Below, piece after piece: positions 1 through 32,482 of a stretch of 32,482 bases of DNA (within the stretch, counting starts at the first letter, position 1; each line of letters starts with the position of its first letter). Where the stretch lies: contig JAGBFB010000038.1 of assembly GCA_017936665.1 (NCBI GenBank), positions 1 to 32,482 of the forward strand, in the 5' to 3' direction. Both the position numbers and the translations under genes were made by a program. Origin of the DNA: Spirochaetaceae bacterium. Lineage in GTDB: Bacteria > Spirochaetota > Spirochaetia > Treponematales > Treponemataceae. The notes beneath the pieces were generated by a model. It was not told the origin of the DNA, did not search any database, and worked only from the letters and a program-made list of their open reading frames with translations.

Positions 1-67
1 GGCTGCAGGTATAAGTATAGTAATGTATTCAGCCGAGCAGTACTAATTGGTCGTGAGGCTTGACCAT
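1..67 (+). rRNA. rrl: 23S ribosomal RNA, 3' end (partial)
   Basis: The first ~67 bases match the conserved 3' end of bacterial 23S rRNA: a GTACTAAT block followed by CGTGAGGCTTGACC, corresponding to the E. coli ending GTGAGGCTTAACC. The rest of the gene lies left of the window. The exact end is placed by analogy with E. coli. No tRNA lies in the ~70 base AT-rich spacer before the 5S gene. Confidence 0.85.
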
Positions 68-136
68 ATTATCGTTTCCGTATATAGTAACTTATCTTAA
101 AAATAAAAAAAGTTTTCTTCTTTAATTTGTTAATAA

Positions 137-249
137 TGCCTGGTGGCCATAGTGGAGAGGTAATACCCGTTCCCATCCCGAACACGGAAGTCAAGCTCTC
201 TTACGTCGATGATACTGCTGAGAAGTGGGAAAGTAGAAAGTTGCCAGGC
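137..249 (+). rRNA. rrf: 5S ribosomal RNA
   Basis: This is a 5S-sized (~113 nt) segment whose ends, TGCCTGGTGGC and GTTGCCAGGC, pair to form helix I. Inside it is the hallmark block CCCATCCCGAACACGGAAGT. It directly follows the 23S gene, as in a standard 23S-5S unit. A run of T residues follows the closing stem, so helix I itself may also help terminate transcription. Confidence 0.95.
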
Positions 250-266
250 TTTTTTTATTTTAAACT

Positions 267-298
267 AAAAGGGTCCTTATTCTAGTACTCTTTTTTTT
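267..298 (+). terminator. Rho-independent terminator of the rRNA operon
   Basis: Arms AAAAGGGTCC (267-276) and GTACTCTTTT (285-294) pair around an 8-nt loop with one G-U pair and one mismatch, and the T tract continues to 298. Its place 18 nt after the 5S gene fits the end of the rRNA transcript. Confidence 0.6.
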
Positions 299-349
299 AA
301 ATTGTGAAAATTCATTTTCAATTTAACAATAATTTTTAGAGAAATAATT

Positions 350-982
350 ATGTTTGAAAAATATCAACTGTTTGAAAATTATATGAAATCTTGCATGTCT
401 GATTCTGCCCATGACACTGAGCATATTTATCGTGTGTTAAATTTATGTTTAGAAATTGCAAAATATGAAAATGATGTAGATTTTGACATATTAATTATTT
501 CTGCTTTTCTTCATGATATAGGACGTGAAATTCAATTTAAAAATCCATCCTTGTGTCATGCAAAAGTTGGTAGTGAAATGGCATATAATTTTTTGATAGA
601 AAATAATTACTCTAAAGAACTTGCAGAAAAAGTAAAACACTGTATTTTTACACATCGTTTTAGGAGTGAAAATCCTCCAGAAACTATTGAAGCTAAAATT
701 CTTTTTGATGCAGATAAGTTAGATGCTTGTGGTTTAATTGGTATAGCACGAACATTAATGTATAAAGGTAAAGTAAATGAGCCTCTTTATGTAAAAATTA
801 ATGGAAAAATTTCAAATGGTGAACAACAAAACGAAATTTCATTTTTTCAAGAATATAAAAGAAAACTAGAAAAATTATATGATAAATTTTATACAAAACG
901 TGGAAAAGAAATTGCATTAAATCGTCAGAAAAATGCAGTTTTCTTTTATGAAAATTTATATTCAGAGTTAACCCAATTTTGA
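350..982 (+). CDS. HD-domain phosphohydrolase (YedJ-like)
   Basis: A 210-residue soluble protein of the HD superfamily, metal-dependent phosphohydrolases that often act on nucleotides or phosphate esters. The metal-binding signature is complete: His25 in AHDTEHI, His55-Asp56 in FLHDIG, a His pair near residues 88-93 (HCIFTH) and the distal Asp in DADKLDA (~120-126). The length fits the small stand-alone YedJ-like family. Only a weak AGAGA ribosome site precedes the ATG. It is the first gene after the rRNA terminator and lies 75 nt before an aminoglycoside adenylyltransferase with its own promoter, so it is probably transcribed alone. The substrate cannot be read from the sequence. Confidence 0.85.
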   Translation: MFEKYQLFENYMKSCMSDSAHDTEHIYRVLNLCLEIAKYENDVDFDILIISAFLHDIGREIQFKNPSLCHAKVGSEMAYNFLIENNYSKELAEKVKHCIFTHRFRSENPPETIEAKILFDADKLDACGLIGIARTLMYKGKVNEPLYVKINGKISNGEQQNEISFFQEYKRKLEKLYDKFYTKRGKEIALNRQKNAVFFYENLYSELTQF

Positions 983-1022
983 AAAAATTTTTTTTCTGAA
1001 ATTCACTTCTTTTCGTTTCATG

Positions 1023-1051
1023 TTTACATCCTGAATTTTTCAGTGTAAAAT
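1023..1051 (+). promoter_or_regulatory. Sigma-70 promoter for the ANT(6) gene, probably leaderless
   Basis: TTTACA (1023-1028), a 17-nt spacer and TAAAAT (1046-1051). The expected transcription start, 6-8 nt after the -10 box, falls on or beside the ATG at 1058. There is no Shine-Dalgarno sequence, so the mRNA would be leaderless. Confidence 0.6.
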
Positions 1052-1057
1052 CATCTT

Positions 1058-1912
1058 ATGCGAAACTCAACTGAAATTTACTCTTTGTTAGAAAAAATTA
1101 CTTGGCAAGATAATCGGATTCTTGCTCTTTACATGAACGGAAGTCGTGTAAATCCAAATGTTATGCAAGATGATTTTCAAGATTATGATGTGGTTTTTGT
1201 TGTTACAGAAACTTTTTCCTTTATTAATGATAAACAATGGATAAATAATTTTGGAAATCCTCTTTATTTTCAGTTGCCCGACGAAAATCCTAATTTTCCA
1301 AATGATAAAGAAAATTTTTATGGATATTTAGTACAATTTGATGATGGAGTTCGCCTTGATATTCACATTGAAACTTTACAACACGCTTTAGAAAATATAA
1401 AAAAGGATAGCCTTTGTAAAATATTAATTGATAAAAATAATTATCTTCCTGCCATTCCTGAAAGTTCAGATAATGATTATTGGGTAAAAAAGCCAACTCA
1501 AGAACAGTTTTTAGCTTGTTGTAATGAATTTTGGTGGTGTACAAATAATTTAGCAAAAGGACTTGCTCGGAAAGAAATTTTGTATGTGCAAGATATGGCA
1601 AATTTTGTTGTTCGTAAAGAATTAGAAAAAATGCTTTCTTGGAAAGTTGGGATAAAAACTGATTTTAAGGTGAGTGTGGGAAAATCTGCAAAATATATTT
1701 CAAAGTATCTTGAAAGTGATATTTATGAAAATTATCTTAAAACTTTTTTTACCTGTGATATTGAAGCTGCATGGAAAAGTATTTTTTTGATGTGCGATTT
1801 ATTTGAAAAAATTTCTGTGGAAGTTTCATCTTTTTTACAATATAAATATAATAAAACAGAATGTAAAAATGCGAAAAATTATTTAGAAAAGATTTTTGCT
1901 TTAGAAAACTAA
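1058..1912 (+). CDS. Aminoglycoside 6-adenylyltransferase (ANT(6)/AadK-like)
   Basis: A 284-residue nucleotidyltransferase, the size of chromosomal AadK enzymes, which transfer AMP to the 6-hydroxyl of streptomycin. The family signature is clear: NGSRVNPN at 27-34 gives the nucleotide-binding Gly-Ser, QDYDVVFVV carries the metal-binding Asp42 and Asp44, and RLDIHIE near residue 100 supplies the third carboxylate. The helical C-terminal domain is full length. It is followed at 29 and 20 nt by two GNAT acetyltransferases, probably one operon. Base composition resembles the neighbours, so recent acquisition is not evident. Streptomycin resistance is a family-based expectation. Confidence 0.88.
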   Translation: MRNSTEIYSLLEKITWQDNRILALYMNGSRVNPNVMQDDFQDYDVVFVVTETFSFINDKQWINNFGNPLYFQLPDENPNFPNDKENFYGYLVQFDDGVRLDIHIETLQHALENIKKDSLCKILIDKNNYLPAIPESSDNDYWVKKPTQEQFLACCNEFWWCTNNLAKGLARKEILYVQDMANFVVRKELEKMLSWKVGIKTDFKVSVGKSAKYISKYLESDIYENYLKTFFTCDIEAAWKSIFLMCDLFEKISVEVSSFLQYKYNKTECKNAKNYLEKIFALEN

Positions 1913-1941
1913 ATTTTTTTGAACTTGTAACGGAGTAATAT

Positions 1942-2502
1942 ATGAAAATTTCTTGCCTTGAAACTTCACGACTTTTCCTCGTTCCTTCCTCTATGAAATA
2001 TTTTGAAGAACGTTCTAGTATTTCTAGTGATATTGAAAACACTCGTTTAATGATGTTCTTACCATCCACAAAAGAAGAAACTTTTTCTTATATCAAAAAA
2101 TGCGAAACTCAATGGAAAAGTGAAAATCAAACCTTATTTGAATTTGATATTTTACTAAAAGAACAAAATAATAAATTTATCGGCTGGATTTCTTTTGAGC
2201 TTCTTTTTGATAATCCTGAAATTGTAAAAAAATTTGGAAATAACTGTGCTGATATGGGGTGGCTTTTAGACAAAAATTTTTGGAATAAAGGTTTTGCCTC
2301 TGAAAGTGCCAAATGTGTTTTAGAATTTACAAAATCTCTTGGTGTAAAAAAAATGATTGCTCAATGTGATGCAGAGAATATCGGTTCTTGGCGTGTAATG
2401 GAAAAAATCGGAATGAAAAAATATTCAGATAACGGTATTCGCTACAACAAATCAGAGCCAAATCTTGCAAAAACTGAATTTATGTATACAATCGATTTAT
2501 AA
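1942..2502 (+). CDS. GNAT acetyltransferase, RimJ/RimL-like
   Basis: A 186-residue GNAT-fold acetyltransferase using acetyl-CoA. The N-terminus (LETSRLFLVP) is typical of the RimJ/RimL group (Acetyltransf_3), and the acetyl-CoA loop is NKGFAS at 115-120, a variant of the usual QxxGxA. The later segment with ENIGSWRVMEKIGM is the helix that packs beside the cofactor. A GGAG site 9 nt upstream supports the start. It lies between the ANT(6) gene and another GNAT gene at close spacing. The substrate could be a protein N-terminus, an amino sugar or a drug; nothing visible decides which. Confidence 0.85.
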   Translation: MKISCLETSRLFLVPSSMKYFEERSSISSDIENTRLMMFLPSTKEETFSYIKKCETQWKSENQTLFEFDILLKEQNNKFIGWISFELLFDNPEIVKKFGNNCADMGWLLDKNFWNKGFASESAKCVLEFTKSLGVKKMIAQCDAENIGSWRVMEKIGMKKYSDNGIRYNKSEPNLAKTEFMYTIDL

Positions 2503-2522
2503 TAAAAAATTTTGGAGAGAGA

Positions 2523-3041
2523 ATGTTATATCTTAAAGAAATGAATTTAGAAGACGCAAAAGTTCAGTGGGAGTTTTTTCAAACTTGTCCTGATGAAAAC
2601 GGGGTTGAAAATTTATATATGAATATGAGTTTTGAGGATTTTTGCAAAAATGGTATTCCCAAAAGAATTGAATTTTCAAAGGGAATAAATCTTCCAGAAG
2701 GTTATGTGCCAGATACTTATTATTTTTTGTACGATACAGAAGTTGGAGAAAATAAAATTGTTGGGCATTTTAAGATTCGCCACTTTTTGAACGATTTTCT
2801 TTTTAACGGAAGTGGCCACATAGGTTACATTATTCATCCAGAGTTTCGTGGTCGTGGTTATGGCACAAAAGGATTGAAACTTGCCATAGAAAAATTAAAA
2901 GAAATGAGTGATTTTGTCGAAGAGGAGATTTTTTTGCGTTGTTTGCGTTCTAATGAAGCCTCATTAAAAGTGATGTTGAAAAATGGTGGATATTTACATC
3001 ATCAAGATGAAGAATATAATTTTGTTAGAATAAAAGTGTAA
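2523..3041 (+). CDS. GNAT acetyltransferase
   Basis: A 172-residue GNAT protein. The central strand GYIIHPEFRG leads into a classic acetyl-CoA pyrophosphate loop, RGRGYG (109-114), followed by the helix KLAIEKLKE and the late motif RSNEASLKVMLKNGG. A strong GGAGAGAG site precedes the ATG. It is third in the ANT(6)-GNAT-GNAT run. It is more canonical than its upstream neighbour and does not look like a recent duplicate of it. The substrate is unknown. Confidence 0.85.
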   Translation: MLYLKEMNLEDAKVQWEFFQTCPDENGVENLYMNMSFEDFCKNGIPKRIEFSKGINLPEGYVPDTYYFLYDTEVGENKIVGHFKIRHFLNDFLFNGSGHIGYIIHPEFRGRGYGTKGLKLAIEKLKEMSDFVEEEIFLRCLRSNEASLKVMLKNGGYLHHQDEEYNFVRIKV

Positions 3042-3075
3042 AATTTTATACTGGAAAAATCGATATATTGAATTT

Positions 3076-3144
3076 ATCACTTGTTATGCTGAATTTTATT
3101 TCAGCATCTTTTTACAAGAGATTCCGAAACAAGTTCGGAATGAC
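3076..3144. repeat. Dispersed palindromic repeat (double hairpin)
   Basis: Two perfect 8-bp hairpins lie side by side: ATGCTGAA/TTCAGCAT (3086-3107, 6-nt loop, then CTTTTT) and ATTCCGAA/TTCGGAAT (3121-3141, 5-nt loop, then GAC). The outer ends GTTAT and ATGAC are near-complementary, so the whole unit is an imperfect palindrome. Elements of this form (GTCATGCTGAAC... CAAGTTCGGAATGAC) recur between genes in several bacterial genomes. It separates the ANT(6) operon from the next GNAT gene and may also act as a terminator. Confidence 0.55.
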
Positions 3145-3161
3145 TGGATTAGAGGTGGGGT

Positions 3162-3971
3162 ATGGAATATTCAAAGATGAAAAATATTGTGCTTGAGCAA
3201 AGTGCAAAAGACATGATGTGTGATAAAAATGATTTTTTGAAAAATGAAATCACAGTTGTTTCAATGGTGGATGATGAAAAATCTCAAAATCGTGGAAATA
3301 AAAAAAGTATTCCAAATAAACTTTTTTGTAATTTGCTTTATTTTGGAAATGGACTTGTTTGTACTGTTGATTCAAAAATTTATGATAAAGTAAAAAAACT
3401 TTTAGAAAATGACCTTGATAAAAATGAATTTTACAGATGTTTTGAACCTGATTTTATTTATAAATTAAATGAAATTTTGCTTCCTTTTGGAAAAAAAATA
3501 AATTGCATGGCAAATTTTTGTTTGCCACAAAATGATTTTTTAAATTTTTATGTTCCAAGTGTAACTCTTGATAATTTTGAATATAAGTTTTTTTACGATA
3601 AAGAAATTGCATCTCTTTACACTGAAAAAGGTTTTGACAATGCCCTTGATTATGGAAGTTGTCTTTTAGAAGATTGTTCAAAACGAAAAGACAAAATTGC
3701 AATCGTAGGTTATATCGATAACAAAATTGCAGGAATTGCTGCTTGTACTGATGATTGTGATTCAATGTGGCAAATTGGAGTTGATGTGGTAAAAGAATTT
3801 CGTGGAAAAAACATTGCTTCTTTTTTGGTAAATAAATTAGCCCATAAAATTTTTGAAAATGGAAAAGTTCCATATTATTGTACAGCTTGGTCAAATGTTT
3901 CTTCTAGGAACACAGCAATTAAAGCAGGTTTTAAACCTGCTTGGGTAGAAATTGCCAGTGTAGAATGGTGA
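3162..3971 (+). CDS. GNAT acetyltransferase with N-terminal extension
   Basis: A 269-residue protein whose C-terminal ~95 residues form the GNAT core. They include DNKIAGIAAC as central strand, VVKEFRGKNIAS (209-220) as acetyl-CoA loop, and SNVSSRNTAIKAGFKPAW (244-261), a typical GNAT ending. The first ~170 residues match no motif I recognise and may be a degenerate GNAT half, as in double-GNAT proteins. An AGGTGGGG site supports the start. It directly follows the palindromic repeat and is convergent with the Nudix gene only 4 nt away. The substrate is unknown. Confidence 0.82.
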   Translation: MEYSKMKNIVLEQSAKDMMCDKNDFLKNEITVVSMVDDEKSQNRGNKKSIPNKLFCNLLYFGNGLVCTVDSKIYDKVKKLLENDLDKNEFYRCFEPDFIYKLNEILLPFGKKINCMANFCLPQNDFLNFYVPSVTLDNFEYKFFYDKEIASLYTEKGFDNALDYGSCLLEDCSKRKDKIAIVGYIDNKIAGIAACTDDCDSMWQIGVDVVKEFRGKNIASFLVNKLAHKIFENGKVPYYCTAWSNVSSRNTAIKAGFKPAWVEIASVEW

Positions 3972-3975
3972 TTTT

Positions 3976-4506
3976 TTAGCGAGTTATTTCGCTTGTTTTA
4001 TTACTTCTAGTTTTTGAACGATGAAACAATAATTCAATCCAGGCTTTGTGATAGGGAATAAAAGTTTTTTCATCAAGCATTGTAAAAATTTCTTGCATAG
4101 TTGCCCATTTTACATTTTGCACTTCTTCTGCTTGTAGTTTTAGTTTGGATAAATCTAAATCCATGTTTAAAATGTAAATATCATTAAATCCATCAGCAAA
4201 GTAATTTGTTAAATGAGGTCGTTCATTTTCAAGATTGATTTTTAGACCGAGTTCTTCTAAGACTTCTCGTTCTGCGGCGGTTTGACTTGTATCACCAGAA
4301 ATTGAACTTCCTGCACAAGAAACATCCCAAAGGTTTGGCCAATCATCTTTGAAGGGAACTCTTTGTTGAATTAGCATTTTCCCTTCGCTGTTAAAAATGC
4401 AAACTGTAACTGCAAGTCGATAAAATCCTTCCGGTACTTTTTCGCCACGAATCATTGTTTTGTTTGTTTTTTCTCTGTTTTCTGTGTATAAATCCCAAAC
4501 TTCCAT
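3976..4506 (-). CDS. Nudix hydrolase (IDI/YfcD-like)
   Basis: A 176-residue Nudix protein, hydrolysing a nucleoside diphosphate linked to another group, or an isoprenoid diphosphate. The Nudix box spans about 66-88: Gly66, then Asp72 where most members have Glu, then REVLEELGL with the metal-binding REXXEE residues. The flanking motif PNLWDVSCAG is typical of the YfcD/isopentenyl-diphosphate-isomerase-like branch. The box supports hydrolase activity more than isomerase. GGAGG lies 4 nt from the ATG. It diverges from the amidohydrolase gene across 102 nt that hold both promoters. Confidence 0.85.
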   Translation of the reverse strand: MEVWDLYTENREKTNKTMIRGEKVPEGFYRLAVTVCIFNSEGKMLIQQRVPFKDDWPNLWDVSCAGSSISGDTSQTAAEREVLEELGLKINLENERPHLTNYFADGFNDIYILNMDLDLSKLKLQAEEVQNVKWATMQEIFTMLDEKTFIPYHKAWIELLFHRSKTRSNKTSEITR

Positions 4507-4527
4507 GTTACCTCCAAAAAGGAATTT

Positions 4528-4557
4528 AATTTACCACAAAAAATAGATTAGTGTCAA
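4528..4557 (-). promoter_or_regulatory. Sigma-70 promoter for the Nudix gene
   Basis: On the minus strand, a perfect TTGACA (4557-4552) and TAAATT (4533-4528) are separated by 18 nt. This puts the start near 4521 and leaves a short leader containing the GGAGG ribosome site. Confidence 0.5.
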
Positions 4558-4573
4558 CAATTAAATTATTTTA

Positions 4574-4602
4574 TTGCAAATTACATAAATTAGATTTATC
4601 AT
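4574..4602 (+). promoter_or_regulatory. Sigma-70 promoter for the amidohydrolase, probably leaderless
   Basis: TTGCAA (4574-4579), 17 nt, TATCAT (4597-4602). The start is expected at about 4609, the A of the ATG. No Shine-Dalgarno is present, and the nearer ATG at 4601 runs into a stop after three codons. Confidence 0.5.
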
Positions 4603-4608
4603 GTATTT

Positions 4609-5430
4609 ATGAAAACACAAAGAATAATTGATGCTCATGTTCACATTGGGCGTTCACTAAATTTTGATATGAAAGAAACTGATGTTTTAGAAGCTATGAA
4701 AAAATACAACATCGAAAAAGTATTAGTTTCTAATTCCGAATCTGCCGAAGCTGACCACGAACAAAAACTATTGCCACAGGAATTACAAATTTCACAAGTA
4801 AAAAGTTTAGAAAAATCAATAAAATTTGCAAATGAAAATTCTGGCAAAGTTTATGTTGCTCCTTGGTTTAAACCAAAAACAGAAAAAATTTCTGATGAAC
4901 TTATAAATTTAATACAAAAAAATCTTGATGTTATTAAGGCTGTAAAATTTCATCCTTATCATTCTGCTTTAGATTTTGATGATTGTCTTATGGAACCATA
5001 TCTTGATTTAGCAGAACAATTTAATCTGCCTGTAATAACTCATACTGGAACTGGAGAAAATGATTGTCCTGAAAAAGTTTACAATATGGCAAAAAAGTTT
5101 CCAAAGGTAAATTTTATTATGGCTCACATGGGGTTAGGTTCTGATAATGTAATTGCAACTGAACTAATTGCAATATTACCAAATCTTTTTGGGGATACAG
5201 CTTGGGTTCCAATGGAAAGCACAATTAATTTTATAAATAAAATTGGTAGCCAAAAATTATTTTTTGGAACAGACTTGCCAATAGATGGAATTGATACTTA
5301 TCATCATAATCCTAGAGGAGAAAGAAGTTTATATCAAGACTATTTTGAAAAACTTCCAGATTTAATTGCACAAGAGGATTATGAAAATCTAATGTGGAAA
5401 AATGCTTTGAATTTTTTTAATTTAGATTGA
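4609..5430 (+). CDS. Metal-dependent amidohydrolase (Amidohydro_2 type)
   Basis: A 273-residue TIM-barrel hydrolase of the amidohydrolase superfamily. Visible metal and catalytic residues are His10 and His12 in DAHVHIG, His145 in ITHTGTGE, His173 in MAHMGLG and Asp222 in FFGTDLP. This pattern fits the PF04909 group (decarboxylases and hydrolases). Lys113 in AVKFHPY may be an extra ligand. The gene seems monocistronic and ends 1 nt from the convergent GuaA-like gene. The substrate is unknown. Confidence 0.85.
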   Translation: MKTQRIIDAHVHIGRSLNFDMKETDVLEAMKKYNIEKVLVSNSESAEADHEQKLLPQELQISQVKSLEKSIKFANENSGKVYVAPWFKPKTEKISDELINLIQKNLDVIKAVKFHPYHSALDFDDCLMEPYLDLAEQFNLPVITHTGTGENDCPEKVYNMAKKFPKVNFIMAHMGLGSDNVIATELIAILPNLFGDTAWVPMESTINFINKIGSQKLFFGTDLPIDGIDTYHHNPRGERSLYQDYFEKLPDLIAQEDYENLMWKNALNFFNLD

Positions 5431-5431
5431 T

Positions 5432-7006
5432 TTATTCCCAACCAAAAGAAATAGGTGTGTTGTTTGTAATATCATAATAAAGTGCATCTACAAAATCTAG
5501 TTTTTGTATTTTCTCTACGATGTTGTTCAATGTTTTAGTTGAAAGTTTTGCAAATTTTGCAGTTACAACATTTTCCGAAATAATTGGTCGTAAAACAATT
5601 GAGCAAGAATTTTTAGAACAAGAATAGGGCACATTAATTGTGAAGTGTTGGTAAATTTTATCATACTCATTATTAGTTTTTAATTCGTCAATGACGATTT
5701 TATCAACTTGTCTAATTTGATCTAATCTTTCTTTTGTACAAAATTGTTCTTGGATGCAACAATTTTCTTTTTCATAAATTGATAAAATTACTCTGTTTAC
5801 TTCAAAGTTTTTTTCAAGAATTTTTTCAGAAGCTTTTTCTAATAAGTCCCAATCAAAAATATTTTTTGACTTCAAGGTTAAAATTGCAGGAAATTTGTTT
5901 GTATTAAAAACACTTTGTTTTCCGATAGATTTTACAGGAAGTGCTTTAAGGCTGTAATCAGTTATATTAAAAAAAGATGATAAATCAATTTTTGTAAGAT
6001 TTTGGTTTATTTTTTTTATGTCTCGTTCTTCTTGAGACGATAAAACATCATTTGAACACAAAGTATTTACCGAAAGTCCTTGGGAAGAAAATGGATGTTG
6101 GCAAATTAAATTTTCTGGTAAGCCAAGAGTTTTTCCAAGTAAAATTATTTCTTCTGTATACAAATTATTTAACGGTTCGATAATCAATCCTTTTGAAATT
6201 AATGATTGAATTTCTGCAATTTTATTATGATTAATTTTTATTCCATGGGAGAATTTGCTTTTTCCAAATTCAATTACATCGGGATATGTTTTTTCTTGAA
6301 CTAAAATCCATTGGTTTTCTAATAAATTTAATTTTTTGAAAATTTTGTTATGAACTTCAAAAAATGTTTTATCGATTATGTTTTGTTTTTCTTGTGGATT
6401 TATTATTTTTTGAATAGTTGACAAAAATACTTCAGATTCATCTTCTAAAATAAAATTAGTAAATCCTAAATTAATATATTGTTGAGTTATTATTTCTATT
6501 TCATTTTCACGCAAAAATCCGTTATTTATGTGTAAGCCTAAAATTCGTTCTTTGCCTAAAACTTTATTCAATAATGCAAATATTACTGTTGATTTAAATT
6601 CGCCTGTTAAAAATAAAAGAACATTTTTATTAATAGTTTCGGTTTTTATTTTTTCTAATGTGTATTCAAAAATTTGCTGAACTTCCCAATTTTTTTTGAA
6701 ATTACAAGTTTTAATAAAGTTTTCTAAAAATTTGTTATCATTTGATTTTGTAGAAAAATTTTTTTCTTTACCTAAATCTAAAATTGGAATGTTTAAATTT
6801 GTTATTTGTTCATTAATTTCTGAAATCGCAGATGTAAAATTTTCATCATTTTTTCTAGCAAAAATAATTCCTTTGGTATTTTCTAAATCGTTTAAACTTA
6901 TATTTGGATTTTGAATTTCAGAATAATATCCTAAAAATCTGATACTTTTTGCAATAAAATGAGCGTATTCACTTTCAAAATTAATTACAACAATTTTTTC
7001 TTTCAA
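5432..7006 (-). CDS. Degenerate GMP-synthase (GuaA) homologue
   Basis: About 524 residues, similar to GMP synthase along its length: YPDVIE near 240, QHPF near 302, a C-terminal block with SIVLRPIISE and TAKFAKL, and the ending YDIT...WE. A segment at about 350-440 (ALPVKSIGK, NRVILSIY, LDQIRQVD) resembles the extra region of long eukaryote-type enzymes. Active sites are broken. The PP-loop SGGVDS is TGEFKS (~134-139), and the N-terminal glutaminase part is only ~110 residues without the catalytic Cys/His/Glu. I infer it does not make GMP. The start is TTG with GGAG 10 nt upstream; there is no internal methionine, so no ATG alternative exists. It sits 46 nt after the YihY gene, likely co-transcribed. 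Confidence 0.75.
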   Translation of the reverse strand: MKEKIVVINFESEYAHFIAKSIRFLGYYSEIQNPNISLNDLENTKGIIFARKNDENFTSAISEINEQITNLNIPILDLGKEKNFSTKSNDNKFLENFIKTCNFKKNWEVQQIFEYTLEKIKTETINKNVLLFLTGEFKSTVIFALLNKVLGKERILGLHINNGFLRENEIEIITQQYINLGFTNFILEDESEVFLSTIQKIINPQEKQNIIDKTFFEVHNKIFKKLNLLENQWILVQEKTYPDVIEFGKSKFSHGIKINHNKIAEIQSLISKGLIIEPLNNLYTEEIILLGKTLGLPENLICQHPFSSQGLSVNTLCSNDVLSSQEERDIKKINQNLTKIDLSSFFNITDYSLKALPVKSIGKQSVFNTNKFPAILTLKSKNIFDWDLLEKASEKILEKNFEVNRVILSIYEKENCCIQEQFCTKERLDQIRQVDKIVIDELKTNNEYDKIYQHFTINVPYSCSKNSCSIVLRPIISENVVTAKFAKLSTKTLNNIVEKIQKLDFVDALYYDITNNTPISFGWE

Positions 7007-7052
7007 AACTTAAAATCTCCTCACTTATAAAACTTACTTGTTATTGTAACTA

Positions 7053-8378
7053 TTATAACAGAGGATTTTCATTTCGTCCATAAAATCTAAAGAAGTATGA
7101 AGGTAATGATTCTATCATTTTTTGAGATACTTCTGGATTGCTTGAAATAAGTCTATTAAATTCATCTTTAGAAATAAAAATTACAACAGAATTTTCTTCT
7201 GCAAAAGCCGACATAGTTCTATTGTTTTCAAAAATACAATCAAAGTCGCCAAAAAAACTTCCTTTTGTTACAAATTGGGTAAAATTATCTTTTGTAAGTT
7301 TTATTTTTCCATTTGCAACGTAATAAACTCCGTCAGAAACTTCATCTTTAGAATATATATTATCATCTTTTTTTAGAGAAATGTGCATGTTTTCGTTGCT
7401 TATCAATTTGTCAGGTCTAATGAATAATGCTCTTTTTATTTTTGATTTAAAATCGTTAAATTCTTCTGAAGGTAAAAGATATAATTCTGATAAAAGTAAT
7501 TCATTAAAAAATTGATGTGTAAAAATTTGTTGTGCAAACAAAAAGAAAAGAATAAAGAAAATGTAAATTTCAAGTAGGGAAATAACCAAGTTGCTTAATA
7601 ATCCGTAGATTAAATTGTATCTTGTGATATTCAAAAATAATTTGAAAAAAATTGTAACTACCCAAAAACATAAGGTACATTCTGTGGCTGATAAAATACA
7701 ATGTTTCCAAGCTGGTTTTGAACCTGATGCAAGTTTATAAGTTATAGTTACTAAAATAAACATGAATAAAAATGGCAACATATATAATAAAAATGAAAAT
7801 AAATTTGAAACTAGAACTTTTATAAATTGTGGAAAGTAAGGTTCAATAATTTTTGTAAAGAAAACTTCGCTATCAATTACTGATTTTAAGGATTTTGTAA
7901 TCATTAAGATTATTGCTATGGAAATTACAAGGATGATTTCTCCCAAAATGATGAATAATCTTTCAATTATAGTTCCTCGTTTTTTTTCGATTGGTTTTAT
8001 TGTGCTAGTGTGAAAGATACTATTTATTCCAAATACAACAGAGTAAAAAAGTCGTTGAGCCATCCATATAACATAAATTATTGTGATTATAGTAATTACT
8101 CCTGAATTTTCAACAGCTAAGAGTTCATCAACTATAGAAGTGATTTTTATGGGTTCAACAAAAATTGATTGTAAATTTATTAGAGAAAATAGAGATTCTG
8201 GAGTTGTGTGAAAGATTTTAACTAAAACAACTACAATCAACATTAGAATAGGAGTGAAAGAAAAAAGAAAACCTAAGGAACAATTTGCTGCATGTGTGTT
8301 TAACTTATTTTTAAAAAAAAATTTAAAAGTTAAATAAAGGGATTGTCCAAATGTTACTAATGTTAATTTTCTTTTCAT
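7053..8378 (-). CDS. YihY/BrkB membrane protein fused to a cyclic-nucleotide-binding domain
   Basis: A 441-residue two-part protein. Residues ~1-290 are a YihY/BrkB integral membrane domain: about six hydrophobic segments, with LGFLFSFTPILMLIVVV near residues 35-51 typical of the family. Residues ~320-435 form a Crp-type cNMP-binding beta-roll (VSDGVYYVANGKIKL, GSFFGDFDCI). The usual phosphate-binding Arg of the cassette is not obvious; ENNRTMSAFAEE may hold it. Most YihY proteins have no such domain, so this looks like a ligand-gated variant. No clear ribosome site precedes the ATG. It is divergent from ndk. Confidence 0.85.
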   Translation of the reverse strand: MKRKLTLVTFGQSLYLTFKFFFKNKLNTHAANCSLGFLFSFTPILMLIVVVLVKIFHTTPESLFSLINLQSIFVEPIKITSIVDELLAVENSGVITIITIIYVIWMAQRLFYSVVFGINSIFHTSTIKPIEKKRGTIIERLFIILGEIILVISIAIILMITKSLKSVIDSEVFFTKIIEPYFPQFIKVLVSNLFSFLLYMLPFLFMFILVTITYKLASGSKPAWKHCILSATECTLCFWVVTIFFKLFLNITRYNLIYGLLSNLVISLLEIYIFFILFFLFAQQIFTHQFFNELLLSELYLLPSEEFNDFKSKIKRALFIRPDKLISNENMHISLKKDDNIYSKDEVSDGVYYVANGKIKLTKDNFTQFVTKGSFFGDFDCIFENNRTMSAFAEENSVVIFISKDEFNRLISSNPEVSQKMIESLPSYFFRFYGRNENPLL

Positions 8379-8430
8379 AATTTATAAAATCTAACTAAAA
8401 TTTTATCATAATTTTTGAAAATTGTATATA

Positions 8431-8459
8431 TTGTATAAACTTAAACTTCATAGTATAAT
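8431..8459 (+). promoter_or_regulatory. Sigma-70 promoter for ndk-gpsA-ffh
   Basis: TTGTAT (8431-8436), 17 nt, perfect TATAAT (8454-8459). A start near 8466 gives a leader of ~15 nt that contains the GGAGGT ribosome site. Confidence 0.65.
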
Positions 8460-8480
8460 TATATAAAATTTTGGAGGTAA

Positions 8481-8933
8481 ATGAATTATATGGAACGCTG
8501 TTTTGTAATGTTAAAACCAGGTGTTATAAATAGAAGAATTGTTGGAGAAATTCTTTCTCGGTTAGAAAAAAAAGGATTGAGTCTTGTTGCAATGAAAATG
8601 ATGGTTATTTCAGATGAATTAGCTGCAAATCATTATGCTGAGCATAAAGAAAAGTCTTTTTTTACTGATTTAACAAGTTACATAACTTCTGGTCCTGTTA
8701 TTGCAATGGTTTGGCAAGGTGATAATTGTGTACAACTTGTTCGTAAACTTGTAGGTGCTACAAAAGTTGAAGAAGCTCAACCTGGAACAATCAGAGGTGA
8801 TTATAGTTTACATACTCCTCATAATATAATTCATGCTTCTGATTCAGATGAAAGTGCAAAACGCGAAATTGGTTTATTTTTCAAAGAAGAAGAACTTATT
8901 AATTGGCATGATGATAATGCTAAATGGTTTTAA
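8481..8933 (+). CDS. ndk: Nucleoside diphosphate kinase
   Basis: A 150-residue enzyme moving the gamma-phosphate between nucleoside triphosphates and diphosphates through a phosphohistidine. The N-terminal MLKPGV, the active-site segment NIIHASDSDES with its phospho-accepting His, and TIRGDYSLH are diagnostic. Two starts are possible. The ATG at 8481 is 3 nt from GGAGG, which is short. The ATG at 8490 gives the family-typical beginning MERCFVMLKPG but lies 12 nt away. It is first in a tight operon with gpsA (20-nt gap) and ffh. Confidence 0.95.
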   Translation: MNYMERCFVMLKPGVINRRIVGEILSRLEKKGLSLVAMKMMVISDELAANHYAEHKEKSFFTDLTSYITSGPVIAMVWQGDNCVQLVRKLVGATKVEEAQPGTIRGDYSLHTPHNIIHASDSDESAKREIGLFFKEEELINWHDDNAKWF

Positions 8934-8953
8934 TCAAGTAAGGAGTTTTTGTA

Positions 8954-9997
8954 ATGAGTAAAAATATTGGTGTTATTGGTGCAGGTGCATGGGGTACTGC
9001 TATGGCTCAAGCATTGGCTCGAACAGGTCATATTGTTGAAGTTTGGGCTATGGAGCAAGAAGTTGTAGATTCCATTAATAATGAACATGAAAATAAAAAA
9101 TTTTTGTCAGGATTTAAATTGTCAGAAAATTTGACAGCAAGTACTGATATAAAAAAAGTTGCATCAAATAAAGAATTTTTAATTTTAGCTAGCCCATCCT
9201 TGTATCTTGCAAAAACTGCTCAACAATTAGTTGATGTTCCTTCTATTGCAGATGGTTCAACTTGTATTGGTGTTCTTGCAAAAGGTTTTATTCCATCAAA
9301 TGATGGTCCTAAACTAATACTTGATACTTTAGAAGAAGTTTTACCTCCTTCCTACAAAAAAAGTTTAGTTTATATTGCAGGTCCTAGTCACGCTGAAGAA
9401 GTTGCTATGGGAAAATTAACAGGACTTATTGCTGCTAGTGAAAATCCTAAAAATTCAATTCGCTTTAGAGAAGTAATGAAAGGTCCTGGATTGATGGTTT
9501 ATTCTAGTTTGGATGTTATTGGTGTGCAAATTTGTGCTGCTGCAAAAAATGTTATTGCTGTTGTTTACGGATGTTTGGATGCTGTAGCTGAAGATTCAGA
9601 GCTTTTTGGTGATAATACAGAATCTTTCCTTCTAGCTGCTGGATTGAACGAAATTCAGACATTAGGTTTTGCCATGGGAGCAACTCATCCTGAAACTTTT
9701 ACATCAATTTCTGGTGTAGGGGATTTGGATGTAACTTGTCGCAGTAAGTATGGACGAAATCGTCGTTTTGGGCGAGATATAATAAAAGAAAATATACTTG
9801 CAAAATATTCTTCATTAGATGATTTGATTTCAAGAATTGGTGAAATTGGATATCTTCCTGAAGGGGCTGTTGCTTGTAAATATATTCATGAAATTTCTGT
9901 ACAAAAAAATATAAAATTACCAATTTGTAATGGTTTATACAGAATTTTGAATAGAGAAATTGAACCTCTTGATTTCCTAAAAGAACTTTTAAGTTAA
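8954..9997 (+). CDS. gpsA: Glycerol-3-phosphate dehydrogenase [NAD(P)+]
   Basis: A 347-residue cytoplasmic enzyme reducing dihydroxyacetone phosphate to sn-glycerol-3-phosphate, the entry point of phospholipid synthesis. The dinucleotide-binding GVIGAGAWGTAMA lies at 6-18; IAGPSHAEEVA and CAAAKNVIAV carry the family's active-site residues, including the catalytic Lys near 198. The length is normal. The AAGGAG site and 20-nt gap after ndk indicate co-transcription. Confidence 0.95.
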   Translation: MSKNIGVIGAGAWGTAMAQALARTGHIVEVWAMEQEVVDSINNEHENKKFLSGFKLSENLTASTDIKKVASNKEFLILASPSLYLAKTAQQLVDVPSIADGSTCIGVLAKGFIPSNDGPKLILDTLEEVLPPSYKKSLVYIAGPSHAEEVAMGKLTGLIAASENPKNSIRFREVMKGPGLMVYSSLDVIGVQICAAAKNVIAVVYGCLDAVAEDSELFGDNTESFLLAAGLNEIQTLGFAMGATHPETFTSISGVGDLDVTCRSKYGRNRRFGRDIIKENILAKYSSLDDLISRIGEIGYLPEGAVACKYIHEISVQKNIKLPICNGLYRILNREIEPLDFLKELLS

Positions 9998-10019
9998 AAT
10001 TACAAAGGATACTTAATTT

Positions 10020-11354
10020 ATGTTAGAGAAAATCACAAATACTTTTTCAGATGTTTTTAGAAAAATTACTGGAAAATCAACAATTACAGAAAAAAATATT
10101 GAAGAAGCAGTTGAACAAATTAAAATTGCACTTCTTGAAGCTGATGTAAACTTACGAGTTGTTCGTCGTTTTGTAAATAGCACCATCGAAGAAGCAAAGG
10201 GTGAAAAAGTTCTTCGTGCAGTTGATCCAGGGCAACAATTTATTAAAATCGTTCATGACAAAATTTGTGCCTTGTTAGGGGATGAAAAAAAAGATTTACA
10301 ATTAAAAGGTCCTGATACATTATCAATCATCGTTTATGTTGGTTTACAAGGTGCTGGTAAAACTACTGCTGCTGCAAAACTTGCTGCAAGATTAAAAAAA
10401 GAGGGGAGAAAGCCTTTGCTTGCAGCCTGTGACCTTGTTCGTCCAGCTGCTGTTGAACAACTTTCTGTTCTTGGTGAAAAAATCGGTGTAGAAGTTTACA
10501 AAGAAGATACTAAAGATGCTGTAAAAGTTGCAAAAAATGCTGTAAATTTTGCAAAGAAAAATGCTTTTAACACATTGATTATCGATACTGCAGGTCGTTT
10601 GCAAATTGATGAATCCATGATGGATGAAATTGCACAAATTAAAAAAGCAGTAAATCCTGATGAATTGATTCTTGTTGCAGATTCAATGACTGGTCAAAGT
10701 GCAGTTGATGTTGCTAAAACTTTTGATGAAAAACTTTCTCTTACTGGTGTAATTCTTACAAAATTTGATTCTGATGCTCGAGGAGGAGCAGCTCTTTCAT
10801 TAAAGTCTGTAACTGGTAAGCCAATTTTATTTATCGGTACAGGTGAAAAAATCGAAGACTTTGAACCTTTCCATCCTGATAGAATTGCAAGTCGTATTCT
10901 TGGTATGGGTGATGTTGTTTCTCTTGTTGAAAAAGCACAAGAAACAATTGATCTTGAAGAAGCTGAAGCTTTGCAAAAGAAGATGGCAAGCAATGATTTT
11001 ACTTTGCAAGATATGTTGGAGCAACTTCAGAGAGTAAAGAAAATGGGGCCAATGGAGTCTTTAATGCAAATGATTCCTGGTCTTGCAGGTCAAATTGGAG
11101 ATCAAGATATAGATACAAGTGGAATGAAAATGCAAGAAGCAATTATCCTTTCAATGACAAAAAAAGAAAGAGCAAATCACTTAATTATTGGACCTTCTCG
11201 AAGAAAACGTATTGCTAAAGGTTCTGGAACTTGTGTTGCTGATGTAAATAAACTTATTAAACAATTTGAAAAAACTCGTCTTATGATGAAAAAAATGTCT
11301 AAGAATAAGGGTATGCAACAAAAAATGATGCAACAATTCGGAGGAATGTTCTAA
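10020..11354 (+). CDS. ffh: Signal recognition particle protein Ffh
   Basis: A 444-residue SRP54-type GTPase that binds signal sequences and the SRP RNA and delivers ribosomes to FtsY at the membrane. An N-terminal four-helix bundle is followed by the G domain, with P-loop GLQGAGKTT (~106-114), DTAGRLQ and TKFDSDARGGAAL. Then comes the methionine-rich M domain from about 300, with the RNA-binding GPSRRKRIAKGSG and a tail rich in Met and Lys. It is last in the ndk-gpsA-ffh operon and followed by a strong terminator. No SRP RNA gene is visible nearby. Confidence 0.97.
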   Translation: MLEKITNTFSDVFRKITGKSTITEKNIEEAVEQIKIALLEADVNLRVVRRFVNSTIEEAKGEKVLRAVDPGQQFIKIVHDKICALLGDEKKDLQLKGPDTLSIIVYVGLQGAGKTTAAAKLAARLKKEGRKPLLAACDLVRPAAVEQLSVLGEKIGVEVYKEDTKDAVKVAKNAVNFAKKNAFNTLIIDTAGRLQIDESMMDEIAQIKKAVNPDELILVADSMTGQSAVDVAKTFDEKLSLTGVILTKFDSDARGGAALSLKSVTGKPILFIGTGEKIEDFEPFHPDRIASRILGMGDVVSLVEKAQETIDLEEAEALQKKMASNDFTLQDMLEQLQRVKKMGPMESLMQMIPGLAGQIGDQDIDTSGMKMQEAIILSMTKKERANHLIIGPSRRKRIAKGSGTCVADVNKLIKQFEKTRLMMKKMSKNKGMQQKMMQQFGGMF

Positions 11355-11375
11355 ACTTTTTTTGTTGATAGAATT

Positions 11376-11410
11376 TGCCAACGGTATAATAGATGCTGTT
11401 GGCATTTTTT
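11376..11410 (+). terminator. Rho-independent terminator after ffh
   Basis: Perfect 7-bp stem TGCCAAC (11376-11382)/GTTGGCA (11398-11404), 15-nt loop, then TTTTTT. It closes the ndk-gpsA-ffh transcript 21 nt after the stop codon. Confidence 0.75.
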
Positions 11411-11446
11411 ATTTTTAAAATTTGTTAAAAAAATATGTTTAAAATA

Positions 11447-11476
11447 AAAAAGGTCGTTCAAATGAACGACCTTTTT
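11447..11476. terminator. Bidirectional terminator between ffh and tRNA-Asn
   Basis: A perfect 14-bp inverted repeat, AAAAAGGTCGTTCA (11447-11460) and TGAACGACCTTTTT (11463-11476), with A and T tracts at its ends so that it works in both directions. On the minus strand it starts 1 nt after the tRNA 3' end. Confidence 0.85.
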
Positions 11477-11477
11477 A

Positions 11478-11550
11478 CTCCCCCGCCAGGGCTTGAACCA
11501 GGGACCCACAGATTAACAGTCTGTTGCTCTACCGACTGAGCTACAGGGGA
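11478..11550 (-). tRNA. tRNA-Asn (GUU)
   Basis: A 73-nt cloverleaf on the minus strand: acceptor TCCCCTG/CGGGGGA with one U-G pair, D arm GCTC/GAGC, anticodon arm ACAGA/TCTGT around loop CTGTTAA (anticodon GTT), 5-nt variable loop and T loop TTCAAGC. The discriminator is G and CCA is not encoded. One oddity: both T-stem arms read CCTGG, leaving a U-U mismatch at the middle pair (51-63). It has its own promoter and terminator. Confidence 0.95.
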
Positions 11551-11554
11551 ATAT

Positions 11555-11584
11555 CTACTTTCGTAGGCACTCATTGCTGAATGC
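11555..11584 (-). other. Folded 5' leader of pre-tRNA-Asn
   Basis: Between the predicted start (~11584) and the tRNA, two hairpins lie end to end: GCATTC/GAGTGC with a 6-nt loop (11584-11567) and CTAC-GAAA-GTAG with a GNRA tetraloop (11566-11555). They fill all but ~4 nt of the leader. Confidence 0.45.
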
Positions 11585-11590
11585 TTTTTT

Positions 11591-11619
11591 ATATTACAAA
11601 AAGTAAAAAAAAATGTCAA
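11591..11619 (-). promoter_or_regulatory. Sigma-70 promoter for tRNA-Asn
   Basis: On the minus strand, TTGACA (11619-11614), 17 nt, TAATAT (11596-11591), predicting a start near 11584. The consensus -35 box fits a highly expressed stable RNA. Confidence 0.7.
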
Positions 11620-11652
11620 TACGTAAAGTTAAAAAAATTCAAAAAATTTATT

Positions 11653-12294
11653 TTAAAATATATTTTCTTCAGTTATTATAAAATCCATTTTTATATCAGT
11701 TTGTTCTACAGGAACTTTGTCAAAAATCAAAAAATTAAAAGAAATTCCAACAAAAATAGTTTTTGTTTTGTAGGGAATAGTAATTTTTGATAAAAATTTG
11801 TCATAAAAACCTTTACCTTTTCCAATACGATTTTTATTTTTATCAAAAGCAGTCGCAGGAATAAAAATAATATTTTTTTGATTAGAAAAATCATCATCTG
11901 ACAAAAGTTGTGTATCAAATTTTATTAAATCTTGTTCAGGTTCTAAAATATTGTACTTTCCAATTTCAACTTGATTATTTAATTTTATATCATTATCAAG
12001 TTTATAAAAATCCATTGTTCCATCTTGATTTACTTTGGGGATAAAACAATTTTTATTTTGTAAAAGTGATTTTTCAATAATTTCAAAAATATTTGGTTCT
12101 GATTTTAGTGGCATAAAAAAGAAAATATTTGTTGCCTGTATAAAAAAATCCCAATCTAAAATATGATTACAAATTTTTTTGCTTTTTTCGTCTAATTTTT
12201 CTATGGAATATGTTTTTAGTAATTCTTTTGCTTTTTGTCGTAATTCATTTTTTTGTAAAAGAATTGTAGAGATTTCAATTTGCAATTTATTCAT
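11653..12294 (-). CDS. 5-formyltetrahydrofolate cyclo-ligase
   Basis: About 213 residues, ATP-dependent conversion of 5-formyl-THF to 5,10-methenyl-THF. Diagnostic features are the N-terminal basic helix KNELRQKAKELL, the substrate loop FFFMPLKSEPN, and RIGKGKGFYDKFL, the nucleotide-binding motif. I prefer the ATG at 12294. It overlaps the hydrogenase-like stop as ATGAATAA, a common translational-coupling arrangement. A TTG at 12309 would add five residues and has no better ribosome site. It is last in the four-gene operon, where its folate role has no obvious link to the signalling genes. Confidence 0.88.
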   Translation of the reverse strand: MNKLQIEISTILLQKNELRQKAKELLKTYSIEKLDEKSKKICNHILDWDFFIQATNIFFFMPLKSEPNIFEIIEKSLLQNKNCFIPKVNQDGTMDFYKLDNDIKLNNQVEIGKYNILEPEQDLIKFDTQLLSDDDFSNQKNIIFIPATAFDKNKNRIGKGKGFYDKFLSKITIPYKTKTIFVGISFNFLIFDKVPVEQTDIKMDFIITEENIF

Positions 12295-13618
12295 TTTTGT
12301 TTTTTCCAAAAAGAATTTGCTCGTATTGTTTCTTCAAAATTGTAACACAATCTTCTTTCTTTGCCCGTTTTCTAACAATATCTTCTGCCAAGGCATTACA
12401 ATTTGGAGCTCCGCATGAGCCACAGTCAAGTCCGGGTAATTCTTCTCGAACTTTTTCAATTTCATCCATAAGTTTCTTTGCTTCAGAAAAAATTGGACTA
12501 AGTAATCTTACAGGACGAGACGAAATTTTTTCGTTCCATAAGAGTAGTTCATCAATTTTATCTGGCAAAGTGTAATTTGTATTTTGTAATTCTTCATTTT
12601 GGTTTTGAATTTTTTTCTTACGTTTTCTTAAAATTGATTCTGCTAAAGGAATTGGTTTTGCATTTAACACTCCACCTATACATCCTCCGATACAAGAATT
12701 TAACTCGATAAAATCAAAGGAATCTAGTTTTCCATCTTCTGCATCTTCTAAAACTTGAATTACATTTGACATTCCACTTGCAGAAATCCAAGAAAAATCC
12801 TTTTTTTGTGTGGCTTTGTTTTCTTTTAATAATTTTTCTAAGCAATCTGCTTCTCCTTGTGAGGAACACCATAAATTTCCTTCTTCGAAAGTTGTGTTTT
12901 CAAAATCTTCGGAAATTTTGCTTAAAAATCCTAAAACTGAAACAACTATTGAACTTGCTGTAATTGAGCCATCTATCATAGATTTTGAGTAACCTAAAGG
13001 AGAACGTGATGCTGTAATTTTTGCAGGGCAGGGTGAAATAAAAATGATTCCTGCCTCAGGATTATATTTTTTTGCTTCGATAGCTGCTAATTCTACTGGT
13101 GGAATTACAGGTAAAAGATTATCTATTAAATCTGGAAATCTAATTTGAATCAACTTTATTACAGCAGGACAGGATGAAGAAATTATCGGTCCTGAATGAT
13201 TTTTCATGTAAAGGGCAGTTGCTTCTGTAATTGGATATGTGCTTTTGCTAACTTGATAAATTTTTGAAAATCCACAAAATTCTAGTGCTAAATTTATTTT
13301 TTCGATACTAATGTTTTCTGGAAATTGTGAATAAAAAGAAGGTGAAACTAAAGCGATTTTTGTATTAAATTTTGATAATAATTCAGGGCTTGAATCTTTT
13401 GCGTACTTTGCTCTGTTTGGGCAAACTCTAATACATTCACCACAGTCGATACATCTATCTTCAAGAATTACAGCTTTTCCTTTTTGTACCCGAATTGCTT
13501 CTACAGGACAATGGGTAACACAAATTGTACATCCTTTACAATTTTCTTCATGTAAAGCAACTGAATGAAATTGAGATTGATTATCGTGATTTTGTTTTTC
13601 AGGTGAATTATTTTGCAC
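12287..13618 (-). CDS. [FeFe]-hydrogenase-like protein, putative redox/H2 sensor
   Basis: 443 residues in three parts. A two-cluster ferredoxin domain has Cys 27/30/33/37 and 56/59/62/66. A short H-cluster domain follows, and a C-terminal FeS domain (PF04060 type) has Cys 399/402/407/424. All four H-cluster ligands can be placed: Cys150 in SSSCP, Cys197 in SPCPAK, Cys309 and Cys313 in ELNSCIGGCIGG. However, the proton-transfer Cys of TSCCP is Ser149 and the Glu of MPCxxKxxE is absent. This resembles putative sensory [FeFe] hydrogenases more than catalytic ones. The GTG start has AGGAG 7 nt upstream. It lies 4 nt after an anti-sigma-type ATPase gene and overlaps the cyclo-ligase gene. Confidence 0.8.
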   Translation of the reverse strand: MQNNSPEKQNHDNQSQFHSVALHEENCKGCTICVTHCPVEAIRVQKGKAVILEDRCIDCGECIRVCPNRAKYAKDSSPELLSKFNTKIALVSPSFYSQFPENISIEKINLALEFCGFSKIYQVSKSTYPITEATALYMKNHSGPIISSSCPAVIKLIQIRFPDLIDNLLPVIPPVELAAIEAKKYNPEAGIIFISPCPAKITASRSPLGYSKSMIDGSITASSIVVSVLGFLSKISEDFENTTFEEGNLWCSSQGEADCLEKLLKENKATQKKDFSWISASGMSNVIQVLEDAEDGKLDSFDFIELNSCIGGCIGGVLNAKPIPLAESILRKRKKKIQNQNEELQNTNYTLPDKIDELLLWNEKISSRPVRLLSPIFSEAKKLMDEIEKVREELPGLDCGSCGAPNCNALAEDIVRKRAKKEDCVTILKKQYEQILFGKNKNE

Positions 13619-13622
13619 AAAT

Positions 13623-14039
13623 CTACTCCTGAATTTTTATTTTCATGGTTACAGTTGTTCCTTCTCCCACTTTGCTGTCTATGTTAAAAAAATCTGAGTT
13701 TCGTTTCATGTTTGGTAAGCCCATTCCAGCACCAAAACCTAATTCTTGGATTTTCTGTGGGGCAGTGGAATATCCTTCTTCCATTGCTTTTTCAATATCT
13801 GCAATTCCTGGACCTGTATCTTTCATTATGATAACTATTTGGTCATCATCAATTTCTATTGAAGCCTCTCCACCACCTGCGTGAACTGCCATGTTAATTT
13901 CAGCTTCGAACATTGCAATAGAAGTTCTCTTGATAATTGGAGAAGGTAATCCTAATTGCTGAAGTTTTTTCTTCATTTCGGCGGAAGCATAACCTGCTCG
14001 AGAAAAATCATCTCCTGGAACTTGATAAGTAAAAATCAT
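13623..14039 (-). CDS. Anti-sigma-factor-type ATP-binding protein (HATPase_c)
   Basis: A 138-residue stand-alone GHKL ATPase of the SpoIIAB/RsbW kind, which phosphorylate an anti-sigma antagonist or bind partner proteins. The N box is EAEINMAVHA (Glu47, Asn49 region), the G1 box DTGPGI (74-79) and the G2 box GFGAGMGLPN (101-110). There is no sensor or dimerisation domain. It sits between a DRTGG protein gene (18-nt gap) and the hydrogenase-like gene (4-nt gap), so it plausibly transmits the state of the latter. No antagonist or PP2C phosphatase gene is in the window. Confidence 0.85.
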   Translation of the reverse strand: MIFTYQVPGDDFSRAGYASAEMKKKLQQLGLPSPIIKRTSIAMFEAEINMAVHAGGGEASIEIDDDQIVIIMKDTGPGIADIEKAMEEGYSTAPQKIQELGFGAGMGLPNMKRNSDFFNIDSKVGEGTTVTMKIKIQE

Positions 14040-14057
14040 ATTCTCTTTTTGCCTTTA

Positions 14058-14414
14058 TTAAATTTTTCTAGTTCCACCACCAGTAAGGCCTGCGTTATAC
14101 AATTTTCCGCATGATAAAAATAAAGGAAGTTTTGTAGACATTAAAACAATACCTAATTCTTCTGCCATATCAATCATTTCTTGAGATGGTGATTTTCCTC
14201 TTACAAAACAAACAACTTGAATATCCATTAGATTTGCAGTTCTGATAACTTGAATATTCATTAAGCCAGTAAGTAATAACACTTGGTCTTTTACAAAAGC
14301 CATAACATCACTCATTAAATCTGAACCACAAGCAGATGTTACTTGTAAATCTAATTTATCTTGCCCACAAAGAACTTGTGCATCTAAAATTTGTGCAACT
14401 TCCTTTAATTCCAT
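14058..14414 (-). CDS. DRTGG-domain protein
   Basis: A ~118-residue protein made of one DRTGG domain, a small fold of unproven ligand also found between CBS pairs and in phosphotransacetylase-like proteins. Typical pieces are an N-terminal helix MELKEVAQIL, the central LLTGLMNIQVIRTANLMDI, and IDMAEELGIVLMSTK. The ATG at 14414 is preferred because GGAG lies 5 nt upstream; an ATG at 14444 would add ten residues but contains that ribosome site. It is first in the operon with the anti-sigma ATPase and hydrogenase-like genes, an association I recall from other anaerobes. Confidence 0.78.
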   Translation of the reverse strand: MELKEVAQILDAQVLCGQDKLDLQVTSACGSDLMSDVMAFVKDQVLLLTGLMNIQVIRTANLMDIQVVCFVRGKSPSQEMIDMAEELGIVLMSTKLPLFLSCGKLYNAGLTGGGTRKI

Positions 14415-14434
14415 GCTATCTCCTATCAAGTAAG

Positions 14435-14463
14435 ATGATAACATGGAAAGTTTAGATTCACAA
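14435..14463 (-). promoter_or_regulatory. Promoter of the DRTGG/ATPase/hydrogenase-like operon
   Basis: Minus-strand TTGTGA (14463-14458), 17 nt, TATCAT (14440-14435), just upstream of the DRTGG ribosome site. The start is predicted near 14428, giving a ~14-nt leader. Confidence 0.45.
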
Positions 14464-14485
14464 GTAAAAAAATCTAATTTAAATC

Positions 14486-17284
14486 TTATCTTTTTGTGTC
14501 AGCAGAAAAAATCCAATATGGTTTTATATCTACAAAATATGAAGAAATGTTTGTTGCAAATTCAGTTTTGTATGTTTCTAATGATAAATTAGAAATTTTT
14601 TCATATTGATTAATATGGAATAATGCAGGTAATTGAAGTTTTTTTGCTGACCAAATTTTTTTTACAAGTTTTTCGCTAGTGTTTATTTCTGAAATTTCTT
14701 TTGAAGCCCAGTAAGTTTTTAGAATAGAAAATTCATCTGACGATGTTGTTGTAATTTGTTTTGAATATTCAATAAATTTTTTTTCAATATATTTGTAAAG
14801 TTCTGTTGCATTTTTTACTTCATAAAATTGTAAAGCAATAAATCCATCTGTTTCTTCAAAATAAATTATTTCTAAATCTGAAAAATGTTTATTTTTTTGT
14901 TCATCTTCTTTTATAAATTTTTCAAAACCGCGCATTGCTAAAGAATAAAGATAATATTGTTCACTTTCTTTTTTTGGGGATTGTAAAATTAAAAGTGCTG
15001 GATCAAAAAATTCTGTTGTAGGAATTAATTTTTCTGGTCTTGGTCCTGCGTCTTCTGCTTTTATATTTGTTGTAAAAATTCTTTTAAGTCTAGAAACTTG
15101 TGTCATTTGTGTAAACTGTGGTTGGGGTAAATTTTTTGTTTCAAATGGAAGTGCCTTCATAGAACCAAAATAATTATTAAGATATTTTTTTAATGTTGCA
15201 CTATTATCCTCTTCATTAAGATAAAGTTCTGGATTTCCTGTAACAATTATCGAAATTCTTGAAGAATTTATTAATGAGGTGTACATAGCTCGAATTTCAT
15301 TAAAAGTTAATTGATGCAAAATATCGGAAGTGCAACTAAATAAATGTTCAAAATTGCTTCCTTTATAAAAAGATGTTAGTGCTTTTGTTTTTAACTGAAA
15401 ATCTAACATATTGTTTAAATAACGCCATTTAGATTTTTCCATGTAAACTAATTCATCTTCCATTGCTGGTGTAATTTGACCAAATAAAATTCCATTGTTT
15501 ATACAACCCAACATAATTGGAAAGTCTTGGCTTGTACAAGAAAGTATAAAATTTCCTTTGTTGATTCCAGACGAAACTTCGATATGACCCGTGTCTAAAA
15601 GAACTCCAGCTTCGTAGGCTTTTTGAATTTCAATTTCTACAAGTTTTGCCAAAGTTTTTAGCAAGATGGTTTCCATTCCACGATATTTTTTAGGATAAAT
15701 TTTTTCGCCACCTTCAAAACACAACATGATACTAGCTGTGGAATTTTCTGAGTTTAATGAATAATCAACTTTAATTCCATTGTTTAATGTAAATTTTCCA
15801 GAATTATTTCTTGCTGAATTGATTATTCTTTGTGCTATTGAATTTTGATTAACTTCTACATCTTCTATGTTAAAATTTTTTGCAAAATTATTATATTTTT
15901 TATGTTTATACCAATAAGCGTTTTCTTGTGTAATTAGAGAAAAATTAGAATTTTGATTTTCAGATTTCCACATTGAATAAATTGAAGGATGCATTAACAA
16001 AAACACATAAGGAGAAGATGAAAAACATTCTTTCATTTCTGAAGATGTAATTTGTTGTGCTAAATTCTGAACGGAATTTGTAAAATCATTTTTTTCATAA
16101 CTCCAATTATAAGCCAAAGATTTTGCAAATTGAACAGATGAATCATTTGCCAATTTTGTTTGACCTTTTATTTTTCTAACTGCGGAATCCACATCAAATT
16201 GATTAAAATTCACTGAATCTGAAATTATTTGTGTAAAAATTTTTGATTGTTCCATTGGAGAAATATTTGTGTTTTGTAGCAAAGACTGAATAATTATTCT
16301 TGAATTTAATCCTTGATAAGAAAAATTTACATTTACATATTCTTCTGATAAAATTCCGAGAGTTTCATTTCTAACTAATTGTTGTTTTAATCTTGAATTA
16401 TTGTCTTCTAAGGCAAATGTTGCCATTCTTCCACTTGTAATTGTTTTTTGATTTTCAAAGAAATTTTCTGGAACGTATTGAACAACAATTTGTGTTAATT
16501 CTTTTGAAAAATCATCACTTAAAAGGATGAATTTTTTGTTTTTGGATTTTTCTAAATTAAGATTTTTGTTTTCATCATTTTGTGTAATTGCGGATTTCCA
16601 ATCGTTAAAATATTTTTTTGTTAAAGTTAAAATTTCGTTCGGTGTATAGCAAGAAGTAATTATTATTGCACTTTTGTTTGGAACGTAATAATTGTCAGCG
16701 ATTGATTTTAAAATACTTCGTATTTTTTCTGAATTAAAATTTTTAAAAAGTGATGGATTTATGGCAGTTCGTTGTTTCCATGGTGAATCTGGATAAATTT
16801 GTAAATCAATTGCACCATTGATAAATCTTTCTGGTCCAATTTGAAAATTGTGTATTTTTTCTTTCATCTGTAAAAAAGATTCTTTTAGAATTTCTGTGTT
16901 GTAAACAGGATTTTTTAATTGTTGGCTAAGTAATTTTATTGATTCTTCTAAAAAATCAGTTGGAACAGAATAATTAAAAACGCTTTGGTCGTTCATTATG
17001 TTTTTTTCGATATTTGACATCAAAATTTTTTGAGATTCTTTTTCAAAATTTGGATTTGTTTTCCAGAATAGGTTTGAATATAATTCAAAATATCCTGTGT
17101 TTTCTGGATTTTGAGCTGAAAATCCAGCTTGGTTTACATAAAACACAGTAGAATTTGGATTTGTATTATCTTGGATAACATAAAGTTCTAAGCCGTTATC
17201 TAAAATATATCGTTGATACTCATTTGAAAATAAAAAATTTGTAATACAAAAAATTGTGAATAATAAAATTAATATTTTTTTCAT
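14486..17284 (-). CDS. Exported M16-protease homologue lacking the zinc site
   Basis: 932 residues with an N-terminal signal peptide (MKKILILLFTIFCITNFLFS) and two M16-like halves. The family opening is recognisable (YILDNGLELYVIQDN at 26-40, later LNNGIKVDYSLN near 500). The position of the zinc motif HxxEH reads TGYFELYSNLF (63-73), with both His and the Glu lost, and the second half has KYRGMETILLK there. It is therefore predicted to be inactive as a peptidase and may be a partner subunit or a periplasmic binding scaffold. No active M16 gene is in the window. The gene diverges from the DUF4954 gene; the ribosome site is weak. Confidence 0.75.
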   Translation of the reverse strand: MKKILILLFTIFCITNFLFSNEYQRYILDNGLELYVIQDNTNPNSTVFYVNQAGFSAQNPENTGYFELYSNLFWKTNPNFEKESQKILMSNIEKNIMNDQSVFNYSVPTDFLEESIKLLSQQLKNPVYNTEILKESFLQMKEKIHNFQIGPERFINGAIDLQIYPDSPWKQRTAINPSLFKNFNSEKIRSILKSIADNYYVPNKSAIIITSCYTPNEILTLTKKYFNDWKSAITQNDENKNLNLEKSKNKKFILLSDDFSKELTQIVVQYVPENFFENQKTITSGRMATFALEDNNSRLKQQLVRNETLGILSEEYVNVNFSYQGLNSRIIIQSLLQNTNISPMEQSKIFTQIISDSVNFNQFDVDSAVRKIKGQTKLANDSSVQFAKSLAYNWSYEKNDFTNSVQNLAQQITSSEMKECFSSSPYVFLLMHPSIYSMWKSENQNSNFSLITQENAYWYKHKKYNNFAKNFNIEDVEVNQNSIAQRIINSARNNSGKFTLNNGIKVDYSLNSENSTASIMLCFEGGEKIYPKKYRGMETILLKTLAKLVEIEIQKAYEAGVLLDTGHIEVSSGINKGNFILSCTSQDFPIMLGCINNGILFGQITPAMEDELVYMEKSKWRYLNNMLDFQLKTKALTSFYKGSNFEHLFSCTSDILHQLTFNEIRAMYTSLINSSRISIIVTGNPELYLNEEDNSATLKKYLNNYFGSMKALPFETKNLPQPQFTQMTQVSRLKRIFTTNIKAEDAGPRPEKLIPTTEFFDPALLILQSPKKESEQYYLYSLAMRGFEKFIKEDEQKNKHFSDLEIIYFEETDGFIALQFYEVKNATELYKYIEKKFIEYSKQITTTSSDEFSILKTYWASKEISEINTSEKLVKKIWSAKKLQLPALFHINQYEKISNLSLETYKTEFATNISSYFVDIKPYWIFSADTKR

Positions 17285-17361
17285 TTGTAACTCTTAAACT
17301 CTAAAAAATGTTTTATGATTTAAGTATATCAAAAGGTTTTGTTAAAATCTATAAAAAAATA

Positions 17362-17390
17362 TTGACCAAGATATTCTAATTAAATATTAT
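17362..17390 (+). promoter_or_regulatory. Sigma-70 promoter for the DUF4954 gene
   Basis: TTGACC (17362-17367), 17 nt, TATTAT (17385-17390). The start near 17397 leaves a ~46-nt leader with a good AAGGTGGGA ribosome site. Confidence 0.6.
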
Positions 17391-17442
17391 TATCCTAAGT
17401 GGTAAAATCATTAAGAGTTTTTTCATTAAGGTGGGATGGTAA

Positions 17443-19599
17443 ATGTTAAAATTAATTCCAAGTTCTGTAGAAGAACAAATATCCGCTGTTTTTGATACTG
17501 TGGATTTTTCAAAAAAACGAAATCCTACTTCACAAGAAGTTGAAATTCTACGAAATAATAATAATTTTTCTTCAGATACAGATTTTAAAAATCTCTTTGT
17601 TGAGGATGATTTTGACGCAAATTTAATTAAAAATTCTGAATTTTCAGGTAAAATCGTTATAGGAAAATTACAAGATTCTTTGTTGCAATATCATGATTTA
17701 AAACTAAAAACAGGTATTATTAATTCATCATTAAATAACTGTGTTCTAGGTGATGATGTTTGTGTAAAAAATGTTTCATATCTTGAAAATTATTCTATCG
17801 GAAATCGAGTTATTCTTTTTAATATTCAAGAAATGAGTTGTACTTTGCACTCAAAATTTGGAAATGGTGTTCTTAAAGAAAATGAACCAGAACAAAATAG
17901 AATTTGGATTGGTGTCGGTAACGAAAATGATGGCAGAGCAGTTTTAGCTTTTGAAGAAATGCTTACTGCCGATGCATATTTGTGGTCAAAATATCGTGGC
18001 GATAAAGAATTGATGCAGCGTTTTATTGACTTGACTGAAAACCAACATTCTAAAAAATTAAATACATTTGGTGTTGTAGGTGATGACTCTGTAATTAAAA
18101 ATAGTTCTCTCATAAAAGACGCAAAATTAGGTAGTAATGTTTATGTAAAAGGTGCTTTTAAACTAAAAAATGTTACAATCTGTTCATCCTATGACGAACC
18201 TTCTCAAATTGGTGAAGGTGTTGAAATGGTAAATGGAATTTTAGGTTACGGAAGTAGAGTTTTTTATCAAGCTGTTGCCGTTCGCTTTGTAATAGGTAGA
18301 AATTGTCAGTTAAAATATGGCGCAAGATTATTAAATACAATTTTAGGTGATAATTCTACAGTTTCTTGTTGCGAACTTTTAAATAACTTAATTTTTCCTT
18401 TTCATGAACAACATCATAACTCATCTTTCTTGATTGCAACTACTATTTTAGGTCAATCAAATATTGCAGCGGGAGCAACTATCGGTTCAAATCATAATTC
18501 TAGAAGCCCTGATGGTGAAATTTATGCTGGTCGTGGATTTTGGCCAGGGCTTTGTTCTGATTTTAAACATAATAGTAAATTTGCTTCGTTTACGCTAATT
18601 GCAAAAGGTTCTTATCAGTATGAATTAAATATTTTATATCCATTTTCCTTAGTTTCTTCCGATTCAGAAACTGGTGGAATAAATGTTTTACCTGGATATT
18701 GGTTTTTGTACAATATGTTTGCAATGGCAAGAAATAATTCTAAATTTTCAGCCAGAGATAAACGAGTTATAAAAAAACAACATATCGAAAAAAATCCTTT
18801 TGCACCAGATACGATGCAAGAAGTATTGTTTGCATTAGACAGAATTATTGAATTAACAAGTAGATGGTTAAAAGCAAATGATGAACGATTCAAAAATACC
18901 GATGAGGGCTTATTTCAAAGTGCAAAAGATTTTCTTCATCAAAACCCAAATTCTGAAATTGTTCTTGAAGACCCTCAATGTATGAAGCGAAATGGAGCAA
19001 AAATTCTAAAAGGTGCAAGAGGATACAAAGAATATCGTAAAATTGCAAAATATTTTGCTGTACAGACTTTTGTGGAATTTTGTAAGTTTGCAGGAATTGA
19101 AGTTATTACCAATCAGAAATTTCAAGAAGCACAACAAATTCCTCTTTATACAAAATGGATAAATGTTGGTGGACAAATAATTCCAGAAGATAAAGTAAAT
19201 GAATTATTCGATTTGATAAAATCTAAACAGATAGATTCTTGGAAACAAGTACATGATTTTTACGACGATTGTGAACAAAAATATTCATATTGGAAGGTTC
19301 GCTACGCAATTTATGTTTTAGAAAAACTATATTCTAAAAAAATATCTGAGTTTACAACAGAAATTTTCAAAGATATTATCAGTGATGTATTAAATGTTTC
19401 AAATTACATTTACGAAAATTCTCTTTCTTCAAGAGAAAAAGATTACACAGATTATTTTAGAACTATTACATATTCTTCAAAAGAAGAAATGACTGCTGTT
19501 ATCGGAACAATAAATGATGTAGGTTTCTTAAAAGAATTAGAAAAATCTACAAAAGAGTTCAATCAATCTTTAGATTTATTATTTTCTGAATTTGTGTAA
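17443..19599 (+). CDS. DUF4954 family protein, left-handed beta-helix
   Basis: A 718-residue cytoplasmic protein with a long central run of hexapeptide-like turns (for example LNNCVLGDDVCVKNVSYLEN and LKYGARLLNTILGDNSTVS). These form a left-handed beta-helix of the kind found in sugar-nucleotide acyltransferases and pyrophosphorylases. The segment AAGATIGSNHNSRSPDGE (~345-362) is the best-conserved looking site. The overall form fits DUF4954 proteins of Spirochaetes and Bacteroidetes, whose function is unproven. The C-terminal ~250 residues are helical. It has its own promoter and appears monocistronic. Confidence 0.75.
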   Translation: MLKLIPSSVEEQISAVFDTVDFSKKRNPTSQEVEILRNNNNFSSDTDFKNLFVEDDFDANLIKNSEFSGKIVIGKLQDSLLQYHDLKLKTGIINSSLNNCVLGDDVCVKNVSYLENYSIGNRVILFNIQEMSCTLHSKFGNGVLKENEPEQNRIWIGVGNENDGRAVLAFEEMLTADAYLWSKYRGDKELMQRFIDLTENQHSKKLNTFGVVGDDSVIKNSSLIKDAKLGSNVYVKGAFKLKNVTICSSYDEPSQIGEGVEMVNGILGYGSRVFYQAVAVRFVIGRNCQLKYGARLLNTILGDNSTVSCCELLNNLIFPFHEQHHNSSFLIATTILGQSNIAAGATIGSNHNSRSPDGEIYAGRGFWPGLCSDFKHNSKFASFTLIAKGSYQYELNILYPFSLVSSDSETGGINVLPGYWFLYNMFAMARNNSKFSARDKRVIKKQHIEKNPFAPDTMQEVLFALDRIIELTSRWLKANDERFKNTDEGLFQSAKDFLHQNPNSEIVLEDPQCMKRNGAKILKGARGYKEYRKIAKYFAVQTFVEFCKFAGIEVITNQKFQEAQQIPLYTKWINVGGQIIPEDKVNELFDLIKSKQIDSWKQVHDFYDDCEQKYSYWKVRYAIYVLEKLYSKKISEFTTEIFKDIISDVLNVSNYIYENSLSSREKDYTDYFRTITYSSKEEMTAVIGTINDVGFLKELEKSTKEFNQSLDLLFSEFV

Positions 19600-19696
19600 A
19601 CTGATAAATTTTTTCTTGTATTGTGCAAAGATAAAATTTATGTTACAAATATTTAGCATTATTTTTTACGTAGATTGATATTTTGAGGGAGATAAT

Positions 19697-21361
19697 ATGG
19701 CTAAATATAATCCTTTTGGAAAAATACCTTTAGAAAATCGTCAATGGCCAGATGCATCAATAGATAAAGCTCCAATTTGGTGTTCTGTTGACTTACGAGA
19801 TGGTAATCAAGCATTAGCAATTCCTATGGGAGTTGAGCAAAAATTGGCTTTTTTTGATTTGCTTGTAAAAATCGGTTTCAAAGAAATTGAAGTTGGCTTT
19901 CCAAGTGCATCTCAAACAGAATATGATTTTTTGCGTCGTCTTATTGATGAAAAACGCATTCCTGATGATGTTACAATTCAAGTTTTGTGCCAAGCAAGAG
20001 AACATCTTGTTAAAAAGACTTTTGAATGTATGAAAGGCTTAAAAAAAGCGATTTTTCATATTTACAATTCAACTTCTCCTGCTCAAAGAAAATATACATT
20101 CAATATGACAAAGGAAGAAATTAAAAAAATTGCAGTTGATGGTGTTCATTGTGTACAAAAATATTTGGATATGGTGCCAGAAACTGAAGTTCGCTTAGAA
20201 TATTCTCCAGAAAGTTTTTCTAACACAGAAATTGAATATTCTGTAGAAATTTGTGAAGCAGTAAAAGAAGCTTGGGGGGCAACTCCAGAAAATAAAATCA
20301 TTCTTAATCTTCCTACAACCGTTGAATGTTCTTTACCAAATATTCATGCTGACCAAATTGAATATTTCTGTAAACATATTTCAAATAGAGATTCTGTAAT
20401 TGTAAGTTTGCATAATCACAATGATAGAGGAACTGGGGTTGCTTCCTGTGAATTGGGCTTACTTGCAGGAGCAGACCGTGTAGAAGGCACTTTGTTTGGA
20501 AACGGAGAACGCACAGGAAACTTAGATATCGTAACTGTTGCCTTAAATATGTATACACAGGGTGTTGATCCTAAATTAGATTTTTCTAATATGAATAAAA
20601 TTACAGAATCCTATACAACTTTTACAGGAATGACAGTTCCACCTCGTCAACCTTATGGTGGGGAATTAGTTTTTACAGCTTTTTCAGGTTCTCATCAAGA
20701 TGCAATTAGAAAGGGAATGGCTGCAAGAAAAGGAATGGCAGAAGATGCTCCATGGGATGTTCCTTATATCCCTCTTGATCCACATGATATTGGTCGTGAA
20801 TATGAAGAAATCATTCGTATCAATAGTCAAAGTGGAAAAGGTGGGGCAGCTTGGATTTTGGAACAAGATTTTGGAATTTTCTTACCAAAGGCAATGCATC
20901 CTGCTTTAGGAACTGTAATTACTAACGAAGCTGATAGATTACAACGAGAACTTACTCCAACAGAAATTCATCAGATTTTTAATCAAACTTGGATTGAAAA
21001 TAGTTCTCCTTTAAGAATTTTAGATTTAGCAGAAACTCATGTTGACGGAAAAACTGATAATGATAATGTTTTATGTCGTGCAAGTATTTCTTGGAACGGA
21101 ACAACTTTAGCAATCGGTTCAAAAGGAAATGGTCCATTAGATGCCTTTGTTGCAGCAATTAAAGAATCTAAAATTGTTGCAGATTTTACAATTAGTGCTT
21201 TCCACGAACACAGTATCGGAAGTGGTTCTGATACAGACGCTATGGCTTATATCGAATTAACTTTTGATAATGGCAAGAAATTCTGGGGATGTGGAAGAAG
21301 TCCTAATGTTGGTAGAGCAGGTATAAACGCTGTTGTTAGTGCAATAAATCAAAATGTATAG
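19697..21361 (+). CDS. leuA: 2-isopropylmalate synthase (long LeuA form)
   Basis: A 554-residue enzyme condensing acetyl-CoA with 2-oxoisovalerate, the first step of leucine synthesis. The HMGL-like TIM barrel has SVDLRDGNQA (30-39) with catalytic Arg and metal-binding Asp, the metal-ligand segment LHNHNDRGTG (~237-246) and NGERTGNLD. The C-terminal ~130 residues form the LeuA regulatory domain that normally binds leucine (GNGPLDAF, SIGSGSDTDAMAY), so feedback control is likely. The start has GAGGGAG. No other leu genes are adjacent and no leader-peptide attenuator is visible. Confidence 0.93.
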   Translation: MAKYNPFGKIPLENRQWPDASIDKAPIWCSVDLRDGNQALAIPMGVEQKLAFFDLLVKIGFKEIEVGFPSASQTEYDFLRRLIDEKRIPDDVTIQVLCQAREHLVKKTFECMKGLKKAIFHIYNSTSPAQRKYTFNMTKEEIKKIAVDGVHCVQKYLDMVPETEVRLEYSPESFSNTEIEYSVEICEAVKEAWGATPENKIILNLPTTVECSLPNIHADQIEYFCKHISNRDSVIVSLHNHNDRGTGVASCELGLLAGADRVEGTLFGNGERTGNLDIVTVALNMYTQGVDPKLDFSNMNKITESYTTFTGMTVPPRQPYGGELVFTAFSGSHQDAIRKGMAARKGMAEDAPWDVPYIPLDPHDIGREYEEIIRINSQSGKGGAAWILEQDFGIFLPKAMHPALGTVITNEADRLQRELTPTEIHQIFNQTWIENSSPLRILDLAETHVDGKTDNDNVLCRASISWNGTTLAIGSKGNGPLDAFVAAIKESKIVADFTISAFHEHSIGSGSDTDAMAYIELTFDNGKKFWGCGRSPNVGRAGINAVVSAINQNV

Positions 21362-21368
21362 ATACTTG

Positions 21369-21411
21369 TAGAATAAATGTATTGTTTTTTTTTAACAATC
21401 GGTGTATTCTA
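21369..21411 (+). other. Hairpin between leuA and cheW
   Basis: TAGAATA (21369-21375) pairs with TATTCTA (21405-21411), and inside them ATTGTT (21381-21386) pairs with AACAAT (21394-21399) around a 7-T loop. No T tract follows, so it is not a standard terminator. It may be a weak terminator or a processing site. Confidence 0.3.
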
Positions 21412-21448
21412 AATATGTTATACTTTTGATTATCATAGTGGAGGATAT

Positions 21449-21928
21449 ATGGCAGAAGGTGAAGTTCGTTTTCAATTGGTAACTTTCCAGTTGGGAGAGG
21501 AATTATATGGTGTTGACATTATGGATGTTAAAGAAGTTGTAAAAATTCAGAATGTTAGACCAATCCCTAATGCTCCTTATTACGTGGAAGGCATTTTTAA
21601 TCTTCGTGGAGAAATTATCCCCATTATAAGTTTACATAAAAGATTTCATATTCAGTCTCAAGAAAAATCAGAAGAAGATTTAGAATTTGAAGGTGGATTT
21701 TTAATCTTAAATATTGACGGAAACAAAATCGGTTTGGTAATTGATAAAATTGCTCGAGTTGTAGAAATCAATTCAAAGGATATGAATCCACCTCCTCAAA
21801 TGTTAAGTGGAATCGGAACAGAATATATTCATGGTGTTGTGCGACAAGAAAATGGATATTTGATTATTCTTGATACAAGAAAAATTTGTAATCCAAAAGA
21901 ATTACAGAAAATTATTGGAATTAATTAA
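21449..21928 (+). CDS. cheW: Chemotaxis coupling protein CheW
   Basis: A 159-residue adaptor linking methyl-accepting receptors to the kinase CheA at the inner membrane. CheW-domain features run throughout: FQLGEELYGVDIMDVKEVVK near the start, the VRPIPNAPYYVEGIFNLRGEIIPII turn (26-50), and VIDKIARVVEI. GGAGG precedes the ATG. It begins a closely spaced run with a DegT-like gene (2-nt gap), nadK and recN. No other chemotaxis gene is in the window, so this may be one of several CheW proteins. Confidence 0.95.
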   Translation: MAEGEVRFQLVTFQLGEELYGVDIMDVKEVVKIQNVRPIPNAPYYVEGIFNLRGEIIPIISLHKRFHIQSQEKSEEDLEFEGGFLILNIDGNKIGLVIDKIARVVEINSKDMNPPPQMLSGIGTEYIHGVVRQENGYLIILDTRKICNPKELQKIIGIN

Positions 21929-21930
21929 TA

Positions 21931-22959
21931 ATGAAAATTCAACCTTTTAGTTCAACAATTCGCAGAAAAGAAATGGATGCAGTTTTGACTTGTATGGTAG
22001 AGGAAAAAATTGGTCCAGGTGAGAGCAATTTACGTTTAATTCAGCAAGTAAAAGAATATTTCGATGTTGACGGTGCAGTTGCTTTTAGAAGTCCTAGTAT
22101 TGCTTTGAAATATGCTTTGAAGGCTTTAGATTTACCTAAAGATTCTTCAATTATGATTTCAGCTCTTGCTCCTAGTTGGCAAATTCTTGCAATAGAAGAT
22201 TTAGGGTATAATCCTTTAGTATTAGATGTTTCACCAGAAACTTCTCTTGTTTCTCCAGAAGCAGTGCATGAAGCAATTCAAAATGGAGGCAGACTTTTAA
22301 TTTTGCACGAAACCATGGGATTGATTCCTAATATTAATGCAATTTTAGAGTTAGGAATTCCTGTTATTGAAGATATTTCTCAAAATGCAGGGGCTACTCT
22401 TGGTGAAAAAAAGACAGGTACTTTTGGTGTATTTAGTATTCTCGGCTTGGAAGAAAGAGATATATTAACTGCTGGAGGAGGGGCTGTTTTGATGGCTCCA
22501 CAGCGACGAGATTGGCTTGTTCTAAAAAAACACACAGATATTGCACCTTCTACAGATATTTTGCCTGACATAAATTGTTCTTTGGCCTTTGTTCAATTAA
22601 AAGAACACAACAGAAATGAACAAATCAGAAAAGAAATGTATGAAATGTATATTCGTTCTTTAATGCAAGGAAAACATCGTTCTTTTTCTCAACAAGGAGA
22701 TTATGCTGTTCCTGTAGTATATTCATTCCCTGTTGTTTTAGAAAGTGGATTTAAAGATGTAAAACAATATGCATCTCGTAAAGAAATTGATATATCTCCT
22801 GCTTTTGAAAATTCTGTTATTGCGTTACGGGAAGAGCAGTTAGAAAATTGCAAAAATGCAAAATCTTTACTTTTAAGATGTGTTTTGTTTCCTTTATATC
22901 CAAGATTAGGAAAAAATCAGTCTTCAAAAATTGCAAAAGTTTTGGCTACCTTGCCTTAG
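21931..22959 (+). CDS. DegT/AHBA-family aminotransferase-like protein without the PLP lysine
   Basis: 342 residues with the fold-type-I layout of DegT/DnrJ/EryC1 sugar aminotransferases: N-terminal IGPGESNLRLIQQ, FRSPSIALKYAL at 52-63 where PLP phosphate binds, and IPVIEDISQNAG (143-154), which keeps the pyridine-binding Asp148. The lysine segment, normally FSFHxxKxxxxGEGG, reads FSILGLEERDILTAGGG (168-184), placing Arg176 or Glu where the Schiff-base lysine should be. I infer it cannot transaminate. It starts 2 nt after cheW and precedes nadK by 21 nt. Whether it works with chemotaxis or is only co-transcribed is unknown. Confidence 0.7.
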   Translation: MKIQPFSSTIRRKEMDAVLTCMVEEKIGPGESNLRLIQQVKEYFDVDGAVAFRSPSIALKYALKALDLPKDSSIMISALAPSWQILAIEDLGYNPLVLDVSPETSLVSPEAVHEAIQNGGRLLILHETMGLIPNINAILELGIPVIEDISQNAGATLGEKKTGTFGVFSILGLEERDILTAGGGAVLMAPQRRDWLVLKKHTDIAPSTDILPDINCSLAFVQLKEHNRNEQIRKEMYEMYIRSLMQGKHRSFSQQGDYAVPVVYSFPVVLESGFKDVKQYASRKEIDISPAFENSVIALREEQLENCKNAKSLLLRCVLFPLYPRLGKNQSSKIAKVLATLP

Positions 22960-22980
22960 TTAGTTTATGAGGAAGAATAT

Positions 22981-23853
22981 ATGAAAGACTGTCTTGTAAT
23001 AATAAATTCTTACAACGAAGAAGCTTGCAAACTATATTCTTCCCTAGAATTATTTTTGGAAAAACATAAAATTAAAGCAAAAAAATTTCTTTATTTTGGT
23101 TCAAAATCTGAATTTCAAGATTATAATAAAGATGTTTTGAATATAGAAAAACATCACTATGATTTTGCAATAACGTTGGGAGGGGACGGAACTGTATTGT
23201 TTGCTTCTAGGTTTTGTGCTCCCTATGGAATTCCTGTTTTTTCTATAAACTTTGGGCAGTTTGGATTTATTGCTGGAATTCAAGTTGAAAAATGGCAACA
23301 GGATTTACAGTTGTTTTTAGAAGGAAAATCTAAATTTATGGAGCGAAGCCTTCTTGCTGTGGAACTTGTTAGAAATAATCAAGTGATTTTTACATCAACA
23401 GCATTAAACGATGTTGTAGTTACAGGAAACGGTGCGGCAAGAATTATTTCTTTAGATGTTACAGCAAATAAAAATTCTCTTGGGCATTTTAAAGCTGATG
23501 GAGTGATTGTTGCAACTTCCACAGGTTCTACCGCATATTCGGCTGCGGCGGGAGGTCCTATAGTTGATCCTTCTATGGATGTGTTGATTTTAAGTACAAT
23601 TTGTGCTTTTTCATTATCAAATCGTCCATTGGTTCTTCCTGCTTGGTCAGAACTTGAAATAAAAGTTTTACCTTCAAGAGATGCTCAAATGTGTATTACT
23701 TGTGATGGTCAAGTGGCGATTGATGTAATTGAAAATGATATAATAAAAATACATAAAGCAGAAAAAAATCTTACTGTTATTGGTTGTGATTCTGATGTTT
23801 TTTATAGTGCGTTACGTTCTAAATTAAATTGGTCTGGAGGTCCCCTTGCTTGA
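22981..23853 (+). CDS. nadK: NAD kinase
   Basis: A 290-residue ATP-NAD kinase making NADP. The diagnostic GGDGT is at 67-71 (ITLGGDGTVLFASR), followed by LNDVVVTG, where the usual NE reads ND, and the glycine-rich TSTGSTAYSAAAGGPIVDP (~178-196). The gene overlaps the recN start by 8 nt, indicating translational coupling. Confidence 0.95.
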   Translation: MKDCLVIINSYNEEACKLYSSLELFLEKHKIKAKKFLYFGSKSEFQDYNKDVLNIEKHHYDFAITLGGDGTVLFASRFCAPYGIPVFSINFGQFGFIAGIQVEKWQQDLQLFLEGKSKFMERSLLAVELVRNNQVIFTSTALNDVVVTGNGAARIISLDVTANKNSLGHFKADGVIVATSTGSTAYSAAAGGPIVDPSMDVLILSTICAFSLSNRPLVLPAWSELEIKVLPSRDAQMCITCDGQVAIDVIENDIIKIHKAEKNLTVIGCDSDVFYSALRSKLNWSGGPLA

Positions 23854-25558
23854 AGATATAAGCATTAAAGATTTTGCTCTCATTGATTCTCTTTCTTTGG
23901 ATTTAGATTCAGGATTCACTGTTTTAAGTGGAGAAACTGGTGCAGGTAAATCTATTTTGATAGGAGCACTTTCTTTTTTGCTAGGTGGAAAAGGTGGAGT
24001 TGACCAAATTAGACCTGGTTGCACAGAAGCAAAAGTAAGTGGAACTTTATTTATTGATAACAAAAAAAAAGAAGCATTAACTTGGTTAGATGAACACAGT
24101 ATCACTCCAGAAGATAATAGAGTTTTACTAAGGCGTCTTGTGAGAGATAACGGAAAATCTGGTTCTTGGATTCAAGATACGCCCGTTACAAGAACAGAAC
24201 TTGCAGAATTTACATCTTTTTTTGTGGATATTCACGGACAACATGAACATCAGTCTCTAATGAAGGTTAGTGAACACATAAAATATTTAGATTCTTATGC
24301 AAATTTGACAGATGAAGTTGCTGAATTTTCTACTATTTACAAATCCTTAGTTGAAAAAAGAGCTACCTTAGAAAAATTTAATAGTAGTGACGCAAAAAGA
24401 GCCGAAAAAATTGAATTGTTGAGTTTTGCAATTTCAGAAATTGAAGAAGCTAAATTAAAATCAGGTGAAGATGTAGAACTTGAAGCAGAAGAAAGTAGAC
24501 TCTCTCAATACGAAAAATTATATGAAAATCTAGAATTAATGACTTCTGGTTTTTCTCAAAGTAATGATTCAATTTTACAAGGAATGAAAAAAATTCGTAC
24601 TGTGGCAGAACATAGTAGTGAAATTGATAAAAATTTAGAACAACTTTCAACCCGAATAAATAATGCATTTTATGAATTAACTGACATAAACGATGAATTA
24701 AAAACATATAAGCAATCTTTAATTTTTGATCCAGAACGATTAGAAGAAATACAGGAAAGACAAGCTTTAATTTTCAAACTAAAGAAAAAATATTGTTCTT
24801 CTGTAAATTCTTCGATTGACGAAATTATTCAATATGGTCAGAATGCAAAAAAAGAATTAGAAGAACTTTCTTCTTGGAATGAAAATGCACAAGAATTGAT
24901 AAATTCGATTAAACTTTTAGAAAAAGAAGTTTTTTCTAGGGCTTTAAAAATTTCTGAAAAAAGAAAATCTTCAGCAAATAAAATGGCTTTGCAGATAGAA
25001 GAGGTTTTGGCAAATTTGGGAATGGCAGGAAGTAAGTTTGCTGTTTCTATCACACAAAAAGAAAATTCTGATTTGATGCAAAAATGTGGACCTCGTGGAA
25101 TGGATAATGTTGAATTTTTAATTTGTGCAAACAAAGGTGGGGAATTAAAACCTCTTGCAAAAATCGCTTCTGGAGGTGAAATTTCTAGGGTTATGCTTGC
25201 AATGAAAACCATTCTTGCTGAATCTGATTCTGTGGATACTTTGATATTTGACGAAATTGACACAGGTATTGGTGGCGAAGTTTCTGTATCTGTAGGTAAT
25301 CATATTAAAAAACTTTCGCAAAAAAAACAAATTTTCTGTATAACACATCTTGCCAGTATAGCAGTTTATGCCGATAATCAAATAAGGATTGAAAAAAATT
25401 CTGATAACACAACTACAAAAACTTCGGCAAGAATTATTACGGGGCAAGAAAGAGTAGAAGAAATTGCAAGAATGCTTTCAGGTGATGCAGCAGATTCAGC
25501 TTCTTGTGAGCATGCAAGAAAACTTTTAGAAAAATACTCAAATTGTTTACCTTCATAA
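23846..25558 (+). CDS. recN: DNA repair protein RecN
   Basis: A 570-residue SMC-like ATPase acting in double-strand-break repair. The Walker A motif is GETGAGKS (29-36), a long coiled-coil region spans about 150-350, the ABC signature is SGGEISRVMLA, and Walker B is TLIFDEIDTGIGG (~463-475). The start is TTG with GGAGG 5 nt upstream, inside the end of nadK. It gives the family-typical N-terminus of Met-Leu-Glu followed by IKDFALI. An ATG start is not available at the right place. Confidence 0.95.
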   Translation: MLEDISIKDFALIDSLSLDLDSGFTVLSGETGAGKSILIGALSFLLGGKGGVDQIRPGCTEAKVSGTLFIDNKKKEALTWLDEHSITPEDNRVLLRRLVRDNGKSGSWIQDTPVTRTELAEFTSFFVDIHGQHEHQSLMKVSEHIKYLDSYANLTDEVAEFSTIYKSLVEKRATLEKFNSSDAKRAEKIELLSFAISEIEEAKLKSGEDVELEAEESRLSQYEKLYENLELMTSGFSQSNDSILQGMKKIRTVAEHSSEIDKNLEQLSTRINNAFYELTDINDELKTYKQSLIFDPERLEEIQERQALIFKLKKKYCSSVNSSIDEIIQYGQNAKKELEELSSWNENAQELINSIKLLEKEVFSRALKISEKRKSSANKMALQIEEVLANLGMAGSKFAVSITQKENSDLMQKCGPRGMDNVEFLICANKGGELKPLAKIASGGEISRVMLAMKTILAESDSVDTLIFDEIDTGIGGEVSVSVGNHIKKLSQKKQIFCITHLASIAVYADNQIRIEKNSDNTTTKTSARIITGQERVEEIARMLSGDAADSASCEHARKLLEKYSNCLPS

Positions 25559-25585
25559 TTTTGCTGTCTTGAAAGGAAGGAAGTT

Positions 25586-26389
25586 ATGGCAAAGATAGCT
25601 GCAGAAAGTAGAGAATTATTTAATTCAAAGATGAAACCTTATAAGGAAACCATTGATAAATCTTACGAAAAAGAAAAAAATATTTTGCAAGTAATTTCAA
25701 AAGATTCTTCTGGTGTTGCTTATAAGAAATTTCTTTTAGCAGAAGAAATGATGTACATCACAACTTTATATCTTGCTATAAATAATCTTTCTGTGGAATT
25801 AATTGCGACAAAAAATACAGATGCCTTAAACGAAGGAAGAAAGGCTTTATATAAATCAGTAATTTATCTTGAAGAAATTGTTACAAATTTTATAGATGCA
25901 CCATATTCTGATTACGAAAAAAATGTTGCAGAAATAGAAAATACCCCATTAGAAAAACGATATTTTACAATTAGAAAATTAGGTTTAGCAATTAGATTGA
26001 TAAAAGATGCTTATGGTGAAAATACTAAATGGAAGTGGGCTTTTATTGAGTTACAAGGAAGATTTGCTACTGTTGCAAAAAATATGTTAAATATGAAAAC
26101 TGCAATGAAAGATTATTTTGATCCACGTTCACCAGACTACGACACTACAGTTTACTATATTCGGCTTATCAAAAAACTTTTGCGACAGTCTGCTGATGGT
26201 TATCGTGATAGATACGAACTTTCAACTCGTCGTATTGATGATATGCGTCTTGCTATAAATTATTTGATGGCTTTGCGTAGAATATGTATTTTAACAACTG
26301 AACAAAATGAAGCAGAAGAAATTAAGAAAAAAATTATTGTTTGGAAAGAAAAACTAGAAAACGACCAAAAGAAGGGAATTTGTAAATAA
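25586..26389 (+). CDS. Conserved hypothetical helical protein
   Basis: 267 residues, strongly charged (Lys/Glu rich) and predicted almost wholly helical, with no signal peptide, membrane segment or motif I recognise. Aromatic and Arg-rich stretches such as TKWKWAFIELQGRFATVAKN and YRDRYELSTRRIDDMR suggest a surface for protein or nucleic-acid binding. GGAAGGAAG precedes the ATG. It lies 27 nt after recN and its stop overlaps the ATG of the next HD protein by one base (TAATG), so the two are probably made together. Confidence 0.7.
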   Translation: MAKIAAESRELFNSKMKPYKETIDKSYEKEKNILQVISKDSSGVAYKKFLLAEEMMYITTLYLAINNLSVELIATKNTDALNEGRKALYKSVIYLEEIVTNFIDAPYSDYEKNVAEIENTPLEKRYFTIRKLGLAIRLIKDAYGENTKWKWAFIELQGRFATVAKNMLNMKTAMKDYFDPRSPDYDTTVYYIRLIKKLLRQSADGYRDRYELSTRRIDDMRLAINYLMALRRICILTTEQNEAEEIKKKIIVWKEKLENDQKKGICK

Positions 26390-27594
26390 TGATTCAAACA
26401 AAACTTGTATTAAAACTATTTGAAGCCTTTTCTATAGAAAGATGGAACGATTTAGTAAGACCATTTGATATGATTGAAATGGATAAATCTGGCGAAAGAA
26501 TGGTTCTTGCATACATAATCGGAAAATATGAAGAAGAAAGAGGAAATGAAATAGATTGGCATTGGTTAATGTATGCTTCTTTGTTTGGTTTATTAAAAAA
26601 AATTGCTCTTTGCGATATTAAAGCTCCTGTACAAAGAATGATAAAAAGTGAATATCCTGAAGAATATAAAAAACTTGATGAATGGGTAATTTCTCAATAT
26701 CAAGATTTTATCGAAGATAAAGAGCTTTTTAAACAATTTTCAGATTACTTGCTTGGAAATTATAAACCTAAAACTGAAATTACTTTAAGAGTTTACAGGG
26801 CTGCTCATAAATATTCTACAATGCGTGAATTTGAAATGATTTCTGTAGTAAACGAAAAAAGTAGATTAACCAAAATAGAAAAAGAAATTAATGAAGATAT
26901 TCAGCCTTATTTAGATTTAAAAGGTTTACAACTTTTAATTACAAAACAAAAGCCTTACGATTTTTTGATGATAATTGAACAACTTCGTTTTCAAACTAGA
27001 TGGAATCAAACTCCTCGAGTTCCAAAAACTAGTGTTCTTGGGCATTGTTTTTTTGTCGCAATTTTTACTTTATTGCTTGGAAGAGAACAAAGCGTAAAAT
27101 TCTGTCCAAAACGTGAATATAACAATTATTTTTCAGCACTTTTTCACGATTTGCCAGAATCTGTAACAAGAGATATTATTTCCCCTGTAAAACAAGCAAC
27201 AAGGGAACTTCCTGCAATCGTGAAGAAACTTGAAGATGAAATTGTACAACGAGAACTTGTTCCTTTGATGGAAAAATTCTATGTAGATGAAATTCTTTAT
27301 TTTACAAGTGATGAATTTGACAACAGAATTTGTGATAAAAATTATCAGAATGTAAGAGAAGTTTCTTTTGAAGAATTAAATGAAAAATATAATTTAGATG
27401 AATTTAATCCTGTAGACGGAAAATTAGTGAGATGTGCAGATCATGTTGCTGCTTTCATCGAAGCTGACCGTTCTATTAAACATGGTATTACATCAATACA
27501 TCTTACAGAAGGAAAAAATAACATAAAAAAAATCTATCCTGCTGGTTGCCTTGTAAATGGGTTTGCCATTGGTGATTTTTTTGAATCATTTTAA
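26389..27594 (+). CDS. HD-domain phosphohydrolase with a degenerate second HD copy
   Basis: 401 residues. The C-terminal half is an intact HD_3/YfbR-like domain, with His219 in LGHCFF, His253-Asp254 in ALFHDLPES, DIISPVK and the distal Asp351 in CADHVAAF. Such domains dephosphorylate nucleoside monophosphates or related compounds. The N-terminal half appears to be a decayed copy: SLFGLLKKIALCDIKAPV (64-81) aligns with ALFHDLPESVTRDIISPV (250-267), with HD replaced by GL. Translation is coupled to the upstream hypothetical gene. The substrate is unknown. Confidence 0.78.
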   Translation: MIQTKLVLKLFEAFSIERWNDLVRPFDMIEMDKSGERMVLAYIIGKYEEERGNEIDWHWLMYASLFGLLKKIALCDIKAPVQRMIKSEYPEEYKKLDEWVISQYQDFIEDKELFKQFSDYLLGNYKPKTEITLRVYRAAHKYSTMREFEMISVVNEKSRLTKIEKEINEDIQPYLDLKGLQLLITKQKPYDFLMIIEQLRFQTRWNQTPRVPKTSVLGHCFFVAIFTLLLGREQSVKFCPKREYNNYFSALFHDLPESVTRDIISPVKQATRELPAIVKKLEDEIVQRELVPLMEKFYVDEILYFTSDEFDNRICDKNYQNVREVSFEELNEKYNLDEFNPVDGKLVRCADHVAAFIEADRSIKHGITSIHLTEGKNNIKKIYPAGCLVNGFAIGDFFESF

Positions 27595-27606
27595 TTATTA
27601 AACTAC

Positions 27607-27633
27607 TAAAAAATATTTTTTTTATGCCGATAA
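27607..27633 (+). promoter_or_regulatory. Sigma-28 (FliA) flagellar-type promoter
   Basis: TAAA (27607-27610), exactly 15 nt, GCCGATAA (27626-27633): an exact match to the enterobacterial/spirochaetal sigma-28 consensus. The transcription start should fall near 27641, about 3 nt before the LysM gene ATG at 27644. That gene has no Shine-Dalgarno sequence. Confidence 0.75.
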
Positions 27634-27643
27634 TACATATGAT

Positions 27644-28498
27644 ATGAAGAGTTTTTTTTGTAGTTTTAAGTATATTTTATTTTTATTATTCATTATTATT
27701 TTTTCTTCTCAAACAGTTTCACATCAAGTGCAAAAAGGTGAAACTCTGTATAGTATTAGCCGCAAATATGGAATTAGTGTAGGGGAACTATGTTCTGCGA
27801 ATAATATTTCTACTAGTTCTGTAATAAAAACAGGTCAAAATTTAAAAATTCCTACAAAAAATTTATCTGAAAAATCTACAAACGAAAAAATTGAAAAAAC
27901 AGATACTTACATCGTTAAAAAAGGTGATACTCTTTATGGAATTGCCAAGCGTTTTGGTGTTTCTGTTGAAACTTTAACAATTATGAATAAAATGAGCGGT
28001 TCAAAAACAATAAAAGTAGGTCAAACTTTAATTGTTCCTTTAGCAACTAGTGATAATTCTCAAGTTATTGCAAATGTTTCTGATATAGAAGATTTTCAAT
28101 TAACTGATTCGAGAACTTATGATAAAAATAAAAAAGGCGATAAAACTTTATTGTGGCCTGTTTCTGCAAAAGAAATTCAATATGTAGAAGGAAAGGTTTC
28201 TGGAGTTTCTATTACTACAAATTTGAACGAAAATGTAAATATTGTTCGTGAAGGAACAGTTATGTTTTGTGGTTTATATCGTGGTTTTGGTAATGTTGTC
28301 TTTGTTCAATCAAAAAGTGGATATATGTATGTTTACACAAATTTAGATAAAATTAATGTATCTAAGGGAGATTCCGTTAAATTAAACGAAAAAATTGGAA
28401 CTGTAGCTATTGATACAAGAACAAATAAACCACAGTTGTTATTTATGGTTTTCAAAAATGGAAATCCTATAGATCCAGCTAAAGCTCCTCGTGGATAA
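27644..28498 (+). CDS. Exported protein with two LysM repeats and a degenerate LytM (M23) domain
   Basis: 284 residues: N-terminal hydrophobic signal segment (~9-25), LysM 1 (~27-70, HQVQKGETLYSISRKYG), LysM 2 (~88-133, YIVKKGDTLYGIAKRFG), a short linker and a LytM/M23-like domain (~165-284). LysM repeats bind peptidoglycan. The M23 zinc ligands are missing: the HxxxD position reads GVSITTNLNE and the HLHFE position reads QLLFM. It is therefore probably non-catalytic, perhaps an activator or anchor like EnvC/NlpD. A sigma-28 promoter suggests expression with flagella. The 49-nt gap separates it from the HD gene. Confidence 0.82.
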   Translation: MKSFFCSFKYILFLLFIIIFSSQTVSHQVQKGETLYSISRKYGISVGELCSANNISTSSVIKTGQNLKIPTKNLSEKSTNEKIEKTDTYIVKKGDTLYGIAKRFGVSVETLTIMNKMSGSKTIKVGQTLIVPLATSDNSQVIANVSDIEDFQLTDSRTYDKNKKGDKTLLWPVSAKEIQYVEGKVSGVSITTNLNENVNIVREGTVMFCGLYRGFGNVVFVQSKSGYMYVYTNLDKINVSKGDSVKLNEKIGTVAIDTRTNKPQLLFMVFKNGNPIDPAKAPRG

Positions 28499-28637
28499 AT
28501 CTCTAATTTGCTAAAAATATCAAAAATGTGAATATTTTTCGATAAAAAAATATTTAATACCTACTAAAAAAATATGAAAAAATGCATTTTTTTTTATAAA
28601 AAATATTGTATTTCATTTTTCTATTCATTACATTTAT

Positions 28638-28663
28638 CTTAGGATACCTAGTTATCCTAGGAG
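28638..28663 (+). promoter_or_regulatory. Hairpin overlapping the ribosome site of the sigma-factor gene
   Basis: CTTAGGATA (28638-28646) pairs with TATCCTAGG (28653-28661), 9 bp with one G-U, 6-nt loop. The right arm contains AGG of the AGGAG ribosome site (28659-28663) for the ATG at 28671. If transcribed, it could hide the site. As DNA it is also a dyad that could bind a regulator. Confidence 0.4.
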
Positions 28664-28670
28664 AAAACAT

Positions 28671-29666
28671 ATGAAAGGAAGACTTCGTGCTAAATCTGAT
28701 GAAAATCAACCTCCATCAGAAGTCGACAAAAAAGTAGGATCGTTGGAATTAGATCCACTTTCAGTTTATCTCAAGCAAATTTCTTATAACAAACTTCTAA
28801 CAGCAGAAGAAGAAAAAGAACTTGGGATAAAGATTAAAAAATGTAAAGGTGATATTGCTGAATTACTTGCAAAGGCAGAGAACACCTTTTCGGTAACGGA
28901 AAAATCTGAAATAGAAAAGCAGATTTTAGATTTACAAAAGTTATTATGTAATTACAAACATCGGATGATATCGGCTAATTTAAGATTAGTTGTATCAGTA
29001 GCAAAAAAGTACCAACACAGAGGCTTGCCTCTTCTGGATTTAATTGATGAAGGCAATATCGGTTTGATTGAAGCAGTAAACCGATTTGATTCAGAAAGAG
29101 GTTATCGTTTTTCTACCTACGGAATTTGGTGGATACGACAAGCTATCATCAAAGGAATTGCAGATAAAAGTCGTGTAATTCGAATTCCTATCCACATGTT
29201 AAATACGATTAACAAAACACTAACACTAGCAAGAGCTTTAACACAATCAATGGAACAAGAACCATCTATGAGTGTTTTAGCAGAAAATCTTGGAATGTCT
29301 GAAAAAGAACTAGAAACAATTTTGAATTATACCCAAGAAACTTCTAGTTTAGATGTAAATGTTGATGAAGAAAATTCATCTCATATTTCAGATATTATTA
29401 GTGATGATAATTTTGAAGAACCTTTAAATGCAGTTTTTTCTGCTGCACTTAAATCTACTTTTGATAAAGTTTTAATGTCTTTATCATCTAGAGAGATGGC
29501 TATTGTACAATTACGTTATGGATTAGATGGACATAAACCCATGACTCTAGAAGAGACAGGTAGAGCATTAGGATTAACAAGAGAAAGAGTTAGACAGATT
29601 CAAGAATCGGCATTGAAAAAGCTACGTCACAAAGAAGAACTTCTTGAATTTGTAAATTACAATTAA
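28671..29666 (+). CDS. Group-2 sigma-70 family RNA polymerase sigma factor
   Basis: 331 residues. Region 1.2 is DPLSVYLKQIS (~28-38). Region 2 (~100-165) includes NLRLVVSVAKKY, DLIDEGNIGLIEAVNRFD and FSTYGIWWIRQAI. Region 3 is around 175-240, and region 4 has TLEETGRALGLTRERVRQI (~290-308). It lacks the long N-terminal 1.1 region of a housekeeping RpoD, so it is an RpoS/RpoD2-like alternative factor. An extra ~30-residue charged insert lies between regions 1.2 and 2 (AKAENTFSVTEKSEIEKQIL). It is monocistronic and ends 3 nt from the convergent exonuclease gene. The ~170-nt upstream region is very AT rich and holds the hairpin at the ribosome site. Confidence 0.88.
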   Translation: MKGRLRAKSDENQPPSEVDKKVGSLELDPLSVYLKQISYNKLLTAEEEKELGIKIKKCKGDIAELLAKAENTFSVTEKSEIEKQILDLQKLLCNYKHRMISANLRLVVSVAKKYQHRGLPLLDLIDEGNIGLIEAVNRFDSERGYRFSTYGIWWIRQAIIKGIADKSRVIRIPIHMLNTINKTLTLARALTQSMEQEPSMSVLAENLGMSEKELETILNYTQETSSLDVNVDEENSSHISDIISDDNFEEPLNAVFSAALKSTFDKVLMSLSSREMAIVQLRYGLDGHKPMTLEETGRALGLTRERVRQIQESALKKLRHKEELLEFVNYN

Positions 29667-29669
29667 AAA

Positions 29670-30227
29670 TTAATCTTTGATGTGAGCAAGGTTGTGTTGG
29701 AAAACTTCCATACACACTCTTGCATCGTCTAACGCTCTATGAGCACTTTCAACAGAAATACAAAATTCATTAGCTAAAAATTGTAAATTATATTTTCCTA
29801 ATTCTGGATAAATTTTTCTAGAATTTTTTAAAGTATCCACTGCTGGAATATTCGGCTTTTTTAGTTCTGATTTATTTAATCTTAAAAGTTCAGCGTTTAC
29901 AAAACCAATATCAAAATTTGCGTTATGGGCTACTAAAATTGTTCCATTTATAAAATCTAAAAAATCATCACATATCTGGGCAAAAGTTGGTTCATTTGCA
30001 ACCATTTGATTTGTAATTCCATTTACTTTTGTTGCACAAAAAGGAATGGGCATTTGAGGATTTATCAAGGTTGAGAATTTATCAATTATTCCATCTTTAT
30101 TAAATTTTACAGCCCCGATTTCAATAATTTTATCAGTTTTATTCATAAGTCCAGTTGTTTCTGTATCGAAGGCTGTAAAAATTTCTCCGCCTTGGTAAAG
30201 ACGGAGAATTTGTTTTATTGTTTTCAT
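29670..30227 (-). CDS. DEDDh 3'-5' exonuclease (DnaQ/epsilon-like)
   Basis: 185 residues, just the exonuclease domain. ExoI is FDTETTGL (Asp21, Glu23), ExoII AHNANFDIGF (Asp106) and ExoIII SAHRALDDARV (His163, Asp168), so the DEDDh set is complete. It could be a separate proofreading subunit or an exonuclease acting on DNA or RNA ends. No polymerase-binding tail is obvious. The ATG lacks a clear ribosome site and lies 11 nt after the phosphohexomutase stop, so translation may depend on re-initiation. Confidence 0.9.
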   Translation of the reverse strand: MKTIKQILRLYQGGEIFTAFDTETTGLMNKTDKIIEIGAVKFNKDGIIDKFSTLINPQMPIPFCATKVNGITNQMVANEPTFAQICDDFLDFINGTILVAHNANFDIGFVNAELLRLNKSELKKPNIPAVDTLKNSRKIYPELGKYNLQFLANEFCISVESAHRALDDARVCMEVFQHNLAHIKD

Positions 30228-30238
30228 TTTGTTTTTGA

Positions 30239-32008
30239 TTATTTTACTGAATCAAGAACTTCTTTGATTTCTTTATCAATAGCAGCTGTTAATTTATCTG
30301 CTTCTTCTTTTGCTTTTGCAAGGTCAGAAGAATTTTCGATTACACAGTTGATGTAGAATTTAATCTTAGGTTCTGTTCCTGATGGACGAGCACTTACAAC
30401 TGTTCCTCCATCTAAGAAAAATTGAATTACATTGCTTTTTGGTAAATCAAGTTTTTCTTTTTTATCAGGATTTGCTGGATTATAAACAACACTTTCTCCT
30501 ACATCTCTAATTGAAAGTACAGTTTTTCCTCCAAGAGATTTTAATCCTTCTGTGCGGAGTTTTGTCATGATGTTTTTCATTGTTTGTCCGCCAGATGCTC
30601 CTGGGAAGTTTTGTGAAATTGCACTATCTTGGAAGTATCCATAAGTTGTGTAAAGTTCTTCAAGTCTTTGTAAAAGTGATTTCCCTTGTGTTCTCCAGTA
30701 AAGTGTCATTTCTGCACACATTGCAGCAGCAGAAACTCCGTCCTTATCCCGAACATCTGTTTCAACGTTATATCCGTAACTTTCTTCAAATCCGAAGATA
30801 TAGTTATTACTATTTGTTTTTTCAAATCCTGCCATTACATTTGCAATCCATTTGAAACCTGTTAAACATTCTACAAGTTTTACACCGTTTGCTGCACAAA
30901 TTTTATCTGCAAAAGGAGAAGTAACGATAGAACGAACGATTGCTGGATTTGCAGGCATTTTTCCAAGTTCTTTTCTTGAAACAATGATGTAATCTGTTAG
31001 CAATGCTCCCATTTGGTTTCCTGTGATAAGAACATATTTTCCATTTGCATCTGGAACAGCAATACCGAATCGGTCTGCGTCAGGGTCTGTTGCCATAACA
31101 ACATCAGCTTTTTCTTTTTCAGCTAATTCAACAGCCATTTTTAGTGCAGGTGCTTCTTCTGGATTAGGTTTTTCTACAGTTGGGAAGTTTCCGTCTGGGA
31201 TTCTTTGTTCTGGAACAGTAATTACTGTAAGTCCTAAATCACTTAGAACTTTTTCTACGTGCATTGCACCTGTTCCGTGAAGTGGTGTGTAAACGATTTT
31301 TGCTTCTGATGCTTTTGCTTTAATTACATCTGGTCTAAAAAGTTGAGCTTTACACATTTCCCAATATTTTTCATCAACTTCTTTATCAATCATGATGAGT
31401 TTGCCTGATGCAAGAGCTTCTTCTTTTGATATTGTTTTAATAGTAGAAACTGCATTTACTTCATCAATAATTCCTGTATCATGTGGTTCAATAACTTGAG
31501 CTCCGTCGTTCCAATATGCTTTATATCCGTTGTACTGAGGTGGATTGTGGGATGCTGTTACAACAACACCTGTATCGCAACCTAAAGTACGAATTGCAAA
31601 TGAAAGTTCTGGAGTAGGGCGTAAGCTTGTAAAAAGATAAGTTTTGAATCCGTTTGCAGCAAAAATTAATGCTGTTGCTTCTGCAAATACGTCAGAAAAA
31701 CGTCTTGAATCGTAAGCAATAACTGCTGATAATGTTCCTGCTTTTGCTTTTTCAGGGAAAGTTTTGATAAAATAGTTTGCAAGACCTTGTGTAGCGTGGT
31801 TAATCATCCATGTGTTCATACGATTTGTACCACCACCGATAATTCCTCTTAATCCACCTGTTCCAAATTCAAGATTTTGATAAAATCTGTCTTCAAGTTC
31901 AGCCATATTTTCGGCTTTAATAAGTTCTTCTACTTCTTGTCTAAAGTGTTGGTCTTTTTCTTCATTAATGTATTCTTTTGCACGTGCAAGAATTTCATTT
32001 TTATCCAT
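30239..32008 (-). CDS. Phosphoglucomutase/phosphomannomutase (alpha-D-phosphohexomutase)
   Basis: A 589-residue cytoplasmic enzyme interconverting hexose (or pentose) 1- and 6-phosphates. The phosphoserine loop TASHNPPQYNGYK has catalytic Ser153, the metal loop is DPDADR (308-313), the sugar-binding loop GFEESYGY is at ~400, and the phosphate-binding RPSGTEPKIKFY is near 550. The length fits the PgcA/PGM2-like class, in which phosphopentomutase activity is also known. AGGAG precedes the ATG. It is first of two genes with the exonuclease. Confidence 0.93.
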   Translation of the reverse strand: MDKNEILARAKEYINEEKDQHFRQEVEELIKAENMAELEDRFYQNLEFGTGGLRGIIGGGTNRMNTWMINHATQGLANYFIKTFPEKAKAGTLSAVIAYDSRRFSDVFAEATALIFAANGFKTYLFTSLRPTPELSFAIRTLGCDTGVVVTASHNPPQYNGYKAYWNDGAQVIEPHDTGIIDEVNAVSTIKTISKEEALASGKLIMIDKEVDEKYWEMCKAQLFRPDVIKAKASEAKIVYTPLHGTGAMHVEKVLSDLGLTVITVPEQRIPDGNFPTVEKPNPEEAPALKMAVELAEKEKADVVMATDPDADRFGIAVPDANGKYVLITGNQMGALLTDYIIVSRKELGKMPANPAIVRSIVTSPFADKICAANGVKLVECLTGFKWIANVMAGFEKTNSNNYIFGFEESYGYNVETDVRDKDGVSAAAMCAEMTLYWRTQGKSLLQRLEELYTTYGYFQDSAISQNFPGASGGQTMKNIMTKLRTEGLKSLGGKTVLSIRDVGESVVYNPANPDKKEKLDLPKSNVIQFFLDGGTVVSARPSGTEPKIKFYINCVIENSSDLAKAKEEADKLTAAIDKEIKEVLDSVK

Positions 32009-32154
32009 AATTTAACTCCTCGAATGTATCACAAAGTTATTTACATTGTGGTACGACATTAGGCCGCACAGTTTGTATTGTTATAAGAATTATATTGAGA
32101 AGTTTATTTTATGTAAAGTACTACAGAATTTTGCAAAATTATAATTTGTACCAG

Positions 32155-32249
32155 AAAAATTGGCTCTCGTCGAAAAATCCCAAAACTCGCTGGTGCTTCA
32201 CTTCGTTCGCAAGGCTTCGTTTTGTTCTTTTTCGTCTACGCCAATTTTT
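32155..32249. repeat. Structured inverted-repeat element, possibly a dispersed repeat or bidirectional terminator
   Basis: Within the 425-nt gap right of the mutase gene lies a ~95-nt imperfect palindrome: AAAAATTGGC/GCCAATTTTT at the ends (10 bp), CGAAAAA/TTTTTCG inside (7 bp) and CAAAAC/GTTTTG further in (6 bp). The core, around GGTGCTTCACTTCGTTCGC, is richer in GC than its surroundings. T tracts follow each arm on its own strand, so it could terminate in both directions. The rest of the gap (32009-32154 and 32250-32398) shows nothing I can identify. Confidence 0.5.
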
Positions 32250-32398
32250 TACTTTTGAACATCCATATCCTTATTATTGAGAGAAAAATGCAATTTGAGT
32301 GAAATTTTAGCAAAAAAAATTCATTTTTTACAAGATTTAATAAAATCCTGTTATAAGTTTGTATAAAAAAACAACTAGAAAAATAAATAGATTTTTTA

Positions 32399-32427
32399 TT
32401 GCTAATATTATTGTATTGTGCTACAAT
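32399..32427 (+). promoter_or_regulatory. Sigma-70 promoter at the right edge, probably leaderless
   Basis: TTGCTA (32399-32404), 17 nt, TACAAT (32422-32427). The expected start, 7 nt on, is 32434, the A of an ATG that opens a frame to the window end. Confidence 0.5.
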
Positions 32428-32433
32428 ATATCT

Positions 32434-32482
32434 ATGGGAATGATGTTAAATAGGGCAATTCAATTCAATTCAATTCAATTCA
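32434..32482 (+). CDS. Partial open frame entering a pentanucleotide repeat
   Basis: ATG at 32434 opens sixteen codons (MGMMLNRAIQFNSIQF) that run off the window. From the eighth codon the sequence is CAATT repeated, which encodes a Gln-Phe-Asn-Ser-Ile cycle and has no stop in any forward frame. There is no ribosome site, but a promoter places the transcript start at the ATG. The product cannot be identified from this fragment, and the frame may not be a real gene. Confidence 0.35.
   Translation, partial: MGMMLNRAIQFNSIQF
32456..32482 (+). repeat. (CAATT)5 simple sequence repeat at the window edge
   Basis: Five full CAATT units plus CA, running into the end of the window, so the true copy number is unknown. 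A five-base unit shifts the reading frame each time one copy is gained or lost. Confidence 0.9.

What the first reader, a model, noticed from the sequence alone, without database searches (positions are those of the whole stretch)
32399..32482. Possible phase-variable gene: promoter, leaderless ATG and a (CAATT)n tract in the first codons
Seen: TTGCTA-17-TACAAT, an ATG exactly where transcription should start, then five CAATT units beginning at codon 8. Pentanucleotide tracts inside 5' coding sequence are a known ON/OFF switch because slippage shifts the frame. This is known for surface-protein genes in Neisseria and Haemophilus. Such a contingency locus is not something I know for this kind of organism.
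Basis: partly seen in the sequence, partly recalled or inferred. Interest (0 to 1): 0.65.

Follow-up and report, generated by a model that had tools for sequence, protein, structure and literature searches.

The report
Repeat-driven switch before hypervariable surface lipoprotein
In a Treponema genome, a slippery run of CAATT repeats sits in a tiny leader gene just upstream of a surface lipoprotein that is itself rewritten by a diversity-generating retroelement, so the cell probably combines random on/off switching with targeted mutation of the same surface protein; the same leader design recurs in related treponemes.

Summary
The promoter, an ATG at the expected transcription start and a perfect (CAATT)5.4 tract end the contig, and the window is a whole contig. 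The only other contig end in the genome carrying the tract (C40, reversed) supplies the far side: a 20-bp terminator hairpin, then a 1097-aa lipoprotein that is the target of an intact-looking diversity-generating retroelement (bAvd, RT, TR/VR; 21 of 22 TR/VR differences at adenines). The tract is therefore not inside the surface-protein gene. It lies in a short leader ORF. One repeat phase in three carries that ORF through the terminator to 13 nt before the lipoprotein start; the other two stop before the hairpin. This is the anatomy of the Streptococcus gallolyticus pil1 phase-variable attenuator. Fifteen further loci in related treponemes share the layout with unrelated units (7- and 8-mers): leaderless start 6-7 nt after a -10, tract, and generally one phase open to the lipoprotein start (often an ATGA overlap). 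Several are also DGR targets. Two nearly identical loci differ in copy number (4.7 vs 13.7). Anatomy is shown; switching is inferred. The contig join and true tract length remain inferences. New variant of a known kind.

The parts
32399..32404 (+). -35 hexamer TTGCTA of the leader promoter
   Evidence: the same TTGCTA-17-(-10)-N6/7-ATG layout at relative G047
32422..32427 (+). -10 hexamer TACAAT (extended, TG upstream)
   Evidence: aligned with the promoter of the own paralogous lipoprotein on contig C7
32434..32482 (+). Start of the leader ORF (MGMMLNRAIQFNSIQF...), ATG at the predicted +1, runs off the contig end
32456..32482 (+). (CAATT)5.4 tract, perfect, truncated by the contig end; continues on contig C40 (reversed) as AATTCAATTCAATTCAAGG
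30239..32008 (-). Divergent neighbour: phosphomannomutase/phosphoglucomutase-like gene (not part of the switch; name from sequence and homologues, not tested)

Best explanation
The tract is the slippage element of a phase-variable leader ORF that controls a DGR-diversified surface lipoprotein. Transcription starts at or next to the A of ATG 32434 and ribosomes enter the leader ORF there. Replication slippage changes the number of 5-nt units and hence the frame in which ribosomes leave the tract. In one phase of three they translate through the terminator hairpin and stop 13 nt before the lipoprotein ATG, which keeps the hairpin open and delivers ribosomes to the lipoprotein start (ON). In the other two phases they stop 34 or 23 nt before the hairpin, which folds and ends the transcript (OFF or low). 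Shown: the anatomy, the frame logic and the DGR. Inferred: the contig join (strong), transcription start, leaderless initiation, termination, slippage in this strain, and the ON/OFF effect.
For: Only C28 and C40 ends carry the tract. The window-side flank aligns with the promoter of the own C7 paralog (score 36, best of 500 shuffles 24.5), and the first codons of the C40 lipoprotein match the same C7 gene, so the two ends look like halves of one leader. Terminator: 20 bp, T-rich tail, fold z = -5. Frames: one phase crosses to 13 nt from the ATG, two stop before the hairpin. DGR target: bAvd, RT, Lcl_C, 21 of 22 VR changes at TR adenines. Same design at 15 loci of other treponemes: promoter plus ATG 6-7 nt after the -10 with an ORF open into the tract in 8 of 14 tested, 0.02 expected; most have one phase open to the gene start (Fisher p about 7e-6), with ATGA overlap at G085b, G127 and G240/G242, and at G085a by the position of the stop. 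Near-identical G240/G242 loci have 4.7 vs 13.7 units. A tract unit that surfaced only as a reversed control pattern lay before lipoproteins at 3 of 4 loci. Established precedent: S. gallolyticus pil1 (PMC3894217).
Against: No ribosome-binding site precedes the leader ATG, so leaderless initiation must be assumed. No expression, start-site or read data. True repeat number here is unknown. Most heptamer loci lack an obvious intrinsic terminator, so attenuation may hold only for the window, G128, G077a and perhaps G127. For G128, G127, G242 and G077b the open frame alone is not beyond chance, and at G064a/b and G077b a second phase is also long. A second promoter-like TTGACA-N16-CATAAT abuts the heptamer tracts. 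If it is the real promoter, those tracts are untranslated. The survey was seeded from DGR loci and two repeat units, so it is not unbiased, and related loci are not independent.
Confidence: 0.68

Rival explanations
1. The tract is an untranslated 5'-leader element whose length tunes promoter output or mRNA stability in steps (rheostat, like H. influenzae hmwA or M. catarrhalis uspA2); frame is irrelevant.
For: In g15, g20 and G127 loci a TTGACA-N16-CATAAT-like promoter ends right at the tract. hmwA 7-bp repeats give graded output (PMC2424069); uspA2 AGAT repeats lie in a 5' UTR (PMC4679880).
Against: Does not explain why units are never multiples of 3 in the loci found, why one phase is generally open to the gene start with ATGA overlaps, or the conserved ATG 6-7 nt after the upstream -10 (8 of 14 against 0.02 expected). 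In the window no promoter abuts the tract.
Confidence: 0.2
2. Classical contingency gene: the tract is inside the coding sequence of the surface protein (opa-like).
For: ATG, tract from codon 8, frame shift by 5 nt; at G047 and G077b the open phase is in frame with the lipoprotein.
Against: In this genome all three phases stop before the lipoprotein ATG, which has its own RBS.
Confidence: 0.04
3. Chance or assembly artefact: a short repeat at a contig end, wrongly linked to C40, with no function.
For: The join is inferred; contig ends are error-prone. Stretches of 2.6 units occur elsewhere by chance.
Against: Tract not expected by chance. Both flanks match one paralogous lipoprotein locus. Same layout in other genera, some in complete genomes.
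Confidence: 0.05
4. Ordinary constitutive attenuator or small RNA: promoter to terminator gives a short RNA, and the lipoprotein is driven by something else.
For: A strong terminator lies between promoter and gene; Rfam hits are all far below gathering scores.
Against: Only about 50 nt lie between the hairpin and the lipoprotein ATG, and no promoter was found there on the sense strand. Does not explain the tract.
Confidence: 0.06

Closest known systems
Streptococcus gallolyticus pil1/pil3 phase-variable attenuation (Danne et al. 2014, PMC3894217)
   Same: Promoter, leader ORF with pentanucleotide repeats, premature intrinsic terminator, then a surface-structure gene; unit not a multiple of 3; one frame class ends before the terminator, others within or beyond it.
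   Different: Spirochaete; unrelated unit (CAATT, not GCAGA); leader ATG at +1 without an RBS; target is a DGR-diversified lipoprotein; here one phase of three crosses the hairpin, in pil1 two of three give high expression; relatives end the leader ORF at the gene start (ATGA), often without an intrinsic terminator. No experiment here.
Haemophilus influenzae hmw1A/hmw2A 7-bp promoter repeats (PMC2424069)
   Same: Heptamer tract between promoter region and adhesin gene; copy number 9-28, similar to the treponeme heptamer tracts.
   Different: Graded transcript control by total repeat number, not by frame; no leader ORF described in the passages read.
Moraxella catarrhalis uspA1/uspA2 5'-UTR repeats (cited in PMC4679880)
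   Same: Tandem repeat between promoter and start codon of a surface protein.
   Different: 1- and 4-nt units, untranslated, no terminator logic described there.
Treponema denticola TvpA-type DGR (PMC4891356)
   Same: DGR with lipoprotein targets in a treponeme, accessory gene between TR and RT.
   Different: That paper has no mention of promoter, tandem repeats or phase variation; here the target has a repeat-bearing leader, and Avd lies on the other side of TR.
Neisseria opa CTCTT coding repeats (from general knowledge)
   Same: Pentanucleotide slippage changing frame.
   Different: In opa the tract is in the surface gene itself; here it is in a separate leader ORF.

Membership tests
S. gallolyticus pil1-type phase-variable attenuator | Leader ORF upstream of a surface gene containing a short tandem repeat whose unit is not a multiple of 3 | tested here: met
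S. gallolyticus pil1-type phase-variable attenuator | Intrinsic terminator between the repeat and the surface gene | tested here: met
   20-bp stem plus T-rich tail, z = -5
S. gallolyticus pil1-type phase-variable attenuator | Repeat phase decides whether the leader ORF stops before or reaches the terminator | tested here: met
   stops at +6, +17, or crosses to +118; hairpin begins at +43
S. gallolyticus pil1-type phase-variable attenuator | Ribosome-binding site before the leader ATG | tested here: not met
   ATG lies at the predicted +1, no upstream RBS in the transcript; so it works like pil1 but is not filed as a member
S. gallolyticus pil1-type phase-variable attenuator | Repeat number varies and expression follows frame, dependent on translation | not testable with these tools
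   Length polymorphism seen only between relatives G240/G242; no expression data
Diversity-generating retroelement | RT, Avd, TR and VR with adenine-specific substitutions in a CLec-type target | tested here: met
   (on contig C40)
Diversity-generating retroelement | Active mutagenic retrohoming | not testable with these tools
   no population data
Coding-sequence contingency gene (opa-like) | Repeat lies in the reading frame of the surface protein itself | tested here: not met
   separate lipoprotein start with RBS after all leader stops
hmwA/uspA2-type repeat rheostat | Expression follows repeat number in steps irrespective of frame | not testable with these tools
   needs expression data

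The most novel reading that the evidence does not exclude
Treponemes have a family-wide switch class: leaderless leader ORFs carrying fast-evolving 5-, 7- or 8-nt tracts, translationally coupled in one phase of three to surface lipoproteins (DGR C-type-lectin targets and BspA-like leucine-rich-repeat proteins). Stochastic ON/OFF expression and DGR hypermutation then act on the same surface protein.
Probability: 0.5. Interest if true: 0.85.

Novelty: new variant of a known kind. Interest (0 to 1): 0.72.

Why it matters
If true, one locus joins two separate ways of generating surface diversity, phase variation and DGR mutagenesis, and treponemes gain a general repeat-based expression switch. My searches of open-access papers found none combining DGR, phase variation and Treponema, and the S. 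gallolyticus case was the only repeat-in-leader attenuator found. It gives a direct test for why DGR target proteins may be expressed by only part of a population, and a simple sequence signature (-10, N6-7, ATG, tract, one open phase to the next start) for finding such switches elsewhere.

Tried and rejected
(1) DUF4912 gene as the continuation: G006 has a DUF4912 gene next to the PMM with a look-alike start (MECSILNRA), but this genome's DUF4912 gene is on contig C8 with its own intact start. (2) OadG/oadA as the continuation, by synteny with G010, G018 and G023: not what follows. (3) Other tract copies in the genome: none of 4 or more units; C32:52618 is a 2.6-unit stretch in the middle of a contig. 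(4) Known structured RNA: no hit near a gathering score. (5) First view that the heptamer tracts start directly at the promoter and are untranslated; kept as a rival after the upstream -10/ATG pattern emerged. (6) Right flank outside the coding start does not align with the C7 leader above shuffles, so an exact empty site could not be shown. (7) Same-genus genomes G001/G002 have no homologous DGR RT at the cut-off used, and the related lipoprotein leaders looked at there show no evident tract. (8) DGR loci without a detected perfect tract: L211/L257, L250, L253-L256, L258, L259, so the association is not universal; in several the target's upstream region is incomplete.

Full report
What is there. 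The window is the whole of contig C28 in a 43-contig, 2.58-Mb genome. Relatives by the neighbouring gene are Treponema. The last 84 bases hold TTGCTA-17-TACAAT, an ATG separated from the -10 by 6 nt, and a perfect (CAATT)5.4 tract that starts in codon 8 and is cut by the contig end. Such a tract is not expected by chance in this window, and no other tract of 4 or more units exists in the genome.

The other side of the tract. A shorter pattern found one more contig end with the repeat: the right end of C40, which read backwards begins AATTCAATTCAATTCAAGG. No other contig end carries it, so the two ends are most likely adjacent. Independent support: the window-side flank aligns with the promoter region of a paralogous lipoprotein gene on C7 (score 36; best of 500 shuffles 24.5), and the first codons of the C40 lipoprotein match the same C7 gene. 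The paralog has no tract and no terminator at its start. Three pairs of contig ends overlap by exactly 141 bases, as an assembler with k = 141 would leave. A fixed 27-nt tract should then have been spanned, so the break hints at a longer or mixed-length tract; this is inference.

What the tract precedes. After the tract come a 20-bp hairpin with a T-rich tail (stem C40:49164-49206) and a lipoprotein gene with its own ribosome-binding site (C40:45822-49115). The protein carries Lcl_C domains. Next come a bAvd gene (C40:45298-45813), the template repeat TR (C40:44885-45006) and a reverse transcriptase (C40:43670-44836). VR (C40:45833-45954), at the 3' end of the lipoprotein gene, differs from TR at 22 of 122 positions, 21 of them adenines in TR. 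This is a diversity-generating retroelement and the lipoprotein is its target.

Frame logic. With m full units, the leader ORF from ATG 32434 leaves the tract in one of three phases. In two it stops at +6 or +17 nt, so the stop codon ends 34 or 23 nt before the hairpin (which begins at +43). In the third it crosses the hairpin and stops 13 nt before the lipoprotein ATG, next to its ribosome-binding site. The joint pattern has a shuffle probability of about 0.02 for this locus alone.

Relatives. Homologous DGRs were sought in two samples of related genomes. G128 has promoter TTGACA-17-TAAAAT, an ATG 7 nt further on, (CTCACTGG)10, a strong terminator, then a DGR lipoprotein; again one phase of three crosses the hairpin. 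G071 has (CTCACAG)16 before its DGR lipoprotein and (CTCACAG)15 before a second VR-like lipoprotein. G240 and G242 have (TCATTGT) tracts before a DGR operon; over 4852 bases the loci differ at 2 positions, yet the tracts are 4.7 and 13.7 units. These are draft assemblies, so copy numbers may be imperfect. Further (CTCACAG)n loci in G057, G064, G085 and G127 precede lipoprotein or secreted-protein genes. G085 has the contig length of T. vincentii OMZ 806, NZ_CP050497.1. As a check I followed a tract that had surfaced only as the reversed control pattern: (GACACTC)n in genus g15. Three of four such loci directly precede lipoproteins, and the fourth precedes a signal-peptide-like remnant. The proteins include Lcl_C (DGR-type) and BspA-type leucine-rich-repeat lipoproteins.

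A shared leader design. In 8 of 14 loci tested, an ATG lies 6-7 nt after a -10 of at least 5/6 with a -35 in place, and its frame is open into the tract; shuffles give 0.02 in total. G047 has TTGCTA-17-TATAAT-7-ATG, nearly the window's own TTGCTA-17-TACAAT-6-ATG. After the tract most loci have one phase that stays open through the leader to or near the lipoprotein start. It ends in an ATGA overlap at G085b, G127 and G240/G242, and at G085a by the position of the stop. It ends 1 nt before the ATG at G016, and runs in frame into the lipoprotein at G047 and G077b. The other phases mostly stop within about 25 nt, with exceptions at G064a, G064b, G127 and G077b. Fisher's combined p for the open phase is about 7e-6, approximate because some loci are related. 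As assembled, most are in a short phase, while G071b and G085b are in the long one.

How it works, most likely. This is the anatomy of the S. gallolyticus pil1/pil3 switch, where GCAGA repeats in a leader ORF set whether ribosomes reach and open a premature terminator (PMC3894217). For the window and G128 I infer the same attenuation. For loci without an intrinsic terminator, translational coupling or polarity is the simpler reading. The main rival is an untranslated rheostat as in hmwA (PMC2424069), because a second promoter-like TTGACA-N16-CATAAT abuts the heptamer tracts.

Limits. No reads, transcripts or expression data. The join, the tract length, leaderless initiation and switching are inferences. 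The survey was seeded from DGR loci and two repeat units. DGR loci without a detected tract exist. Background in 565 kb of other spirochaete loci was one 8-mer array. The literature searches cover only an open-access library.

Noticed in passing
L173 about 4780-4800; also L250, L253, L258, L261, L209, L252: A TTTAACTA-like direct repeat (2-3.5 copies), in several followed by a hairpin, lies just 3' of the DGR variable region, before avd, in DGRs from several treponeme genera and other families.
   Followed up: partly
g15, g20 and G127 loci (L302-L305, L210, L243-L249), directly upstream of the tract: A consensus-like TTGACA-N16/18-CATAAT/TACAAT promoter abuts the heptamer tract, inside the leader ORF; hexamers conserved, spacer sequence variable. 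Possible second promoter.
   Followed up: partly
leaders of G071, G085b, G064, G016, G047 about 30-130 nt after the tract: A recurring TTTTTCTCA-like motif, of unknown meaning.
   Followed up: no
window about 32262-32333: Dispersed repeat of 55-70 nt, about 78% identical copies on C18, C3, C31, C12 and C41, in the PMM-leader intergenic region.
   Followed up: no
L208 (contig C7) upstream of 4116, minus strand: Paralogous lipoprotein with the same promoter and an ATG 6 nt after the -10 (7-codon ORF MELILTR), without tract or adjacent terminator.
   Followed up: partly
own contig starts (L133/L168, L138/L148, L142/L164): Exact 141-base overlaps between contig ends, a k = 141 assembly signature.
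   Followed up: no
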